Below, one piece after another: positions 1 through 64,000 of a DNA stretch of 64,000 bases; the first letter of the stretch is position 1; every line of letters begins with the position of its first letter. The translations under genes and the position numbers were made by a program. The notes under the pieces are model-generated. The model was not told the origin of the DNA, ran no database searches, and worked only from the letters and a program-made list of their open reading frames with translations. This stretch comes from Terrimonas ferruginea DSM 30193 (GTDB lineage Bacteria > Bacteroidota > Bacteroidia > Chitinophagales > Chitinophagaceae): NCBI RefSeq assembly GCF_000425585.1, contig NZ_AUDS01000026.1:1-64000 (forward strand), written 5' to 3'.

Positions 1-2
1 TG

Positions 3-320
3 AGTGTACGCCAGGATTTTTTTGCCCGCTTGTTCATGATGACCAGTGCGGCGGTACTGGCCTTTCCGGTGGAAGAGCGCTTGAAAAAAGAACAGGCCCA
101 AACCAGCAATAAGCACAAATACAAGGTCAATCGTACTAATACATTAGCCATCGTCAAATATCACTTGCATGTAATGGTGGTCAAAGGAATGGTTGTTCCA
201 TGTCTGAAAGCGATCGACAGTATACTGCTGAAAACAAAGGAAATTATCCGGCCAGCAAGACGCTTCCCCCGGAAACACCTCAAAAAAAAACCGCCAAACT
301 CAAACTATAAACACCTCTAA
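3..320 (+). CDS. IS4-type transposase, C-terminal fragment (cut by window edge)
   Basis: The frame is open from the first bases, so the gene begins outside the window and about 105 C-terminal residues are seen. The text VRQDFFARLFMMT, then AFPVEERLKKEQ, KVNRTNTLA and a basic end with IIRPARRFPRKH followed by a Lys/Pro-rich stretch and NYKHL matches my memory of the C-terminus of Bacteroidota IS4-family DDE transposases. The catalytic residues lie upstream and are not visible, so whether the element is intact cannot be judged. The sequence just after the stop (about 321-345) may hold the terminal repeat of the element; the other end is not available to compare. Confidence 0.7.
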   Translation, partial: SVRQDFFARLFMMTSAAVLAFPVEERLKKEQAQTSNKHKYKVNRTNTLAIVKYHLHVMVVKGMVVPCLKAIDSILLKTKEIIRPARRFPRKHLKKKPPNSNYKHL

Positions 321-337
321 AGCCTTAAGGAAACGAC

Positions 338-563
338 ATTGAATGGTGAATGGTGAATGGTGAATCGTCAATCGTCAATCGTGAATCGTCAATGGTGAAT
401 CGTCAATCGTGAATGGATTCGCCTTGATTCGTCCTCGGGGACCGAAACCTGGTGTATACTTACTACTTAAAACTTATTACTTCGGGCGGCTGTTTCACCT
501 TAGCCCGAAGTGTCGGGCCTTACGCCCTACGCCTTAAGCCTTAAACCTTAAACCTTACGCCTT
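338..563. repeat. Intergenic quasi-tandem oligonucleotide repeats and hairpin
   Basis: From about 338 to 415 the sequence is a run of 8-10-mers of the type GAATGGT and GAATCGTCAATCGT. It is followed by a TAAAACTTATTAC-like word and a hairpin with arms CTTCGGGC (480-487) and GCCCGAAG (503-510) containing GGCTGTTT. Then come repeats of CCTTAAACCTTACGCC up to the stop of the VWA gene. I see no gene here. The same word types recur in other gaps of the window. Confidence 0.75.
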
Positions 564-2186
564 CTACCTTTTTGACAAAGCAGGCACTGCTTCTACAAGG
601 CTGATAAACCCGCCACGAAAACCTTCAGGATCGGCTCCTTTGGCTCCACGGGCCAGTGATAACACCTGTTGCCAATTCGCCTGCTGGCGATAAGGCGATT
701 CGCGCAAGAGCAGGCCAAACTCGGCAACGGCTGCGGCAAAACGGAAATGATCGGAACTTTGTCGCCAGTTGAGCGGATCGTTGTACACAACGCGGCCCAG
801 TTCTTTAGCCTTTTCTTCGGAAGGATTTTTATAGCGGACCTTTACTGTCAGTAATTCGCCGGCATAACGGACGCCGTTATTGCTTTGTTGATAGCGGAGT
901 GAATCACTGCTTTTGAGAAAATCATTTTTTACACCAACCGGAATAATTTCATACAGTGCCGTAACGGTATGGCCACTCCCAATCTCACCCGCATCTTTTT
1001 CATCATTGCGAAAATCTGAAGCGGCCATCTTGCGGTTTTCATAACCGATGAGCCGGTAACCCTGTACACCGGCGGGATTAAATTCTACCTGGATCTTCAC
1101 ATCTTTTGCAATAGTGAACAGCGTACCGGCAAATTCGCTTACCAATAATTTACGTGCCTCACTAAGCTGATCGATGTAAGCATGATTACCATTTCCCTTA
1201 TCGGCCAGTTCCTGCATTTTACTGTCCTGGTAATTGCCTGTACCAAAACCAAGCACGGAAAGATACACACCGCTTTTACGTTCGTGCTCAATGAGGCGTA
1301 CCAGTTCATCTTCGCTGGAAACGCCTACATTGAAATCGCCGTCGGTGGCAATGATCACGCGGTTATTGCCTTCTTTCATGAATTGTTGCCGGGCAATTTT
1401 ATAGGCGAGTTCGATGCCTTCACCGCCGGCCGTGGAACCACCGGCATTGAGCCGGTCAATGGCATTGTGTATCTGCTGTTTGTTGTCGCCCGACGTTGCG
1501 GGTAATACCACACCGGCATTGCCGGCATAAGTAACGATCGCTACTCTGTCTGCAACGCGTAGCTGATCGGTCAATAAATGGAGCGAGGCTTGTACAAGGG
1601 GGAGTTTGTTCGGTTCATCCATCGAACCGGAAACATCAACAAGGAAAACAAGATTGGAAGGAGGCAGATCGGTGGTGGGGATTCTGCGTCCCTGTATGCC
1701 TACTTTGAGTAAACGATGCGATGCATTCCAGGGACAATCGGCCAGTTCGGTATGAATGGCAACGGGATGTTCGCCGGTTGGTTCGGGATAATTGTAGTCA
1801 AAATAATTGACGAGTTCTTCGATGCGTACGGCACCTGCCGGCGGCATGTTGCCGGATTCAAGAAAGCGGCGCACGTTACTGTAAGAAGCGCGGTCTACGT
1901 CTGCTGCAAAGGTCGATAACGGCTCTTGTCGCGGAGACAGAAAACTGTTTTCTTCGATGCTGGCATAACCTTCGCCATCAAAGAGTTCCTCATCTTTGAC
2001 AAGCGTCAATGCCTTTGCTTCATCTGTTGCAGGCTCGCCTGCGACGGGGCTTTGCAGAAGCGCATCTTCCCTGGTTTTGTACTGTGTGTTTGAAGTTGAT
2101 GATGGCTTATTGTTGCAACCGTAAGCCACCAGGCACAGCACGGGAATCAACACCCGTGCTGCACGCAGCTGGTGATAAATGTTCAT
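564..2186 (-). CDS. VWA-domain lipoprotein (YfbK-like)
   Basis: A 540-residue protein with a lipoprotein signal: a hydrophobic stretch ending VAYGC, with the lipidated Cys at residue 24. A conserved N-terminal region (FAADVDRASYSNVRRFL) precedes the von Willebrand A domain, whose metal-binding motif DVSGS is seen near residue 185 within LVFLVDVSGSMDEPNK. The C-terminal third resembles the DUF3520 region of YfbK-type proteins (FRFAAAVAEFGLLLRES). It is probably anchored in the envelope and binds a divalent metal and a protein partner; the partner is unknown. It stands alone, with repeat-rich gaps on both sides. Confidence 0.88.
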   Translation of the reverse strand: MNIYHQLRAARVLIPVLCLVAYGCNNKPSSTSNTQYKTREDALLQSPVAGEPATDEAKALTLVKDEELFDGEGYASIEENSFLSPRQEPLSTFAADVDRASYSNVRRFLESGNMPPAGAVRIEELVNYFDYNYPEPTGEHPVAIHTELADCPWNASHRLLKVGIQGRRIPTTDLPPSNLVFLVDVSGSMDEPNKLPLVQASLHLLTDQLRVADRVAIVTYAGNAGVVLPATSGDNKQQIHNAIDRLNAGGSTAGGEGIELAYKIARQQFMKEGNNRVIIATDGDFNVGVSSEDELVRLIEHERKSGVYLSVLGFGTGNYQDSKMQELADKGNGNHAYIDQLSEARKLLVSEFAGTLFTIAKDVKIQVEFNPAGVQGYRLIGYENRKMAASDFRNDEKDAGEIGSGHTVTALYEIIPVGVKNDFLKSSDSLRYQQSNNGVRYAGELLTVKVRYKNPSEEKAKELGRVVYNDPLNWRQSSDHFRFAAAVAEFGLLLRESPYRQQANWQQVLSLARGAKGADPEGFRGGFISLVEAVPALSKR

Positions 2187-2594
2187 GGCTATACTTACTT
2201 TATCAGTGATTAATAGATGCAGGAACAGAAAGATTTCATAAATGAGTGGTCAGTAATTTTATCACTGCACTGCATTTTCTTTCCGGGTTGTTCAGCGGAT
2301 GAAACGAAGTAACCGGTTACAGTTATATATACCCGGCATTGAAAAAGGTAACCCTTCCGCCGGAGGCGGAATATGTTAATTTGATGATTTGAAAATTTGC
2401 GCCCAAGTTCAGGGCTGGGCTTCGACCTGAGTTTGCACGAAGCCCCGGGCAAAGAGTATAACCAGTTGTAAGTAGTAGTTAGTTTGCGCCTTTGCACCTT
2501 ATGCGTCTTCACGTGAAAAGCCGACGAGGCCCACGCAACGTGATAACTTCGAGAGCCTCGTCATCATTCAAACTTTTGACTTTTGAATTTTGAC
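2187..2594. other. 408-bp intergenic region with small hairpins, no gene supported
   Basis: This gap separates the EVE gene (whose stop is at its right) from the VWA gene (whose start is at its left). It contains a short inverted repeat TTCCGCC-GGA-GGCGGAA near 2356-2372 and GGGCTTCG/CGAAGCCC arms near 2425-2460. A wider pair GACGAGGC/GCCTCGTC near 2523-2565 sits just downstream of the EVE stop on the minus strand and may help terminate it. A 100-codon open frame (2210-2512, minus) has no recognisable features and covers these hairpins, so I do not call it. Confidence 0.5.
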
Positions 2595-3005
2595 TTACTT
2601 CCCTTTGGCGAGTTCCATCACAATCTCCCACTCTTCCTCTGTTACCGGTTGAACGGACAATCTGCCCAGCCGCACAAGCGCCATGTCGGCGAGACGTTTA
2701 TCGGCTTTTATCGTAGCGAGTGAAACGGGATGTTTTAATTTTTTATGCGGAGCAAAATCAACAGCCGACCATGTGTCTTCGGTGGAGGTAGGATCCTGGT
2801 AGGCTTCTTTTACCACTTTGGCAATGCCAACGATCTCCGTGCCTTCATTGCTGTGATAGAAAAAAGCTAGATCACCCTTCTTCATCGCACGCAGGTTATT
2901 CCGCGCGGCATAATTGCGGACACCATCCCAAAAAGTTTTTCCGTCTTTTTCAAATTGCTCCCAACTGTACTTGAACGGTTCCGATTTGATGAGCCAGTAT
3001 GCCAT
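2595..3005 (-). CDS. EVE domain-containing protein
   Basis: A 136-residue protein starting MAYWLIKSEPFKYSW, the standard opening of EVE-domain proteins. The pocket-region text DGVRNYAARNNLRAMKKGD and FFYHSNEG follows, then IVGIAKVVKEAYQDP. EVE domains belong to the PUA-like fold and are thought to bind modified bases in nucleic acids; the ligand here is not known. The frame is open 25 codons further upstream, but homologues begin at this Met and the extra residues look unlike protein. The length fits the family. Confidence 0.92.
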   Translation of the reverse strand: MAYWLIKSEPFKYSWEQFEKDGKTFWDGVRNYAARNNLRAMKKGDLAFFYHSNEGTEIVGIAKVVKEAYQDPTSTEDTWSAVDFAPHKKLKHPVSLATIKADKRLADMALVRLGRLSVQPVTEEEWEIVMELAKGK

Positions 3006-3149
3006 ACGATAAAAGGTGTTTTGCGGATTTAAAAATTGAATCAATTTATAAAAATAAAAAATCGCCGGATAAAAAACCAAACGATTCTGTTTCGCCGTAA
3101 TTGATGCAGTAAACTGGTTTCAAAAAACCATTCCAAAAAAATAACAGTT

Positions 3150-3704
3150 ATGAAAAAGCTCAGAACACTTATGCTGGCAGCCGCTTCACTGCTGATGCTG
3201 CATACAGCTAACGCCCAGAAAGAAAAAACAGTTGAAGTAGGTGGTGCCCCCATGTACCCTTCAAAAAACATCGTTGAGAATGCGGTTAATTCCAAAGACC
3301 ACACTACGCTCGTAGCAGCCGTAAAAGCTGCAGGGCTGGTAGAAACCCTCCAGGGTCCAGGTCCTTTCACTGTATTTGCTCCTACCAATGCAGCTTTCGA
3401 CCGTCTGCCTGCCGGTACTGTTGAGTCGCTGGTTAAACCTGAAAACAAGGCGAAACTGACAGGCATCCTTACCTATCACGTGGTAGCTGGCAAACTCGAT
3501 TCAAAAACACTGGAAAAATGGGCAGCAAAAAATAACGGAACAGCCGAACTGAAAACGGTTGCCGGCGGAAAGCTGTGGGTAATGAAAAAAGACGGAAAAT
3601 GGTGGGTAAAAGATGAAAAAGGTGGCGTAGCTGAGATCACCATACCTAATGTGTATCAAAGCAATGGAGTGATCCACGTGATCGACCATGTGCTGATGCC
3701 ATAA
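3150..3704 (+). CDS. Fasciclin (FAS1) domain secreted protein
   Basis: 184 residues with a Sec signal peptide (MKKLRTLMLAAASLLML, cleaved near ANAQ). One FAS1 domain fills the rest, with the H1 box VFAPTNAAFDRLP and the H2 box NGVIHVIDHVLMP, and the YHVVAGK element between them. An insertion containing many Lys, Trp and Gly residues (about 125-155) separates the middle strands. FAS1 proteins mediate adhesion or matrix binding; here it is likely periplasmic or extracellular. It is a single gene on the plus strand, facing the LutA-like gene. Confidence 0.92.
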   Translation: MKKLRTLMLAAASLLMLHTANAQKEKTVEVGGAPMYPSKNIVENAVNSKDHTTLVAAVKAAGLVETLQGPGPFTVFAPTNAAFDRLPAGTVESLVKPENKAKLTGILTYHVVAGKLDSKTLEKWAAKNNGTAELKTVAGGKLWVMKKDGKWWVKDEKGGVAEITIPNVYQSNGVIHVIDHVLMP

Positions 3705-3839
3705 TTTTTTTACCGAATGGAAAACCGGCTGTTATCCGGTTACGTATTTAGTTATAGAGGACGTTTTTAATTCATACCCCTGAAAACCCGTAACCCGAAA
3801 ACACCTGTCCAATAAACGAGTTTCCATTTAGGGCAAACC

Positions 3840-3874
3840 AGGCCGGTGCTCCGCAAGGACGCCGGCCCTTTTTT
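3840..3874 (+). terminator. Possible terminator after the fasciclin gene
   Basis: A GC-rich imperfect hairpin (GGCCGGTGCTCC / GGACGCCGGCC) is followed by a run of six T on the plus strand. It lies about 140 bases past the fasciclin stop, which is far, so the call is tentative. Confidence 0.5.
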
Positions 3875-3876
3875 AC

Positions 3877-3980
3877 AATGTGGAAATGTGAAAATATGTA
3901 AATGTGAAAATGAAACAGCCGGGTGACTCATTTTCACATCAACACGCCGAAGGCGTGACACATCTTCACATTTCCACATT
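3877..3980. repeat. Branched inverted repeat (16-bp outer stem, two inner hairpins)
   Basis: The outer arms AATGTGGAAATGTGAA (3877-3892) and TTCACATTTCCACATT (3965-3980) are perfect complements. They enclose a second inverted repeat (ATGTGAAAATGA 3902-3913 with TCATTTTCACAT 3928-3939) and a short hairpin CACGCC-GAA-GGCGTG (3943-3957). The element fills the gap between two convergent genes. A further hairpin CGCCGCC/GGCGGCG (3982-3998) touches the stop of the next gene. It could act as a two-way terminator or be a small mobile repeat. Confidence 0.7.
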
Positions 3981-4000
3981 TCGCCGCCTCCGGCGGCGAG

Positions 4001-4720
4001 TTACCAGCCACTCGCCAGTACATCCGCCAGGTGCATGGCTTTCAGATCGTAGCCTTTGTTTTTAATATAACCATCGAGGTGCATGAGGCACGACATGTCT
4101 GTAGAGATGAGATAACGCGCATCTGTGGCCAGTGCGTTCTCCACCTTCTGCTCTCCCATTCCTACCGAGATCGCTTCAAATTTCACGGCAAATGTGCCAC
4201 CGAAACCACAACAGGTTTCCACATCATTCATTTCTGTTATTTCCAGTCCTTTCACTTTCGACAGTAACTGACGTGGTTCGGTTTTGATGCGGCATTCGCG
4301 CAGTCCTGCACAGCTATCGTGATACGTGGCCTTGCCTGGCAACGATGCGCCTACGTCTTCCACCTTCAGCACCTTGATCATGAATTCGGAGAATTCGAAA
4401 AGACGGTTACCGAGGTCCTTCACCTGGTTGTGTAAAGAAGAGTTATCAAACAGCTTGGTGTAGTAGTTGCGCACAAAGCCTACGCAACTTGCACTCGGCG
4501 CCACGATGTAATCGGTGCCGCTGAAGTCTTTTAAAAACTTGGTACAAACACTGCGCGATTCGTCCCAGAAACCGGCATTGAAAGCCGGCTGGCCGCAACA
4601 GGTCTGGTTGGCATTATAACTTACGGTGCAGCCGGCTTTCTCCAGCACTTTCACCATATTAAAAGCTGTTTCGGGGAAAAGCTGGTCCACGAAACAGGGA
4701 ATAAAAAGTTGTACGTTCAT
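4001..4720 (-). CDS. (Fe-S)-binding protein, LutA/YkgE family
   Basis: A 239-residue cytosolic protein with two cysteine-rich CCG modules: QTCCGQPAFN near residue 42 and ETCCGFGGTF near residue 173, plus the YHDSCAGLREC segment. This two-CCG layout and length match LutA/YkgE, one of the three parts of the LutABC lactate-oxidising system, which resembles the Fe-S subunits of heterodisulfide reductases and glycolate oxidase. No lutB or lutC is next to it here, so the substrate is open. It is followed on the left by the branched repeat and preceded by ribH. Confidence 0.88.
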   Translation of the reverse strand: MNVQLFIPCFVDQLFPETAFNMVKVLEKAGCTVSYNANQTCCGQPAFNAGFWDESRSVCTKFLKDFSGTDYIVAPSASCVGFVRNYYTKLFDNSSLHNQVKDLGNRLFEFSEFMIKVLKVEDVGASLPGKATYHDSCAGLRECRIKTEPRQLLSKVKGLEITEMNDVETCCGFGGTFAVKFEAISVGMGEQKVENALATDARYLISTDMSCLMHLDGYIKNKGYDLKAMHLADVLASGW

Positions 4721-4759
4721 AAAACCGTCTTGCGGAATTTATCAATGCTGTTGATCCAC

Positions 4760-5257
4760 TCAGAAAGGCAGTTGTCCCGTCAACCCAATCATCTTGATTG
4801 CGGTGATAGCTGCTTCTTCACCTTTGTGGCCGTGGATACCACCGGTTCTTTCATGTGCCTGTTGCTCATTTCCAACCGTCAGCACGCCAAAGATCACGGG
4901 TACCGGCAAGGTAAGGTTTAATTGGAGAACACCATCCGTTACTGCCCTGCACACGTATTCGAAGTGCGGCGTATCGCCACGGATAACGGTGCCGAGGGTA
5001 ATGAAAGCATCGGGCTTTTTGCCGATGTCGGCACTGTCCCATATCTTCTTTACTGCGAAAGGAATTTCAACGGCTCCCGGAACACTCACGCGGATGATTT
5101 GCGCCACGCCATTGGCCTGCAGCACACGTATCGCTCCTTTTTCCAGTTCGTCTACGATGGCTGCGTTCCATTCGGTTTTAACCAAAACGACACAGGCATC
5201 CTTTTTCAGAATGCCTGTATCGAGATGTAATAATTTACTGTTAGCTACATCTGCCAT
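4760..5257 (-). CDS. ribH: 6,7-dimethyl-8-ribityllumazine synthase
   Basis: 165 residues. It joins 5-amino-6-ribitylaminouracil with 3,4-dihydroxybutanone phosphate, the next-to-last step of riboflavin synthesis. Active-site signatures are PGAVEIPFAVKK, GTVIRGDTPHFEYVC and HERTGGIHGHKGEEA (the catalytic His region DTPHFE is intact). Length fits the icosahedral-type lumazine synthases. It sits 36 bases downstream of a TPR membrane protein gene on the same strand, so the two may be co-transcribed. No riboflavin riboswitch was seen in the short gap. Confidence 0.96.
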   Translation of the reverse strand: MADVANSKLLHLDTGILKKDACVVLVKTEWNAAIVDELEKGAIRVLQANGVAQIIRVSVPGAVEIPFAVKKIWDSADIGKKPDAFITLGTVIRGDTPHFEYVCRAVTDGVLQLNLTLPVPVIFGVLTVGNEQQAHERTGGIHGHKGEEAAITAIKMIGLTGQLPF

Positions 5258-5293
5258 GGTCTCGTCTTATTGTTTTAGCGAAGCCTGAACGGA

Positions 5294-5983
5294 TTATTCG
5301 GCGTCGTACACACCCAGTTGAGCCAGGTAAGTGTCAACCGTATAACCGGCGGGCGTACGCGGGTATTTTGTCTTCAGTTCTTTGTACAGTTCGATGGCCT
5401 GCTCCGGCTTGTTGAGTACGCGCTGAGCCAGGTAAGCGGCGCTGAACAATGCATCGGATGCGCTGAATGCGTCGCCGTCGAATTCGCGGGCGGCTTTTTT
5501 GTAATAGTCAAATGCTTCTGCAGCACTGCCTTTATCACCATAAGCATCACCGAGCAGTTTGTATGCGCGTGCCTGTACCTGTTTTGAATCGCTGTCGAAG
5601 TCTTTCAGGTATTTGATCGCTTTATCGTTGTCCTTCAGCTTAACGTATGCGCTGCCGGCCATGAATTTGGCCAGGTTAGCGGCTTTGGTACCGTCGTAGC
5701 GGGAGATCACTTTCAACAGACCCATGTTGGCACCGTCGCCGTTCAGGGCCAGGTTCAGCGAATCCATGCGCCAGTACTCTTCGGCTTTGAACATTTTCTG
5801 GGCAGCTTCCTGCTCTTTTGGTTTCTTAACAAATTGCTGGTAAGCAAACCATCCGCCACCCAGCAGCACCACGGCTACGAATACGATGGAAATTACCTTA
5901 CTGTTTCTCTGCCAAAAATCTTTGGCCTTGGCAATTGCGACCTCGCCACTGTCCACACCCTGCACGTTTTTCTTGTCTGACAT
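5294..5983 (-). CDS. TPR-repeat membrane protein (YfgM-like)
   Basis: 229 residues with a cytoplasmic N-terminus, one transmembrane segment at about residues 29-50 (VISIVFVAVVLLGGGWFAY), and a C-terminal part made of TPR-like helices with repeated A/G-Y-Y-K patterns (AEAFDYYKKAAREFDGD, AIELYKELKTKYPRTPAGY). This resembles the tetratricopeptide YfgM family linked to the Sec translocon and periplasmic chaperones. The exact partner is not known here. It lies between pdhA and ribH, all on the minus strand. Confidence 0.82.
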   Translation of the reverse strand: MSDKKNVQGVDSGEVAIAKAKDFWQRNSKVISIVFVAVVLLGGGWFAYQQFVKKPKEQEAAQKMFKAEEYWRMDSLNLALNGDGANMGLLKVISRYDGTKAANLAKFMAGSAYVKLKDNDKAIKYLKDFDSDSKQVQARAYKLLGDAYGDKGSAAEAFDYYKKAAREFDGDAFSASDALFSAAYLAQRVLNKPEQAIELYKELKTKYPRTPAGYTVDTYLAQLGVYDAE

Positions 5984-6049
5984 TTTTGTTTTGGTTAGTT
6001 AATGATGACTGAATGCGTATCCGCTTCCGCGGCCCTCCATCCTGGTTAG

Positions 6050-7045
6050 TTAGTCTACGATGAAGGGATAGTTTTGGTCTACGTAAATATCTTTCAATAC
6101 TTCGCTGTCGTCCGGCCATGGGCTTTCTTCAGCAAATTTCACTGAGTTGTTCACCACTGCGTCGATGCGTTCATCGATCACTTTCAGGTCTTCCTCTGTA
6201 GCGAATTTATTTTCCAGGATCGTGTGCATCACCTGTGCGATGGGGTCTTTGGAACGGTACTCTTCTACTTCTTCTTTGGTACGGTATTTCTGAGGATCGC
6301 TGATGGAGTGACCTTTGTAACGATAGGTTTTGATTTCTATCAGGGTTGGTCCGCCGCCTTCGCGTGCTCTTTTCACCGCACGGCTGATGCCTTCGTGTAC
6401 GGTTTCAGCGCTCATACCGTCAAACATATCGGCCGGCATTTCGTATGCGTCCGCCAGTTTGTAGATATCGGTTACGTTGGATGTACGCTCTACCGAGGTA
6501 CCCATCGCATAGTTGTTGTTTTCGCAGATGTAGATCACCGGCAGCTTCCACAGCATCGCCAGGTTAAATGATTCGTGCAGGATACCCTGGCGGGCAGCGC
6601 CATCGCCAAAATAACACAGCACCACATTGTCAGTGCCGCGGTATTTTTCGGCAAATGCCAGGCCGGTACCCGTACCGATCTGCGCGCCCACGATACCATG
6701 ACCACCGTAAAAGTTCTCTTTTTTACCAAAGAAGTGCATACTACCGCCCTTTCCTTTGGCACAACCTGTGGCCTTGCCGTACAGTTCAGCCATACAGCTG
6801 TCGGCAGAAATGCCTTTTGCCAGCGCCAGCCCGTGGTCACGGTAAGCGGTGATGAACAGGTCTTCTGCACGGGTAGCGGTCATACAACCCGCAGCGATGG
6901 CTTCCTGGCCCACATAGGCGTGGAAAAAGCCACGGATTTTGCCTTCCATTTTATATTTTTCTTCGGCCATCAGTTCAAACTGACGGATCAACTGCATTAA
7001 CTCGTACCAGTACAGGTAGGTCTCTTTAGAAAATTTTGTGGCCAC
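6050..7045 (-). CDS. pdhA: Pyruvate dehydrogenase E1 component, alpha subunit
   Basis: About 331 residues from a GTG start giving VATKFSKETYLYWYELM, the usual start of Bacteroidota E1-alpha. The frame is open further upstream, but that extension runs into the recF leader and does not look like protein. The thiamine diphosphate motif is seen as FGDGAARQG followed by ENNNYAMGT, and the phosphorylation-loop region YRYKGHSISDP is present. It decarboxylates pyruvate and passes the acetyl group to E2. The beta subunit is not adjacent, so the E1 beta gene is presumably elsewhere, as is common in this group. Confidence 0.94.
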   Translation of the reverse strand: MATKFSKETYLYWYELMQLIRQFELMAEEKYKMEGKIRGFFHAYVGQEAIAAGCMTATRAEDLFITAYRDHGLALAKGISADSCMAELYGKATGCAKGKGGSMHFFGKKENFYGGHGIVGAQIGTGTGLAFAEKYRGTDNVVLCYFGDGAARQGILHESFNLAMLWKLPVIYICENNNYAMGTSVERTSNVTDIYKLADAYEMPADMFDGMSAETVHEGISRAVKRAREGGGPTLIEIKTYRYKGHSISDPQKYRTKEEVEEYRSKDPIAQVMHTILENKFATEEDLKVIDERIDAVVNNSVKFAEESPWPDDSEVLKDIYVDQNYPFIVD

Positions 7046-7169
7046 CGGCGTTGAATTTTGTGGGTTTAACCGTTTTAAACGGGAGGCAAAAATAAGGGAA
7101 AGAATGGAATTATCCACCCAAATCGGTCCTGCCCTTTCCCGGCAGCCTAAGCGGCTGTCCGTGCAGCAG

Positions 7170-7201
7170 TTGGACAGTTTTGCGGCCGGTCGCTTATCTT
7201 G
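7170..7201 (+). promoter_or_regulatory. Candidate recF promoter
   Basis: TTG at 7170-7172, then 22 bases, then TATCTTG at 7195-7201, which is close to the Bacteroidota -33/-7 pattern (TTG and TAnnTTTG). It lies only 8 bases before the recF ATG, which would give an almost leaderless mRNA, so the call is weak. Confidence 0.35.
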
Positions 7202-7208
7202 CAGTCCC

Positions 7209-8294
7209 ATGCTGTTTTTCCGGGCTATATCACTCCTTCAATTTAAGAACTATACCAACCGCGCTTTCGAGTTTAACGAGGCGGTTACCGGTATTTGCGG
7301 CAACAATGGCCAGGGAAAGACCAACCTGCTGGATGCCCTGCATTATCTCTGTTTTACCAAAAGCTATTTTTCCCGCACCGACGGCCATGCAGTACAGGAA
7401 GGCCAGAAAGGCTTCCGCATCGAAGGAAGGGTGAGTTTAAACGAAAAACAGGAAAAAGCCGTCTGTGTGCTCCGCGAAACCGGCAAAAAGGAATTTTCGG
7501 TCAACGACCAGCCTTATGACAAGTTTTCCCATCATATCGGCCGTTATCCCTGCGTGATCATTGCGCCGGACGATGCGGTGCTCGTAACCGGTGGCAGCGA
7601 GGAACGCCGCAAATTCATCGATTCGTTGTTGTCGCAGGCCGACGCCACCTACCTGCAGCACCTCATCAGCTATACCAAGATCCTGCAGCAACGCAACTCG
7701 CTGCTCAAATCTTTCGCCGAAACCGGCCAGCGCAATTTTGCCCTGCTCGATGTGCTCGACGAACAACTACTGAAGCCGGGGCAATATATTTTTGAAAAAA
7801 GAAAGGATTTCCTGATTTCGTTCCTGCCCGCGGTAAGGCATACCTACCACGAAATCGCACAGCAACCGGAAGATCTCCGGCTCGTTTATGAAAGCCAGTT
7901 ACTGGAAAATAACCTGGCCGAATGCCTGCAGGCTTCCCGTCAGAAAGATCTTTATGCCGCTCGCACCACGGCCGGACCCCACCGCGACGAACTGGAGATC
8001 AGCCTCGGCGCACAGCCTTTTAAACAGATCGCTTCGCAGGGTCAGCGTAAAAGCCTGCTGTTTGCCCTCAAGCTGACGGAAATGGATGTGCTTAAAGAGG
8101 AAAAAGGTTTCCCTCCGCTCCTGCTGCTCGATGATGTATTTGAAAAACTTGATGAGTCGAGGATCAGCAACCTGCTGCAGCGCGTTTGCCGCGATAATGC
8201 AGGACAGGTTTTTATTACGGATACCAACGAAGAAAGATTGAAAAAACACCTCGACGACCTCGCCATTGCGCACCAGATCATCACCCTGCGTTAA
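7209..8294 (+). CDS. recF: DNA replication and repair protein RecF
   Basis: 361 residues. RecF is an ABC-type ATPase that helps load RecA at single-strand gaps with RecO and RecR. Walker A is GNNGQGKTN near residue 30, the ABC signature is SQGQRKSLLFALKL near 275, and Walker B is PPLLLLDDVFEKLD near 305. I start at the ATG giving MLFFRAISLLQFKNY because RecF proteins begin there; the open frame continues upstream over the pdhA start. The stop overlaps the stop of the convergent kinase gene within the four bases TTAA. Confidence 0.95.
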   Translation: MLFFRAISLLQFKNYTNRAFEFNEAVTGICGNNGQGKTNLLDALHYLCFTKSYFSRTDGHAVQEGQKGFRIEGRVSLNEKQEKAVCVLRETGKKEFSVNDQPYDKFSHHIGRYPCVIIAPDDAVLVTGGSEERRKFIDSLLSQADATYLQHLISYTKILQQRNSLLKSFAETGQRNFALLDVLDEQLLKPGQYIFEKRKDFLISFLPAVRHTYHEIAQQPEDLRLVYESQLLENNLAECLQASRQKDLYAARTTAGPHRDELEISLGAQPFKQIASQGQRKSLLFALKLTEMDVLKEEKGFPPLLLLDDVFEKLDESRISNLLQRVCRDNAGQVFITDTNEERLKKHLDDLAIAHQIITLR

Positions 8295-10036
8295 CGTACC
8301 ACTCCTCTGCCCAACTCCACGGTAAATTGCGCACCGGAACGATAGATCGCCGGTTCATCCAATCCGAGCGATTGCTGACGAAAACGGTCTGAATGCAATT
8401 TGACATCGCTGCCATCAACGGCCTGCACCCGCAGGATCACAAAACCGATCAGGGCTTTTTTGCGTTTGCCGGATGGCACCACGTCTACAATTTTACCGGT
8501 TACCATCGCACCCTTCCGGATGATTACGCGATGATCGACCACCACTTCTTCTGCCGTGTATAATTTAACGGGTTTGCCGTCGCGCTCCCTGAGTTCGGAC
8601 GTAAGCTCTTCCGCGAGCACTACGCGTAAGGAGCGGCCTGCAGGAATTTTCACCGGGGCATTTTTTGCAGGGCGTTCCGGTTCCGGAGTGGGCGCGGGCG
8701 CCGGCGGATCATTGCCTTTGGCCTCCTCGGATGGCGGTTGCTTTTTATTTTTGTCTCTGACAGGCTTCTCCGGCGTTTTACCCGTGTTACCGGAGCCTCC
8801 ACCAGCATTGTCATTTACCACGGGAACAAAAACCGGTATGTCTTGTTTTTTTCCGCCGTTATCATCCTGCGCAGGTGGGTCATCCTGGTTAAACGTCAAG
8901 GATCGCGTTGAATCTTTTTGTACCGGCGTTTCTGCTTCTCCGTTTGTTAACGATTGCGATTGAAAGTTCTGGTACACGCAATTGCCGGTTACCAATACCA
9001 GGCATACCAGTACCACGATCGTAAGCAGGCGAAGCGATTTGTCCTGTAAAAATGCCGGCCAGCTTAAGGCAGGTATGGTTCCCATTTTGGGCAATGATAG
9101 TTTTAAAGCTGGTAGTTTAAATACAGGTTTGGCCGGGGAAAAGGCGCGCGTGGCTCCTGCATCTGGTGGAGTAAGCTGATCATTGCTGATGGCCTGCAAC
9201 AAATGATGATCGGGTATCAATGCGGCATTCAATGCTTCCTTCAAAGCAGTTTGGAGTGCCGCCACATCGGCATAACGTTTTTGTGGTTGCCGCTCCAATG
9301 CAGTCAGCACCACTCTGCGGAGCGCGGCAGGCACATGTTCGGGATCAGCAGGCCATGTCGCTTTTTCCTCGAGCTTGCGTTTCATCAGGTCATAATCCGT
9401 ATCGGCGCGGAACGGCGTATGGCCGGTGAGCAATTCATATAAAATATTTCCTGCGGCATAAATATCGGTAAGTTCATCGCCTTCCTTTCCCTGGATTTGT
9501 TCAGGTGCCATGTATTCCAGTGTGCCCACGGATTTTCCATATTGCGTCAACCGTTGCGAATCGCGGATACGCGCGATGCCGAAGTCCATGATCTTTACTT
9601 CGCCATCACCGGAGATCATAACGTTGGCCGGTTTCAGATCGCGGTGAATAATACCACGGCGGTGCGCGTGGCCGAGGCCTTGCAATAATTGTATTAAAAT
9701 ACTCACGGCCAACACCGGTGAAAGGCGGCCTTTATATTTCACCCATTCTTCCAATGTCTTTCCTTCTACATATTCCATCACCATCCAGTAAGTATCCTGA
9801 CGGGGAATGAAAGCATAGAGATGGGTGATGTTGGGATGATTAAGTCTCGCCAGCGCAAGCGCTTCCTGTTGGAAACGGCTCTCGGGAGATTCTGCTTCAG
9901 AGGATACCGTACGCAGCAATGACTTGATGGCTACTCTTCGTAAAAGCAGCCGGTCTTCAGCAAGGTACACCGTGCCCATTCCACCCTCTCCGATCTTGTG
10001 CAGGATCGTATATTGATCACTCAATTGTTGGCTCAT
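8291..10036 (-). CDS. Serine/threonine protein kinase, membrane-spanning (PknB-like)
   Basis: 581 residues. The kinase domain covers about residues 8-265: Gly loop GEGGMGTVYLAED, ATP lysine VAIKSLL, catalytic loop HRDLKPANVM, DFG in IMDFGIARI, and MAPEQIQG. One transmembrane segment lies near 342-360 (LRLLTIVVLVCLVLVTGN). A Pro/Lys-rich linker (about 380-455) and a C-terminal domain with KLYTAEEVVVDHRVIIRKG follow, which should face the periplasm. It is the last gene of an operon with a PP2C phosphatase (20-base overlap) and an FHA-protease, so the three probably form a reversible phosphorylation circuit. Confidence 0.93.
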   Translation of the reverse strand: MSQQLSDQYTILHKIGEGGMGTVYLAEDRLLLRRVAIKSLLRTVSSEAESPESRFQQEALALARLNHPNITHLYAFIPRQDTYWMVMEYVEGKTLEEWVKYKGRLSPVLAVSILIQLLQGLGHAHRRGIIHRDLKPANVMISGDGEVKIMDFGIARIRDSQRLTQYGKSVGTLEYMAPEQIQGKEGDELTDIYAAGNILYELLTGHTPFRADTDYDLMKRKLEEKATWPADPEHVPAALRRVVLTALERQPQKRYADVAALQTALKEALNAALIPDHHLLQAISNDQLTPPDAGATRAFSPAKPVFKLPALKLSLPKMGTIPALSWPAFLQDKSLRLLTIVVLVCLVLVTGNCVYQNFQSQSLTNGEAETPVQKDSTRSLTFNQDDPPAQDDNGGKKQDIPVFVPVVNDNAGGGSGNTGKTPEKPVRDKNKKQPPSEEAKGNDPPAPAPTPEPERPAKNAPVKIPAGRSLRVVLAEELTSELRERDGKPVKLYTAEEVVVDHRVIIRKGAMVTGKIVDVVPSGKRKKALIGFVILRVQAVDGSDVKLHSDRFRQQSLGLDEPAIYRSGAQFTVELGRGVVR

Positions 10037-10874
10037 ACATTACCGTTTGTTCGCGTGTTACCGCCTCAGGCCGGTATGTAGCGATATCAATAATGATTGC
10101 AGTAAAATTGTCCTGTGCACGCCGTTGCATACACAATGCGCGCAACGCATCCAGTGCAAAGGCAGGATCCGTCATTTGAAGCAAGTGTCCGATCTCTTGT
10201 GGCGTAACGGCATCGTACACACCATCCGAGCAGAGGAAACAACGTTCGCCCAAACCCAGCGACACCGGCTCCCGGCTCACTTCCGGTTTCACGGCCGCTA
10301 CCGTTCCGAGTGCCTGCAGCAATACATTTTTTTGCGGATGATTGATCGCTGCGGCGGCGGTGATCGTTCCTTCGTCTACCAGTTGATTCACCAGTGTGTG
10401 ATCGGTGGTGAGCTGAACCGTTTTTATTTTATTATAATAATAAAGGCGGCTGTCGCCAACGTGTGCAAAATGCAATTGCTGATCGGCAATCAGCGCCATC
10501 ACGGCCGTAGTACCCATGCCGTTCAGGGCAGGATCTTTGGTGGCGGCATCGTGGATACGCTGGTGAATCTCCTGTACCAATTTGCTTAACAGCGCCGGCG
10601 GTTTCATCTGCTTGTAATGAAGGCCTACAAATTCTTTTGCGGTATCGCAGGCGATGGCGCTGGCCACTTCTCCGGCCTGGTGTCCGCCCATGCCGTCGGC
10701 CACCATGGCAAATACGGCCCGTGTATGTTTGTCGGGATAAAAAAACACCAGGTTGTCTTCGTTGCCGGTTCTCACCGGTCCTGTTTCGGAAAGCGTATAT
10801 ACGCGGCAGGCCGCTGTTTGTTCCGTATGCGGAATGACCGGATCTGCTTGTTTTTTTTGCCAGGGAAAACGCAT
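10017..10874 (-). CDS. PP2C-family serine/threonine phosphatase
   Basis: About 285 residues. PPM/PP2C signatures are in order: RTGNEDNLVF, VADGMGGHQAGEVAS, GMGTTAVMALI, HVGDSRLYYY, LCSDGVYDAV and AQDNFTAIIID. The metal-binding Asp residues of DGMGG and SDG are intact. It likely removes phosphate groups placed by the kinase encoded immediately downstream. The start is chosen at MRFPWQKKQ; another ATG 30 bases upstream would add ten residues. The gene overlaps the kinase by 20 bases, which suggests translational coupling. Confidence 0.93.
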   Translation of the reverse strand: MRFPWQKKQADPVIPHTEQTAACRVYTLSETGPVRTGNEDNLVFFYPDKHTRAVFAMVADGMGGHQAGEVASAIACDTAKEFVGLHYKQMKPPALLSKLVQEIHQRIHDAATKDPALNGMGTTAVMALIADQQLHFAHVGDSRLYYYNKIKTVQLTTDHTLVNQLVDEGTITAAAAINHPQKNVLLQALGTVAAVKPEVSREPVSLGLGERCFLCSDGVYDAVTPQEIGHLLQMTDPAFALDALRALCMQRRAQDNFTAIIIDIATYRPEAVTREQTVMYEPTIE

Positions 10875-10993
10875 AATGGTAGTTGTAAGAAGGGGGATAT
10901 TCATGATACGACTGCCTGTCCGCGGCCCCGGAAACCGGGACCTGCGGGGCAGCGCCCGTCAAAAAAAGCTAGTTGAAAACGGGCAATTCGTTT

Positions 10994-12658
10994 TTAGCGG
11001 ATCACTTCATCGCGACCCATCAGTTCCATGGCATATTTAATAGGAATGGAATACGACATCTTATCACTTCCGGCAGAGTAAATGCCGATCACATTTCCTT
11101 TATTGTCGTACATCGGACCGCCGCTGTTTCCGGGACCGGTAGAGTTGATCGTAAGCTGATAGTAATCGCCCATCACACTCATATAACCATCTACTTTGTC
11201 GGTAGCGGCGCGCCCTTTCACCAGTCGCCCGATGATGCCGGTGCTGACGGTGGGAACAGGCACTTTCACGATGTTGGGATTTTTATTGAACGCATCCTGC
11301 GAACGCGTAGCCACAAACTGATCGGGCGACATGCCGGGATACCCCATCACCGTTACTTCACTACCCGATTCAATTTCGTCGTAATTGTTCAGCAACTGAA
11401 CAGGTGTTAATTCTTCCACCATATCGATCTTCACCAAAGCCACGTCGTGAACATTGGAAATACGTGTTACTTTTCCGGGTGTGCGCAATGAATTGTTGGC
11501 AAACGTTACGTCGAGGTAAGAAAGATCACCGGCGATAACGGTCACGCCTGATTCGATATTCTGGCGATTGTAATTGCCCGCTTCAACAGGCACCCATTCG
11601 CGCACGTCATTAGGCCCTACCATTACACCATCCACGGGACCGAGCTGTCCTTTCTGATTATAAGCCAGCAACACACCGGGAAAATCAGCGTCGGAGAAAT
11701 GATAAGAAGTGAGCCAGGGTGAGGCCACGTGGCGGTTGGTGGCGATATAACCGCGGTCATCTACCACGAAGCCACTGCCGGTTCCATAACCGCCGATAGG
11801 TTGGATCATAGCGCCTGCTGGTTCGTTGCCTTTGGTACAGAGATACGGCTCTACGGCACCTGCAGCATTACGGATATAAGCCGCATAATATTGGGTAACG
11901 CCGCGTTCTTTCATCGGCAGCTTGACATGATAGAGTTGTTCGCCGGTGCTGGTCAATTGTAATTTCCATCCCACTTCGATGAAGACTACTTTCTTTTCGT
12001 TGGCCTTTACGATATCGGCCGGTGTGAGTCCACGCTTGGTACTGTCACCTTTGACGATTACTGTTTCGTGGTATTCTTTTTTTGGTTTATTGGAATAAAT
12101 GATCCAGCCGCCGGTGCTTACGAGGATGAGCAATGCCACAACAGTGATCAGCAAACGCTTGCGGCTTTTTTTCTCCGATTGTTTAACGATGTGCTGCATC
12201 GTTTGTTTGCCGATACCTTCTTTGATGGGCACGGCTTTGGCGCTGGTTTCGTGTACTTTTGTTTGTGCAGCAGGTGTATCCACTACCCGTGTTTGTTTGA
12301 TATGCGAAGCGGGGCGCGGATCGAGGTCAAACTCCATGGAGGGACCGTCTTTGCCGAGACGGATTACGTCGTTGGCATAAAGCACCGTTTTTTCGGTGAT
12401 GGCTTTGCCGTTGACAAATGTACCGTTCTTGCTTTGCAGATCGGTGATCTCATAGGTATCGGGAAGTAAGGGATTGACACGGATGCGGCAGTGTTCGCGG
12501 CTGATACTATCGGCCGACAGATCAAAAGCGATCTGGTTGGTTTGTCCGCGACCGATACGGATTTCCAGATCCGGAGAGGCGCTGAATTTGTCTACCTGAC
12601 CAGACTTGGCTCCGTCGATGTGACGGAGCAGGATTGTAGTAATGGTTGAATTGCTCAT
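10994..12658 (-). CDS. FHA domain-trypsin-like serine protease fusion
   Basis: About 554 residues starting MSNSTITTILLRHIDG. An FHA phosphothreonine-binding domain fills residues 1-110 (RIGRGQTNQIAF, SISREHCRI, LQSKNGTFVNGKAI). A transmembrane segment follows near 165-185 (KRLLITVVALLILVSTGGW). The C-terminal half is a DegP/trypsin-like protease, with catalytic His in TNRHVASPW, Asp in VHDVALVKID and Ser in STGPGNSGGPMYDN. The cytosolic FHA part could be read by the linked kinase and phosphatase while the protease acts in the periplasm. This topology is inferred from the single membrane segment. Confidence 0.9.
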   Translation of the reverse strand: MSNSTITTILLRHIDGAKSGQVDKFSASPDLEIRIGRGQTNQIAFDLSADSISREHCRIRVNPLLPDTYEITDLQSKNGTFVNGKAITEKTVLYANDVIRLGKDGPSMEFDLDPRPASHIKQTRVVDTPAAQTKVHETSAKAVPIKEGIGKQTMQHIVKQSEKKSRKRLLITVVALLILVSTGGWIIYSNKPKKEYHETVIVKGDSTKRGLTPADIVKANEKKVVFIEVGWKLQLTSTGEQLYHVKLPMKERGVTQYYAAYIRNAAGAVEPYLCTKGNEPAGAMIQPIGGYGTGSGFVVDDRGYIATNRHVASPWLTSYHFSDADFPGVLLAYNQKGQLGPVDGVMVGPNDVREWVPVEAGNYNRQNIESGVTVIAGDLSYLDVTFANNSLRTPGKVTRISNVHDVALVKIDMVEELTPVQLLNNYDEIESGSEVTVMGYPGMSPDQFVATRSQDAFNKNPNIVKVPVPTVSTGIIGRLVKGRAATDKVDGYMSVMGDYYQLTINSTGPGNSGGPMYDNKGNVIGIYSAGSDKMSYSIPIKYAMELMGRDEVIR

Positions 12659-12779
12659 GTTACTTTTTTTGACGTTAGGAATAAAACAGCCTGTGGCCGG
12701 GTGTATTTCAAGGGGGCGTTCCGGAGGGAAGGATTTATGATGCAATATTATCCTACGTCAAAACGGAGTCCTATACTTA

Positions 12780-12819
12780 GTTTGTAGTATTCCGTGCAGG
12801 CGCACGGAATACTACAAAC
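12780..12819. repeat. Perfect 18-bp inverted repeat with 4-base loop
   Basis: The arms GTTTGTAGTATTCCGTGC (12780-12797) and GCACGGAATACTACAAAC (12802-12819) are fully complementary around the loop AGGC. It lies between the serine hydrolase and FHA-protease genes on the minus strand. There is no T run, so it is either a strong hairpin or a small palindromic repeat rather than a classical terminator. Confidence 0.85.
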
Positions 12820-12853
12820 AATGTGGAAATGTGAAAATGTGTAGATGTGGAAA

Positions 12854-12897
12854 TTAAACAGCCATGGTTCGTGTATACACGAACCATGGCTGTTTAA
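12854..12897. repeat. 44-bp perfect palindrome, long form of the dispersed family
   Basis: The core is GGTTCGTGTA/TACACGAACC flanked by CCAT/ATGG and extended by TTAAACAG/CTGTTTAA, with no mismatch over 44 bases. The same core recurs at nine other places in this window, including four tandem copies before the RAYT gene and one directly after it. It lies just past the stop of the serine hydrolase. Confidence 0.92.
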
Positions 12898-12922
12898 CCT
12901 TATGCTTTAAACCTTACGCCTT

Positions 12923-14002
12923 CTAAGGAACGATATTTCTCAACGTCTGCCGCACCTTGAGGCAAGTGGGTGCCGTCACAAAACCACTGCCTGCAGGCAG
13001 CAGGGTGAAGATAAAACCGGTAATCTTTTTACCACGATTGACCCATGGATGGCTGCCGAAAGCACCAGGACTGCTGTTTTCAATCAATACATCAGCGGAA
13101 GTGGTCACATCGCGCCAGTTGCCGATGCCGTAGATGCCGCCCGTGGTAAAATAGCTAACCGGATAAGGTGTGTTCTCGATGGTAACACCGGTGGTATAAC
13201 TTTTTTCCATAGCCAATACCGACGCCTCACTGAGCACGCGGGTGCCCGTATTCGTGAGACCTTTGCGCATCAGCATATCGAGGAAAAGTATGTAATCATT
13301 CGGCGTACTGCGGGCACCACCGGCAATGATGGGATTAGTAGTAAGACCAAAATCAGTATTGGTCATGCCGCAGGGCGTATATATTTTTTCCTGGATCAAT
13401 GTATTCCAGCTTTTACCGCTGACCACTTCGCAGATGCGGCCCGCCACCTGCATGCTCACGCCACCGTAGTTAAACTTTGTACCGGGTGCATTGATCAGCG
13501 GAACATTTTTGGCAATCGAGTCCACCGCTTTTGCCAGGGTCAGGGTCTGGTCCGATTCATAACCCTGGCTGGAATTACCGGGGAAACCAGATGTATGGGA
13601 AAATAATTGGGCCAGGGTTATTTTGCCTTTGCCGTAGGTGGTAAAGACCGGCAGGTACTTGCCAACCGTATCCTCCAATTTTAATGCCCCCTGATCTACG
13701 AGTGACATCAACACCGCACCGGACAACCATTTGGAGCAGGAAGCGATCAGCGCACGTGTATTGCCATTGTAGCCACCCCAACCTTTCGCGTACACTTCCC
13801 GGCCATCTACATGGATCACGGCGTAACAACGTCCGTCGAAGATAGTAGTCATGGAGTCAGTAAGAATCCTGTCTACGGGGGAATAGTCCAGCGTAGTGGG
13901 ATCAACAGGCTCGGATCCGGGATCCCTGGGTTGACAGGCTGTAAAGGACAGCAGGACAGTGAAAGTCAGCAGTACGGTCAGCGGGGCGTAGTTTTTTCGC
14001 AT
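12923..14002 (-). CDS. Serine hydrolase lipoprotein, beta-lactamase class C/PBP4* fold
   Basis: About 359 residues with a lipoprotein signal ending LLSFTAC. The SxxK nucleophile motif is SCSK in IASCSKWLSGAVLM, near residue 90. The second motif position appears as FNYGGVSMQ, where the usual YxN Asn is a Gly, as in many esterase-like members. HTSGFPG follows SH in the expected region. It probably acts on an ester or a peptide in the envelope; lactamase activity is not implied. It lies between LigD and the palindromes on the same strand. Confidence 0.88.
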   Translation of the reverse strand: MRKNYAPLTVLLTFTVLLSFTACQPRDPGSEPVDPTTLDYSPVDRILTDSMTTIFDGRCYAVIHVDGREVYAKGWGGYNGNTRALIASCSKWLSGAVLMSLVDQGALKLEDTVGKYLPVFTTYGKGKITLAQLFSHTSGFPGNSSQGYESDQTLTLAKAVDSIAKNVPLINAPGTKFNYGGVSMQVAGRICEVVSGKSWNTLIQEKIYTPCGMTNTDFGLTTNPIIAGGARSTPNDYILFLDMLMRKGLTNTGTRVLSEASVLAMEKSYTTGVTIENTPYPVSYFTTGGIYGIGNWRDVTTSADVLIENSSPGAFGSHPWVNRGKKITGFIFTLLPAGSGFVTAPTCLKVRQTLRNIVP

Positions 14003-14054
14003 AATCAATAGACGGCCAGTAGATGGAAACGTTTAATGGTAAAGATAGAAAACC

Positions 14055-14185
14055 TTTCGGGATACCAGGATGTACTCAAAACCTGGTTCGTGTATACACG
14101 AACCATGGCAACTGGGACTTTGTCAGGAAGCTTTTTTGGTGACACCGGGAGGTATTCAAAACCGCGGTTCATGCATACACCAACC
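14055..14185. repeat. Two copies of the palindrome inside a duplicated unit
   Basis: The first copy has the exact 20-base core at 14085-14104 with outer arms CCTGG and CCATGG. The second, at 14166-14185, is a three-mismatch version (GGTTCATGCATACACCAACC). The bases before each copy are alike (GATACCAGGATGTACTCAAAACC against GACACC...TATTCAAAACC), so a unit of about 80 bases was duplicated. It lies between the LigD stop and the start of the serine hydrolase. Confidence 0.75.
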
Positions 14186-14187
14186 GA

Positions 14188-16626
14188 TCACGCGCCCAGC
14201 TTCTTCAGTGCTTTTTCGATATCGGTACTTCCCGTTAGTATTTTTTTAAACAGATCGCCTTTTTTCTTCAACCGGGCAGGCATATTGAGGATCGTAAATT
14301 GGGATGGCGAGAGTTTGTGGGTCACTTCTTTCCATTCCAGCGCCGCCGATACTGTAGCGCCGGGTTTCGGACGGAGACTGTACACCGATGCCAGGGTCTG
14401 ACCGCTGCGGTTTTGCAGGTAGTCGATATAAATACGTGGCCCGCGTTTTTTCAGGGAGCGTTCGAGCGTGGTATTGTCCGGCATCTGCTCGCTTACCAGT
14501 GAAGCAATGATATGTGCAAAGTCCTTCACCGTTTCGTAAGCATATTTATTTTTCAACGGAACATATACATGCAAGCCTGAAGCGCCGGATGTTTTGCATA
14601 TCGACTGCACCCCTGCTTTTTCCAATACACTTTGCGTGACAAGCGCCACATCCACTACTTCCGTAAAATCATTTTTATCCGAAGGGTCAATATCAATTAC
14701 CATCCAGGTCGGATTATCCGGCGCATTCATGGTGCTGTTCCAGGGATTGATTTCTATGCAACCGAGATTGGCCAGGTACAACAAGGTGGAGACATTATTG
14801 CATACGATGTAGTCGATCGTCTTCTGACTGCTTTCGCTTTCCACCGGGAAAACAGTTACGTAAGCCGGCGCATTTTCTCCGGCATCTTTATGAAAAAATC
14901 CTTCATCGCGGATCCCGTTGGGATTGCGCTTGAGCGACAAAGGCCGGTTCTTCAGATGCGGCAGGATGAAGGGCGCCATTTTTTCATAATAGTCTATCAC
15001 ATCTCCTTTTGTATAGCCTTCATCGGGCCAGAATATTTTATGGGCATTGGTAATGATTACCTTGTTTTTGCCCGTACCGCGCGATTCTTCGCGCGGCGTA
15101 TCGAGTTGCTCTTCCACGGTTTCTTCATTGATGGCTGAAACTTTTTTGTCATCACGCAGGCGAAGGAACACAGGATGGCGGAATATCCCGTCTCGCGTAA
15201 TTTCCCCGTAAGCCACGTCGGCAACCAGTTTTGGTTGAAGCCAGGTGACGGCGCCATTCGCTGGAATTTTTTCTTTGAAAGGTGAATCGTCCGTTTCCAG
15301 TGGCTTCATTTTCTTTTTCAGTTCACCCAGCAACTCGTCTGAAAAACCTGTTCCTACATGTCCCCGGTATTGCCATCCCCTGCCTTTTTTATTGGCAAGG
15401 ATCAGAGAACCGAAATGATGCCTTCCTCCTCTGGGTGCGGTATAGCCTGCAATGACCACTTCGGTGCTTTGCACATTTTTCAATTTCAACCATTCCTTGC
15501 TTCTCGTGCCGGTGGTATAAGTGCTGTCCGCTTTTTTGGCAATAATACCCTCGAGTCCCTGCTCCCTGGCTGTTGCTAAAAAAGCGATGCCTTCACCTTT
15601 GATATGATCGCAATAGCGAACAGTTTTCTGACGCGCTAATAATTTTTTAAGCAAGGCTTTACGGTCGGTCAGCGGCAGATCTTTCAGGTCTTTTCCGTCG
15701 AGCGACAATAAATCAAATACATAATAAATCAACGGATAATTGAGGTGGTTCTCATAATGCTGCAGCTTTTGAAAATCGGGGAGATTTTTTTCATTCAATA
15801 ATACCACTTCGCCATCCAGCACCGCTTTGTGTTTGATCTTTTGCAAGCCCTGGTAGACCACAGGGAACCGATCTTTAAAGTCTACGCCATTGCGCGAATA
15901 GAATTTTGGTTCGTCGGTACCTGTCTCCGCCACGGCACGGTAGCCATCCCATTTCACTTCAAAGATCCAGTCTTTGTCATCGAACGGTGTTTTCTCGAGT
16001 GTGGCGAGCATCGGCTTTATGTATTTCGTCATTTTTTTCGCGCGGCCATGCCGTGTGGACGCAACGGTTTTGTGAGACTGACCTTTCGTTCCTTTTTCTT
16101 CTTCCGCTTCATAGATGGCATTGACGGCGTGATCGTCGCGATGTTTGATGAGGAGCCAGTTCTTATCGTCTGCCTTGAGCCGCACCAATACAAATTCTCC
16201 TTTGAGTTTGTTGCCGGTCAGCCGCACTTTGAGTTCTCCTTTTTTTAAGGCCTGCAAGGCTGCCCGCTCCGTAATCACTTCGTGCCGTGCGTTTACCGGT
16301 TCGTAGGTGCCTTTATCCCAGATACCTACTTTGCCCGCGCCATAATTTCCCTCGGGAATGGTTCCTTTAAACGTGATATAGTCGACCGGATGATCTTCGA
16401 CCATCACGGCCAGTCTTTTTTGTGAAGGGTTGAGCGACGGACCTTTGGGCACAGCCCAGCTTTTCAACACACCGTCCATTTCCAACCGGAAATCGTAATG
16501 CAACCGCGTGGCCTCATGGCGCTGCACCACAAAACGCAATTTGCCTGTGCTGCTTTTTTTCTTTTTGCCGGCGGGTTCTTTAGTCTGTTTGAAATCGCGT
16601 TTCTTGTTGTAGGTACTGATACTCAT
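14188..16626 (-). CDS. ligD: ATP-dependent DNA ligase LigD (PE-ligase-polymerase)
   Basis: 812 residues with all three activities of bacterial end joining. The 3'-phosphoesterase part is N-terminal (RHEATRLHYDFRLEMDG near residues 37-53). The ligase follows, with nucleotidyl-lysine motif EVKWDGYRA near 222 and LDGEVVLL. The primase-polymerase is C-terminal, with the metal motif VIDIDPSD near 652. It seals double-strand breaks brought together by Ku. The start overlaps the Ku stop by four bases (ATGA), so the two genes are translationally linked. The PE-LIG-POL order differs from the POL-first order of mycobacterial LigD. Confidence 0.96.
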   Translation of the reverse strand: MSISTYNKKRDFKQTKEPAGKKKKSSTGKLRFVVQRHEATRLHYDFRLEMDGVLKSWAVPKGPSLNPSQKRLAVMVEDHPVDYITFKGTIPEGNYGAGKVGIWDKGTYEPVNARHEVITERAALQALKKGELKVRLTGNKLKGEFVLVRLKADDKNWLLIKHRDDHAVNAIYEAEEEKGTKGQSHKTVASTRHGRAKKMTKYIKPMLATLEKTPFDDKDWIFEVKWDGYRAVAETGTDEPKFYSRNGVDFKDRFPVVYQGLQKIKHKAVLDGEVVLLNEKNLPDFQKLQHYENHLNYPLIYYVFDLLSLDGKDLKDLPLTDRKALLKKLLARQKTVRYCDHIKGEGIAFLATAREQGLEGIIAKKADSTYTTGTRSKEWLKLKNVQSTEVVIAGYTAPRGGRHHFGSLILANKKGRGWQYRGHVGTGFSDELLGELKKKMKPLETDDSPFKEKIPANGAVTWLQPKLVADVAYGEITRDGIFRHPVFLRLRDDKKVSAINEETVEEQLDTPREESRGTGKNKVIITNAHKIFWPDEGYTKGDVIDYYEKMAPFILPHLKNRPLSLKRNPNGIRDEGFFHKDAGENAPAYVTVFPVESESSQKTIDYIVCNNVSTLLYLANLGCIEINPWNSTMNAPDNPTWMVIDIDPSDKNDFTEVVDVALVTQSVLEKAGVQSICKTSGASGLHVYVPLKNKYAYETVKDFAHIIASLVSEQMPDNTTLERSLKKRGPRIYIDYLQNRSGQTLASVYSLRPKPGATVSAALEWKEVTHKLSPSQFTILNMPARLKKKGDLFKKILTGSTDIEKALKKLGA

Positions 16627-17399
16627 GACGCTTTTCTTTTACCGGATGAAAGACTGGCTTTCAATTGATCCATAAGATCGCTTGCTTTCGAATGCACCAC
16701 CTTCATTGGTTTGTAAGGTTTCGCTTTCGCTCCTTTGGCTTTCGACTTGATGATCTTCAATAATTTGTCCGTATAGTCATCTTTGTATTTACCGATGTCG
16801 AATTTTTTGGTGAGTTTGTCGATAAGCTCGACGGCCATTTTTACTTCGGCGGGTTTGGCTTTTGTTTTCGGTATACTCAGCTCTTTGTCTGCACGCATTT
16901 CCTGTTCAAAACGGATGCGGTTGAGCATAAGTGCATTCCCCCTCACCTTGATAATACAGATATGTTCACGGTTGTGCATCACAAACATACCCACGCCGGC
17001 TTTACCGGTTTTGGCCAGTGCTTCGCGCAACAAAGCATAGGCGCGTGTACCGGTCTTCTCCGGCTCGAGAAAATATGGCTGTTCGAAATAGGTGCTGTCG
17101 ATCTCTTTTTCGTTTACGAAATTGAGGATTTCGATATGCTTGGTTTTTTCAGGACTCGCTCTTTCAAAGTCCTGTTTGTCCAGCACCACGTATTTTTCAT
17201 TGATCAGATAACCACGCACGATATTCTCCCAGGCCACTTCCTTGCCGGTGCGTTCGTTTACACGTTTGAACTTGATGTTTGCATGGTCTTTTTTGTCCAG
17301 CATATCCAGGTCCAGTGTACTTTCTTCCACAGCACTGTATAGTTTAACCGGGATATTCACCAGCCCGAAGCCGATGGAACCTGTCCAGATAGCTCTCAT
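16623..17399 (-). CDS. ku: Ku protein, non-homologous end joining
   Basis: 258 residues beginning MRAIWTGSIGFGLVNIPVKLYSA, the hallmark start of bacterial Ku. The bridge region with HICIIKVRGNALMLNRIRFEQEMR is present, then MAVELIDKLTKKFD. A Lys-rich C-terminal tail follows (KAKGAKAKPYKP...). Ku forms a homodimeric ring on broken DNA ends and recruits LigD, encoded directly downstream with a four-base overlap. Confidence 0.97.
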   Translation of the reverse strand: MRAIWTGSIGFGLVNIPVKLYSAVEESTLDLDMLDKKDHANIKFKRVNERTGKEVAWENIVRGYLINEKYVVLDKQDFERASPEKTKHIEILNFVNEKEIDSTYFEQPYFLEPEKTGTRAYALLREALAKTGKAGVGMFVMHNREHICIIKVRGNALMLNRIRFEQEMRADKELSIPKTKAKPAEVKMAVELIDKLTKKFDIGKYKDDYTDKLLKIIKSKAKGAKAKPYKPMKVVHSKASDLMDQLKASLSSGKRKAS

Positions 17400-17450
17400 A
17401 ATGTATGCTTTTACCGGAAACAGGAGAAAAAGTATGCCAGAGTGATGGGA

Positions 17451-18413
17451 TCAGTCCGTTTGGGTGAGTTCTTCGATGATCTCCATCACTTCGGCGCCTT
17501 CTTCGCCGGTGCAGGGATTGTCGCCTTCGCCTCTGAAAAAGGCAGATACGGCAGCGATCATCGGTTGTTGCACATGCGCCAGCGACTCAAAGACAATCTT
17601 TTCCTCGTGATCACCGATGCGTAATAAACAGGCAGGATGGCCAAAGAAATTGAAGGAAATACTTCCCGCAGTTCCCACTATTTCACAAGTGTCGGTGTCT
17701 GCTTCGGCCGGTGCCCCGAATGTCCAAAGGCCATCGGCGAGAATTTGGGCGTTGAAAAGCAGGTGACCCGCCACCAGATCCGGTACCGGATATACCTGTT
17801 GCTGGTTGAGTGCAGAGGAAGACAGTATGCGGGGGCGTCCGAAAAGAGAATAGAGGATATCGAGTTGATGCGGTGCGAGGTCATGAAACAAGCCGCCACC
17901 CGAAACCTTCGGGTCGACGTGCCATCCGGCATTTTCGGGAAATGGTTTGTGAAGACGGAGGGTGACAGCTCTGATGTTGCCGAGTCTATTTTCTCTCACA
18001 CATTTCCTTACATATTGATAAAGCGGTTGCCCGCGGCGGTAATGTGCCACGGATAATTTTACGTTGTTCGCTTTTGCAGCGGTGGCTATGCGACGGGCGG
18101 CTGCGGCCGTAAGGGCCATCGGTTTTTCCAGGTACACGGGTTTACCTGCGGCAATGGCGGCCAGAGCGTACTCTTCGTGTGAGGCGGGAGGTGTAGCAAT
18201 ATAGATGGCGTTAACAACAGGATCATTGATCAATTGCGCGGCATCTGCATACCATTGCGGTACGCCATGGCGTTTTGCATAATCAGCCGCAAGCGCAGCG
18301 TCGCGGCGCATGACGGCATGCAAATGACTGTGCGGTACTTTATTAAAAGCGGGACCACTTTTTACTTCCGTTACGTTTCCGCAACCAATGATCCCCCAAT
18401 TCAGTTCATTCAT
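17451..18413 (-). CDS. Gfo/Idh/MocA family oxidoreductase
   Basis: 320 residues from MNELNWGIIGCGN. The N-terminal Rossmann domain has GIIGCGNVTEVKSGP, and the conserved EKP motif is VYLEKPMALT near residue 96. The C-terminal domain has GGGLFHDLAPHQLDIL, where H-D/H-Q fits the usual catalytic region. Members oxidise or reduce sugars and inositols with NAD(P); the substrate here is unknown. A longer open frame upstream overlaps the cupin gene and is not used. The cupin gene is 19 bases upstream, so the two likely share a transcript. Confidence 0.9.
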   Translation of the reverse strand: MNELNWGIIGCGNVTEVKSGPAFNKVPHSHLHAVMRRDAALAADYAKRHGVPQWYADAAQLINDPVVNAIYIATPPASHEEYALAAIAAGKPVYLEKPMALTAAAARRIATAAKANNVKLSVAHYRRGQPLYQYVRKCVRENRLGNIRAVTLRLHKPFPENAGWHVDPKVSGGGLFHDLAPHQLDILYSLFGRPRILSSSALNQQQVYPVPDLVAGHLLFNAQILADGLWTFGAPAEADTDTCEIVGTAGSISFNFFGHPACLLRIGDHEEKIVFESLAHVQQPMIAAVSAFFRGEGDNPCTGEEGAEVMEIIEELTQTD

Positions 18414-18432
18414 ACGGCAAAGATAAGCCGTT

Positions 18433-18864
18433 TTAGAGGCCGTCGTGGCCGTGTCCATGATCGTTATCCGCATGCATTGCGGTGCTGTTGGTAAACAACA
18501 ACACGGCTTCGTCGGTTGCTTCAATGGTGTGTGCCACACCGGGATGAAAAGTAACCAGGTTGCCTGATCTCAATTCCATATCGCCTTCGATGGTTCTGAC
18601 GCGCACTTTTCCTTCCAGCACCTGGATGGTAAATACGCCATCGACCTGGTTGTCGAAAAAAGCTTTTTCGTGCAGGCATACGAGTACGATGCTGAGATGG
18701 TCTGTTTTAAAAACAGTGATCCCGTTGCGGTCGTTCTTTTGCCAGGCTTCTTCTTCTCTTAATTGATTAATGCGTGTGCCGATATCGGTAAACACGAACG
18801 GCGCGTCTATTACACGATCGCCTTCCGGACGGTTATCGGTGGCTTCATTGCGTTTGTATTCCAT
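18433..18864 (-). CDS. Cupin domain protein with His-rich tail
   Basis: 143 residues. The cupin core is seen in FTIQVLEGKVRVRTIEG and SGNLVTFHPGVAHTIEA, giving a likely metal-binding barrel. The C-terminal tail HADNDHGHGHDG is His-rich and could bind a metal. The usual first cupin motif (G-H-H) is weak: the region HEKAFFDNQVD holds one His. Function is unknown. It precedes the Gfo/Idh/MocA gene on the same strand. Confidence 0.8.
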   Translation of the reverse strand: MEYKRNEATDNRPEGDRVIDAPFVFTDIGTRINQLREEEAWQKNDRNGITVFKTDHLSIVLVCLHEKAFFDNQVDGVFTIQVLEGKVRVRTIEGDMELRSGNLVTFHPGVAHTIEATDEAVLLFTNSTAMHADNDHGHGHDGL

Positions 18865-18936
18865 ACCCTCAGTTTCCCTAACAGGTACAAGAACCGTACT
18901 ATTTTATTGAAAATGGAGGAAATACAGCCAGTTGGC

Positions 18937-19800
18937 TTAGTGCCGGCGCATAAATGAAATGATTTCGTCGTAGCAAGGGTTGGATAAATTGAAAAACTGT
19001 GTAATCATTGCTACATGCTTTTTCTTTTTCAACACATGGTACTCAGGCTCATCGCCCTGGTTTTTAAGCGCCTTGATGAATTTATCGTTGCCTTCGGCGA
19101 TAAAAGGGATGGTTTTTCCGCCTACATACACCATCATGGGCGGCATGTCTTTGTGCAGTTGATAAATGGGCGACCCTTTTTTCCATTCGCTTTGGTCGTG
19201 GGTAAAGGTTTTGTAGTAGGTATGATTTTCCGGGAAACTATTGCCTTTGAGATAATCGTACATGTCCACGCCCGCGGCATCGATGAGGATGGCACCTCGC
19301 ACGGGGTTTTTCATACCGAGTTCTGAGAAATATTTATCCTGTACCGCAATCAGTGCGGCGAGGTGCCCGCCTGCCGAATGACCGCCGATATAGATCTTTT
19401 CAGGATCGCCGCCATACAGCCGGATATTATCACGTACCCATTTTATGGAGGAAGCCACGGCCCTCGCCATGTCGTCGTAATTGGCCTGGGGGCTTAACGG
19501 GTAATTGATGATGACAGCTACTACCCCTTTGTTGGCAAAACCGTTGCCGATAAAGGAATACAGATCACGTTTGCCGGAATTCCAGATGCCGCCATGGATA
19601 AAAAGAAAAACTTCTGAAAGGCCATTGCTGTCCCGCGGTGAAAAAACGTTGAGCTTCTGATCGTGGACGCGGCCGGTCTGATCGGCTTTCATGTACGTGA
19701 TATCCTTGTCGGGCACCACATTCTTAAAAGTACAGGAACTGAATACTGTGGCGATAAGCACAGGCACGGTCAGGAATCGGAACATATAGTTTTTCATCAT
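18937..19800 (-). CDS. Alpha/beta hydrolase lipoprotein (BD-FAE-like esterase)
   Basis: About 287 residues with a lipoprotein signal (FLTVPVLIATVFSSC). The oxyanion motif is FLFIHGGIWNSGKRD and the nucleophile elbow is IGGHSAGGHLAALI. A late His (KKKHVAMI) fits the catalytic base and the Asp is probably in the GGK-NDKF region before it. This is the pattern of carboxylesterases of the BD-FAE/lipolytic group. The substrate is unknown. The start was placed at MMKNYMFRF; the ORF is open further but enters the leader of the divergent MATE gene. Confidence 0.87.
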   Translation of the reverse strand: MMKNYMFRFLTVPVLIATVFSSCTFKNVVPDKDITYMKADQTGRVHDQKLNVFSPRDSNGLSEVFLFIHGGIWNSGKRDLYSFIGNGFANKGVVAVIINYPLSPQANYDDMARAVASSIKWVRDNIRLYGGDPEKIYIGGHSAGGHLAALIAVQDKYFSELGMKNPVRGAILIDAAGVDMYDYLKGNSFPENHTYYKTFTHDQSEWKKGSPIYQLHKDMPPMMVYVGGKTIPFIAEGNDKFIKALKNQGDEPEYHVLKKKKHVAMITQFFNLSNPCYDEIISFMRRH

Positions 19801-19973
19801 TGAAGAAGGCTTTAAGAATAAGACAACCTTGACATCTCTTACCCCCATTTTTCTAAAATAAGCAAAAAAAACGCCAGTTGCGTAACCGCTCCTCCAAAAC
19901 ACCGATCTTTGCAGCCGCTTACGGTCAAATTAACTACGAAAAAACGGGGCCGGGAAGAAACGAGGAGGCTATT

Positions 19974-21314
19974 ATGAATCTGTCACTGCCTTACCAGGCC
20001 AAGAAAACACTGCAATTATCCCTGCCAATCATATTCGGAGAGCTGGCCCAGATGGCGCTGCACCTGATCGATACCGCCATGGTCGGGGCACTCGGCTACA
20101 AGTACCTGGCCTCGGCCGCATTGGTGATTGCGGTAATGAATATTCCATTTGTAATCGGCATCGGCATTACGATGTCAGTATCGCAACTGGTATCGATGGC
20201 GCACGGCCAGCGCGACGGACAGAAGGTGTCGCATTATTTTTATAATGGCTTCTGGCTTTGTGCGGCAGCGGCACTGGTCATCTCACTCAGCCTGGTGCTG
20301 GGAAAAAACATCCTGTTGCACCTTGGCCAGGATCCCGAAGTGGCGCGCATGGCGGTTCCTTTTCTCGAATTAATGAGTTGGAGTATTATCCCGATGTTAT
20401 TGTTCATGGCCTTGAAACAATTTACCGACGGACTGGAAAAGACCCGTACGGCCATGATCATCTCGCTGATTGCTTTACCCCTGAATATATTCCTCAACTG
20501 GCTGCTGATCTTCGGTAATCTTGGTTTTCCGCGGCTGGAACTGGTGGGCGCCGGCTGGGGCACCTTGATCACGCGTTCCCTGATGTTTGTGGCCCTGGGT
20601 ATTGTGGTGCTTACGCACCCTGTGTTCTGCCGTTACATGGCTGTGCGGCGTAACCAGTGGCAGCTCCGCTGGCAAACGATGAAAGAACTATTGCACATCG
20701 GTATTCCGAGTGCACTGCAGGTAGGCCTTGAAAGCGGTGCCTTTGCCATATCGGGTATCCTGATCGGCACGATCAATGCCACTTCGCAGGCGGCCCACCA
20801 AATCGCATTGAGTTGTGCGTCTTTTACCTTTATGATCTCGATGGGACTGGCGCAGGGCAGTTCTATCCGCGTAAGTAATGCGCATGGTGCACGCAACAGA
20901 CCTTTGATCCTTGCTATTGGCAGGAGCACATTGATCACCGGCTTGTTATATGGAACGATCTGTGCGATCTGCTTTATACTATTCAGGCATCCGCTGGCGC
21001 GCCTGTTCAATGAGGACGATGCAACGGTGCGGCAGCTTGCGGCCTATCTGATGTTCTTTGCGGCTATATTCCAGATTTCGGATTCGACACAGGCAATCGG
21101 TGCCGGTTTGCTGCGTGGTGTAAAGGACGTGACGGTGCCAACCATACTGATCGCTATTGCTTACTGGGTAATTGGCATCCCCATCGGTTACTGGATGGCC
21201 TTCGGTTTGAAAATGGGTGCCGCGGGAATATGGACAGGATTTATTATTGGTCTTTCCTGCTCTAGTTTGTTTTTGAGTATCCGTTTTCTGCGCAGGGCAT
21301 CCAGATCGCTTTAG
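19974..21314 (+). CDS. MATE family efflux transporter
   Basis: 446 residues with twelve predicted hydrophobic segments, beginning MNLSLPYQAKKTLQLSLP and the MATE opening IIFGELAQMALHLIDTAMVG. The repeated half starts near residue 238 (LLHIGIPSALQVGLESGAFAISG). It should export drugs or metabolites using a Na+ or H+ gradient (NorM/DinF-like). A purine-rich GAGGAGG stretch precedes the ATG. The stop codon overlaps that of the convergent gene in the bases TTAG. Confidence 0.94.
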   Translation: MNLSLPYQAKKTLQLSLPIIFGELAQMALHLIDTAMVGALGYKYLASAALVIAVMNIPFVIGIGITMSVSQLVSMAHGQRDGQKVSHYFYNGFWLCAAAALVISLSLVLGKNILLHLGQDPEVARMAVPFLELMSWSIIPMLLFMALKQFTDGLEKTRTAMIISLIALPLNIFLNWLLIFGNLGFPRLELVGAGWGTLITRSLMFVALGIVVLTHPVFCRYMAVRRNQWQLRWQTMKELLHIGIPSALQVGLESGAFAISGILIGTINATSQAAHQIALSCASFTFMISMGLAQGSSIRVSNAHGARNRPLILAIGRSTLITGLLYGTICAICFILFRHPLARLFNEDDATVRQLAAYLMFFAAIFQISDSTQAIGAGLLRGVKDVTVPTILIAIAYWVIGIPIGYWMAFGLKMGAAGIWTGFIIGLSCSSLFLSIRFLRRASRSL

Positions 21315-21913
21315 GCCGACCGTTTTTCCCAGGCAAAAATACAGGTAGCTCCCGCCGCTACACGGATGCGGTATGCGCTGTCTGATGCAATTTGATGATA
21401 CATTCCTTTGGCCAGCGTACGTGTGCCCTGGTTGTCTTTAATCTCACAAATACCATCCAGCACGAGTATTGCCTGTAATTCGTCGTAAGCGGGAGGTTCG
21501 GCCAATGTGCCCATCAACCACACGAGCGCTGTTGTAAGATGAGGCGTTTGGTTGATTACGTAAATACGTAATGGATCGGTGGAAGAGGAAAAAAGAGAAT
21601 GGCGGATCGTGTTGAATAAATGCAGGGAACTGCCCGGACTTACGCGCGGCTGATCCGCACTCACCAAACCGCGGCGGCGGCGATCCAGGAAATCGACATA
21701 GGCCATCAGCAATACTTTGAAAAACCGCGGCGTTGGTACAGCGTGAAGATGTGCCTGTTGTTCAATAGCTTCAGAAAAAGAATAAATCTCCTGCAACACT
21801 TCCGGGTATTTAACGGCCATGCGGTCTACTTCGCCGCGTTCCTCGGCAGTGGCCAGGCCCAGAACATACAGTTCTATCAGCCCCGAATGGAGAAAAGATT
21901 CGGTCTTTTTCAT
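21311..21913 (-). CDS. Anti-sigma-like/ChrR-type cupin protein
   Basis: About 200 residues. The N-terminus (FLHSGLIELYVLGLATAEERGEVDRMA) is the RskA/anti-sigma helical module common in Bacteroidota. The C-terminus (AYDELQAILVLDGICEIKDN, LAKGMYHQIASDSAYRI) is a cupin barrel. The arrangement recalls ChrR, which holds an ECF sigma factor in check, but no sigma factor gene is adjacent and the ChrR zinc ligands are not evident. Role is therefore uncertain. The gene converges on the MATE gene. Confidence 0.7.
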   Translation of the reverse strand: MKKTESFLHSGLIELYVLGLATAEERGEVDRMAVKYPEVLQEIYSFSEAIEQQAHLHAVPTPRFFKVLLMAYVDFLDRRRRGLVSADQPRVSPGSSLHLFNTIRHSLFSSSTDPLRIYVINQTPHLTTALVWLMGTLAEPPAYDELQAILVLDGICEIKDNQGTRTLAKGMYHQIASDSAYRIRVAAGATCIFAWEKRSA

Positions 21914-22015
21914 AGTATAGTACAATTACGATATAAACGTATCCGGCCCGGCAACGGTTTCTTTTTGTGGATTACTTAGAATTTCATTAACGAATGAAAT
22001 AGAAGAAACTGAGGA

Positions 22016-22852
22016 TCAATGCCCTTGTAAAACACCGAGCAGCAGGCGAAGGCCAACCAATGCAAGACATATCGCCAATGCACGCACTATAGATGTTCCT
22101 TTTATGCGATGTGAGAGCCATGCGCCCAGTTGCGCGCCGATCACCACACCTGCGCCCAATGCCAGTACCATACGCACAACGGCAGGCGCATCATAGGTAC
22201 CCTGAACGAAGTGAACAATTACGCTGACACTGGCCATAATTGCCAGGATAAAATGTGAAGTAGCGGTGGCGATATAGACAGGAAAATGCAACCAGTGTAC
22301 CAGTGCAGGTACATGAATGATGCCCCCACCAATACCAAGCAAAGGCGATAAATAACCAACGATGACGCTGACCGCAATACCTGCGTATTGATTATAGGTA
22401 TAGCGATACGTTACTTTTTCCTGGTCGGTGAGTACATGATGACGAAGCCCTTTCCCCTTGCGTGGCTGTTCGGCCCCGGATGCTGATGTATTTTTTTTAA
22501 AGAAAAGAAAAACAGCCAGCGAGATCAGCAGTCCGCCAAACAACCCATGAAAAACAACTGTGGGGATATAACGGGTGGTATAAACACCCAAAACGGAACC
22601 CGGAATGGTGAACAGCGCAAACAATAAGCCCGCCCGGTAATCGATGCGTCCCGACCTGGCATAAGCTACCGAACCGGAAATGGCATTGGCGGCAACTATG
22701 GCTATGGAGATAGCCGTAATGGTTTCCGGCGACAATTCAGGATGAGTGAACAAGAGCAAAGGAACAAGCACAAACCCGCCACCGGCTCCGATAAGTGTCC
22801 CAAGTGTGCCGATAACGAAACCAATGGCAAGAAGAATAAAGATGTTGTCCAT
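22016..22852 (-). CDS. TauE/SafE-family permease
   Basis: 278 residues with about eight membrane segments. The family repeat appears twice: GFVIGTLGTLIGAGGGFVLVPLLLF near the start and GYLSPLLGIGGGIIHVPALVHW in the middle. These GxGGG-VP signatures define the sulfite/organosulfonate exporters (UPF0721). The transported anion is unknown. A His/Lys-rich loop (about 120-145) lies between the two halves. It contains the only copy of AAACAGCC that I found inside a gene. Confidence 0.92.
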   Translation of the reverse strand: MDNIFILLAIGFVIGTLGTLIGAGGGFVLVPLLLFTHPELSPETITAISIAIVAANAISGSVAYARSGRIDYRAGLLFALFTIPGSVLGVYTTRYIPTVVFHGLFGGLLISLAVFLFFKKNTSASGAEQPRKGKGLRHHVLTDQEKVTYRYTYNQYAGIAVSVIVGYLSPLLGIGGGIIHVPALVHWLHFPVYIATATSHFILAIMASVSVIVHFVQGTYDAPAVVRMVLALGAGVVIGAQLGAWLSHRIKGTSIVRALAICLALVGLRLLLGVLQGH

Positions 22853-22893
22853 GGCCGGACAAAGATACGCAGGAAAGCGGGCTGGTTTTACGT

Positions 22894-22963
22894 GATAAGT
22901 ATTAAGTAATAAGTATTAAGTAATAAGTATTAAGTACTAAGTATTAAGTCGTAAGTAGTAAGT
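22894..22963. repeat. TAAGTATTAAGTAAT-type degenerate repeat
   Basis: Roughly nine head-to-tail versions of a 7-9-base word (ATAAGTATTAAGTA, TAAGTACTAAG, TCGTAAGTAGTAAG) ending in AAACAGCC at 22965-22972. Similar words occur in the gaps near 465, 50115-50140 and 52490-52515. Confidence 0.8.
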
Positions 22964-23009
22964 AAAACAGCCGATGCCCGTCTTCGCGAATACAGGATTG
23001 ACTTTTGAA

Positions 23010-23114
23010 TTACTTCCCCCGCACTTTGCGCCAGGCAATCACAATGATCACCATGGCCACAATGAGAATGGGCAGAATACCGAGAATGAAAAGACCGCCG
23101 GATGTATCGTTCAT
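23010..23114 (-). CDS. Small single-pass membrane peptide (34 residues)
   Basis: An ATG-to-TAA frame of 34 residues: MNDTSGGLFILGILP, then ILIVAMVIIVIAW and a basic end RKVRGK. The positive end after the hydrophobic stretch predicts one membrane span with a cytosolic C-terminus. No family is recognised. Words of the AAGTCAAAAG type flank it. The regular membrane-peptide pattern argues for a real gene, but with so short a frame chance cannot be excluded. Confidence 0.5.
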   Translation of the reverse strand: MNDTSGGLFILGILPILIVAMVIIVIAWRKVRGK

Positions 23115-23442
23115 AAGTCAAAAGTAAAAAAACAGAAGCGATCGCGACGATAAAGAACGTTATGATATTGACCGTGCTGCTGGTTGTGAAGACCAACAAC
23201 TGTTCGGGAAGATTTCAAAACCTGTCAATCCTACATCACGCCGCCGTTGGCCTCCAGACCAACGGGCCTACTCATCCATGAGTTATGTACAAAGTTAACT
23301 CTTAACATATCAAAGCAACCTGCCGCTTGCCTGCTGGTCGGGAGACCTCCAAGGGCGCTAAACCTTCCGAACAGTTGCGGTGGAGAGGCCGGAATCAGGG
23401 ATTGGCCATAGAAGTCATTTGTCTCTTATTTAAGCACATCCT

Positions 23443-23476
23443 CTCCATGGTTAGTGAAAATACACGAACCATGGAG
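23443..23476. repeat. Degenerate copy of the dispersed palindrome
   Basis: Arms CTCCATGGTT and AACCATGGAG are intact and extend outward, but the centre reads AGTGAAAATACACG instead of CGTGTATACACG. It is followed by a GGCTGTTT word at 23479-23486. Confidence 0.75.
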
Positions 23477-23577
23477 ATGGCTGTTTCATTCACGATTGAC
23501 TCCCCGAGGCTTCGGGATCACCCCTTACGCATACATAATGAATGCATGCATAACGGTAAGTTACTCGTTTCCCTGCA

Positions 23578-23605
23578 TAAAAAAAGCCCGGTAACCAACC
23601 GGGCT
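23578..23605 (-). terminator. Terminator of the SDR gene
   Basis: On the minus strand the stem AGCCCGGT/ACCGGGCT with a five-base loop is followed by seven T. It is about 64 bases past the SDR stop. Confidence 0.85.
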
Positions 23606-23668
23606 AAGGGAAGTGGATGGGACGGATTAACAGACAGACCTTTTATGTCGAACAACAAAAAACCTTGA

Positions 23669-24424
23669 TCAATGTGCCAGGTAGCCGCCATCGACAGCAT
23701 AATAACTGCCGGTAACAAAACCTGCTTTATCAGAACTCAGCCAGATCACCAGTTCCGCCACTTCGTCTGAAGTTCCGAGGCGGCCGATCGCATGTTGCGA
23801 TGCGAGGTATTGGCGTGTGGCATCATCCAGACCTGCATGTGTGAGCAAAGGCGTATCGATAAATCCGGGGCCAACCGCGTTCACCCGAATCCCTTTGGCG
23901 GAATATTCAAGCGCAGCATTCTGCGTCAAACCAACAACACCGTGTTTGGCGGCTACATAGCCGGCGGAATTAGCAAAACCCACCTGGCCCAGAATGGAAG
24001 ACATGTTAACGATGGCTCCTTTGCCCTGCTTTTGCATCTGTTGTATCTCATACTTCATGCAATAGAATACGCTGTCCAGGTTTACCGCAATGATCTTTTT
24101 CCATCCGTCAATGCTCATCTCTCCGATCGGATTACTCTCTCCACTGATACCTGCATTGTTAAACGCGATATCCACACTGCCGAATGTTTTGACCGTAGCC
24201 GCTATCAACGCTTCGCAGGCCGCGGGATCACTCACATCTGTTTTTAAGAAAACGGCCTCTCCCCCTTTCTGACGGATTTGTCTTACGGTCTCTTCACCAT
24301 TTATTTCGTCGAGATCAGAGACAACCACTTTTGCTCCGTGCAAGGCATAAAGTTTAGCAGTCGCTTGTCCGATACCCGATGCGCCGCCCGTTACCAATGC
24401 GACTTTTTCTTTCAAATCATACAT
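23669..24424 (-). CDS. SDR family oxidoreductase
   Basis: 251 residues of the classical short-chain dehydrogenase fold. The cofactor motif is TGGASGIGQATA near residue 13, with DLDE at the end of the second strand (an acidic residue that favours NAD). NNAGISGE, the catalytic Ser (NMSSILGQ) and the YxxxK motif (YVAAK) are all present. The C-terminus VTGSYYAVDGGYLAH is typical of the FabG/glucose-dehydrogenase group. The substrate is unknown. It stands alone, with its own terminator. Confidence 0.93.
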   Translation of the reverse strand: MYDLKEKVALVTGGASGIGQATAKLYALHGAKVVVSDLDEINGEETVRQIRQKGGEAVFLKTDVSDPAACEALIAATVKTFGSVDIAFNNAGISGESNPIGEMSIDGWKKIIAVNLDSVFYCMKYEIQQMQKQGKGAIVNMSSILGQVGFANSAGYVAAKHGVVGLTQNAALEYSAKGIRVNAVGPGFIDTPLLTHAGLDDATRQYLASQHAIGRLGTSDEVAELVIWLSSDKAGFVTGSYYAVDGGYLAH

Positions 24425-24505
24425 AATAGTTGTAGTTGATACGGTTGCAAAAATAAATGTGAGAGAAGCAGATACAACTGATGTTGGTCAGTTACGATGA
24501 TGAGT

Positions 24506-26008
24506 TTAATTATTCTGCGTTTTGTATACGTCGGGGCAAAATATGACGTTTCCCTCCGCGTCTGTACCGGCCAGTTGGTACCATACTACCAGGCGAAGCG
24601 GCTTAATGGCCTTCAGCACAAGCGGCTTATCGGGCACGATGGAGCAGGTTTCCGTGCTGAGTGTATCCACTGCCTGTTCATTGCCTGGCAACAGGAGCCG
24701 CGCCAATGCAAAAGGTTCTTCCGTGCGCATACACCCGTGACTCAGGAATCGCCGCTCCAGCAGAAAACCACCTTTCGCCGGGGTATCGTGCAGGTATACG
24801 CTGAAGGGATTGTCAAAATTCAACTTCAGTATACCCAAAGCATTGTCGCATCCGGTTGACTGCCGCAGTGTGTAGGGAAAATTCGTTGCGTTGAGTTTAT
24901 GCCAATTGACCGTTTGGGGGTTAACGATACGGCCCTGTTGGTCCAGCAGTTGAAAATTTTCAAGCATGCTTTTATCGCGCTTGATCTTTGGCAGTAATTC
25001 ATTAACCGCGATGCTGTGCGGCACCGTCCAGTAGGGATAGAGTATTACCTCGCGTATATAACTGCTGAGGGTTGGCGTAGGCATGGAGGGATTTCCCGCC
25101 ACGATGCGCATACGGATTATTTCTTCCCTTGCTGTGCTGACCGTCAGCGTAGCCGCGGGTATGTTTACCACCACCACACTATCGGGGGCAAACCGGCCAT
25201 ATAACCAGCGATTGGCATCAATAGCGCTCTTTAACTGAGCTATTCTGCGTGCCAGCGGCACATTGATTTCCTGCTTCAGCGAACTGCGGATTACACCATC
25301 CGCGATCAATCCGAATGTATGCTGTAATATTTTTATCGCCTTTTTCATGTCCTGCTTCGACGGCGTGCTGTCATTGTCTACCAATTGCCAGCTTCGAAGT
25401 TTGGCAACCAAAATTTTGTTGAGCGGATCTGCCTGTACAGCATTCATTGCCTGTTCGCGGTATCCGGGAGTTCCGGTACTCCCGGTTAATATTTTTAATT
25501 GCTGCAGCAAAGGGACAACGGGTTTGTAAAGCGTGGCAAGGCTATCCGCCATTAGCTGCAGTTGTGCCGAACGATAGTATGTCAGCAATAGATCGGGCAA
25601 TGAATCCTGTGTACAGGCCGTCATTACACCTTTGAATGACAGTACCGGCTCACGCTGACCACAGATCAATGCCGACATCAGCATGAATAAAGACTTCGTA
25701 TACCCTATTTCTGTCTCCACACTATCGCTGGCCGTTACAGGCAGTTTGTCAAACGACGGCCACTCTGGCTGTTGCATATCCACACCCAGGCCGCCGGTAC
25801 TTTTAAAAAGACTATCAGCGGAGAGTTTCAGTGCTTCCTGATTTTTTCCCAGCCAACAGGCCTGCATATCCGTGAGCTTATAAAACCTGTATACTAATGA
25901 AGGGATATCGCGCTGTTGCAAACGCGACCTCAGCAGCTCGCCGGTACTTTGCCCCCGTACAGCGCCGGATAATAGCAGGACATATAAAAAGAGCGATTTG
26001 ATCCACAT
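24506..26008 (-). CDS. L,D-transpeptidase, YcbB-like
   Basis: 500 residues with a signal peptide (MWIKSLFLYVLLLSGAVRG). A scaffold region and a peptidoglycan-binding module (MKKAIKILQHTFGLIADGVI, about 225-245) precede the YkuD catalytic domain. The active site is FLSHGCMRTEEP near residue 430, with the nucleophile Cys in HGCMR and the upstream His in YLHDTPAKG. It should form 3-3 cross-links or attach proteins in the cell wall, as YcbB/LdtD does. The upstream coiled-coil gene ends two bases before this ATG, so they are one operon. Confidence 0.92.
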   Translation of the reverse strand: MWIKSLFLYVLLLSGAVRGQSTGELLRSRLQQRDIPSLVYRFYKLTDMQACWLGKNQEALKLSADSLFKSTGGLGVDMQQPEWPSFDKLPVTASDSVETEIGYTKSLFMLMSALICGQREPVLSFKGVMTACTQDSLPDLLLTYYRSAQLQLMADSLATLYKPVVPLLQQLKILTGSTGTPGYREQAMNAVQADPLNKILVAKLRSWQLVDNDSTPSKQDMKKAIKILQHTFGLIADGVIRSSLKQEINVPLARRIAQLKSAIDANRWLYGRFAPDSVVVVNIPAATLTVSTAREEIIRMRIVAGNPSMPTPTLSSYIREVILYPYWTVPHSIAVNELLPKIKRDKSMLENFQLLDQQGRIVNPQTVNWHKLNATNFPYTLRQSTGCDNALGILKLNFDNPFSVYLHDTPAKGGFLLERRFLSHGCMRTEEPFALARLLLPGNEQAVDTLSTETCSIVPDKPLVLKAIKPLRLVVWYQLAGTDAEGNVIFCPDVYKTQNN

Positions 26009-26010
26009 AC

Positions 26011-26367
26011 TTATTCGTTGCTGAAATGAGAAACAAAATTTTCTTTTAAAAGGGCAAACTGATAATGCAGTTTGTCGAGTTCCGTCCGTATACGGTCAGC
26101 TGAATTTTTGATCTCGGGATCGGACATCTGCCCTCCGGCGGCGTTCAATTGCCTTTCGAACGTCTGTATATCCTGTTTCAGCAACAAGATACCTTCATCT
26201 TTGCGGATCAACTTGCTGAGAAAATCTTCCAGGTTCATCAGTTGCGCTCCTGAAATATCACCCTGTGCCAGTTCACTTACCTGGTGTTTAAACTGCATGT
26301 TCTCACTCTGCAAAAGCATCACCTGCAGTTTCCAATGATTGACTTCGTCTGATAACGCACTATCCAT
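26011..26367 (-). CDS. Hypothetical coiled-coil protein
   Basis: 118 residues without a signal peptide, rich in Glu, Gln, Lys and Leu and predicted to be helical (WKLQVMLLQSENMQFKHQV, then FLSKLIRKDEGILLLKQD). I do not recognise a family. It ends two bases before the L,D-transpeptidase start, so a role linked to cell-wall cross-linking is possible but is inferred only from position. Confidence 0.7.
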   Translation of the reverse strand: MDSALSDEVNHWKLQVMLLQSENMQFKHQVSELAQGDISGAQLMNLEDFLSKLIRKDEGILLLKQDIQTFERQLNAAGGQMSDPEIKNSADRIRTELDKLHYQFALLKENFVSHFSNE

Positions 26368-26394
26368 AACCAGTGATTTAAAAGCTATATGATG

Positions 26395-26425
26395 AAAAAA
26401 GGCCCGTCATTTTACAATGGCGGGC
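26395..26425 (-). terminator. Terminator of the Hsp20 gene
   Basis: On the minus strand a ten-base stem (GCCCGCCATT/AATGACGGGC, one G-T pair) with a four-base loop is followed by CTTTTTT. It is 20 bases past the Hsp20 stop and in front of the coiled-coil gene. Confidence 0.85.
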
Positions 26426-26444
26426 AATGCAGTCTGTGTACTGA

Positions 26445-26891
26445 TCAATTTACAGCGATCTTTTTTGCTGCAGACTGCCGTGCTTCCTTGTTGCGCGGAA
26501 GCAGCAGATGTAACACCCCGTTTTCATACCTGGCGTCGATCTTATCCTTGTTTACCGCATCAGGCAGATTGAATGACCGGCTGAAGGAAGAATAGCTGTA
26601 CTCTTTCCTTGTAAACTTCTTTTCTTTTTCATCCTTTGTTACTTCCTTTTCCGCCAGGATAGTGAGCAGGTTGCCTTCAACGTTTATTTGAAAGTCTTCC
26701 TTTTCCATACCCGGTGCGGCGAGCGATACCTCGTAGGCATCGGAAGTCTCAACGATATTAACAGCCGGCACAGATAATACCCGGGCCGGAAGAAAAAAAT
26801 CTTTTTGAAACCACTCATTCCATGGTTTGAAAAAGTCAGTCAACAAGCCCGGCGTCTCACCGCTTGTTTTCGTCAGTTCCTTTGTGGCCAT
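26445..26891 (-). CDS. Hsp20/alpha-crystallin small heat-shock protein
   Basis: 148 residues. The alpha-crystallin domain spans about residues 40-140: VNIVETSDAYEVSLAAPGMEKEDFQINVEG, and the conserved GVLHLLLPRNKEA near its end (the A-x-x-x-G-V-L motif appears as ARYENGVLHL). It should hold unfolding proteins for refolding. It is divergent from the methyltransferase gene and belongs by position to the stress gene group of 26-35 kb. Confidence 0.94.
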   Translation of the reverse strand: MATKELTKTSGETPGLLTDFFKPWNEWFQKDFFLPARVLSVPAVNIVETSDAYEVSLAAPGMEKEDFQINVEGNLLTILAEKEVTKDEKEKKFTRKEYSYSSFSRSFNLPDAVNKDKIDARYENGVLHLLLPRNKEARQSAAKKIAVN

Positions 26892-27078
26892 ACAAATACT
26901 GTTTATTTGATGAAGAAAAAATTACAGTACGAATCTATTCTCCTTTCCTGCTCTTTACAACGACCTTACTCAACCCCGGTAATGAACTTGATCAATTTCC
27001 TGTATGCAAACATCATAACACCGGCTGACCTCTCTCATGGGAAACAGCGTTAGACCAACCTACTTTTAAACAAAAAAA

Positions 27079-27711
27079 TTGCTTACATCATCCCCTGATA
27101 TTATCATCGAACAATACGACCGCTGGATCGACCAGTATCCGGCTGTGTTCCAGAGTAAATTGCTGGCTATAAAAGAGGTATGGCCTCGCGGGGAGCAACT
27201 TATTTCAGTGGAAATAGGCACCGTATCGGGCAGGCTGGCGGCGGCGCTGTGCGTACACGAAGGACTGCAAACCCCTACCGGCCTGGAAACGCCGGCGGAA
27301 CAAATTCCGGTGGCCACAATACCGGGCCTTGCGGAAGACCTTCCTTACGAAAATGAGCAGGCCGACGTGATATTGATGAATGGTTGCATAAGTCATGTCA
27401 AAGACGTGCCACGCGCATTAAACGAAGCGCACAGGGTACTGAAACCCGGCGGTACGCTGATACTGTCTTTTATCGATCGCAACAGCGAGCTCGCATCGCA
27501 TTATGAAGCGCATCTTTCGGAGGGCTCATTTCGCGCCTGTGCCCGTTTGTATACGGCAGAAGAAGTACAAACACTGTTGAACCAGGCAGGATTTCAGCAG
27601 TTGAATTTCTACCAAACATTATTTGGTCACCTGCACACGATCACCGGCGTGCAGCAGCCCCGGTCCGGCTACGGAGAGGGCTCCTTCGTCGTGATAAAAT
27701 GCAGGCGTTGA
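27079..27711 (+). CDS. Class I SAM-dependent methyltransferase, atypical motif I
   Basis: 210 residues. The Rossmann methyltransferase layout is seen: motif I region ISVEIGTVSGRLAAA, a post-I LETP, motif III area ADVILMNGCISHVKD, and LNEAHRVLKPGGTLILSF as motif IV/post. Motif I lacks the usual GxGxG, reading EIGTVSG, so cofactor binding may be altered. A stop codon at 27067-27069 forbids a longer form, and the only early start is TTG at 27079. It is divergent from Hsp20 and 27 bases before the PNPOx-like gene. Confidence 0.8.
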   Translation: MLTSSPDIIIEQYDRWIDQYPAVFQSKLLAIKEVWPRGEQLISVEIGTVSGRLAAALCVHEGLQTPTGLETPAEQIPVATIPGLAEDLPYENEQADVILMNGCISHVKDVPRALNEAHRVLKPGGTLILSFIDRNSELASHYEAHLSEGSFRACARLYTAEEVQTLLNQAGFQQLNFYQTLFGHLHTITGVQQPRSGYGEGSFVVIKCRR

Positions 27712-27738
27712 ACATTTTTCAAACTAAAAAAAAATAAC

Positions 27739-28212
27739 ATGATCGGACATCTTAACGAAGAAGAAGTTGAAAGTTTGCTCAATCACCAGGTGATCGGCCG
27801 CATCGGATGCTGCGTCGACAACCGTTGTTATGTAGTACCGATCAGTTTCGCTTACGATGGCCGGTATGTTTATTGCCGTTCGCAGGAAGGGCTGAAAATA
27901 CAGATGATGCGGAAAAATCCGCATGTTTGTTTTGAAGCCGAAAACACCCGCAATCATGCCAATTGGCAGAGTGTGGTGATACAGGGCATTTACGAGGAGC
28001 TGGAGGCAGTTGACGAACGTAACGAAGCCCTGACATGGCTTCACAAACGCGTATTGCCCATACGGAGCAGCGAAACCACACACCTGGGAAATGACTGGCC
28101 TTTTAGCGCCGGAGACAATGATGCCGTTGATGGAATTATTTTCCGTATCCAGGTTGTTGAGAAAAGCGGCCGGTTCGAACGGACAAACCAGGATTATTAT
28201 TTCGCCACGTAA
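27739..28212 (+). CDS. Pyridoxamine 5'-phosphate oxidase-like flavin/heme-binding protein
   Basis: 157 residues starting MIGHLNEEEVESLLNHQVIGRIGC, the usual opening of the PNPOx-like nitroimidazole-resistance (NimA-type) group. The split-barrel core is VVPISFAYDGRYVYCRSQEGLK followed by MMRKNPHVCFEAE. True pyridoxine oxidase is longer and has a different C-terminus. Such proteins bind a flavin or heme and often belong to stress regulons. A downstream small membrane gene follows at eight bases. Confidence 0.88.
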   Translation: MIGHLNEEEVESLLNHQVIGRIGCCVDNRCYVVPISFAYDGRYVYCRSQEGLKIQMMRKNPHVCFEAENTRNHANWQSVVIQGIYEELEAVDERNEALTWLHKRVLPIRSSETTHLGNDWPFSAGDNDAVDGIIFRIQVVEKSGRFERTNQDYYFAT

Positions 28213-28219
28213 TTTTTTT

Positions 28220-28627
28220 GTGAAAAAATTGGTGTTGATATCGGAAGCTGTTACCGGGTTGTCTGCACTTATCTGCGGCGGCCTGCTCGTTACCTGGCCC
28301 GATGGCTCGGCTATCGGGCTTCCGCTTTTCCTCCTGAAGACATCACCATTCGACAATTTCTTTATCCCGGGTTTAATACTGGCTTTGGTGATCGGGGGCA
28401 GCCAGTTAACTGCCTTGCTTGCCGGTCTCAGCAACCTTACAAGCGCCGGCCGCCGGACGCTGATGGCGGGGGTCTTGCTTGTTGGCTGGATCATTGTCCA
28501 GGTAATCATGATCCGGGGATTCAGTTGGTTACACCTGATCTTTATAAGCCTGGGCGTATTCCAGATCATTTACGGAGCGAAAAATACTGGAAAAATGAAA
28601 GGCCTTGCCGGCTGTGACGTATTGTAG
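28220..28627 (+). CDS. Hypothetical four-helix membrane protein
   Basis: About 135 residues from GTG, giving VKKLVLISEAVTGLSALIC. Four hydrophobic segments are seen near 6-28, 47-69, 76-97 and 103-122, so it is an integral membrane protein. A longer frame starting at 28091 overlaps the PNPOx gene by 120 bases and its extra residues look unnatural, so I prefer the GTG eight bases after the PNPOx stop. I do not recognise the family. Confidence 0.6.
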   Translation: MKKLVLISEAVTGLSALICGGLLVTWPDGSAIGLPLFLLKTSPFDNFFIPGLILALVIGGSQLTALLAGLSNLTSAGRRTLMAGVLLVGWIIVQVIMIRGFSWLHLIFISLGVFQIIYGAKNTGKMKGLAGCDVL

Positions 28628-28652
28628 CTTCCTGACAGTATACGCATACCAC

Positions 28653-29492
28653 TTATTTGTTGTGAGCAATGAAAACGGGAAGCTTCAGGTTGCGGATAAG
28701 GTTGTCGGCCATGCTGGGCCGGAACCATCTCGAAACCGTATTACGGCGGTAAGCGCCGAGAATGACAAGCGGCTGCTCCCTTACCGATTTCAGGTATTGT
28801 GCGATAGCTGTTTCCGCATCGCCTTTGAGTACGGTGAACGCAGCTTTGGGACAATGGCGCTTCAGCCATTCACGCACTAACTTATGGTCATTCATGTACG
28901 CAGGTTTGCCGGCGGCTTTCACTGTAATCACTTCAACGGGATAACCTGCAAACTCGGGTAATACATAGCAAAACATTTTCATGGCATGTACGGAAGTCGG
29001 CTGACCATCATACAGCCAGATCAGCTTTGATACCGGCTTAAACTGCACGGGCACTACCACTACCGGGCATTGCGCATTGGAAAGAAGATCCCGGATAAAA
29101 TCCGTGGGAACAGGTTCTGCATAATTCGTCAGCGTTTCATGACCATCTATTATGAGCATATCCGCATACATCGTTTCATGCAACAGTTCGCGGATGGCCA
29201 CATTATAATCGTGGTGTATCGAAAAACTCAGCCCTTCTTCTTTTGCTTTAATAGCAAAATCGGCGGATGATGCTTCGCGCATACGCTGATCTTTTTTATT
29301 AAGTTTTCCCAGCCGGTCATCCGTTGTACCCTCCCCGGATACCGCGTCTGAAATCCGGTAACTGGTACGCATTATATCGTCAAGAAACACGCCTACCAGG
29401 TGGGCTTTTGTTTCCTTACAAAAATGGATGGCAAAATCCCTGGTGGAAGACGAATACCGGAGACCGTCGAATGCGGCAATGATTTTACGCAT
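28653..29492 (-). CDS. Universal stress protein, tandem UspA-like
   Basis: 279 residues. It starts MRKIIAAFDGLRYSSSTRDFAIHF, the first strand of a Usp domain. Two Usp folds are likely, with the first ending at DLLSNAQCPVVVVPVQF near 153 and the second ending RNLKLPVFIAHNK. The last domain keeps a GAYRRNTVSRWF segment where ATP-binding types have GxxGxxxxxxxxGS, so nucleotide binding is unclear. The neighbouring gene at 29507 is a homologue, 14 bases upstream, so they form an operon. Confidence 0.9.
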   Translation of the reverse strand: MRKIIAAFDGLRYSSSTRDFAIHFCKETKAHLVGVFLDDIMRTSYRISDAVSGEGTTDDRLGKLNKKDQRMREASSADFAIKAKEEGLSFSIHHDYNVAIRELLHETMYADMLIIDGHETLTNYAEPVPTDFIRDLLSNAQCPVVVVPVQFKPVSKLIWLYDGQPTSVHAMKMFCYVLPEFAGYPVEVITVKAAGKPAYMNDHKLVREWLKRHCPKAAFTVLKGDAETAIAQYLKSVREQPLVILGAYRRNTVSRWFRPSMADNLIRNLKLPVFIAHNK

Positions 29493-29506
29493 GATTCAGT
29501 TTATTT

Positions 29507-30346
29507 TTAAAGATGAGCAATAAAGAGCGGGCGCGTGATAACTTTTATTATAAGATCCGCGGTACTCTCCCGAAAAAACCTCGACAGGGCATTTCGGCCA
29601 TAGGCGCCCATTATAACAAATGCATTTTTCCTTCCGGATAAAAACGAAAACAATGCATCTTGCTCATCTCCTTTCAATGCCTGGAAGCCGATAGAGGAAT
29701 AATTATGCTGCAGCCAGCCGCGCAGACCGGCTTTTTCGTCTTCCTGCCATGCTCCGCTTTTATTTACTTGTAAAACGGTCACCTTTTTATCTGACAGCGC
29801 GGGAAAGAGATAGGTGAATTGTTTCATAGCAAAGGCAGCAGACTTCGAATTGTCGTAGGTGAAAATAAGTTCGTCGATGCTGTAGAAATCGCCGGGCGCA
29901 ATGATTACCGGGCATTCGGCATCTCTGAGCAATTCCCGCACGAAGCCGGAAGGCACTCCTTCGTATCGTTTGTTAAAAGAAGTATCGGCATCGACAATGA
30001 GCACATCGGCATACCGGCTTTCGCGGATCACTTCTGCTACCGGCGTTCCTTCATCGCGATGTATACTGAACCTTACATTATGCACATAACAGGCGCGTTC
30101 AAATTCGGCGATATGCGCTTCCGTTTTTGTGCATTTCTCCTTGTATTCCTTTGAATCTTTATCGATGTCCCATTTAATATAGGCTGCGCCGGCCGTCTTT
30201 TTCAAAACAGGCTCCTGGTCGGCGACCAGGTTTTCCAGAAATACGCCGGTAAGCAGGGAATCCGTCAATGCCGCCAGATAGCAGGCAAAGTCGACAGCAG
30301 CCTTGTCCGGGCTCAATGCATCCAGTGCGAGCAGGATCTTTTTCAT
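29507..30346 (-). CDS. Universal stress protein, tandem UspA-like (paralogue)
   Basis: About 279 residues from MKKILLALDALSPDKAAVDFA. Like its neighbour it seems to hold two Usp folds: the first ends FVRELLRDAECPVIIAPGDFY and the second closes with MGAYGRNALSRFF and KVITRPLFIAHL. Similarity to the 28653 gene along the whole length points to a local duplication. It is read first in the two-gene unit. A TAAATTTG box lies about 20 bases upstream. Confidence 0.9.
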   Translation of the reverse strand: MKKILLALDALSPDKAAVDFACYLAALTDSLLTGVFLENLVADQEPVLKKTAGAAYIKWDIDKDSKEYKEKCTKTEAHIAEFERACYVHNVRFSIHRDEGTPVAEVIRESRYADVLIVDADTSFNKRYEGVPSGFVRELLRDAECPVIIAPGDFYSIDELIFTYDNSKSAAFAMKQFTYLFPALSDKKVTVLQVNKSGAWQEDEKAGLRGWLQHNYSSIGFQALKGDEQDALFSFLSGRKNAFVIMGAYGRNALSRFFRESTADLIIKVITRPLFIAHL

Positions 30347-30361
30347 TCGGTAACATTTTAC

Positions 30362-30369
30362 CAAATTTA
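30362..30369 (-). promoter_or_regulatory. Candidate -7 box of the universal stress protein operon
   Basis: The minus strand reads TAAATTTG, a match to TAnnTTTG, 16 bases before the ATG at 30346. No TTG at the expected distance was found, so an activator may be needed. Confidence 0.45.
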
Positions 30370-30432
30370 TTCCGCCTCACTATCTGAATCTATGACAGGG
30401 GTTATTGGGAAAACTGATTGTTCTCACGAAAA

Positions 30433-31083
30433 TCAGAACGCTTTGTATCCTACCGGAGCAGCTTTGCGTTGCAGTGTTTTCTGTTTTTGCATTTTGTTCA
30501 TGAAACGTTTCAGCAGCTCAGGCGAAGGTTGTGTTGCCGGAGGTTTGCCCATGGCGGGGGAACGTAACACGCTTAATGCCTGAAGACTGGAAAGATCGAA
30601 GAGTATGCCTTCCCAGAAAAAAGGACGGCGGCCTTCGCCGGGTTGGGCGAAAAGCGTGCGGTAGCTTTTTATGCGTTTGTAATAATAACTGTTCGGGTAA
30701 ACGGTCATCGTTTCTTTCCACCTGTCTTCGCGGTTCTGCGGAATCCGCGCAACGGTGAGTACGGCATCGATACCGTCGCTTTTCAATTCCTTATACAAAA
30801 CTCCTTCGTGGCTTTCGTCCAGCCCGTTCTGTCCGTATTTCTCCACCGCTGATATGGCGTAATAGCCGCGTTCCTGCAACAGGGCGACCATTTCCTTTTC
30901 AGCGACGCGGCGAGCCGCGGTATCGTCGGGAGGCAGTATGGCAATGACTAATACGCGTTGTGCAGCTTTGAAGGTTTCTCCTGTTTGCCAGGAAGTATTC
31001 ACACGTCCGGTACGGCAGCCGTTGAATGCAAAAGCTCCCGCCAATAGCAGGAGCCCGCAGATATATTGAAGAATCTTTTTCAA
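30433..31083 (-). CDS. Hypothetical lipoprotein
   Basis: 216 residues with a lipoprotein signal (MKKILQYICGLLLLAGAFAFNGC, Cys at 23). The mature part begins with RVLVIAILPPDDTAARRVAEKEM, which has the strand-helix pattern of proteins that assemble TolB-like or CsgG-like N-domains. I do not recognise a named family. The small membrane gene starting 16 bases downstream of its upstream edge (31099) is in the same direction, so the two are likely co-transcribed. Confidence 0.75.
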   Translation of the reverse strand: MKKILQYICGLLLLAGAFAFNGCRTGRVNTSWQTGETFKAAQRVLVIAILPPDDTAARRVAEKEMVALLQERGYYAISAVEKYGQNGLDESHEGVLYKELKSDGIDAVLTVARIPQNREDRWKETMTVYPNSYYYKRIKSYRTLFAQPGEGRRPFFWEGILFDLSSLQALSVLRSPAMGKPPATQPSPELLKRFMNKMQKQKTLQRKAAPVGYKAF

Positions 31084-31098
31084 AATAGATTGTTATCC

Positions 31099-31449
31099 TC
31101 AGGCGGGCTTCGCCAGATTGATAATGCAATCTACGATAATGATTACATCCAGCAAGATACTGAGGAAAAATACCGGGATAGTAATTTTAGTGGGTTGTGC
31201 CGAAAGGTTGGTGATCAGTACCAGCACCATGGCTACCATGGCAAACGGCCAAAGCGCCAAATTGTTTCCGGAATACATGATGAAAAACAATGTAAGCGGT
31301 GTAAGCACACAGGCATGCCCCATGAGCATAACAGCCAGCCAGGCAATCCGGTTTTTCTGCTGTGCTCCCGCCCAATCAAAAAAACGGCGGATGATGCTGG
31401 TTCTTTGTACGCTGTCTTGCAAAACGATGGGATGCTGAAGAGTTTTCAT
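31099..31449 (-). CDS. Hypothetical three-helix membrane protein
   Basis: About 116 residues from MKTLQHPIVLQDSVQRTS. Three hydrophobic segments (IAWLAVMLMGHACVLTPLTLF, ALWPFAMVAMVLVLITNL and ITIPVFFLSILLDVIIIVDC) predict an integral membrane protein. The open frame is 17 codons longer upstream, but those residues contain MKKSGRIEQF-type text and are less likely. No family is recognised. It is 15 bases before the lipoprotein gene on the same strand. Confidence 0.65.
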   Translation of the reverse strand: MKTLQHPIVLQDSVQRTSIIRRFFDWAGAQQKNRIAWLAVMLMGHACVLTPLTLFFIMYSGNNLALWPFAMVAMVLVLITNLSAQPTKITIPVFFLSILLDVIIIVDCIINLAKPA

Positions 31450-31626
31450 TGTTGTCCTGTTTAGACCACAAAATTGCTCTATCCGTCCGCTTTTTTTCAT
31501 GACCTGTCACCTTTGCACGACTGATTTACGCAAACTGCAAGGCTGATCATTCTCATAACCGGAACGTACAGCATCATGGATTCCGGTGATACGACTGTTT
31601 ATTTTTGTTTGTAAATACCATTTTTT

Positions 31627-31977
31627 ATGCGGTTAAGATTTTTGCGCAGCAAGACTATTCACGAAATTCAGGAGGCGTTCAGCCAGGAATTCCCGTTCCT
31701 GAAGCTGGAGTTTTATCCGCAGACCGGGAGCAAGGGACTGAAAAGACATTTAATGCATGGCAGCAGTCTTGCCGATGCCGGCATGAAAAAAGAGGAAGCG
31801 TTTATTGATGTGAACCGCTACATGACCGTAGCGGAATTGGAGAATCTTTTGACAAAGGAACTTGGAGTGGATGCGCAGGTTTCACGTAAGTCGGGGCAGT
31901 TATGGCTCGAAACCACCATGACCGATGGCTGGACATTGGATAAACAGGATACGCATGGAAGGGAGTTGGAGAACTAA
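31627..31977 (+). CDS. Conserved hypothetical protein, 116 residues
   Basis: A soluble protein without a signal peptide. It begins MRLRFLRSKTIHEIQEAFSQ and has a mid part YMTVAELENLLTKELGVDAQV and an end with GWTLDKQDTHGREL. It resembles small conserved Bacteroidota proteins that I have seen beside stress and redox genes, but no function is known to me. It is a single gene on the plus strand, facing the regulator genes. Confidence 0.75.
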   Translation: MRLRFLRSKTIHEIQEAFSQEFPFLKLEFYPQTGSKGLKRHLMHGSSLADAGMKKEEAFIDVNRYMTVAELENLLTKELGVDAQVSRKSGQLWLETTMTDGWTLDKQDTHGRELEN

Positions 31978-31979
31978 GT

Positions 31980-32085
31980 TGAATGGTGAATCGTGAATGG
32001 TGAATGGTCAATGGTCAATTGTCAATTGTGGTTGGTGATCCCGAAGCCTCGGGAGTCAATCGTGAATCGTCAATCGGCAATTTTG
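31980..32085. repeat. Degenerate GAATGGTGAATCGT repeats with CCCGA hairpin
   Basis: Quasi-tandem words of 7-9 bases (GAATGGT, GAATCGT, CAATTGT) fill 31980-32033 and 32053-32080. Between them lies the hairpin CCCGA-AGCC-TCGGG. Bases 32034-32064 are the reverse complement of 23491-23522 apart from one base. Confidence 0.75.
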
Positions 32086-32162
32086 AATAGACCATGGAGG
32101 CCAGTAGTATATCACCTATTACCTTACGCCTTACCCCTTACACCTTACACCTTCCCTCTCTA

Positions 32163-33221
32163 TCAATACAACAAATTCCTCAGCTTATCCGCATCCGTCA
32201 CCCGGATCTTGCCCTCCCTGATTTCCACCAATTTCTCTGCTTTAAAATCACTGAGCGTGCGGATGAGCGACTCGGTGGCCGTGCCCACATAATGTGCTAT
32301 ATCTTCTCTTGAAATATCGATAACCGTGTCTTTATGACCGCTGGCATATTTATCGTGCAGATCGGCCAGCGCATTGGCCACGCGCTTGCGAAGTGAGCTG
32401 TAAGCAAGATTCAACAGCCTGGCCTCCTTTTCCTTTACGTTCTGCGTAATAATCCGGATGAATTTTGTGGCCACGTTGATATCGCCATATACCATTTGCA
32501 GGAAATCTTCCCGCGGCACCTGCATCACCTCCGCGTCTTCGAGTACGACGGCCGAGTGATCGTAATTTTTATCCTCGAGCAGGGAGGAGTAACCCATGAA
32601 ATCGCCTTCACTGAACATATCGGTGATGTATTCTTTTCCGTCCTCGTGTGTACGGAAAGCCTTCACTTTCCCTTTCACCAGGTAATATAGAAAACGCGGG
32701 CGCTTTCCCTCCTGGTAAAGGGTTTGTTTGCGCATGTAAGGTTCTGTGTTGTATTGCGATGTCAGGCTACCCATCATACCGGCATTGCGCGCATCATCGA
32801 GGAAGCTGTTTACGCCTTCCGCTGAAGCGGCATATCGCTGCTGCAATACTTCCGCTTTCTTTAGTCGTATCTCTACCGCATTGAGCAATTCTATTTCGTC
32901 GAATGGCTTGGTTACATAATCGTCGGCTCCCATTTCCATGCCTTTCCGCAGATCGCTGCGTTCTGTTTTTGCGGTAAGGAAAATAAAAGGAATATGACTG
33001 GTGTCCGGATTTTTGCGTAGCAGGTGCAGCACGCCATAACCGTCGAGTTCGGGCATCATGATATCACAGATGATCACGTCCGGCTTTTCGCGAACGGCCA
33101 GTTCCACTCCTTTTTTGCCGTTTTCAGCGGTAAATGTTTTATAACCGGCGAGTTCCATGATTTCGGCTGTGTTTTCGCGGATGCCCTGGTTATCGTCAAT
33201 GACCAATACAGATTTCATCAT
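32163..33221 (-). CDS. Response regulator with receiver and Crp/Fnr output
   Basis: 352 residues. The receiver domain (1-125) has DD at 9-10, phosphoryl Asp at 53 (VIICDIMMPELDG) and FLTAKTE. A cyclic-nucleotide-type sensing domain follows (LYYLVKGKVKAFRTHEDGKEY, about 175-270). A winged-helix Crp-type DNA-binding domain is last (REDIAHYVGTATESLIRTLSDF). The recognition helix has Thr where Crp has Arg180, and keeps Glu and Arg, as Fnr does. The ATG overlaps the kinase stop (ATGA), so the kinase is its partner. Confidence 0.94.
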   Translation of the reverse strand: MMKSVLVIDDNQGIRENTAEIMELAGYKTFTAENGKKGVELAVREKPDVIICDIMMPELDGYGVLHLLRKNPDTSHIPFIFLTAKTERSDLRKGMEMGADDYVTKPFDEIELLNAVEIRLKKAEVLQQRYAASAEGVNSFLDDARNAGMMGSLTSQYNTEPYMRKQTLYQEGKRPRFLYYLVKGKVKAFRTHEDGKEYITDMFSEGDFMGYSSLLEDKNYDHSAVVLEDAEVMQVPREDFLQMVYGDINVATKFIRIITQNVKEKEARLLNLAYSSLRKRVANALADLHDKYASGHKDTVIDISREDIAHYVGTATESLIRTLSDFKAEKLVEIREGKIRVTDADKLRNLLY

Positions 33222-34456
33222 GTGGATTTATGATTTAAGAAAGTGATCGAAAAGCAGGAGCCTTCACCCAGTTTACTGTCTACCGTTATATCGCCGCCAA
33301 TCAGGTCTAGGTAACGGCGCACGATATGCAATCCCAGACCCGTACCCTGGATGTTGACAGCATTGGCACCGCGGAAAAAACTGGAGAACAAATGTTCCAG
33401 GTCTTCCTGTGCAATACCGATGCCTTTATCGGTTACACGCACGGTTGCCTGTAGCTCATCCGTTATCGCTTCGATACGAATCCCTTCTTTTTCACCCGAA
33501 AATTTGATCGCGTTGGTGATCAGGTTGGTGAGAATATTTTTCACCAGCTTTTCATCGGAGCAGAAATGATCAGGCCCCTGGTATTGCAAGTCGAAAAATT
33601 GTTGGTCTTTAAGTAATGGCTTTAATTCTTCTGTTAATTCTTCCAGCGAATGACGCAGATCGAATTTCGTCAATTGCGTATGCACTTTTCCCTCATCCAG
33701 TTTACCCAGTGACAGGAAGTCTTCGAGTATGTCATTGAGTTGCTTAACCGAACTTTTGATCCGCTCGATGTGTTTGGTGCGTTTGTCCTGCTCATCTGTG
33801 GTTGTATACTTACCGAGCAACGACGCTGATGACAGCACGGTGCTTAATGGTGTGCGGAATTCGTGGGAGGCCATGGAAACGAAACGGCTTTTAATTTCAT
33901 TCAATTGCCGTTCTTTGTCGAGGGCTTCGTTCAATTCCACCTGTGATTGTTCCAACCGCTGTAAGGCTTCTTTGAGAATGAGTGTCCGTTCTTCCACCTT
34001 TGCTTCGAGTTCCGCATTCAGTATGCGGATCTCGTTGCTGATGAGTTCGAGTTCTTTCTGCTGCCGCACCATGTTCTGTTCAATCTCTTTGCGTCGCGTG
34101 ATGTTGACGATAAAAGCGATCACGAACATTTCCTCCTGCTGGTGGTAATAACTGAGGCTTACTTCTACGGGTAGATCGGTACCCCCTTTTTTTCTGCCGT
34201 AAAGGTCGCGGCCGTGGCCCATTACGCGGTTGGACGGTTTATGGTAAAACCCATCCCGCAGTTCGTGGTGATGCGAACGTACGCTGTCGGGTATCAGTAT
34301 TTCTATGGGCTGACCGGTAATTTCTTCCGGGCGGTAATCAAACATGCGGCAGGCAGCAGGGTTCACAAGAATGATCTGCCCTTTACCATTGGTCAGGATA
34401 ATGCCTTCTGTTGCGTTCTCAAAAAGTGAATGTAAATGGGTAATGTCTGCCGCCAT
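33218..34456 (-). CDS. PAS-domain sensor histidine kinase
   Basis: 412 residues without membrane segments. A PAS domain lies at about 8-120 (ATEGIILTNGKGQIILVNPAAC, DYRPEEITGQPI), then a coiled coil (about 125-185). The H-box is SMASHEFRTPLSTVLSSAS, and the ATPase domain has ITNAIKFS, DKGIGIAQEDL and GTGLGLHIVRR. It likely senses an internal signal such as redox state and phosphorylates the receiver-Crp protein encoded directly downstream. The upstream RIC gene is 48 bases away on the same strand. Confidence 0.94.
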   Translation of the reverse strand: MAADITHLHSLFENATEGIILTNGKGQIILVNPAACRMFDYRPEEITGQPIEILIPDSVRSHHHELRDGFYHKPSNRVMGHGRDLYGRKKGGTDLPVEVSLSYYHQQEEMFVIAFIVNITRRKEIEQNMVRQQKELELISNEIRILNAELEAKVEERTLILKEALQRLEQSQVELNEALDKERQLNEIKSRFVSMASHEFRTPLSTVLSSASLLGKYTTTDEQDKRTKHIERIKSSVKQLNDILEDFLSLGKLDEGKVHTQLTKFDLRHSLEELTEELKPLLKDQQFFDLQYQGPDHFCSDEKLVKNILTNLITNAIKFSGEKEGIRIEAITDELQATVRVTDKGIGIAQEDLEHLFSSFFRGANAVNIQGTGLGLHIVRRYLDLIGGDITVDSKLGEGSCFSITFLNHKST

Positions 34457-34504
34457 AGTTGGGTCTTCTCCGGGCGCTTAAGGTAGTGAAAATTCAGGTG
34501 CCTT

Positions 34505-35263
34505 TCAAGTCCCCAGTAATTCCTTTTCCATATTGATGATCCGCGGGAAAAGAATCGACGTCTCAAGATAGAGGTATTGCGACAGATCATTGTCCAGTTC
34601 CCGAAGGCGTCCGAACAGCACGCGGTGACTGGTGCACGCGTTTTCCGGTGGCGTATACAACGATGTAAGTTCCCGGACCGGCAGGAGGTAGTTGCTGAAA
34701 ATAGCATGTTCCTGTTCCATCACCGGCGGCAGGGGTTTTCGGAGTGTTTTAACCAGTAAGGTTGCCAGCGAATCTTTATCGGCATAAGCATGCGCTACCT
34801 GGAGGATGTATGGGAACAATACTTCTTCTTCCTGTTTAATGTGCTGCAGGGTTTCGGTGCTGAAGCGCATGAATAGTTCCTCCAGGGCGGGTATGTACGC
34901 GTATTTATTCCGGTGTTTGCCGGCAAAACGGTCCAGGGCCTCACTCAGTGGTGGCAAATTATTACGCAGATAAGTATGATGCACGCGCCGGATATAATCG
35001 ATCAGGAAATCGATATCCCATTCTTCGAACGCATGTGTCGTAGACAAAGTGAGCGTCCGGGTTACCTGCCGGAGTTTATCGAGTAGTTCATCCTGCTGAA
35101 CGCCTTTCATCAGGCAGGCGGAAGAAACGGGCCATCTTCCCCCGCAGCAGTAGTCGATGCCATATGCATCAAACACCGCCGCCGTCCGATAATCAGCCTG
35201 CACAATATCTCTTACAACCGTCTCCCCGGTAATAGCATTATCCTGTAAAAACATAATATCCAT
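34505..35263 (-). CDS. ric: RIC-type di-iron repair protein (ScdA/YtfE family)
   Basis: About 252 residues. The N-terminal ScdA_N module ends with DAYGIDYCCGG near residue 40. The C-terminal hemerythrin-like part has ligands in RRVHHTYLR, FAGKHRNKY, LQHIKQEEEVLFP and MEQEHAIF. The last motif reads QYLYLETSILFP, so the fifth His ligand (QHIHLENNILFP in the family, four residues before the Glu) is a Tyr. RIC proteins mend Fe-S clusters after nitric oxide or peroxide damage. It is divergent from the oxidase operon and shares an intergenic region with an FNR-like palindrome. Confidence 0.9.
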   Translation of the reverse strand: MDIMFLQDNAITGETVVRDIVQADYRTAAVFDAYGIDYCCGGRWPVSSACLMKGVQQDELLDKLRQVTRTLTLSTTHAFEEWDIDFLIDYIRRVHHTYLRNNLPPLSEALDRFAGKHRNKYAYIPALEELFMRFSTETLQHIKQEEEVLFPYILQVAHAYADKDSLATLLVKTLRKPLPPVMEQEHAIFSNYLLPVRELTSLYTPPENACTSHRVLFGRLRELDNDLSQYLYLETSILFPRIINMEKELLGT

Positions 35264-35305
35264 CCGTTTGAACTGTAAAAGAAAAGTATCCGCTAATGGC
35301 ATCGG

Positions 35306-35319
35306 CTGATTTATGTCAT
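35306..35319. promoter_or_regulatory. Second, weaker FNR-like half-site pair
   Basis: CTGAT-TTAT-GTCAT has one perfect half-site and one imperfect one. It lies 23 bases from the better site toward the RIC gene and shares its spacing of four bases. Confidence 0.4.
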
Positions 35320-35328
35320 GCAGTCTGC

Positions 35329-35342
35329 CTGATATAAATCAG
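35329..35342. promoter_or_regulatory. FNR-box-like palindrome CTGAT-N4-ATCAG
   Basis: The 14-base palindrome CTGATATAAATCAG matches the FNR form TTGAT-N4-ATCAA except for the outermost base on each side. It lies between the divergent RIC and cytochrome oxidase genes. Its centre is about 62 bases from the start site predicted by the TAGTTTTG box, the usual class I activator distance. The Crp-type regulator encoded 2 kb away is a candidate reader. Confidence 0.6.
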
Positions 35343-35386
35343 TTCGTCAGGAGCGTCATGTCATCAGTGTGTAAAAAGCGGACAGG

Positions 35387-35394
35387 TAGTTTTG
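35387..35394 (+). promoter_or_regulatory. Candidate -7 box of the ba3 oxidase operon
   Basis: TAGTTTTG matches TAnnTTTG and stands 22 bases before the ATG of the small subunit. No TTG at the -33 position was found, which fits a promoter that depends on an activator. Confidence 0.55.
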
Positions 35395-35416
35395 CCGGGC
35401 AATCAAATCAATACAC

Positions 35417-35542
35417 ATGGAACCCCAAGAAAAGAAAGAAAAATTCACCCCAAAAGGAGCGATGGCCTTTTTTATCGCACTGGTTGTGCTCTCCCTCCTC
35501 TTCTGGTATGGCATCTATTCCCTCATGATCGAACGCAGCTAA
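35417..35542 (+). CDS. Small subunit (IIa-like) of ba3-type cytochrome oxidase
   Basis: 41 residues: MEPQEKKEKFTPKGAMAFF and a single hydrophobic span IALVVLSLLFWYGIYSLM. Its place directly before subunit II, the charged N-terminus and one span match the IIa (CbaD-type) subunit of ba3 oxidases, which is about 34 residues in Thermus. It supplies the transmembrane helix that the one-helix subunit II lacks. It is separated from subunit II by nine bases. Confidence 0.75.
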   Translation: MEPQEKKEKFTPKGAMAFFIALVVLSLLFWYGIYSLMIERS

Positions 35543-35551
35543 ATTTTTTTT

Positions 35552-36010
35552 ATGAAAATTGACAAATTTGAAAAACGGGTGCTGATCATCACACTTTCTG
35601 TTATCGGGCTGTTTATTTTTTCGCTGTTGTATGCGAAAAACAAATACCAGACAGACCTGCCTGAGTGTCTTCCTTATAACAAGGTGTATACCGAACCCAA
35701 AATCAACAAAATCGATTCAACTACCTACCAGGTGTTTTCAGTGGCTTCCATGTGGCAATTTGAACCGGGTGAAATCTATGTACCCGTCGGCAGCGAAGTG
35801 GATTTTTATCTCACTTCCAAAGATGTGGTTCACGGGTTCAACATTGCGCAGAAGAATGTAAACATGATGGCCGTTTATGGCTCCATCAATAAGACCACCG
35901 TAAAATTTGACAAACCCGGCGTGTATGATATCGTATGCCATGAGTATTGCGGAGTGGGTCATCAAAACATGCGTGCCCAGGTTATTGTCAACTATCCTAC
36001 TGCCAAATAA
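35552..36010 (+). CDS. cbaB: Cytochrome c oxidase subunit II, ba3 type (CuA)
   Basis: 152 residues. One N-terminal membrane anchor (VLIITLSVIGLFIFSLLYA) is followed by a cupredoxin domain. The CuA ligands are seen as VHGFNIA (His), CHEYCGVGHQNM (Cys, Cys, His, Met) with the Glu between. It accepts electrons from cytochrome c and passes them to subunit I. The length is far shorter than aa3-type subunit II, which supports the ba3 class. It lies nine bases after the small subunit and 11 before subunit I. Confidence 0.9.
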   Translation: MKIDKFEKRVLIITLSVIGLFIFSLLYAKNKYQTDLPECLPYNKVYTEPKINKIDSTTYQVFSVASMWQFEPGEIYVPVGSEVDFYLTSKDVVHGFNIAQKNVNMMAVYGSINKTTVKFDKPGVYDIVCHEYCGVGHQNMRAQVIVNYPTAK

Positions 36011-36021
36011 AACGATGATTT

Positions 36022-37716
36022 ATGCAAGTAAGCAAAACTTTCAAACGGATTATTTACCTCGAACTGGCGATACCGGTAGCCTTGCTGATCATCGGTATAT
36101 ATCACGGATTAATGCAGACCGTGTACAGGGCGGGCGTATTGCACCAGACTTCCTTCCTGAAACTGGATTACTACCAGGGACTCACCCTTCACGGCGTAAT
36201 CAACGCGCTGGTGCTGACCACCTTTTTTGCCGTGGCGTTTGGTCATGCGACCATGGCTTTTTATTTCAAAAAAGAACCCAACAAAAAACTGATGTGGCTC
36301 AGCTTCTGGCTGATGCTCACCGGTGTGTTGCTGGCTGCGGCAACGATGCTGATGGGTAAAGCATCGGTACTCTATACTTTTTACCCCCCACTGAAGGCCC
36401 ATCCATTATTCTATCTTGGTGCCGCCCTGCTGATTGTCGGGTCATGGGTGCCGTTGTTCGATTGGGTACGCATGTACAATGCCTGGAAAAAAGAGCATCC
36501 CGAAACCAAAACGCCACTGGCGGTATTGGGAACGCTCATCAACTTCATCATCTGGTTCATGTGTACACTGGCCGTAGCCTATGAAGTATTGGTATTGTTA
36601 ATACCCTGGTCAATGGGCTGGACCAAAACGGTGAATGTGAACCTGGCCCGAACACTTTTCTGGTTCTTCGGACATGCATTGGTTTATTTCTGGTTGTTGC
36701 CGGCTTATATCATGTTCTACACCATCCTGCCGAAGGTGGCGGGTGGCAAGCTCTATTCCGATCTCGCAGGACGCATTGCTTTATTTCTGTTTCTCATTTT
36801 TTCCATTCCCGTTGGCGTTCACCACCAATACAGCGACCCTACCATCACACGTGGTGTGAAATTCTTCCACGGTTTGCTGACCTATGGTGTAGCCATTCCG
36901 AGTTTTATCACAGCATTCACGATTGCCGCTTCGCTCGAATATGCAGGCCGCAAGCGCGGTGCGAAAGGATTATTCGGATGGATGGCGAAACTGCCGTACC
37001 TGAACAAAGACAAATTCCTCTTTGGCTATTTCATCTGCGGTTTGATCCTGTTTATTTTCGGGGGCGTAACCGGTATTATCAACTCTTCTTACTCGCTCAA
37101 CAATGTGATACACAATACAGCCTGGTTGCCCGGTCACTTTCACATGACCGTTGCGGGGCCGGTGTTCCTCGGTATTGTGGGAATGAGTTTATACCTGTAT
37201 GCCCGCATGAGTGGTAAAAAAATATTCATGCCCTCGGTGAATGCGATCATTCCCTATCTCTGGATGATTGGCATGCTGATTTTTTCCTTCGGTATGAGCT
37301 GGGGAGGATTGAGAGGTGAACCACGCCGTACCAATCTCGGTATCTCTTACCTGAATCCCGAAAGCGCGCAGTTCCGCCCCGACTGGGTACCCACTACCAC
37401 CATCGCCCTGCTCGGCGGAGTCATCATGTTCCTTGCCGGTATGTTGTTCGTAGTCGTATTCTTCGGCACCATTTTCAAAAAGAAAACCGAAGAAGGCCAA
37501 CTGGATATTCCCGTCGCCGAAGCATTTCATGATGAAAAACGTGTACCGCTTTTCGATCGTTTCAAACCCTGGCTGGCAGCCATGATCGTGATCATTCTAC
37601 TGGCTTATATACCTGCCCTGATCAATGTAAATAAAAACAGCGGCCCCGGTGCGCCAAGGTACAATATCGACAACCCGATGCCGCTTGAGAATAAAACTGA
37701 AACGGTTAAACCATGA
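36022..37716 (+). CDS. cbaA: Cytochrome c oxidase subunit I, ba3 type
   Basis: 564 residues with about 13 membrane spans. Heme and CuB ligands are visible: LTLHGVINAL (low-spin heme His), FFGHALVYFWLLP (CuB His and the cross-linked Tyr-like position), PVGVHHQYSDP (two CuB His) and WLPGHFHMTVAGP (heme a3 and heme b His). This places it in the B-type heme-copper family that pumps protons with lower efficiency and works at low oxygen. It is co-transcribed with the subunits, Sco and a cytochrome c. Confidence 0.92.
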   Translation: MQVSKTFKRIIYLELAIPVALLIIGIYHGLMQTVYRAGVLHQTSFLKLDYYQGLTLHGVINALVLTTFFAVAFGHATMAFYFKKEPNKKLMWLSFWLMLTGVLLAAATMLMGKASVLYTFYPPLKAHPLFYLGAALLIVGSWVPLFDWVRMYNAWKKEHPETKTPLAVLGTLINFIIWFMCTLAVAYEVLVLLIPWSMGWTKTVNVNLARTLFWFFGHALVYFWLLPAYIMFYTILPKVAGGKLYSDLAGRIALFLFLIFSIPVGVHHQYSDPTITRGVKFFHGLLTYGVAIPSFITAFTIAASLEYAGRKRGAKGLFGWMAKLPYLNKDKFLFGYFICGLILFIFGGVTGIINSSYSLNNVIHNTAWLPGHFHMTVAGPVFLGIVGMSLYLYARMSGKKIFMPSVNAIIPYLWMIGMLIFSFGMSWGGLRGEPRRTNLGISYLNPESAQFRPDWVPTTTIALLGGVIMFLAGMLFVVVFFGTIFKKKTEEGQLDIPVAEAFHDEKRVPLFDRFKPWLAAMIVIILLAYIPALINVNKNSGPGAPRYNIDNPMPLENKTETVKP

Positions 37717-38330
37717 AAAAGAACACAACCATCCGGCTCTTTATCCTGATCGTCTTTGCGCTGCCCTTTACGGTATACGCGATGGTGAACCTGTACGAAC
37801 GCAAATGGGAAACCCTTCCCATATTCGGCAAAGAAGACCACAGGATTGCGGCGTTTGCACTGCAGAATCAAAAAGGTGAAACCATAACGCAGGATCGATG
37901 GAATGGAAAGATCGTGGTGGCGAATTTCTTCTTCACGCATTGCCCGGTCATTTGTCCGAAGATGACGACCCATCTGCGCCAGGTGCAACAAGCCTTCTCC
38001 GACGATGCGGGCGTATGGATCAGTTCTTTTACAGTTGACCCGGAAAATGACAGCAGTGCGCAATTGGCCACTTATGCGCACCGGTTCGGGCTCGATACGC
38101 ATCAATGGGACCTGCTCACAGGCGATAAAAAATCAATCTACGCACTCGCGCGCAACAGCTTTCTCGTAGTAGCCACCGATGGCGATGGCGGGCCGAATGA
38201 CTTTATTCACAGTGAAAAACTGGTACTCCTGGATAAGCAACAGCGTATAAGAGGATATTATGACGGCACCAGTGATACCGAAGTAGCCCAACTCATAACT
38301 GACATTAAAAAACTGAAACATGAAAAATAG
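37713..38330 (+). CDS. SCO1/SenC copper chaperone
   Basis: 205 residues, anchored by an N-terminal helix (TIRLFILIVFALPFTVYAMV). The thioredoxin fold carries the copper ligands THCPVICPKM (CxxxC) and the late His in DFIHSEKLVLL. It delivers copper to the CuA site of subunit II. It overlaps the subunit I stop by four bases (ATGA) and its stop overlaps the start of the cytochrome c gene, so the five genes are one operon. Confidence 0.93.
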   Translation: MKKNTTIRLFILIVFALPFTVYAMVNLYERKWETLPIFGKEDHRIAAFALQNQKGETITQDRWNGKIVVANFFFTHCPVICPKMTTHLRQVQQAFSDDAGVWISSFTVDPENDSSAQLATYAHRFGLDTHQWDLLTGDKKSIYALARNSFLVVATDGDGGPNDFIHSEKLVLLDKQQRIRGYYDGTSDTEVAQLITDIKKLKHEK

Positions 38331-38853
38331 ATCCCTGCTTGTTGCCTTTCTGCTGATCATCTCCGGAGGAGGGCTCTATGCCAATCCCGTCGAAGATGGC
38401 AAGACGATATTTGTAAGTCGTTGTGCAGCCTGTCACAATGTAAACCGTATACTCACGGGTCCTGCGCTGGCCGGTGTTGATCAGCGCCGCTCTATGGACT
38501 GGATCGTAAAATTTGTACAATCATCGCAGGCCCTGATCAAAAGCGGCGATAAAGATGCGGTAGCGATCTATCATCAGTTCAACCAGGTGGTGATGCCCGA
38601 TCATGCTGATCTTACTTCCGACAACATCAAAAGCATCGTTGAATACATCAATGCCAGTACCCAAAAAGAAAGTGATGCGCCGTTCGTAAAACCATCAAAA
38701 CTCGAAACACACTATCTGCCGCCCTCTCTGCAGCGGGACTATGGCATGTTCCTGATCTATTTAATGGCAGTAGGATTGCTGGTAGCCTTGCTGTTATTCA
38801 TTGTACGCATGAATACGATTGCGGAAGCAACGCGTAAAAAACAAGTTGATTAG
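38320..38853 (+). CDS. c-type cytochrome with C-terminal membrane anchor
   Basis: 177 residues. A signal peptide (MKNRSLLVAFLLIISGGGLYA) is followed by a single heme-binding site CAACH near residue 35 and a Met ligand candidate in VVMPDHADL near 93. One membrane helix near the C-terminus (LIYLMAVGLLVALLLFIVR) holds it in the membrane. It probably donates electrons to the CuA subunit of the oxidase. The start overlaps the Sco gene by 11 bases. Confidence 0.92.
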   Translation: MKNRSLLVAFLLIISGGGLYANPVEDGKTIFVSRCAACHNVNRILTGPALAGVDQRRSMDWIVKFVQSSQALIKSGDKDAVAIYHQFNQVVMPDHADLTSDNIKSIVEYINASTQKESDAPFVKPSKLETHYLPPSLQRDYGMFLIYLMAVGLLVALLLFIVRMNTIAEATRKKQVD

Positions 38854-38874
38854 TTTTAGTTGAGATAGAAAGCA

Positions 38875-38906
38875 AACAGCCGGCTTTGTTAGATTAGCCG
38901 GCTGTT
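38875..38906. terminator. Hairpin between the oxidase operon and the propeller gene
   Basis: Eleven-base perfect arms AACAGCCGGCT (38875-38885) and AGCCGGCTGTT (38896-38906) with a ten-base loop sit between two converging genes. There is no clear T run, so its end-stopping action is inferred from place and strength. Confidence 0.65.
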
Positions 38907-38924
38907 ATGTTAATAAGGTCCGTA

Positions 38925-40127
38925 TCAGTACCCTATTCGCCCTGAAGACATTATTAATGACAAAGAATTCATATACCTGTCTTCAATATCCACGTGCTTT
39001 TGCAATACACCGGTAGCTGCGTTGTAAATACTAAAACCATTTCGGCCGTTTTCGTCCGAACCATATAAGAACAATTTATTGCCGCCATATTTAATATTGA
39101 GTCCTCCTCCTGGGTATACGTCCGTTTTCCACACCTGTGTATTCTCTCCCATATTAAAAGCAGTTAGATAATAACTGTTGTTATGAATATTGTACAGGTA
39201 GGCTTTTTTATTGTAGATAGTATAGCGCCAAATAGATAAACCAAGATTATCGGCAACCGGCCATCTTTGAATCATGCCGCCGTTCACCGGATCGATGGAT
39301 TTCAATATCTTACTACTGTCCAGCGCGATGATTCGCCCATTCTCAGAGAATGGTCTTGAAAATTGACCACGTTTATTCCAGGCCACTGATCCTGTGTGTT
39401 TATTCAATGCCCCAATACTGCCACCGCCCACAGTCACCATAAGGTCTCCTGCAACAATTGCGTTACCAAAGTCTGTAACGTTAATGGTCTGTTGAAACTG
39501 CTCCCACTCGATAGATTTAGACTGCGTATTGTACTTAACAAATTTTGTACTGTATGGTCCATCATACAAAGTAAAGTAAACCGCGTTTTCATGCCAGGCC
39601 ATTTTATTAAATCCGTAACCCGACTGCGCCGGAATGTGAGTAGAAAATAGTAAGTTCCCATCGATGGCGCTATAGGCGGCTAGATACGCCCGGGTACCGT
39701 ACAACGTTGAGCAGATGACGGTATCATTTCGGGAAACAACATCATTGACCAGTCTGTAACCATTTGAAGAGTTAGACCACAACAATGCTCCCGTTTTCAG
39801 ATCATATCCCCGCAGTTCATATTCAGACACCGCAACTACTTTACCGTTGGTTATCACCGGCGGATAAATCTGCTTGTCAAATGTAACATTCCACTGGCGT
39901 GTGCCCGATGTATCATATACGCTGAAACTCGTCGCGGAATAGGGCAATATTGGAATATCGACGACTGTACTCACCACAATCGCGGCCACTTTTTCATTAT
40001 CCACTGCAGCCGGAGGTGGAGGTGGATCCGGAGGTTCTGGTGATTCATTTGCTGCAGTATCTTTTGTGCAGGAAGCAAATAAACTTAAGCATAATGCAGT
40101 GATCCAGAGAATTCGTTTTTTGTTCAT
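38925..40127 (-). CDS. PQQ-like beta-propeller lipoprotein
   Basis: 400 residues with a lipoprotein signal (LCLSLFASC, Cys at 20), then a Pro-rich linker (EPPDPPPPPAAV). The rest shows repeats of the PQQ/BamB propeller type, such as LRGYDLKTGALLWSNS, LNKHTGSVAWNKRG and IYNAATGVLQKHVD. It may be an outer-surface scaffold. No enzyme residues are seen. It follows hutU on the same strand after a short gap, but its link to histidine use is only by position. Confidence 0.85.
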   Translation of the reverse strand: MNKKRILWITALCLSLFASCTKDTAANESPEPPDPPPPPAAVDNEKVAAIVVSTVVDIPILPYSATSFSVYDTSGTRQWNVTFDKQIYPPVITNGKVVAVSEYELRGYDLKTGALLWSNSSNGYRLVNDVVSRNDTVICSTLYGTRAYLAAYSAIDGNLLFSTHIPAQSGYGFNKMAWHENAVYFTLYDGPYSTKFVKYNTQSKSIEWEQFQQTINVTDFGNAIVAGDLMVTVGGGSIGALNKHTGSVAWNKRGQFSRPFSENGRIIALDSSKILKSIDPVNGGMIQRWPVADNLGLSIWRYTIYNKKAYLYNIHNNSYYLTAFNMGENTQVWKTDVYPGGGLNIKYGGNKLFLYGSDENGRNGFSIYNAATGVLQKHVDIEDRYMNSLSLIMSSGRIGY

Positions 40128-40153
40128 TTTTAATAGATGGTAGTTGTTATATA

Positions 40154-41800
40154 TCAGATAGTTAGTCCGTGTTTCTTCGCGGTTTCCTTCGCAATGTCAT
40201 AACCTGCATCGGCATGGCGGATAACGCCCATCCCCGGATCGTTTCGCAATACGCGGGCAAGTCGTGCATCGGCTTCGGCTGTGCCATCCGCTACAATTAC
40301 CATCCCTGCATGAATGCTATAGCCCATGCCTACCCCGCCGCCGTGGTGAAGACTCACCCATGAGGCGCCGCCAGCCGTATTGACCAATGCATTCAGCAAT
40401 GGCCAGTCGGCCACGGCGTCGCTGCCATCGAGCATGGCTTCGGTTTCCCGGTTGGGACTTGCTACTGAGCCTGTATCGAGGTGATCCCGGCCGATCACAA
40501 TTGGAGCTTTTACGCGGCCGGTGCGTACCAATTCATTAAAAGCAAGACCGGCTTTTTCTCTTTCTCCTTGTCCGAGCCAGCAGATACGTGCAGGCAAACC
40601 CTGAAACGCAATCTTTTCTTTGGCGAGGCGCAACCAGCGTTGGAGGCCTTTGTTATCAGGGAATAAATTGCCGATTACTTCATCGGTAACGGCAATGTCA
40701 GCAGGATCGCCGCTCAAAGCCGCCCATCTGAAAGGGCCTTTGCCTTCGCAGAAAAGCGGGCGGATATAAGCCGGAACAAAACCGGGAAAATCGAATGCAT
40801 TGGCCACACCTTTTTCCTGCGCGCGTGCGCGGATATTGTTGCCATAATCAAACGTAATCGCGCCCAGCTTTTGCAATTCCAGCATCAGCTCTACATGTTT
40901 CACCATGCTGTTATAAGCCAATGCAACATATTCATCGGGATTGATCTTGCGTAATTCAGTTGCCTGTTCGTAGCTCAGTTCATGCGGCCAGTACCCGATC
41001 AGCGGATCGTGCGCGGAGGTCTGGTCCGTTAAAGTATCGGGAATGATTTTTCTCTCAATCAATCTTTCCAGCAGGTGTACGGCATTACACTGGACACCGA
41101 TGCTGCGTGCTTCCCCTTTTTGTTTGTAAAGCAAAGCCTGATCGATGGCTGCGTCGATATCGGTGAATTTTTCATCGAGGTAGCGTGTTTCGATGCGTTT
41201 ATCGATGCGCCAGCCTTCCACTTCGGCGATGAGTGCCACTCCTTCATTCATGGTAATGGCGAGTGGTTGGGCACCACCCATTCCACCGAGACCGGCCGTT
41301 ACATTCAATGTGCCTTTGAGTGTACCGCCGAAATGTTTGTCGGCCGCGGCTCCGTAGGTTTCGTAGGTTCCTTGTACGATGCCCTGGCTGCCAATATAAA
41401 TCCAACTGCCGGCGGTCATCTGACCGTACATCATCAATCCCTTTTTCTCCAGCATATCGAAATGTTCCCAGGTAGCCCATTTAGGCACCAATTGGGAATT
41501 GGATAACAAAACACGTGGTGCATCGGGATGGGTTCGAAGAATGCCGACGGGTTTGCCGGATTGTATCAGCAATGTTTCATCATTTTCCAATGACTTCAGG
41601 CTGGCGATGATCTTGTCGAGTGCCTCGAAGTTGCGCGCAGCTTTACCGCGGCCGCCGTACACTATTAATTCATCCGGACGTTCGGCCACTTCGGGATCGA
41701 GGTTGTTGAGCAACATGCGGAGTGCCGCTTCCTGCACCCAGCCTTTGGTAGTGAGCGTGGACCCCGTGGGTGTTTTATATTTAACCGGATCGTAAGACAT
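40154..41800 (-). CDS. hutU: Urocanate hydratase
   Basis: 548 residues. It hydrates urocanate to imidazolonepropionate in histidine breakdown using tightly bound NAD. The text [34 protein letters not shown] and [14 protein letters not shown] agrees with the family, as do [11 protein letters not shown] and the end region [21 protein letters not shown] start at [13 protein letters not shown]; the upstream open frame is the gap after hutH. The gene lies 31 bases after hutH in the same operon. Confidence 0.97.
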
Positions 41801-41831
41801 AGTAAACTGTTTATCGGATGAATGATTTTTA

Positions 41832-43394
41832 TTAATAGGTAAATTCGGCATACCCTTCGTTGAGCCGGATATCGCGCGCGGCAGTAAAGGCGTCTACTTT
41901 TTCCACGAAAGAAAAATCTTTGATCAATCCTGCCACCAGGTTGATGTCTTCAGCAAAAATGCGGTCTTCCTCGGCAAAGCTTACGTAGTTGCGCACAAGG
42001 TCATGTGCAAACTCGAGCACTTCGCTGCTGCGATGCGGACGGCGGAATTCAATCGCCTGGCAGGCGCTGAGCAATTCGATCGCCAGGATATTTTCGAGGT
42101 TATCAAGCACCTGGTTGAGTTTGCGCCCGCTGATGCTGCCCATGCTCACATGGTCTTCCTGTCCGAGTGAAGTAGGAATACTATCGGCGCTTGCAGGAAA
42201 GCAAAGTGTTTTGTTTTCCGTTACCAAAGCAGCAGTGGTGTATTGCGGGATCATGAAGCCGCTGTTCAATCCTACATCTTTCATGAGCAACATCGGCAAA
42301 CCCCATTTGCCTTCCAGCAGCAAATAACAACGGCGATCGGAAATATTACCGATCTCTGCTGCGGCAAAGCAGGCATAATCGAGTGGCAGCGCGAGTGGTT
42401 GCCCGTGGAAGTTTCCACCGCTGATGGTATCTGTTGCGGAAAAAATGATCGGGTTATCAGTAACGGCGTTAAGTTCCGTTTCGGTCAATTCTTTTAAATG
42501 AAACCAGGCTGTGCGGCTGGCACCGTGTACCTGCGGCATGCAACGGAGGCTGTAAGGGTCCTGTACACGTCCGCAGTCCACATGGCTTTGCATAATGGCA
42601 GAATCACGCAGGATCAGGCGCAGGCGTTGTGCTACGAGCCGGTTGCCGGCATAAGGCCGGAGTTTGTGCAGGCGTTCGTCGAACGGTGCGTTGGTACCTG
42701 TCAGGGCTTCAAGCGTCATGGCGCCGATGATATCGGCAGCCTCAAGGCAATTATGCATCCGTTGCACCGCTTTTACGGCGAAGGAAAGAATGAATTGCGT
42801 GCCGTTGATCAGTGCCAGTCCTTCCTTAGGACCAAGTTGGATTGGCAATAATTGGTTTTGTTGCAACACCCGGGCAGTCTTTTTCTTTTCGCCATTAACC
42901 CAGCATTCACCCAAACCAATAAGTGGAAGGAAGAGATGTGCCAGAGGGGCCAGATCGCCGGAAGCGCCGACGCTTCCCTGGCTTGGCACTACGGGAATAA
43001 TGTCGTTGTCGATATGCCAGATGATCCTTTGTAAAGTGGACAATTGCACCCCGCTGTACCCTTGTGCAAGAGATTGCACTTTGGTAATGAGCATGAGCTT
43101 CGACACTTCCGGAGCGATAGGTTCGCCTACTCCCACGCTGTGGCTTTGCAGGATCTTGTATTGAAGTGTGGCGGTATCTTCTTCTGAAATAGGCTTATTG
43201 GCAAGGATTCCGAAGCCGGTATTGACGCCGTAGACGGTGCGGCCGGTGCTGACGATCTGAGCTACTTCACCCTGGCTGGCGAGTACGCGTGCGGTAGCTT
43301 CGTCATTGAGGCTGGCTTTGAGCTGGCCGCGGGCAATAGCGATAGCTTTGCTGGAAGTGAGCCGGTCGGTGCCGTAAAAAAAAGTATCGGGCAT
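41832..43394 (-). CDS. hutH: Histidine ammonia-lyase
   Basis: 520 residues. It removes ammonia from histidine to form urocanate, the first step of the Hut pathway. The self-made MIO cofactor arises from the Ala-Ser-Gly triad in [14 protein letters not shown] near residue 145. Further conserved text is [12 protein letters not shown] and [13 protein letters not shown]. It is the first gene of the hutH-hutU pair. A TATTTTTG box lies 18 bases upstream. Confidence 0.97.
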
Positions 43395-43411
43395 ACAAAC
43401 GTGTTAGGGCG

Positions 43412-43419
43412 CAAAAATA
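43412..43419 (-). promoter_or_regulatory. Candidate -7 box of the hut operon
   Basis: The minus strand reads TATTTTTG (TAnnTTTG), 17 bases before the hutH ATG. The -33 region next to the first palindrome has no clear TTG, so it is only a candidate. Confidence 0.35.
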
Positions 43420-43464
43420 TCAAATTACGATCAGTCGTGAGTAGGTAAAATTTCCCGTCCAAAG

Positions 43465-43492
43465 CCATGGTTCGTGTATACACGAACCATGG
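43465..43492. repeat. RAYT-linked palindrome, tandem copy 1
   Basis: A 28-base perfect palindrome with outer arms CCATGG/CCATGG around GGTTCGTGTA/TACACGAACC. The 46-base spacer after it (GGGGAAAACGTTCGCC...) is nearly the same as those between the later copies. Confidence 0.95.
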
Positions 43493-43538
43493 GGGGAAAA
43501 CGTTCGCCTACCTTAAAAAAAAATCATCCCATCCAAAC

Positions 43539-43566
43539 CCATGGTTCGTGTATACACGAACCATGG
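43539..43566. repeat. RAYT-linked palindrome, tandem copy 2
   Basis: A 28-base perfect palindrome with outer arms CCATGG/CCATGG, preceded by CCAAAC. A 42-base spacer follows (AAGGAAAACGTTCGCCCACC...). Confidence 0.95.
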
Positions 43567-43608
43567 AAGGAAAACGTTCGCCCACCTGAAGAAAAATCAC
43601 CCCCAAAC

Positions 43609-43636
43609 CCCTGGTTCGTGTATACACGAACCAGGG
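43609..43636. repeat. RAYT-linked palindrome, tandem copy 3
   Basis: A 28-base perfect palindrome whose outer arms are CCCTGG/CCAGGG: the third base A has become C and its partner T has become G, so pairing is kept. A 40-base spacer follows. Confidence 0.95.
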
Positions 43637-43676
43637 AGGGAAACGTTCGCCCACCTGAAGAAAAATCACCCCCAAA

Positions 43677-43706
43677 CCCTTGGTTCGTGTACACACGAAC
43701 CAAGGG
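43677..43706. repeat. RAYT-linked palindrome, tandem copy 4
   Basis: A 30-base palindrome with outer arms CCCTTGG/CCAAGGG, again with pairing kept. Only the centre has one changed base (GTGTACAC instead of GTGTATAC), leaving the 14-base arms intact. Confidence 0.95.
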
Positions 43707-43769
43707 AGGAAAAGTTCCATCTAAACGTCCTGTCAAGGAAAGCCTCATCTGCTGAACGTCATTTTCACA

Positions 43770-43799
43770 TTGACATATTTATTGCCAGGAATAATTTCG
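43770..43799 (+). promoter_or_regulatory. Candidate promoter of the RAYT gene
   Basis: TTG at 43770-43772, then 19 bases, then TAATTTCG (43792-43799, one base from TAnnTTTG). It lies about 47 bases before the ATG chosen for the RAYT gene and would overlap the alternative ATG at 43804, which supports the later start. Confidence 0.55.
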
Positions 43800-43845
43800 C
43801 CCGATGATGAATAAAATCCTACCGTCACCTCGGCGGAACTCTTAT

Positions 43846-44367
43846 ATGGAAATGGAAGAGATTTACTTCTGGACGGCAACTATTCACCAATGGAACAAAT
43901 TACTGCTGGACGATACTTACAAGAAGATTGTTATTAACTCTCTTTGTTACCTCAGCGAAAAAAACCTGGTGGATATATTTGCTTTCGTAGTAATGCCCAA
44001 TCATGTTCATTTTATATGGCGATTAAATAAAATGAACGGAAAGCAACGTCCGCATCATTCGTTTCTAAAACATACCGCGCAGGAATTCAAACACAAACTT
44101 ACCTGTGAGAACCCTGCCAGGCTATTGCCATTTATGGTAAATACCGCCAATAAAAAATATCAATTCTGGAAACGCGACTCCCTGGCGATTCAGCTTTACA
44201 ACCGGCAAATAGCTTATCAAAAGCTGGATTATCTCCACAACAATCCGCTCGCAGGACGTTGGCAACTGGCTGCCGATCCTTGCAGCTACAAGTATTCATC
44301 TGCATCATTTTATGAGCATAACAAAAAACAGTTCAGTTTTTTGAAAGACCTGAGAGGTGAATTTTAA
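43846..44367 (+). CDS. REP-associated tyrosine transposase (RAYT, Y1/HUH)
   Basis: 173 residues from MEMEEIYFWTATIHQW. It is a Y1-type HUH endonuclease: the metal-binding motif VVMPNHVHFIWR gives His53 and His55, and the candidate nucleophile is Tyr129 in KLDYLHNNPL, followed by YKYSSASFYE. Such proteins cut and join single-stranded hairpin DNA (REP sequences) and do not carry a cargo gene. It is single and domesticated-looking, with no IS200 ends. Four tandem palindromes precede it and a fifth begins in its stop codon, so these are its likely substrates. A start at 43804 would add 14 residues. Confidence 0.88.
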   Translation: MEMEEIYFWTATIHQWNKLLLDDTYKKIVINSLCYLSEKNLVDIFAFVVMPNHVHFIWRLNKMNGKQRPHHSFLKHTAQEFKHKLTCENPARLLPFMVNTANKKYQFWKRDSLAIQLYNRQIAYQKLDYLHNNPLAGRWQLAADPCSYKYSSASFYEHNKKQFSFLKDLRGEF

Positions 44368-44407
44368 AACAGCCATGGTTCGTGTATACACGAACCATGG
44401 CTGTTTT
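44366..44407. repeat. 42-bp perfect palindrome overlapping the RAYT stop
   Basis: The arms run AAAACAGCCATGG...GTGTA and its exact complement, centred at 44386/44387. The first two bases are the last two of the RAYT stop TAA. This is the long form also found at 12854-12897, with AAACAG/CTGTTT added to the 28-base core. It may stop transcription as well as serve the transposase. Confidence 0.95.
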
Positions 44408-44446
44408 GCAGGAGTGAGCGAAAAATACTTTTAGTTAACAGATCAA

Positions 44447-45073
44447 TTAAAAATTAAACCCAAAATGAAGTCCGGGTTCAAAACCAAAGTATCCCGGCCA
44501 TTTACTTTCCTTTTCTTTAAAAGATTGTGGCGTATTCGTTTTTACAGGCCAATGAGTCAAACCGACAGATGGTTCTATAAAGAAACGGTTTTTAAATAGT
44601 TTAACCTGGTAACCCAAACGGTAGGTCATAAATAAGGTGAATCCATTTGCAATCTTTTTATCATCCTCATTATAATATCTTTGAAAAGCATTCATTGCAT
44701 GCACGCCTGTATATAATCCTTTCCACCAAAAACGATTGTACGCTAATCCAATTACATTTTGGCGCACATGTCCGGGATAGTTTTCTCCCGGCGCATCAAA
44801 TGATTTTCCCCAGGGAATACCTAACGGATAAGCAAACCTGGATCTTTTTAATTCCAGGAAAACAACATCTTTAGATGTGATCCTGTATCCAAGATTCAGT
44901 TGCATAAAATGAGGTGGATTACGGTCATTCGGAATAAAATTTCCCAGCATCAGGAATGTACTCCCAACAAAATACTTTTTGTAAGTACTGTCTTGTTGGA
45001 CATTTTGTGCATTCACTTGTAAACTGCCTGTCATCATTAAGGTCAAAGCGAAAAATACAATCTTCTTTTGCAT
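44447..45073 (-). CDS. Hypothetical secreted/outer-membrane protein
   Basis: 208 residues from MQKKIVFFALTLMMTGSLQVNAQN, a clear signal peptide. The mature part alternates hydrophobic and polar residues with many aromatic ends (LGYRITSKDVVFLELKRSRFAY, GLYTGVHAMNAFQRYY, FGFEPGLHFGFNF), which suggests a small beta-barrel. The last residue is Phe, as is usual for outer-membrane barrels. No family is recognised. The frame is longer by 14 codons but homologous signals begin at this Met. Confidence 0.75.
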   Translation of the reverse strand: MQKKIVFFALTLMMTGSLQVNAQNVQQDSTYKKYFVGSTFLMLGNFIPNDRNPPHFMQLNLGYRITSKDVVFLELKRSRFAYPLGIPWGKSFDAPGENYPGHVRQNVIGLAYNRFWWKGLYTGVHAMNAFQRYYNEDDKKIANGFTLFMTYRLGYQVKLFKNRFFIEPSVGLTHWPVKTNTPQSFKEKESKWPGYFGFEPGLHFGFNF

Positions 45074-45115
45074 GTCAATACTGTTATTAAATGTAATGCA
45101 AAGGTCGATTGGCAA

Positions 45116-45393
45116 GATGTCCCGACTCGTTCACTTAAGTTAAGAAAGGACCACTACCCTCATTTTTCCTGACAATTCTTGCCTCTTTCAAGGTCATTAT
45201 TCCAATCATCGCTTAAAACCTTGGAGCCTGTGGAGACATTTCGTTCACCAAGCTTCAAACTCCTTTTACACTGGGAACGATAAAGTCGGGTCCCCAAAAA
45301 GCCCCCAAACAGGCTCCGCTTTTCCTGGTTTTGTTTGATTACGTATAAATGGTAGCAGTTAGTTAAACCATTACCGGTAGCGGGCTTTCAACG
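45116..45393. other. Intergenic region with inverted repeat, no gene supported
   Basis: The stretch holds an inverted repeat GGAGCCTGT (45223-45231) with ACAGGCTCC (45309-45317) around 77 bases, and a smaller CGTTC/GAACG pair inside it. On the minus strand a 45-codon open piece without a start runs through it and I do not recognise it. It might be a structured RNA or a decayed fragment next to a tRNA gene, a common insertion site. Confidence 0.4.
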
Positions 45394-45422
45394 AAAAAAG
45401 CGCAATTATAAATTGCGCTTTT
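45394..45422 (-). terminator. Terminator of tRNA-Arg
   Basis: On the minus strand AAAAGCGCAATT pairs with AATTGCGCTTTT (three-base loop), followed by TT. It lies two bases past the 3' end of the tRNA. Confidence 0.85.
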
Positions 45423-45423
45423 G

Positions 45424-45497
45424 TGACCCGGATTGGATTCAAACCAATGACCTACTGCTTAGAAGGCAGTTGCTCTATTCAGCTGAGCTACCGGGCC
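45424..45497 (-). tRNA. tRNA-Arg (anticodon UCU)
   Basis: Read on the minus strand a full cloverleaf forms: acceptor GGCCCGG with CCGGGTC (one G-U), D-stem GCTC/GAGC, anticodon stem ACTGC/GCAGT with loop CTTCTAA, so anticodon TCT for AGA codons, and T-stem ATTGG/CCAAT with loop TTTGAAT. The discriminator base is A and no CCA is encoded. A terminator follows two bases later. Confidence 0.96.
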
Positions 45498-45550
45498 GTC
45501 AGGGCCGCAAAATAACGATTTTTTTGACAGCCGGACAAATCTAAATCATC

Positions 45551-48500
45551 CTATCGTTTCTTCAGGGGAACATGCACTTCCAGCGTGCAACCGCGGCCAG
45601 GTGTTGTCAGCAGCTCCATTTTTCCCTGGAACAGCAGTAACCGGTTGCGGATATTCGTGAAGCCCATGCCAAACGGCTGGGTACGCGCATCAAATCCCCG
45701 CCCGTCATCCCTGATCGACATGTGCAGCGTCTGCGCACTTACATGAAAGAACAGCCACACATTTTTCGCCTGTGCATGCCGCGCAATATTGTTCAACTGC
45801 TCCTGCGTGATCCGGTATATGGTAAATTGTAGTTCTTCGTCCAATTGCTCAGGATCCACATCGAAACGAAGCTGCGCTTCAAATTTTCCTACTGATGTAT
45901 ACGATCCTACCAGGTCCTCCAATGCTTCTTCCAGCCCTATATCTTTTAATCCGGGAGGTGTAAGCGAATTACAAAGTGTACGTATTTCACTGATCACCGA
46001 CTGCACCATTTCCTCGCTCTTCTCGATCAGCTCCTGCCGGTTTCCTTCCTGACTTTTCGCATAGTCGAGGTAGATCTTGGCAGTGGTCAGTTGCTGATTG
46101 ACACTGTCATGCAGTTCCGAACTGATGAATTGTCGTTCTTTTTCCTGTCCATTGATCTGCGCACGTGTGATCAGTTGCTGCTCCCGCAACTTACGCCGCA
46201 ACGCTCTTCTCACTGCCCAGAATATTCCCGCAATGATGAGTAAGAACAATGTGCGCGATATTATTTTAAACCACAACGTATCGTAGAAGTAGGGTTTGAT
46301 GCGGAAGTTCAGTTGAGCCGTCGGCGACCAATGCCCGTACCGCTCGGCTTTTACTTCAAAAGCATAATTGCCGGGCTCCAGTGAAGAAAAGTATACGACG
46401 CGTTTATTACCTGTAGGCGTCCATTCGTCCGTGCCTTTCAGCCTGAAATAGTATTGAATATCCGAAGCCTTGGAAAAATCGATACTCGTATAACGGATCT
46501 CGAAATTGTATACACCCGGCGGTATTTCAATATCATCAATACCGGGATAAAATGTATGATCACCAAACCGAAGCGATTGGATCAATACGTTGAGGTCGTT
46601 ACTTTCTTTACCAATGTTGGCGGGATCGGCAACCGATACACCCTGCACTGTAGGAAACCAGAGCGTGCCATCAGCCATCGCCCATCCTGCAGGATAAAAT
46701 CCGCCGTTGGTTTCAGCATTGGGCATACCGTCAAATGCATTGAATAATCGCACCGCCATCCGGTTTTTACCACCTGCTTTTTTTGCGCGGATCATTTCTT
46801 CCACAGATACCCGTTGTAATCCCTGGTTGCCCGTGAGCCACAAAAAACCTTTTGAGTCTTCCAGCATACGGTAGGATTCCCTGAAAAATAATCCGGCTGT
46901 TTTATCCAGTAGTTGAAATTTTCCTTCGTATTGTACGATCAGTCCCACATCCGTCGTCATCCACATATCACCTTCCCGGTCGGTATAAAAGTCATACACA
47001 ATTTCCCCCTGGAATCCTTCTTTGTGATGATACCGCGCTATATGGCCTTCCCTGTCCATTTTGAATACACCGTTTCCACGGGTACCAAACCAGATATTCT
47101 GCTGTTTGTCTTCATAAGCCGCTATAATATTGGGCCTGTCGCCCGATGGTGGTTCTACCGTTTTTATCACCTCGTCCTCATCCATCACATGCAGCCCACC
47201 CAGGCGTGTAGTGATCCAGAGACGGTTACGCGAGTCATTGAAAAGGCATATGACGCCGTTGTTCAGCAGTCCGTCTTTTGTGGTGTATTGCCGGTCGATA
47301 CGGCCGGTTGTGTTATTGAAACGCGTAAGTCCATTCGTAGTGCCGATGTAGACATAATCCCCTCTTCCATAGATCGACAATACCACATTGTTGGCCAATC
47401 CATTTGTCTGATCGAATTTGGTAAGCAAACCGTTGGCCCAGCGATGCACGCCTTTTCCGGCCGTACTGATCCACTGATCGCCATTCGGATGTTGATAGAT
47501 AGCGAGGATGATTTTACCGGCAAGTTCTTGTTGTGGCATCGGTCCGCCGAGCAGTGCCGGGCGCAGTTGCAGTAATCCCGACGAAGTGGTGCCCATCCAC
47601 ACAATTCCCTTGCTCGTTGTTAAGATGGAACGGATACCATCGTGTTCGTGGCCTGCCTGCGCCGGTGTGACCAGTTTGCCGTTTTCCATTACCTGGTATC
47701 CTGCGCTGCGGGTACCGACCCACAGCCTTCCGTCAGATGAGTAATGCAAACTATTGATGAAGTTTTCCCTCAATCCGTTTTTGTCTGAATACCAGGTGGT
47801 ATCGGTTGACAGATGACACAGCCCGCGCGATGCCGCTCCCAGCCATATCGAGCCATCGGCAGCGGGTTCTATTGCCAGTATTCCCACACCATTGAACAAG
47901 GGATGCGGACGCGGTACAGGATCGTTGCCACTGATGCGGTAGAGCCCCTGCGATGTACCGATCAGCAGTCCGTGTGCACTTTGCCTGATGACTTCAATGG
48001 AAGAGCCCATACCACGTTCCCATTGCGGATAATTATAAATGGAATCGCCATTCAGCACCAGCAGCCTTCCATTGCTGGTACCGATCCACAGTTTACCTTT
48101 TCTGTCTAATTCAATGCTTTTGATCCATCCGCCACTCACCTGGTCGCGCAGGTCCCATACCCGCTCCACTTTGTGCGAAAGACGCACGACAGAATTGCTG
48201 CCTGCGGCCCATACGTTACGGCCGGAAACAGCAAAGTCATAAAAAGTATGGGAAATAAGTGATGGCGTATTCGCCATGTTGATGAGCGAGAACTCTGCAC
48301 CATCGAAACGAAACAATCCTTCTTCCGTTGCACCCCACAGATAACCGGTACTGTCCTGTACAACGCGGTACACAGTGTTCTGCGGCAGGCCGGACTCGTT
48401 GTTCCAGCTCCGGTAGACAAAATTATATGGGTCGCCCGCGGTGGCAGGCTGTGCGTATGACGGGATACACAGACTACATAACCAGTATATTATCCAGCAG

Positions 48501-48577
48501 CAAAAAAATCGTACAAAAAAAAGCGTCTTTCTCTTACACAGGTTAGGTTGGTATCCCTTGACCAACAACTCCTCCAT
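45551..48577 (-). CDS. Sensor histidine kinase with beta-propeller input (Reg_prop, Y_Y_Y)
   Basis: 1008 residues. A signal/anchor (CCWIIYWLCSLCIPSYAQ) is followed by two seven-bladed propellers of Reg_prop repeats (for example GLPQNTVYRVVQDSTGYLWGA, NRLWITTRLGGL), a Y_Y_Y strand domain (about 730-790), one membrane span (about 790-810, TLFLLIIAGIFWAV) and a HisKA_3 kinase. The H-box is FISSELHDSVNQQLTTAK and the ATPase ends in MGFTNIRNRLLLFQGK. It senses a periplasmic ligand, usually a glycan. No response regulator is adjacent, so its partner lies elsewhere. Confidence 0.93.
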   Translation of the reverse strand: MEELLVKGYQPNLCKRKTLFFVRFFCCWIIYWLCSLCIPSYAQPATAGDPYNFVYRSWNNESGLPQNTVYRVVQDSTGYLWGATEEGLFRFDGAEFSLINMANTPSLISHTFYDFAVSGRNVWAAGSNSVVRLSHKVERVWDLRDQVSGGWIKSIELDRKGKLWIGTSNGRLLVLNGDSIYNYPQWERGMGSSIEVIRQSAHGLLIGTSQGLYRISGNDPVPRPHPLFNGVGILAIEPAADGSIWLGAASRGLCHLSTDTTWYSDKNGLRENFINSLHYSSDGRLWVGTRSAGYQVMENGKLVTPAQAGHEHDGIRSILTTSKGIVWMGTTSSGLLQLRPALLGGPMPQQELAGKIILAIYQHPNGDQWISTAGKGVHRWANGLLTKFDQTNGLANNVVLSIYGRGDYVYIGTTNGLTRFNNTTGRIDRQYTTKDGLLNNGVICLFNDSRNRLWITTRLGGLHVMDEDEVIKTVEPPSGDRPNIIAAYEDKQQNIWFGTRGNGVFKMDREGHIARYHHKEGFQGEIVYDFYTDREGDMWMTTDVGLIVQYEGKFQLLDKTAGLFFRESYRMLEDSKGFLWLTGNQGLQRVSVEEMIRAKKAGGKNRMAVRLFNAFDGMPNAETNGGFYPAGWAMADGTLWFPTVQGVSVADPANIGKESNDLNVLIQSLRFGDHTFYPGIDDIEIPPGVYNFEIRYTSIDFSKASDIQYYFRLKGTDEWTPTGNKRVVYFSSLEPGNYAFEVKAERYGHWSPTAQLNFRIKPYFYDTLWFKIISRTLFLLIIAGIFWAVRRALRRKLREQQLITRAQINGQEKERQFISSELHDSVNQQLTTAKIYLDYAKSQEGNRQELIEKSEEMVQSVISEIRTLCNSLTPPGLKDIGLEEALEDLVGSYTSVGKFEAQLRFDVDPEQLDEELQFTIYRITQEQLNNIARHAQAKNVWLFFHVSAQTLHMSIRDDGRGFDARTQPFGMGFTNIRNRLLLFQGKMELLTTPGRGCTLEVHVPLKKR

Positions 48578-48744
48578 TCGGTATAGGTTCGTTACTTATT
48601 CCGGTGGCAGCTTACTGTTTCCGGATTTGACAAGATTATTTGCAATAATAAGAAGACCGGGAATATGACAATAAAATACCCCGTTTTTCTTGGATATGTT
48701 CAATAAAAGCATTGAAAAATTGACATTTGACAAGTTTCCGATGC

Positions 48745-50025
48745 CTATTCGAAACGCAAACACATATCGCGGAAGTTGAAATGTAGCTTTTCAAACTTGC
48801 CGATGAGATCCTGGCCGATGTTGCCGTAAAAGTGTGCCCTTTCGGGGTTGGTAGCATCCCTGAACAACTGTACCGAGTCTACCGCCACGGGCACGCCGTT
48901 GATCTTTGGGCTAAACGTTACAAAATAGCCGGGAGCCGTCATGGTGCCGCCGGCGCCGCTGTAGGAAAGTTGCGTGGTTTTGTAACGTTTGGAAATATCC
49001 TGGCGGTGCTTACGGAAATATTTCTGGTACAGTTGCGTACCGCGGGCACCGGAGTCGAAGGTGTAATTGTCGCCGTCCAGTTGCAGAATGGGCGTTAAGA
49101 AGTCCAGTGCAAGATTCTGCTCGGTGCAGGTGATGAATGTTTTATTCACGATCAACTCGTCTTTGCGGGTAATCTGGAAATCCCCGAAAGCTTCGATCAC
49201 GGGAAAGCCGATGATGCCATTGATCTGGTAACCGATCTGCGGAAAAGCCAGGGCAGAATCAGGGAACACCAGGAATACGGCATTACGTACTTCAATCTCA
49301 CCGATTTTGAAAGAAGGACAAACCGCCAGTTCGGCATTTACCTTAATGCCCGTGATCGCTCCTACTTCAATTTGCGTATCAGGCATGATGCGCATACCAA
49401 ATGTGCGGGCAGTGGATTTTGTAACTGTGGAAAGATTAGCACCCGTGTCAAATACAAAATCTTCTTCCGCATCGCCGGATTTTACTTTGAGATTGGTGAG
49501 CATTACCTTATCACGTGTAAACTGCAGCTTTGTACTTTCTGCTATAATCACCTGCTGGGCAGGTTCGCCACGCAATGCGCCCCATATTTTGCGGGTGTTG
49601 GCATAATCATCGCGTTCGTCTGCGCTGAGTTGCGCATGGTAGTTTTCCAAAATATCATTGATGGCCGCCCAGGCTTCGCCGTAGGCAAACAACTTTCCGC
49701 AGTTCGTCTGACGCAGACCCAGCAGTTGCAGCTTAGCGGCAGGGCCTAATTCATTTCCATATTTGGAAAAAAGAGAAGCGATCCGCTCGTTGGACTGACC
49801 GAGACGATTAAAAACATTATCGATTTTTGCTTCGCAAAGCCATTGTTGTTTTTCTGAAAGCTGGCTTTGACTGGCCTTGTAAAGATCACGTGCCGAAAAA
49901 AAATCCTTATCGCTGAAAAGCGCTTCAATCCGGTTGTAGACCTGGTCCGGGGTGTCGGTCGTTTTCCTGCTGGTAGCACAACCTGTCAGTATAACAAAGC
50001 TTATGTATAAAAATAGCCGGTGCAT
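48745..50025 (-). CDS. Aspartyl protease-like lipoprotein with two active-site motifs
   Basis: 426 residues with a lipoprotein signal (FVILTGC, Cys at 16). An N-terminal helical part (about 25-165) precedes two retropepsin-like halves. The first has VFDTGANLSTVTK near residue 195; the second has YTFDSGARGTQLYQKY near 320. In retropepsins two such Asp-Thr/Ser-Gly motifs meet as a dimer, so one chain may form a full active site, as in pepsin. The substrate is unknown. It lies between the sensor kinase and a repeat-rich gap. Confidence 0.85.
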   Translation of the reverse strand: MHRLFLYISFVILTGCATSRKTTDTPDQVYNRIEALFSDKDFFSARDLYKASQSQLSEKQQWLCEAKIDNVFNRLGQSNERIASLFSKYGNELGPAAKLQLLGLRQTNCGKLFAYGEAWAAINDILENYHAQLSADERDDYANTRKIWGALRGEPAQQVIIAESTKLQFTRDKVMLTNLKVKSGDAEEDFVFDTGANLSTVTKSTARTFGMRIMPDTQIEVGAITGIKVNAELAVCPSFKIGEIEVRNAVFLVFPDSALAFPQIGYQINGIIGFPVIEAFGDFQITRKDELIVNKTFITCTEQNLALDFLTPILQLDGDNYTFDSGARGTQLYQKYFRKHRQDISKRYKTTQLSYSGAGGTMTAPGYFVTFSPKINGVPVAVDSVQLFRDATNPERAHFYGNIGQDLIGKFEKLHFNFRDMCLRFE

Positions 50026-50170
50026 GGGGAGGTTTTTGGATTCTAAGTTAGGTTAAAGAGATGGTATAAGGTGTAGGGCGTAAGGGGTAGGGTAAACAGC
50101 CGCCCGATACTTCGGGCATAAGTTTTAAGTATTAAGTAAACAGCCGGGGCGAAGGGGTAAGGCTTCTACT

Positions 50171-50198
50171 CCATGGTTCGTGTATACACGAACCATGG
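50171..50198. repeat. Dispersed copy of the 28-bp palindrome
   Basis: A perfect match to the CCATGG-armed version found at 43465 and 43539, alone in the gap before the MFS gene. Confidence 0.92.
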
Positions 50199-50294
50199 CA
50201 TTGACCATTCACTATTCACCATTCACTTGTTGACTTATTGACGATTGACGATTGACGATTCACCATTGACTATTCACCATTCACTATTGACTTA

Positions 50295-50322
50295 TTGACG
50301 ATTGACGATTCACCTATCTTTG
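50295..50322 (+). promoter_or_regulatory. Promoter of the MFS gene
   Basis: TTG at 50295-50297, 17 bases, then TATCTTTG at 50315-50322, an exact TAnnTTTG. The ATG is 33 bases further on. The TTG is part of the TTGACGATTGACG repeat array, which offers several such sites. Confidence 0.7.
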
Positions 50323-50355
50323 CCCCGCTTTACAAAGCACTTAAAAAGTAACCTT

Positions 50356-51576
50356 ATGTCGGTTCCGGCTTTCTCTCCTTATCAGCGGTTTGTAGTTGCC
50401 CTGCTGGCGCTGCTGCAGTTCACCGTTGTTCTTGACTTCATGGTCTTGTCTCCACTCAGCGATGTGTTGATGAAATCAATGGACATTTCTACCAAACAAT
50501 TCGGCTGGGTAGTGTCGGCTTACGCCTTCAGCGCGGGCATTTCCGGCATCCTGGCGGCAGGCTTCGCCGATAAATTCGATCGCAAAAAATTATTGCTTTT
50601 CTTCTATATCGGTTTTATTGGCGGTACGGCTTTCTGCGCGATGTCCAATAATTACGTCATGCTGCTCTCGGCCCGCATTGTTACCGGTTTGTTCGGCGGC
50701 GTAATCGGTGCCATTTCCATGGCCATTATTGCCGATCTGTTTGCCGTACAGCAACGCGGCCGGGTAATGGGCATCGTGCAAATGGGTTTCGCGGTAAGCC
50801 AGGTGCTTGGTATTCCCGCCGGTCTTTTCTTCGCCAATAACTGGGGCTGGCACAGTTCGTTCTGGATGATCGTGATCCTTGCCATCCTGATTGCCATATC
50901 CATCATCTGGTTGTTAAAACCTGTAACGGCTCACCTCAGTATACAACACGACAAATCACCCTTCCTTCATTTCTGGCACACGTTGCAGAGCCGAAGATAC
51001 CGTACCGGTTTTGCCGCCACTGCCCTGCTGTCTGTCGGCGGATTTATGATGATGCCTTTTGCCAGCGTTTTCCTGGTAAACAATATTCATATTCATCACG
51101 ACGATCTGCCCATCATTTTTCTTTGCACCGGTATTGCCTCGATCGTGATCATGCCGGTAGTCGGCCGTCTCAGCGATAAGGTCAACAAGTTCAGTTTGTT
51201 TGTGGCCGGTTCTGCACTGGCTATGGCCATGGTTCTCGTTTACACCAATCTTGTGCCGGTACCTTTGTGGGCAATCATTTTACTGAACATGGTGATGTTT
51301 GTCGGCATTATGAGCCGCATGGTGCCCGCCATGTCGTTGGTGACGTCTATCCCTACTATGTCTGACCGCGGAGCGTTTATGAGCATCAACAGTTCTTTAC
51401 AGCAAATGGCCGGAGGCATTGCGGCCATCGTCGCGGGTTCGATCGTGGTGCAACCGGCAAAAGAAGCGGCGTTGCTGCATTACCCTATACTCGGATTAGT
51501 AGTGGTGGGCGCCATGTTGGTATGCGCCATATTTGTTTACCGTGTAAGTAAACTCGCTACTGACCCGGCTTCCTGA
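50356..51576 (+). CDS. MFS transporter
   Basis: 406 residues with 12 membrane spans. It begins MSVPAFSPYQRFVVALLALLQ and the family motif A region is FADKFDRKKLLLF between spans 2 and 3. The second half repeats GRLSDKVNKFSLF at the matching place. Hydrophobic segments repeat with the twofold symmetry of the DHA1/sugar-efflux group. The substrate is not known; the family often exports drugs or sugars. The start at 50356 follows a good promoter. The last 20 bases overlap the convergent NTF2-like gene. Confidence 0.92.
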   Translation: MSVPAFSPYQRFVVALLALLQFTVVLDFMVLSPLSDVLMKSMDISTKQFGWVVSAYAFSAGISGILAAGFADKFDRKKLLLFFYIGFIGGTAFCAMSNNYVMLLSARIVTGLFGGVIGAISMAIIADLFAVQQRGRVMGIVQMGFAVSQVLGIPAGLFFANNWGWHSSFWMIVILAILIAISIIWLLKPVTAHLSIQHDKSPFLHFWHTLQSRRYRTGFAATALLSVGGFMMMPFASVFLVNNIHIHHDDLPIIFLCTGIASIVIMPVVGRLSDKVNKFSLFVAGSALAMAMVLVYTNLVPVPLWAIILLNMVMFVGIMSRMVPAMSLVTSIPTMSDRGAFMSINSSLQQMAGGIAAIVAGSIVVQPAKEAALLHYPILGLVVVGAMLVCAIFVYRVSKLATDPAS

Positions 51577-52024
51577 GGCAGGGATCTTTTCGACGTGTAT
51601 CGATGATGTAGCGGATTCTCCATTGACCACCGGTGCGCACCAATGTAAACGCGTTCACTCCGCAGTGACTGAATTTTTTCTTATAAAAAAAATGGTAAGG
51701 CGTCCATACCACAGCCATATTACCATCGATATGAACGGCTCCGAAACTGATTTGCTCATCAGCATTGCCCGGTTCTTCTTTCTGTAAAAAAGCGGCGAAT
51801 GCGGCGGGCGACTCGCGCTGCACCTTCACCTGCCCGTCGCGGGTGGTGACGATTGTTTCCAGCACGGCGCTGTCGTCGAATACGGCCAGCAAGGCGGCGG
51901 CATCGGCATCGTGCATGGCTTTGAACAACTGGTTTACGCTGGCTTTAACACTATCTTCAGTTGTTTGGGCATTTGTATTAACAAAAAGCAAAACCGTTGT
52001 TAAGAGGGAGATAAAATGACGCAT
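51557..52024 (-). CDS. NTF2-like secreted protein (SnoaL/DUF4440 type)
   Basis: 155 residues from MRHFISLLTTVLLFVNTNA, a signal peptide. The NTF2-like cone fold is indicated by QLFKAMHDADAAALLAVFDD, PAAFAAFLQKEEP, and the end GNMAVVWTPYHFFYKKKFSHCGVNAFTLVRTGGQWRI. Members are often enzymes or ligand-binding proteins; function here is unknown. The gene converges on the MFS gene (20-base overlap) and is 56 bases from the divergent small lipoprotein gene. Confidence 0.82.
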   Translation of the reverse strand: MRHFISLLTTVLLFVNTNAQTTEDSVKASVNQLFKAMHDADAAALLAVFDDSAVLETIVTTRDGQVKVQRESPAAFAAFLQKEEPGNADEQISFGAVHIDGNMAVVWTPYHFFYKKKFSHCGVNAFTLVRTGGQWRIRYIIDTRRKDPCLRKPGQ

Positions 52025-52080
52025 AACGTGATTTTTTGGGCAAACTATTGCATGTTTTGTTCGTCCAAAAGAAAAAACGA

Positions 52081-52419
52081 ATGCGTATGAAAACAAGACA
52101 ATTGGTACCAGCGGTCGCTTTACTGGCTATGACGGTTATTTTTGCCAGTTGCGGCAGTAGCCGCGAGGTACATGTATATGGTCCGCCACCACCGCCTCCG
52201 TCATCTTTTTCCCTGGTGGTCACGGCCGGTCCGGGTTTCCCGGTCAGCCGTTATCGTGACGGACGGTATTTTTACCGGAGTCCGCAGGGTTATACTTATT
52301 GGCGCGGCAACGACAACCGTTATTACCTTGACCGCCGTTATATGAATCGCCGTTATTATAATCATCCGCAGTATCATTCGTGGAAGAGGGATCACAGGCA
52401 TTATTATCGCGGACGCTGA
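52081..52419 (+). CDS. Small hypothetical lipoprotein, Tyr/Arg-rich
   Basis: 112 residues starting MRMKTRQLVPAVALLAM with the lipobox VIFASC. The mature part has a Pro run (YGPPPPPPSSF) and then many Tyr, Arg and His (for example RRYMNRRYYNHPQYHSWK). It resembles small surface lipoproteins of unknown role in this phylum. The high aromatic and basic content might bind nucleic acid, polysaccharide or metal, which is only speculation. Confidence 0.7.
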   Translation: MRMKTRQLVPAVALLAMTVIFASCGSSREVHVYGPPPPPPSSFSLVVTAGPGFPVSRYRDGRYFYRSPQGYTYWRGNDNRYYLDRRYMNRRYYNHPQYHSWKRDHRHYYRGR

Positions 52420-52420
52420 G

Positions 52421-52524
52421 TCGTCAATGGTCAATGGTGAATGGTGAATGGTCAATAGAAAAAAGGTGAATGAGTAACTCATTCACCTTTACTTATAACT
52501 TATTACTTAAAACTTATTACTCCC
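52421..52524. terminator. Bidirectional terminator in a repeat-rich gap
   Basis: A perfect 14-base inverted repeat, AAAGGTGAATGAGT (52462-52475) with ACTCATTCACCTTT (52477-52490), lies between the convergent lipoprotein and speA genes. It is preceded by a run of GTCAATGGT words (52421-52457) and followed by TAACTTATTACTTAAAAC words. Confidence 0.7.
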
Positions 52525-53928
52525 TTACTTCAGGTAGCCGAGGATCCGCAGCATACTCTGCGCAGATTGCTGCTTGGCATATACCCAATCCGTCAATTTA
52601 CCTTTGTTGTCGTAGCCGACAATCACGTGCTGTGGCGAAGGAATGAGGCAGTGTTTGATACCTCCGTAACCGCTGATCTGATCCTGGTAAGCGCCTGTAT
52701 GGAAGAAGCCAACATAAAGCGGTTCGGGACTTTCGCCTTTTTTCGGCAGGAATACTTCGTTGATATGTTCTTCGGAATCGTAATAGTCATGGCTGTCGCA
52801 CGTGATGCCTCCCAACACCACCCGCTGGTATTCTTCATCCCATTTATTGATGGGCAGCATGAGGAATTTTTCACCGATGCCCCATGTATCGGGCAATGTG
52901 GTGATGAAAGATGAATCGATCATGTACCAGGTTTCGCGATCGTTCTGCGCCTTTTCCCCGATAACGCTGTAGATATGCGCCATGCTCTCTCCCACTGTGT
53001 AGCTGCCAAACTCCGTATAGATATTCGGCATCGGCACTTTTGACTTCTTGCAGGCAGCCTTGATATTGCGCACGATTTCATTGATCATGAACTGGTAGTC
53101 GTACTCAAAACCAAGGGAGTGTTTGATCGGAAAGCCGCCGCCGATGTTAATCGAATCCAGTTCGGGGCAGATTTTTTTCAACTGGCAATAGAGGTTGATG
53201 ATCTTGTTCAGCTCACTCCAATAATAGATATCATCCTTGATGCCTTTGTTCAGGAAGATGTGGAGCATCTTGAGCTGGAACTTGCTTTCATACCCTTCGA
53301 TGCGGTCGACATAAAACTCGAGAATATCCTTTGCACGGATACCAAGTCTTGATGTATAGAAAGGGAAATTCGGTTCTTCTTCAGCCGCCACGCGGATACC
53401 GAGCTTGAACGGAACCTTCACTGTTTTGGCGTATTCTTTCAGCTCATCTTTGTTATCGAGTACGGGCACTACGTTTTGGAATCCTGAGTTGAGCAGGCTG
53501 GCGATGCGGCGCGTGTAGCTCTTTTCTTTGTAACCGTTGCAGATGATATGAATATCCTTGTTGATCTTCTTGCGTTCGTACAACTTCTTGATGATCTCGA
53601 TATCGTAAGCATAAGAGGTCTCGAGATGAATTTCATGCTTGAGCGCTTCTTCCACTACGAAAGAGAAATGCGAACTTTTGGTACAATAGCAATAAAAGTA
53701 TTTCCCTTCGTAGCGGTGTTTTTTAAATGCGTTTTCGAACATGGCTTTTGCCTTGTTGATCTGCATGCCGATTTTAGGGAGATAAGTTAACTTGAGCGGA
53801 GTACCGTACTTGTTGATCAGGGCTTTGAGATCAAGGCCGTTGAATTGAAGATACCCATCGACCACATCAATGCCTTCCTGTGGAAAATTGAATGTCTGCT
53901 TTACGAGATCGCTGTATGAATTGTTCAT
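52525..53928 (-). CDS. speA: Arginine decarboxylase (fold III PLP enzyme)
   Basis: 467 residues. It makes agmatine from arginine for spermidine synthesis. The PLP lysine lies in YFYCYCTKSSHFSF (TK) near residue 83. IHLETSYAYDIE, NIGGGFPIKHSLGFEYDY and the HTGAYQDQISGYGG region near the C-terminus follow the alanine-racemase-like pattern of the Orn/DAP/Arg decarboxylases. It is shorter than the enterobacterial form and matches the compact Bacteroidota type. A diaminopimelate decarboxylase role is less likely given the text. Confidence 0.88.
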   Translation of the reverse strand: MNNSYSDLVKQTFNFPQEGIDVVDGYLQFNGLDLKALINKYGTPLKLTYLPKIGMQINKAKAMFENAFKKHRYEGKYFYCYCTKSSHFSFVVEEALKHEIHLETSYAYDIEIIKKLYERKKINKDIHIICNGYKEKSYTRRIASLLNSGFQNVVPVLDNKDELKEYAKTVKVPFKLGIRVAAEEEPNFPFYTSRLGIRAKDILEFYVDRIEGYESKFQLKMLHIFLNKGIKDDIYYWSELNKIINLYCQLKKICPELDSINIGGGFPIKHSLGFEYDYQFMINEIVRNIKAACKKSKVPMPNIYTEFGSYTVGESMAHIYSVIGEKAQNDRETWYMIDSSFITTLPDTWGIGEKFLMLPINKWDEEYQRVVLGGITCDSHDYYDSEEHINEVFLPKKGESPEPLYVGFFHTGAYQDQISGYGGIKHCLIPSPQHVIVGYDNKGKLTDWVYAKQQSAQSMLRILGYLK

Positions 53929-54027
53929 TTTAATCAGCCCGCGGCGCGCGGGTCGTCTACCCGGTTAACAAAAAGTAACGGGCAAAAATAAAACATTGAA
54001 AAAAATACGCCGGAAATATTTTCGGAG

Positions 54028-54798
54028 CTACCAGCGGTAGACGAACCGGAGTTGCACCTGGAAAAGTTTGACCGGATGTTCGTAAATATCAGCTACCCGG
54101 TGTTCGTGCTCTTCATTGGTGCTTACGTTTACAAAACGGATGTTGAGCGGTTTGCCTTCGGAAGGGTTGGTAACATTGGTTTCATATACTTTACCCATAT
54201 TGGCATATTCCTGTTTGCCGCCACCTATGCAGGAAAAGCTCAGGTCGATGAAGGAGCGGTTGCGGGCTTTGCTTTTGCTGAAATCATACATGAGCCCGGC
54301 ACCACCACCTGCGTACCAGGTATAATCTTTTACGGTCGTGCGTTTTTCCAGGGGCCGGCAGCCATCTTCGTCATGTGGATCTTCGACATACAGGGTGCTG
54401 TACATACTGAGCAGTCCGCCCATAATCTGTCCGTAAGGCACCAGTCTTTTGCTGTTGTCGGTGCGGGGCTTTTCAAACCTTGCGCGGGCGCCTATGGTGC
54501 CGATCTGGCTGTTGAGGTTCACATCTGTTTCGGTGGAGCTGCCATCCCGGAAAGTGAAGGTCTGGCGGCGGCTGGAGGAGCCATAAGTGCCTACCTGCAG
54601 GTCAGCTCCGAGCCATATAAAGGGTGCCTTTTTGAGGGAAAACAACATTTCCATGTCGAGACCGTGTTCGGACTTGAAACCTTTTTTCATTTCGCCACCG
54701 GGGAGGAACAGGTTGTAACCGATACCGATTTGTCTGTTCTGGGCCTGGAGGAATAAACCAGCCAGTACAAGCGCGCAGGAAAAGAAGAACTTTTTCAT
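54028..54798 (-). CDS. Outer-membrane beta-barrel protein (PorT-like)
   Basis: 256 residues with a signal peptide (MKKFFFSCALVLAGLFLQAQ). Alternating hydrophobic strands (QIGIGYNLFLPGGEMKKGF, FIWLGADLQVGTYGSSSR, YTWYAGGGAGLMYDFSK) and the final VQLRFVYRW with C-terminal Trp show a barrel sent to the outer membrane. No specific family name is certain. It stands alone between speA and rplT on the minus strand. Confidence 0.8.
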   Translation of the reverse strand: MKKFFFSCALVLAGLFLQAQNRQIGIGYNLFLPGGEMKKGFKSEHGLDMEMLFSLKKAPFIWLGADLQVGTYGSSSRRQTFTFRDGSSTETDVNLNSQIGTIGARARFEKPRTDNSKRLVPYGQIMGGLLSMYSTLYVEDPHDEDGCRPLEKRTTVKDYTWYAGGGAGLMYDFSKSKARNRSFIDLSFSCIGGGKQEYANMGKVYETNVTNPSEGKPLNIRFVNVSTNEEHEHRVADIYEHPVKLFQVQLRFVYRW

Positions 54799-54855
54799 AA
54801 GCGTTTATTTGTTGGAAATGGTACCCTGAATGTACAGAAAATGGCGGTATAAGGC

Positions 54856-54882
54856 AAAAAAAGACCACGCCGTAGCGTGGTC
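54856..54882 (-). terminator. Terminator of rplT
   Basis: On the minus strand GACCACGC pairs with GCGTGGTC around a four-base loop, followed by seven T. It is 22 bases past the rplT stop. Confidence 0.9.
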
Positions 54883-54903
54883 CTTCTCTCCTGAAGCGGG
54901 AAT

Positions 54904-55248
54904 TTATTTTACAGAATCAACCAGCGTTTTGAATGTTTCGGGGTTGTTCATAGCCAGGTCAGCCAGGACTTTACGGTCGAGGGTGATTCCTTTTTTCTGC
55001 AGTTTGTTGATGAACTCAGAATAAGTGAGGCCTTCAGCACGAACGGCCGCGTTGATACGGGCAATCCACAGCGAACGGTATTCTCTTTTCTTGAGTTTAC
55101 GGCCTACATACATGTAGGTCATACCTTTTTCAACAACGTTCTTGGCAACCGTTAATACGTTTTTACGTTTGCCATAGAAACCTTTGGCTTGTTTTAATAT
55201 TTTTTTGCGGCGAGCTTTGGAAGCTACTGCATTTTTTGAACGAGGCAT
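54904..55248 (-). CDS. rplT: 50S ribosomal protein L20
   Basis: 114 residues beginning [24 protein letters not shown], the canonical L20 start, with the RNA-binding basic N-terminus and the globular domain DRKVLADLA. It binds 23S rRNA early in 50S assembly. It follows rpmI after 64 bases in the usual rpmI-rplT pair, and has a strong terminator. Confidence 0.98.
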
Positions 55249-55312
55249 ATCTTAAGCGTTTAAAAGTAAAGATTGGGGTTAACTGAAACACCGCTCTGCG
55301 CGGTCTGCCGGC

Positions 55313-55510
55313 TTATTTCAGGCGCAGCAGGCGTTTAACGAAATTCATGTTGGACTTGGCCACTACTCCGTCAACACGCAGCGCTCTTTTACGCTTGGTA
55401 GATTTTTTGGTCAGGATGTGACGCTTGAAACTTTTCTGGTGGGTGATCTTACCAGTCGCAGTCACTTTAAAGCGTTTCTTTGCGCTGGAGTTTGTTTTTA
55501 CTTTAGGCAT
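55313..55510 (-). CDS. rpmI: 50S ribosomal protein L35
   Basis: 65 residues, [20 protein letters not shown], with the family text [14 protein letters not shown] and the small basic size. It belongs to the 50S subunit and is co-transcribed with rplT downstream. Unlike the usual order, infC is not directly upstream: a metalloprotease gene and a 364-base gap lie between, so this pair likely has its own promoter. Confidence 0.98.
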
Positions 55511-55616
55511 TATAACCTTGTTTATTTAATTACACCTTTGAGGCGTTCCCAAACAGTCGGGATCCTTGTCGGGCCTCTTCAGTAATGTATCCGCTTGTAC
55601 CAAACAAAACGGGGCG

Positions 55617-55624
55617 CAAATGTA
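55617..55624 (-). promoter_or_regulatory. Candidate -7 box for rpmI-rplT
   Basis: The minus strand reads TACATTTG, an exact TAnnTTTG, 107 bases before the rpmI ATG. A TTG at the -33 place is not evident. It would leave a long leader. Confidence 0.5.
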
Positions 55625-55738
55625 CACATTCTGTTCTGGTTTACCTAACACATTTTTGATCAACGCCTTAATCGCCTGATTATGAAGGCAAAAGGTTTAA
55701 GGCTTAAGGTTTAGGGTTGTCAGTACCAGGTTATAAGT

Positions 55739-55803
55739 AAACAGCCGTGATTAGCTCCCCCAGGCTGATACTCGGCCTCTCGAAGGGCTAATCACGGCTG
55801 TTT
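55739..55803. repeat. 17-bp inverted repeat with AAACAGCC ends
   Basis: AAACAGCCGTGATTAGC (55739-55755) is the exact complement of GCTAATCACGGCTGTTT (55787-55803), with a 31-base loop. It lies past the metalloprotease stop on the minus strand and before rpmI. It shares its ends, but not its core, with the RAYT palindromes. Confidence 0.9.
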
Positions 55804-55874
55804 TATTGACTATTGACTATTCACTATTCACCTGTTCACTCACTATCAAATCTTCAAATTGTCAAATCATCACA

Positions 55875-58412
55875 TCACTTCTTCGGATCGAGAATATTAT
55901 CAATCCGGCTGGCTACATCCTGCAGGTGAGCACGGCTCATCGCATCAGCAGTACCCGCAGCGGCATTTTTCGCTTCTGCACGCAGCGACACCAGATGGGC
56001 ACGCACCGCACTGTAAACATCCGAATTTTCAATTGCCGGAGCAGAGGGACCGGATGAACGGCCACCGCCACCGCCGCCAACGATCAGCGTCATGGTGCTG
56101 GCCGGAGGATTCAGCAGTTTGTCCAGCACACCAACGTATGCTTTCTGCAGGTTGCGACGGTAAGGATCTATACGGCTGCGTGTTTTCAGCTCAGACCAGA
56201 TACCGCTTTGCAGATCGTTCAGCAGTTCGCTGATCGTGTAAGCCTTCGCTCCTTCAACCGTTTCGCCTTCCACCAGCTTGCCGAGGTTACGGCCAGACAG
56301 CAGGCTGTTCAGCGTTGACTCCTGCAGCGACAACACGGTTGCAGTTCCGCTGATACCTGTTTTCGCGAAGATCGATTGATCCAGCAACCAGGTTGGCGTT
56401 TTGAACAGGTTATTTTGCAGGAATGTTACTGCTTCTTTTTGCTTTGCTTTCGGTACGTATTCATATACCACACCCTTTTCTTCTACTGTACGTAGTGTTT
56501 CCATGATGCCGCCCACATATCTTGTTACATGGCTCATATACATCGCAAACTGGTTGCGCACTTCGCCATACATCATACGCAGGTTGTCATAGTTCTTGTT
56601 AGGCTCGCGTGTCCACGCTTCCAGGTTGGGTATGATGCGCTTCAGGTTAAGGATGCCATAGTAAGCTCCTTTCATGGCATCATCGCCTACCTGCTCGCGC
56701 TGCGAACGGGGATCATCGGGATTGTTTTCGCGGCCAAACCACAGACGGTTGTCTTTAAGTTTATTGATCACCCATTGATTGAGGTGCGCTTTTTCCGCAT
56801 CTTCATTTGCGTACTGCGGGAACAGGCGATAACCCCATTCGATCGACCAGTCGTCGTAGTCACCGATGCGGGGGAACAGGCCCACGCGGGAGATATTGTC
56901 TTCCGGCTGTGCTACGTAGTTGAAACGCGCATAGTCCATGATCGAAGGCGTATGGCCGTTTTTCTCTACCCATGCTTTGTCGCGGAGTTTTTCTACGGGC
57001 ACCGTGGAGCTGGATCCGTAGTTGTGTGGCAGACCGAGGGTATGTCCCACTTCGTGAGAAGACACGAAACGGATCAGTTGGCCCATCAGTTCATCGTCGA
57101 ACAACATTTTGCGCGCGCCGGTATCCACAGGCGAAGCCTGCACAAAATACCAGTTGCGGATCAGTTGCATTACGTTGTGATACCAGTTGATATGGCTCTC
57201 CATGATCTCACCGGTGCGGGGATCGCTGATGCTTGGACCGCTTGCGTTGGCAATGTCAGAAGGTTTGTACACGATCGCTGAATAGCGGGCATCATCGAGG
57301 CTCCATTCAGGATCTTCCTGTTTGGTCGGCGCTTCGCGTGCATAGATCGCGTTTTTGAAACCTGCTTTTTCAAATGCTTTGGCCCAGTCGTTCACGCCCT
57401 GGATCAGGTAAGGCACCCATTTTTTCGGCGTAGCCGGATCGATATAAAACACGATAGGCTTCCTGGGCTCTACGAGTTCGCCGCGTTTGTATTTTTCCCA
57501 ATCGCCGTCTTTCGGCTCAAGGCGCCAGCGTTTGATCAGGCGAACAGATTCCACCCCCTGCGGGTTGGCATCAAAGTCGGTATAACCCACAGCGAAATAA
57601 CTCACGCGCGGATCATAATAACGCGGCTGCATTTTTTTTGCCGGAAGTACGACCCAGGAACTGTTCAGTTCGAGTGTAACGTTACCGCCGGGAGAGCTCA
57701 TTGCCCCGGGTGCAGGTGTGCGTCCAAAAGTTTTTACGGTGGTCAGTTCCACGTTCATCGGATAAGAACGTACGGTAGCGATGTACGACTTGTCGGTTTG
57801 CTGCGAACCGATGCGGAGCGCAGATTTGAAGGAGCTGTTGAAACCGAGGATATCGTTGTCGCTGTTCACATAATCGGTGATGTCGATCACGGTACCGGTG
57901 ATGGTCGTGGGCAACACTTTCACGTCAAAAGACGCTACGATCGGTTGAATATTGGAATTCCTGACCGACATGAACATAGGTGACAGGGAATCTTTGGCAT
58001 ACTCCGAGTAAGAAATATTGCGCAGGAATACTTTGTTGTTGGGGCCTTTGTCGAAAGCTACCACGTTTTGTCCGATCTGGTCGCCGGCATATCCGAAAAA
58101 TCCGTTGCGGATGCCGCCTCCGGATTTGGAAATGCGGTTAACGACGAGTAGCTCACGTCCGAAAACGGAATCCGGGATTTCAAAGAAATACTTGTCGTCT
58201 ACTTTGTGAACCCTGAAGAGACCATCGTCGGTAACGGCTTTGTCGGTAATGACTTCCTTGTAAGGCTTGGGGCCTTGCGAGGCGCCAGCACCGCCACGCC
58301 CTGCGGGAGGGCCGCCGGTAGGTCGTGTAGTGTCAGCTTTGGGTTGTTGTGCTGCGGCTGCAAGATGCAGCAAAATGGCCGCAGCGGCCAATGAGGAGCG
58401 AATTAACTTCAT
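55875..58412 (-). CDS. Zinc-dependent metalloprotease (DUF5117/DUF5118 type)
   Basis: 845 residues with a signal peptide (MKLIRSSLAAAAILLHLAAAA) and a Pro/Gly linker. Family text includes YKEVITDKAVTDDGLFRVHK and YVNSDNDILGFN. The catalytic zinc motif is HEVGHTLGLPHN, the extended HExxHxxGxxH of metzincin-like proteases, near residue 453, with SIMDYARF as the Met-turn region. It is likely a secreted or envelope protease. It sits between infC and rpmI, which is unusual. No homologous insertion is known to me elsewhere. Confidence 0.94.
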   Translation of the reverse strand: MKLIRSSLAAAAILLHLAAAAQQPKADTTRPTGGPPAGRGGAGASQGPKPYKEVITDKAVTDDGLFRVHKVDDKYFFEIPDSVFGRELLVVNRISKSGGGIRNGFFGYAGDQIGQNVVAFDKGPNNKVFLRNISYSEYAKDSLSPMFMSVRNSNIQPIVASFDVKVLPTTITGTVIDITDYVNSDNDILGFNSSFKSALRIGSQQTDKSYIATVRSYPMNVELTTVKTFGRTPAPGAMSSPGGNVTLELNSSWVVLPAKKMQPRYYDPRVSYFAVGYTDFDANPQGVESVRLIKRWRLEPKDGDWEKYKRGELVEPRKPIVFYIDPATPKKWVPYLIQGVNDWAKAFEKAGFKNAIYAREAPTKQEDPEWSLDDARYSAIVYKPSDIANASGPSISDPRTGEIMESHINWYHNVMQLIRNWYFVQASPVDTGARKMLFDDELMGQLIRFVSSHEVGHTLGLPHNYGSSSTVPVEKLRDKAWVEKNGHTPSIMDYARFNYVAQPEDNISRVGLFPRIGDYDDWSIEWGYRLFPQYANEDAEKAHLNQWVINKLKDNRLWFGRENNPDDPRSQREQVGDDAMKGAYYGILNLKRIIPNLEAWTREPNKNYDNLRMMYGEVRNQFAMYMSHVTRYVGGIMETLRTVEEKGVVYEYVPKAKQKEAVTFLQNNLFKTPTWLLDQSIFAKTGISGTATVLSLQESTLNSLLSGRNLGKLVEGETVEGAKAYTISELLNDLQSGIWSELKTRSRIDPYRRNLQKAYVGVLDKLLNPPASTMTLIVGGGGGGRSSGPSAPAIENSDVYSAVRAHLVSLRAEAKNAAAGTADAMSRAHLQDVASRIDNILDPKK

Positions 58413-58491
58413 GCCTGGCTTAGTTTATAATTTTAACGTCTCAATATACGTCAGCCAGGCTTTTAGTCGGTCAATTATTTACATGAACGGC

Positions 58492-58515
58492 AATCCCCGC
58501 GTTACTGCGGGGATT
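58492..58515. terminator. Hairpin between infC and the metalloprotease
   Basis: Perfect nine-base arms AATCCCCGC and GCGGGGATT with a six-base loop lie just past the infC stop. There is no T run after it on the minus strand, so it may only reduce readthrough or guard mRNA ends. Confidence 0.6.
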
Positions 58516-58523
58516 GTGTTCTT

Positions 58524-59174
58524 TTATTCTTTCGGCTTATCTGACTTTTTCTTGGCGCCTTTCGGTGCGAACATCGCCAGCATCCGTCGTCCTTCCAGTT
58601 TCGGCATATTTTCCAATACACCTACTTCTGCCAGACGCTCGGCAAATTTCAGGAGGAGCAGTTGCCCGCGGTCCTGGAATTGAATAGCGCGGCCTTTGAA
58701 CTGTACATAGGCTTTCACCTTGTTGCCATCTTTCAAAAAGCCTTCGGCATGTTTTGCTTTGAAGTCGAAGTCGTGATCGTCCGTGTTGGGAGTAAAACGG
58801 ATCTCTTTCACTTCGGAGACTTTGCTTTTCGCTTTCATCTCCTTTTCTTTCTTCTTCTTATCGTAAAGGAACTTGTTATAGTCAATGATCTTACAAACCG
58901 GGGGATCTACCTGCGGGGAAATTTCCACCAGGTCCAGTTGTTGTTCCTGGGCGATGCGCAGGGCATCCTGGGTGTTGTAGATACCAACTTCCACGTTGTC
59001 TCCTACCAGGCGAACCTGCGGTACGCGAATGAATTGGTTGATCCGGTGTTCGGCTTCTTTACGGGGCATGAAACGTCCCTTGAAACCACCTTTGTTAAAG
59101 CCACCGCCGCCGGGTCTGAATCCGCCGCCGGGCGGTCTGTTGAACCCGCCTCCGGGTTTTTGAGGTACTGCCAT
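58524..59174 (-). CDS. infC: Translation initiation factor IF-3
   Basis: 216 residues. A Gly/Phe/Pro-rich N-terminal tail (about 1-40, with GGGFRPGGGGF) precedes the IF3 N-domain, EHRINQFIRVPQVRLVGDN, and the C-domain with the KEIRFTPNTDDHDF text and the end KLEGRRMLAMF. It keeps ribosome subunits apart and checks the start codon. The ATG start gives MAVPQKPGGG; the long Gly-rich tail is typical for this phylum. It lies 67 bases after thrS in the canonical order. Confidence 0.97.
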   Translation of the reverse strand: MAVPQKPGGGFNRPPGGGFRPGGGGFNKGGFKGRFMPRKEAEHRINQFIRVPQVRLVGDNVEVGIYNTQDALRIAQEQQLDLVEISPQVDPPVCKIIDYNKFLYDKKKKEKEMKAKSKVSEVKEIRFTPNTDDHDFDFKAKHAEGFLKDGNKVKAYVQFKGRAIQFQDRGQLLLLKFAERLAEVGVLENMPKLEGRRMLAMFAPKGAKKKSDKPKE

Positions 59175-59241
59175 TTACATTTTTTAGTTTAAAAATTGAT
59201 TTGGTACGGTCTTCCGGCTTAGAGAAGACCTTGTGACGGTT

Positions 59242-61176
59242 TTATTCGGCCCGTCTTTCCGATTTTTCTTCGCTGGCTTCAGCCAGAAATGCTTCAACTG
59301 TTTTTGTTCCGAGGTCGCCTTTGCCCTGGCGGCGCACGGCTACTGTTCCTTCTTCCATCTCTTTCTCTCCCACGATCAGCATGTACGGTACTTTCAGCAA
59401 TTCGGTGTCCCGGATTTTCTTTCCGATCTTTTCCTGCCGGTCGTCAACCTCTGCACGAATATCCGCTTTTTTCAGCTTCTTTGCCACATCTTTTGCATAA
59501 TCCAGGAATTTGTCGCTGATCGGCAGCACTTTCACCTGCACCGGTGCCAGCCACAGCGGGAATTTGCCTGCGTAATTCTCCAGGAGGAAGCCGATGAACC
59601 GCTCATGTGTGCCCAATGGCGCACGGTGAATGATCAGTGGCGTATCCGATTTGTTATCCTGTGTGGCAAATTCCAGTTTGAAGCGGCGCCCCTGCGCAAA
59701 GTCAACCTGGTTGGTTGCCAGTGTAAATTCGCGGCCGATGGCACTCCATATCTGCACGTCGATTTTGGGACCGTAGAAGGCTGCCTCATCCTGCACTTCC
59801 ACGAACGGGGTGCCGGTTTTCACCAGTACTTCGCGTACCATGTCTTCGGTTTCTTTCCACAGCTCGGGCTCGTCCACATATTTCTGCCCCAGTTTCTCGG
59901 GGGAATGCAGCGACAGGCGCATTACAAACTTATCGATGCCAAAGATCTTAAAGTATTTGAGGTACATCTGATTTACTGCAAGAAACTCCTCATAGAATTG
60001 TTCTTTGGTACAGTAAATATGTGCATCGTTCATATGCAAACATCGTACCCGCATCAGGCCGAACAATTCGCCGCTCTGCTCGTAACGGTAACAGGTTCCG
60101 TATTCAGCCAGGCGCAGCGGAAGATCTTTATAGCTGCGGGGTTCCGCCGCGAAGATCTTGTGGTGGTGCGGACAGTTCATTGACTTCAGGTAGTACTTGG
60201 TACCGTCGAGTTCCATCGGCGGATACATGCTGTCCTGATAATAAGGCAGGTGTCCGCTGGTGAGGTACATACTTTCCTTGGCGATATGCGGTGTTACCAC
60301 GCGCTTGTAGCCTGCCTCCTCTTCGGTTTCCTTGGCCAGCTTCTCCAGTTCTTCAATAATGATGGTACCATTGGGCAGCCACAGCGGCAGGCCGGGTCCC
60401 ACATCATCGTCCATGGTAAAGATGCTGAGCTCGCGTCCCAGTTTGCGGTGGTCGCGCTTGCGGGCTTCCTCCAGCATGGCCAGGTATTCATCCAGTTCTT
60501 TCTGCGCGGGGAAGGTAACACCGTATACACGGGTCAGCATTTTATTTTTTTCACTGCCTTTCCAGTAAGCACCGGCTACACTCGTGAGCTTGATGGCTTT
60601 GATGAAACCGGTATTGGGAATATGTGGTCCGCGGCAGAGATCGGTAAATTGTCCCTGGGAATAAAACGTGATCTGTCCGTCCTGAAGATTTTCCAGCAGG
60701 TCGAGTTTATACTCGTCGCCTTTTTTATTGAAGTAATCCACCGCGTCTTTTTTGCTGATCTCCTGACGCGTGAACAGGTTGTTCTGTTTGGCCAGCTCGT
60801 TCATTTTCTTTTCGAGCTTTGCCAGGTCCTCTTCGGTGATCTTGTTGTCACCGAGATCCATGTCGTAATAGAAGCCATTTTCCACGGGCGGACCTACCCA
60901 GAATTTCACACCGGGGTATAGCGATTCCACTGCTTCTGCCAGCAGGTGTGCCGAAGAATGCCAGAACGTGCTTTTCCCTTCCGTATCGGCCCAGGTGAGC
61001 AGGCGCAGCGTAGCATCCGTATGGATAGGACGCGTGGCATCCCACACTTCTCCGTTGATGTCAGCGGCCAATACTTTCCGGGCCAGCCCTTCGGAAATAG
61101 ATTTCGCAATGTCCAGTGCGGTCGATCCCTCGGGATACTGTTTCACCGCACCATCCGGTAGTGTAATATTGATCAT
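59242..61176 (-). CDS. thrS: Threonine-tRNA ligase
   Basis: 644 residues. The N-terminal TGS domain and the editing domain (HSSAHLLAEAVESLYPG) lead to the class II catalytic core with the zinc ligand Cys in MNCPHHHKIF and the His ligand in HRAPLGTHERF. The anticodon domain is C-terminal (GKFPLWLAPVQVKVLP). It charges tRNA-Thr and clears Ser-tRNA-Thr. It heads the infC-rpmI-rplT region. The 127-base leader and its hairpins suggest control by attenuation. Confidence 0.98.
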   Translation of the reverse strand: MINITLPDGAVKQYPEGSTALDIAKSISEGLARKVLAADINGEVWDATRPIHTDATLRLLTWADTEGKSTFWHSSAHLLAEAVESLYPGVKFWVGPPVENGFYYDMDLGDNKITEEDLAKLEKKMNELAKQNNLFTRQEISKKDAVDYFNKKGDEYKLDLLENLQDGQITFYSQGQFTDLCRGPHIPNTGFIKAIKLTSVAGAYWKGSEKNKMLTRVYGVTFPAQKELDEYLAMLEEARKRDHRKLGRELSIFTMDDDVGPGLPLWLPNGTIIIEELEKLAKETEEEAGYKRVVTPHIAKESMYLTSGHLPYYQDSMYPPMELDGTKYYLKSMNCPHHHKIFAAEPRSYKDLPLRLAEYGTCYRYEQSGELFGLMRVRCLHMNDAHIYCTKEQFYEEFLAVNQMYLKYFKIFGIDKFVMRLSLHSPEKLGQKYVDEPELWKETEDMVREVLVKTGTPFVEVQDEAAFYGPKIDVQIWSAIGREFTLATNQVDFAQGRRFKLEFATQDNKSDTPLIIHRAPLGTHERFIGFLLENYAGKFPLWLAPVQVKVLPISDKFLDYAKDVAKKLKKADIRAEVDDRQEKIGKKIRDTELLKVPYMLIVGEKEMEEGTVAVRRQGKGDLGTKTVEAFLAEASEEKSERRAE

Positions 61177-61191
61177 GTTGTTGTTTGCTTG

Positions 61192-61300
61192 AAAAAACGG
61201 GTTACCTGTGCCTGCCTGTCCCGTTCGGATATCCGGTTATCTGAGGAAGAAGCCTGAAGTATCTGACCCGGTAACCAGGAACCGGAAACCGGTAACCAGA
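61192..61300 (-). promoter_or_regulatory. Candidate leader hairpins before thrS
   Basis: On the minus strand GGTAACCCG (61206-61198) is followed by TTTTTT. It can pair with GGTTACC from either of two upstream copies (61276-61270 or 61297-61291), leaving inner hairpins such as CGGATATCCG. Two alternative partners before a T run would fit a transcription attenuator. Nothing beyond pairing supports this. Confidence 0.4.
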
Positions 61301-61310
61301 TTTTGGATGG

Positions 61311-61340
61311 CAAAATTAACAAACTCTTGCCGGAGTGCAA
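61311..61340 (-). promoter_or_regulatory. Promoter of thrS
   Basis: On the minus strand TTG (61340-61338), 19 bases, then TAATTTTG (61318-61311), an exact TAnnTTTG with standard spacing. It is about 135 bases before the thrS ATG. Confidence 0.7.
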
Positions 61341-61378
61341 TCAACGGGTAGCAACAAAATCCTTAGTTTTGACAACCG

Positions 61379-62461
61379 ATGAAGAGTTGTCCACGAAAAT
61401 TCCTCCTCCTCGCCTTGGTTTTTGCTTGTACAGCGTGCCTGCGCCTTGCCGCACAGAATATCGACGGCATCTGGCGGGGCTACTTTATTGACCGTTCCGG
61501 CGAGCAGTACAAACTTGAGTTCCAGATCAAGCAAAGCAGCCAGACCGGCGTTACCGGCGTTTCCTATTCTTATCTCGATGTGCGTTTCTACGGTAAAGCA
61601 ACCATGACCGGAAGTTTTATCAAGACCGGCGCCAACCTCAAAATCCGCGAAATAAAAACCGTGGAGGTAAAGAACATGGAAGGCAACGGCACCTGTATCA
61701 TGAACTACAACCTGGTGTACAGCCGCTCCGGACGCGAAGAATACCTCGAAGGCACTTTCCTGGGCAAACAGGAAGTACAGGGCGCCAATAATCCCTACGA
61801 ATGGGGCGACTGCGGAGGCGGCAAAGTATTTCTCCGCCGCGTGCCCACTTCAGACTTTTACATAGAGCCTTTCCTGCGTAATCCGAAGAAAACAACACCA
61901 CCACCTGTCGTAAAAACAGACAAGCCGGTAAACACCACACCGAAACAACCGCAGAAGCCCGTTACCAACCCGCCCGTGGTAAAAACGCCTCCGGCCAAAA
62001 CGCCTGTGCCAACACCGGTGATACCGAAAGACACGGCACGCACCACACCCGTAATACCACCGCCTTCCAAACAACCCGTGGTGGTTACTCCACGCCCTGA
62101 TGTATTGAAAACGCGCCAGAACGAATTGACCAAAGTGCTGGAAGTAACCAGCCCGGCGGTCACCGTCAAACTATTCGACAATGGTGAGATCGATGACGAC
62201 ACAATTTCCGTATACCTCGATAATAAACTTGTACTGTCACAGCGCCGCCTGTCGGCATCACCCCTGAGCCTGCACCTGACCATGGAAGAAGATGGCGAAG
62301 AGCACGAACTGGTGATGGTGGCGGAAAATCTCGGACGCATTCCTCCCAACACTTCCCTGATGATCGTGGAGGCAGGTGAAGACAGGTTCCGCGTGCAGAT
62401 CACGTCTACCAAACAGAAAAATGCCGTGGTACGTTTCCGCTATAAAAAGCGGACCTTGTAA
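61379..62461 (+). CDS. Hypothetical secreted protein with Pro-rich linker
   Basis: 360 residues with a signal peptide (LLLALVFACTACLRLAAQ). The N-terminal part (GIWRGYFIDRSGEQYKLEFQIKQ) looks like a lipocalin- or beta-sandwich-type domain. A Pro/Thr-rich linker spans about 178-245. The C-terminal domain (VKLFDNGEIDDDTISVYLDN, AENLGRIPPNTSLMIVEAG) is shared with the next gene. Family name and function are unknown to me. A TAGTTTTG box lies 8 bases before the ATG. It is divergent from thrS. Confidence 0.78.
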   Translation: MKSCPRKFLLLALVFACTACLRLAAQNIDGIWRGYFIDRSGEQYKLEFQIKQSSQTGVTGVSYSYLDVRFYGKATMTGSFIKTGANLKIREIKTVEVKNMEGNGTCIMNYNLVYSRSGREEYLEGTFLGKQEVQGANNPYEWGDCGGGKVFLRRVPTSDFYIEPFLRNPKKTTPPPVVKTDKPVNTTPKQPQKPVTNPPVVKTPPAKTPVPTPVIPKDTARTTPVIPPPSKQPVVVTPRPDVLKTRQNELTKVLEVTSPAVTVKLFDNGEIDDDTISVYLDNKLVLSQRRLSASPLSLHLTMEEDGEEHELVMVAENLGRIPPNTSLMIVEAGEDRFRVQITSTKQKNAVVRFRYKKRTL

Positions 62462-62561
62462 CGCCGCCGGTTGGATGTGGCAGCCATTCATCATTCTTTG
62501 GTAAAACCATTCGCTGCGGCGGATTATCTTCAATTTTCATTCATTTTATCTAAACACTGCT

Positions 62562-63392
62562 GTGCTGATGCGCTATTGCTTTTTTCTTGCCGCACTTTTT
62601 TTTACCCAGCTTGTCTCCGCACAGCAGGTTAACGGGATATGGAAAGGAAAACTGGTGATGGAACCAGGCGGTTGCTTTCCCGTATATCATATGGAACTGC
62701 AGATCACTGTTAATGGCACAAAAGTGACCGGCAGTTCTTATCACTATTCAGATACTACCAATTTCGTAAAAGAAGAATTTGAGGGCAGTTACGACACGGT
62801 GTCCAAAATTCTCCACATCCAGGAAACCAAAGTAGCTACTTTTCGCATTCCTGCCGATTGCACGCCCTGTATTAAACGATATGTACTGGAATATCACACA
62901 GACGGTAAGGAGGAACAATTGAGAGGGTCATGGACCGGTAAAACTTTGGAGCGTAGCCTGGATTGCCCGCCGGGGAGTATTGTCCTCACACGTTCACAGA
63001 AATCAGACTTCACTCCTCCGCCTCCGCCAAAATTAACAAATCGTAATAACGAGCTGGTAAGAGAGCTATATGTTGATACAGGAAAGATACGCATCGACTT
63101 TTATGATAACGGCCAGATAGACGGTGATACGATCACCGTATTCGTCAATAATATACCTGTTATTTCCCGCGAAATGCTTTCGCTCAAGCCTGTTACCACC
63201 TATGTAACCATCGATGCACTGCATCCCGAACATGAGATCGTTATGTTTGGGGAAAACATGGGTACCATTCCTCCCAATACTGCTTTAATGATCATCAAAA
63301 CAAAAGATGAACGTTATCAGCTTTATCTCACTTCAGATGAAAAGAAAAACGCCATGGTGCGTTTGATCTATCGCAAGCCCGATAAAAAGTAA
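62562..63392 (+). CDS. Hypothetical secreted protein, paralogue of the previous gene
   Basis: 276 residues with a signal peptide (MLMRYCFFLAALFFTQLVSA). The layout repeats that of the upstream gene without its long linker: VNGIWKGKLVMEPGG at the start, a short PPPPPKLTNRNN link, and the shared C-terminal domain with FYDNGQIDGDTITVFVNN and GENMGTIPPNTALMIIK. The pair suggests a tandem duplication with divergence. It is 100 bases after the first gene. Confidence 0.78.
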   Translation: MLMRYCFFLAALFFTQLVSAQQVNGIWKGKLVMEPGGCFPVYHMELQITVNGTKVTGSSYHYSDTTNFVKEEFEGSYDTVSKILHIQETKVATFRIPADCTPCIKRYVLEYHTDGKEEQLRGSWTGKTLERSLDCPPGSIVLTRSQKSDFTPPPPPKLTNRNNELVRELYVDTGKIRIDFYDNGQIDGDTITVFVNNIPVISREMLSLKPVTTYVTIDALHPEHEIVMFGENMGTIPPNTALMIIKTKDERYQLYLTSDEKKNAMVRLIYRKPDKK

Positions 63393-63445
63393 TCCGGTTT
63401 CTTCTGGCATGATTTTTTTCTATATGGCGGTATAAATATACTCGT

Positions 63446-64000
63446 ATGAAGAAATTATTTCTCGCGGGTGCAGCGCTGATAGCGTTTGCTTCCGTCAATG
63501 CACAGAATTTGTCTCTCGGTCCTACAGCAGGTTTTGGTCACAGTTGGGATAACGGTGACTTTGGCAATGATGCCAATAAAAAGTTCCATGCGTCTCCTAA
63601 CATCGGTGCCAAGGTCGTTTACAGCTTTGTAAGTAATTGGGGAATTAGTGCAGACGTGCGTTTTTCCAGTGAAGGTGCAACTGTAAAAAATGAAGACAAT
63701 GAGGAGTTGAGACTGCGGTCTAATTATATCCGCATTCCATTGCAGGGTATTTATTTCTTTGGCAAGTATGGTAACGCCATTCGTCCTAAAGTTTCGCTTG
63801 GTCCTTCATTTGGTTTCATGGTTGGTGGAAAAACTACCTATTATGAAGATGGCGATAAGATCAGCGAATCCGACAGCAAAGACAGGGTGAATGGCTTCGA
63901 TGTGGGTCTCACCGCTGCAGCAGGTGCTAATTTCCGCCTTTCTCCTAATGTCTGGCTCAATACTGACCTCGCTTATTACCACGGTTTTGTTGATGTGAGC
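63446..64000 (+). CDS. Outer-membrane beta-barrel protein, 3' end beyond the window
   Basis: 185 codons are seen before the window ends, with no stop. The start MKKLFLAGAALIAFASVNAQ is a signal peptide. Mature strands such as LSLGPTAGFGHSW, SPNIGAKVVYSF and WGISADVRFSSEGA fit a PorT/OmpA-type barrel (OMP_b-brl_2). The partial gene is downstream of the two paralogous secreted proteins and reads the same way, but 53 bases separate them. Confidence 0.85.
   Translation, partial: MKKLFLAGAALIAFASVNAQNLSLGPTAGFGHSWDNGDFGNDANKKFHASPNIGAKVVYSFVSNWGISADVRFSSEGATVKNEDNEELRLRSNYIRIPLQGIYFFGKYGNAIRPKVSLGPSFGFMVGGKTTYYEDGDKISESDSKDRVNGFDVGLTAAAGANFRLSPNVWLNTDLAYYHGFVDVS

Follow-up and report, generated by a model that had tools for sequence, protein, structure and literature searches.

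A RAYT gene of Terrimonas ferruginea and the REP-like palindromes, mostly symmetric, that recur across its genome

In the genome of Terrimonas ferruginea DSM 30193, a gene for a small HUH/Y1-type protein is preceded by four tandem palindromes and followed by another that begins in its stop codon, and the locus raises the question of whether the gene and the palindromes belong together as a RAYT (TnpA-REP) and its own REP family, and of which type such a family would be. The window, i.e., the whole stretch of DNA analyzed, is 64,000 nucleotides (64 kb) long, and its features are listed in Table 1. Searches covered the whole genome (G000; 4.69 Mb, 30 contigs), a family sample of 195 genomes with the T. 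ferruginea genome included, and an order sample of 395 other genomes; genomes carry G numbers and loci L numbers.

Table 1. Features of the RAYT locus and REP copies elsewhere in the 64-kb window
Feature	Position	Strand	Remarks
RAYT / TnpA-REP gene, 187 aa	43804..44367	+	HUH/Y1 motifs, profile, fold
Symmetric REP copy 1	43465..43492		TATA loop, variable pair A:T
Symmetric REP copy 2	43539..43566		variable pair A:T
Symmetric REP copy 3	43609..43636		variable pair C:G
REP copy 4	43677..43706		TACA loop, variable pair T:A, both feet
Downstream REP, widened to 42-base perfect palindrome (21-bp arms)	44366..44407		
Dispersed symmetric REP copy	12862..12889		pairing reaches 22-bp arms
Dispersed REP copy	14081..14108		outer arm partly broken
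Degenerate REP copy	14166..14185		3 mismatches in 20-mer
Dispersed symmetric REP copy	50171..50198		adjoins degenerate NATTSAC heptads

The RAYT open reading frame has no internal stops and lies between a minus-strand gene at 41832-43394, which we take to be hutH, and a minus-strand ORF at 44447-45115. The protein contains MPNHVHFIW and DYLHNNP, and with them the HVH and the conserved Tyr by which a preliminary description of this DNA had recognized a HUH/Y1 RAYT. The HUH motif is H67-V-H69, and further motif residues are W122, N147-P148, and S165-S166 in the tail; Y143 is assigned as the nucleophile by homology. In the alignment of RAYTs (A1, 58 of 71 rows), residues M64, H67, Y143, H145, S165, and Y170 were invariant and N66, H69, W122, Q139, N147, and P148 nearly so, and the profile built from the 58 rows matched a single solved sequence, 4ER8 (TnpA-REP), with E 4e-8. 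The same E. coli structure was the best PDB match (E 2e-8, TM 0.59/0.66) of the AlphaFold model (pLDDT 94.3, pTM 0.88), followed by ISDra2 and other IS200/IS605 transposases. A HUH motif and a single catalytic Tyr are combined in an IS200/IS605-like fold. The Pfam search of the protein at E 0.001 returned no family, and the NCBIfam REP_Tyr_transpos model NF047646 scored E 5.8e-20 and 71.7 bits, below its cut-off of 80; that cut-off is a naming threshold, and the kinship is supported by the fold and profile evidence.

The four palindromes 5' of the gene have 14-bp arms and start 74, 70, and 69 bases apart, in agreement with the period of about 70 bases given previously, and the downstream palindrome is perfect over 42 bases, as had been described, its first base being the second base of the RAYT stop codon TAA (44365-44367). 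The spacers, described as almost identical, are so in part: stretches 43565-43633 and 43634-43702, each comprising a spacer and the next palindrome, are 94% alike, whereas the first 70-base array unit is only 66-90% like the later ones in ungapped comparison. These two otherwise similar stretches differ in the variable pair, i.e., the base pair between foot and TGG, on both palindrome arms, which means that the arms change together. The 20-mer core gave 9 matches with up to 3 mismatches within the 64 kb, compared to a mean of 0.00 in 100 shuffles, and a chance origin of the copies is excluded. Folded as single-stranded DNA, three of the five units at the gene reached -12.9, -14.6, and -22.3 kcal/mol (z -6.1 to -12.4). 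No Rfam family was found over 43300-44600. The idea that the array spacer is itself a dispersed element was rejected, as in the loci read from this genome it has no match beyond the array other than chance matches of 12 bases. Degenerate intergenic words of short period, namely, NATTSAC heptads, TTACTTAAAACTTATAAC, CCTTACACCTTACGCC, and TTTTGAATTTTGACTTTTGAATT, were seen in the window at about 50200-50300 and in many REP flanks.

Across the genome, the pattern with up to 3 mismatches gave 149 forward and 153 reverse matches, i.e., about 150 copies, and 0 matches of the reversed-pattern control; exact copies of GGTTCGTG-N4-CACGAACC numbered 113 (control 0). This supports the earlier view of a RAYT with its own REP-like family of Bacteroidota type. 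The dominant form is CC-N-TGGTTCGTG-TATA-CACGAACCA-N-GG, which is symmetric, with the foot mirrored on both ends, and what had been described as a GTATAC center is read here instead as the TATA variant of a T-first tetraloop. Flanks were read in 65 distinct exact copies out of the approximately 150 (57 with the TATA loop and 8 with asymmetric loops), a sample skewed to TATA because most loci were picked by the TATA pattern. Among the 57 TATA copies, the 5' CC was present in 45, the 3' GG in 51, and both feet in 40, so that 17 did not have both. The variable pair was Watson-Crick in 55/57 (A:T 23, T:A 15, C:G 14, and G:C 3), whereas 1000 shuffles gave 17.9 on average and at most 31. The eight asymmetric-loop copies (TATT 4; TCTT, TCCT, TGTT, and TACA 1 each) carried the 5' CC in 8/8 and the 3' GG in 2/8. 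In an unbiased loop sample, the first 50 exact copies in contig order (a hand-copied list), there were 38 TATA loops and 12 others (TATT 4, TTTT 3, TCTT 2, and TGTT, TCTC, and CATA 1 each).

By crude gene calls, 46 of 58 copies lie in gaps, 11 inside ORFs of at least 90 aa, and 1 at a locus edge, and eight of the ORF-internal copies belong to ORFs drawn over the array at 43473-43755 or over that of L075. The REP copies of this genome are dispersed, mostly extragenic hairpins. At L001 and L090, two dispersed copies have one flank in common over about 60 bases or more; some copies were therefore duplicated along with the DNA next to them. Other REP-locus flanks, L091 and L096 among them, contain further recurrent intergenic palindromes, e.g., GGCCGAAGCTTCGGCC and GCCCGAAGTGTCGGGC. 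The search for enriched words in REP flanks returned mainly other REP copies and local heptads, and no further foot was recognized in them.

In comparison to 119 matches of the 28-mer with up to 3 mismatches in T. ferruginea, 4 of the 395 other genomes of the order had 1 or 2 each; all of these matches had 3 mismatches, and a TATA loop occurred in none of them, so that by this search the TATA form is absent from all 395. A match in G243, from another family of the order (L255:1281), is an imperfect hairpin with the loop AACA and with CC and GG at its ends, and the double foot alone is therefore not unique to the T. ferruginea genome; special to this genome is the double foot amplified together with the symmetric loop. 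The genome of the sister RAYT, G051, was considered as a second symmetric system and rejected: the palindrome adjacent to its gene is nearly symmetric, and the family is too small (7 matches with up to 3 mismatches, most of them poor, vs 1 in the control). Residue 123 (WK, not WQ) was also rejected as a cause of the symmetry, as WK also occurs at L041, the REPs of which are one-sided, and WQ occurs at the sister L043.

In the family sample, the hairpin with a 3-4-nt loop was found in 38/195 genomes and a RAYT-like protein in 119/195. The hairpin of the relatives is the one-sided GCC-NN-GGTTCGTG-TCYY-CACGAACC-NN, which occurs as inverted copies around RAYT genes, often in REPINs; around many RAYTs, the loop of the upstream hairpin begins with T (e.g., TCYY), and the copy downstream is reversed. 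With orientation taken from T-first, non-self-complementary loops only, the foot GCC, set off from the stem by two bases on its 5' side, was present in 30/35 copies of one genus (G009, G108, and G179), 14/18 of G096, and 28/38 of other genomes. The two bases between foot and stem covaried, position 1 being Watson-Crick in 27/35, 18/18, and 32/38, respectively. Among 103 distinct exact copies of relatives (35 + 18 + 50, no loop filter), none had both feet, the loop read T-first in one of its orientations in 99, and it was self-complementary in 3. Inverted pairs with outward feet, i.e., REPINs (57-67 bp, one of 120), made up 11/23 loci of the G009/G108/G179 genus and 1/14 of G096. The preliminary description had noted that the GTAG foot is missing. 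GTAG is indeed absent, but a foot exists, namely, GCC in relatives and a doubled CC...GG inside the arms in T. ferruginea, and the missing GTAG foot is to be read as a GCC foot because the oriented copies of relatives share a 5' GCC. At L057, L058, L063, L066, L153, and L167, CGGTTGGTG-like hairpins have, in place of GCC, a foot that is apparently A/T-rich (TTA or CTA); different RAYT clades may thus have different feet.

The hairpin type was compared with the RAYT phylogeny in a tree of 69 RAYTs (178 columns; rows shorter than 150 aa, L054 and L157, excluded). Hairpin labels, assigned by hand with 16 of the 69 rows unlabelled and uncounted, needed 14 changes on the tree compared to 32.2 when shuffled, with 0/200 shuffles as low, and the GGTTCGTG label (type A) needed 2 compared to 11.0. 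The GGTTCGTG hairpin was present in 13/15 genomes with a same-clade RAYT and in 25/180 others (P = 6.9e-9, a non-independent test, as the pattern was derived from some of the tested genomes), whereas the control hairpin GGTTGGTG was present in 1/15 and 20/180, respectively (P = 0.83); the same-clade node has a support of 84/83 only, and RAYTs outside the tree were counted as outside the clade. Hairpin type follows RAYT phylogeny, and the repeat family is specific to its RAYT, with exceptions.

Loci were also approached from the pattern. The four genomes of the order with the 28-mer included G433, where an inverted pair encloses a RAYT, and G091, where the match is a known RAYT locus; the loci in G293 (L254) and G243 (L255) had no RAYT. 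Among 26 loci of relatives fetched by the hairpin alone (L016-L037 and L070-L073), a RAYT lay within 3 kb at L016, L017, L020, L028, and L031 and none within 3 kb at the other 21. Of 46 named loci found, 20 were examined for hairpins and the 9 at least 42% identical to the RAYT were counted; hairpins flank 7 of these and none were present at L199 or at the contig-end locus L202, and the record names of 6/9 are Chitinophagaceae, Chitinophagales, or Chitinophaga. In T. ferruginea itself, the RAYT is flanked by hairpins that recur, mostly extragenic, genome-wide.

Repeats in relatives without the RAYT had been named in the preliminary description as evidence against the link, and such repeats were found in part. 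The one-sided hairpin occurs without a close RAYT in G009, G108, and G179 (14, 23, and 27 copies; one genus) and in G048 (34 copies, 83% complete), where the best RAYT matches are distant (E 1.8e-15, 4.5e-17, 3.5e-18, and 2.4e-8, respectively); the TATA form itself occurs in no sampled relative. At the four of five RAYT matches of G009, G108, and G179 that were read, there were other hairpins or none. In these genomes, the gene may have been lost or the hairpin may be served by other enzymes; RAYT loss was reported for many E. coli strains (PMC3733652). No clean empty site was found. In G003, the sole congener, hutH is 72% identical and the gene on the RAYT side is a different one, so no conclusion was drawn from it as an empty site.

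The T. ferruginea genome contains a second RAYT, 39% identical to the first, at G000:C3:153498-153974 (minus; L093 and L192), which is flanked by its own hairpin, GTTGGTC-N4-GACCAAC, with 77 copies in the genome. Seven REPIN units of 103-104 bp with mostly outward CGCC feet belong to this second family (L074, L141, L143, and L145). One genome thus carries a classical REPIN family and a symmetrised family, and the latter does not consist of two inverted REPs with a spacer. A third RAYT-like protein, 23% identical, is encoded at G000:C17:65953-66480 (L193).

The tandem array before the RAYT, previously described as a tandem cassette, is not special to this gene. Arrays of at least 3 units are present at the RAYT (4), L011 (4), L075 (5 main units), and L078 (3), i.e., 3 to 5 copies at the other loci, with unrelated spacers that differ per array. 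Other RAYTs with tandem hairpins upstream were found in G058 and G170. Both belong to other RAYT clades: at G058:C2:1409107-1410433 (L058), 8 tandem hairpins with spacings of 57-170 precede the gene and one reversed hairpin follows it, and at G170:C33 (L179), 5 tandem hairpins at a spacing of 58 lie before and one reversed hairpin after the gene. Tandem REPIN clusters are also known from E. coli (PMC8049555). The RAYT array is probably an ordinary local amplification, because arrays occur at other loci, before other RAYTs, and in E. coli.

The best explanation, to which we assign a probability of about 0.8, is a Bacteroidota-type RAYT (TnpA-REP) together with the REP family cognate to it. The RAYT would bind the REP hairpin on single-stranded DNA, e.g., on the lagging-strand template, read the foot, cut near it with Y143, and rejoin the ends, and this cutting and rejoining would spread units bounded by feet. 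TnpA-REP cuts REPs in single-stranded form, the dinucleotide at which it cuts being presumably selected by the 5' guide sequence, and a T of the hairpin loop is contacted by the IS transposases related to it (PMC8266576). GCC or CC would be the guide sequence in the present system, and the T-first loop fits a loop contact of the IS type. Letter for letter, a TATT-loop REP, which is present in the genome as well, yields the symmetric form when its 5' half is joined to the reverse complement of that half. The symmetric form may have originated from the one-footed CC-NT-GGTTCGTG-TATT-CACGAACC, the 3' half of which would have given way to a reverse-complement copy of the 5' half; a deletion in the middle of a REPIN and a fold-back template switch are possible routes. 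Amplification of the symmetric REP would have followed, in units of 28 bp that can be used on each of the two strands, with both arms kept matched by hairpin-templated repair.

Among the features that count against this explanation is the pairing of the foot. In the symmetric form, the foot CC pairs with GG, whereas the E. coli enzyme makes contact with its GTAG foot, and activity was eliminated when a regular stem was restored (PMC8266576); group 3 enzymes use perfect stems with GTAG outside the stem (PMC8266576). The pairing raises the question of whether a stem-locked foot can still be read. A tentative answer, which we regard as possible but doubtful, is that the symmetric palindrome may be a REPIN collapsed to its minimum, a 28-bp hairpin with the guide on both ends and both strands and no need of a second REP. 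If so, the RAYT could process either strand, the paired CC/GG would be the contact between guide and cleavage site and no obstacle, and the family would represent a minimal mobile palindrome in which both ends form one recognition site.

Among the alternatives, the RAYT could be domesticated or idle, and copies and arrays could be products of the host's replication, which would slip or switch templates at hairpins. Some genomes that lack a same-clade RAYT retain the hairpins, the arrays resemble local tandem duplications, and the arms match despite the variation of the pair between foot and TGG, all of which would suit an idle enzyme, but the catalytic residues are kept in 58 diverse proteins, the hairpin type follows the RAYT, and slippage cannot explain dispersal to many unrelated sites; we consider this unlikely. 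Rather less weight is given to a single TIR-type transposon consisting of the RAYT and its flanking inverted hairpins and moving as a whole, with the lone hairpins as remnants or MITEs. Inverted hairpins do flank many RAYTs, and RAYT-like genes flanked by TIRs, "TIRtrons", are in print (PMC3733652). However, one gene of the clade stands against about 150 hairpins in the genome, the gene is not multiplying, given that the other two RAYT-like genes share 39% and 23% identity with it, and short gene-less REPINs occur in relatives, which makes a transposon of this kind quite improbable.

The covariation of the hairpin and its mostly intergenic placement, with 17/46 gap copies between convergent ORFs compared to 26/114 gaps of the same loci, REP-bearing gaps included (crude calls), would also be expected of terminators or mRNA stabilizers under selection for RNA structure, with an incidental link to the RAYT. 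Terminator prediction called none of the five units at the RAYT, for which a terminator role was rejected on this ground, and RNA structure leaves the fixed core sequence, the one-sided GCC foot, the T-first loops, and the RAYT-following hairpin type unexplained; this reading is very improbable. The 20-bp dyad could also be read as an operator bound in double-stranded form by a nucleoid protein or a dimeric regulator, as suggested by the perfect dyad of the dominant form and the mostly extragenic sites; this is scarcely credible in view of the loop of relatives, dyad-symmetric in only 3/103 copies, their foot on one strand only, the covarying outer pair, which is unexpected for an operator, and the unrelated spacers in tandem arrays.

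As a RAYT with its cognate REPs, the T. ferruginea system apparently belongs to subclass 2.6 of Bacteroidetes, with which it agrees in most of the features compared. RAYTs of this subclass, the counterpart of RAYT group 5, are flanked by "atypical" hairpins without GT[AG]G (PMC6006769). Shared with subclass 2.6, as described in the accessible text of that paper, are the occurrence in Bacteroidetes, a length of about 179 aa, NH[LIV]H, a Y-x-H-[QN]-NP-type motif, an SS tail, and non-GT[AG]G hairpins that flank the gene and have copies elsewhere in the genome. The motifs WK and YLHNNP differ from WQ and YIH[QN]NP of the subclass consensus (PMC6006769), and WQ and YIH-type motifs are present in most same-clade relatives of the T. 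ferruginea RAYT. The subclass 2.6 hairpins were described as atypical, of weaker structure and found manually (PMC6006769), whereas the present ones have a GCC foot, a T-first loop, and a strong stem. The repeat type is therefore new only in part: atypical hairpins without GTRG were already in print, and a foot, a loop rule, and a symmetric form for subclass 2.6 were not found in the accessible text of PMC6006769, nor were a GCC foot, the loop rule, and a symmetrised family in Bacteroidota found in the literature searched, which was mostly open-access.

The 5' GT[AG]G foot of other REPs is replaced by GCC in relatives and by CC/GG in T. ferruginea. E. coli TnpA-REP and its REP (RAYT group 2; 4ER8; PMC8266576) share with the present system the fold, the HUH motif and Tyr, the 5'-guided hairpin, inverted REP pairs, and tandem clusters, and differ in the GTAG foot and bulged stem, compared to the GCC/CC foot and perfect stem here. 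Group 3 REPs of Stenotrophomonas and Marinomonas (PMC8266576) resemble it in their short perfect palindromes with 3-4-nt loops and in a foot placed directly or two bases 5' of the stem, but their foot is GTAG and one-sided, whereas here it is GCC and, in T. ferruginea, mirrored. Double-foot REPs of subclass 2.4 likewise have a foot and its reverse complement at the ends, for which an origin by central deletion of an inverted REP dimer was proposed, and differ in the GT[AG]G foot and in a RAYT of another subclass with internal insertions (PMC6006769). REPINs are inverted REP doublets that act as mobile units (PMC3116915, PMC8049555), as found in relatives and in the second RAYT family; the dominant T. 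ferruginea family, in contrast, consists of spacer-free single palindromes of about 28 bp. With this comparison, the poorly defined "atypical" REPs of Bacteroidota are given a consensus, i.e., a GCC foot, a perfect stem with a sequence that follows the RAYT, and a 3-4-nt T-first loop, and two RAYT-REP systems in one genome, together with a non-GTAG foot, make the guide-sequence model of REP cleavage testable.
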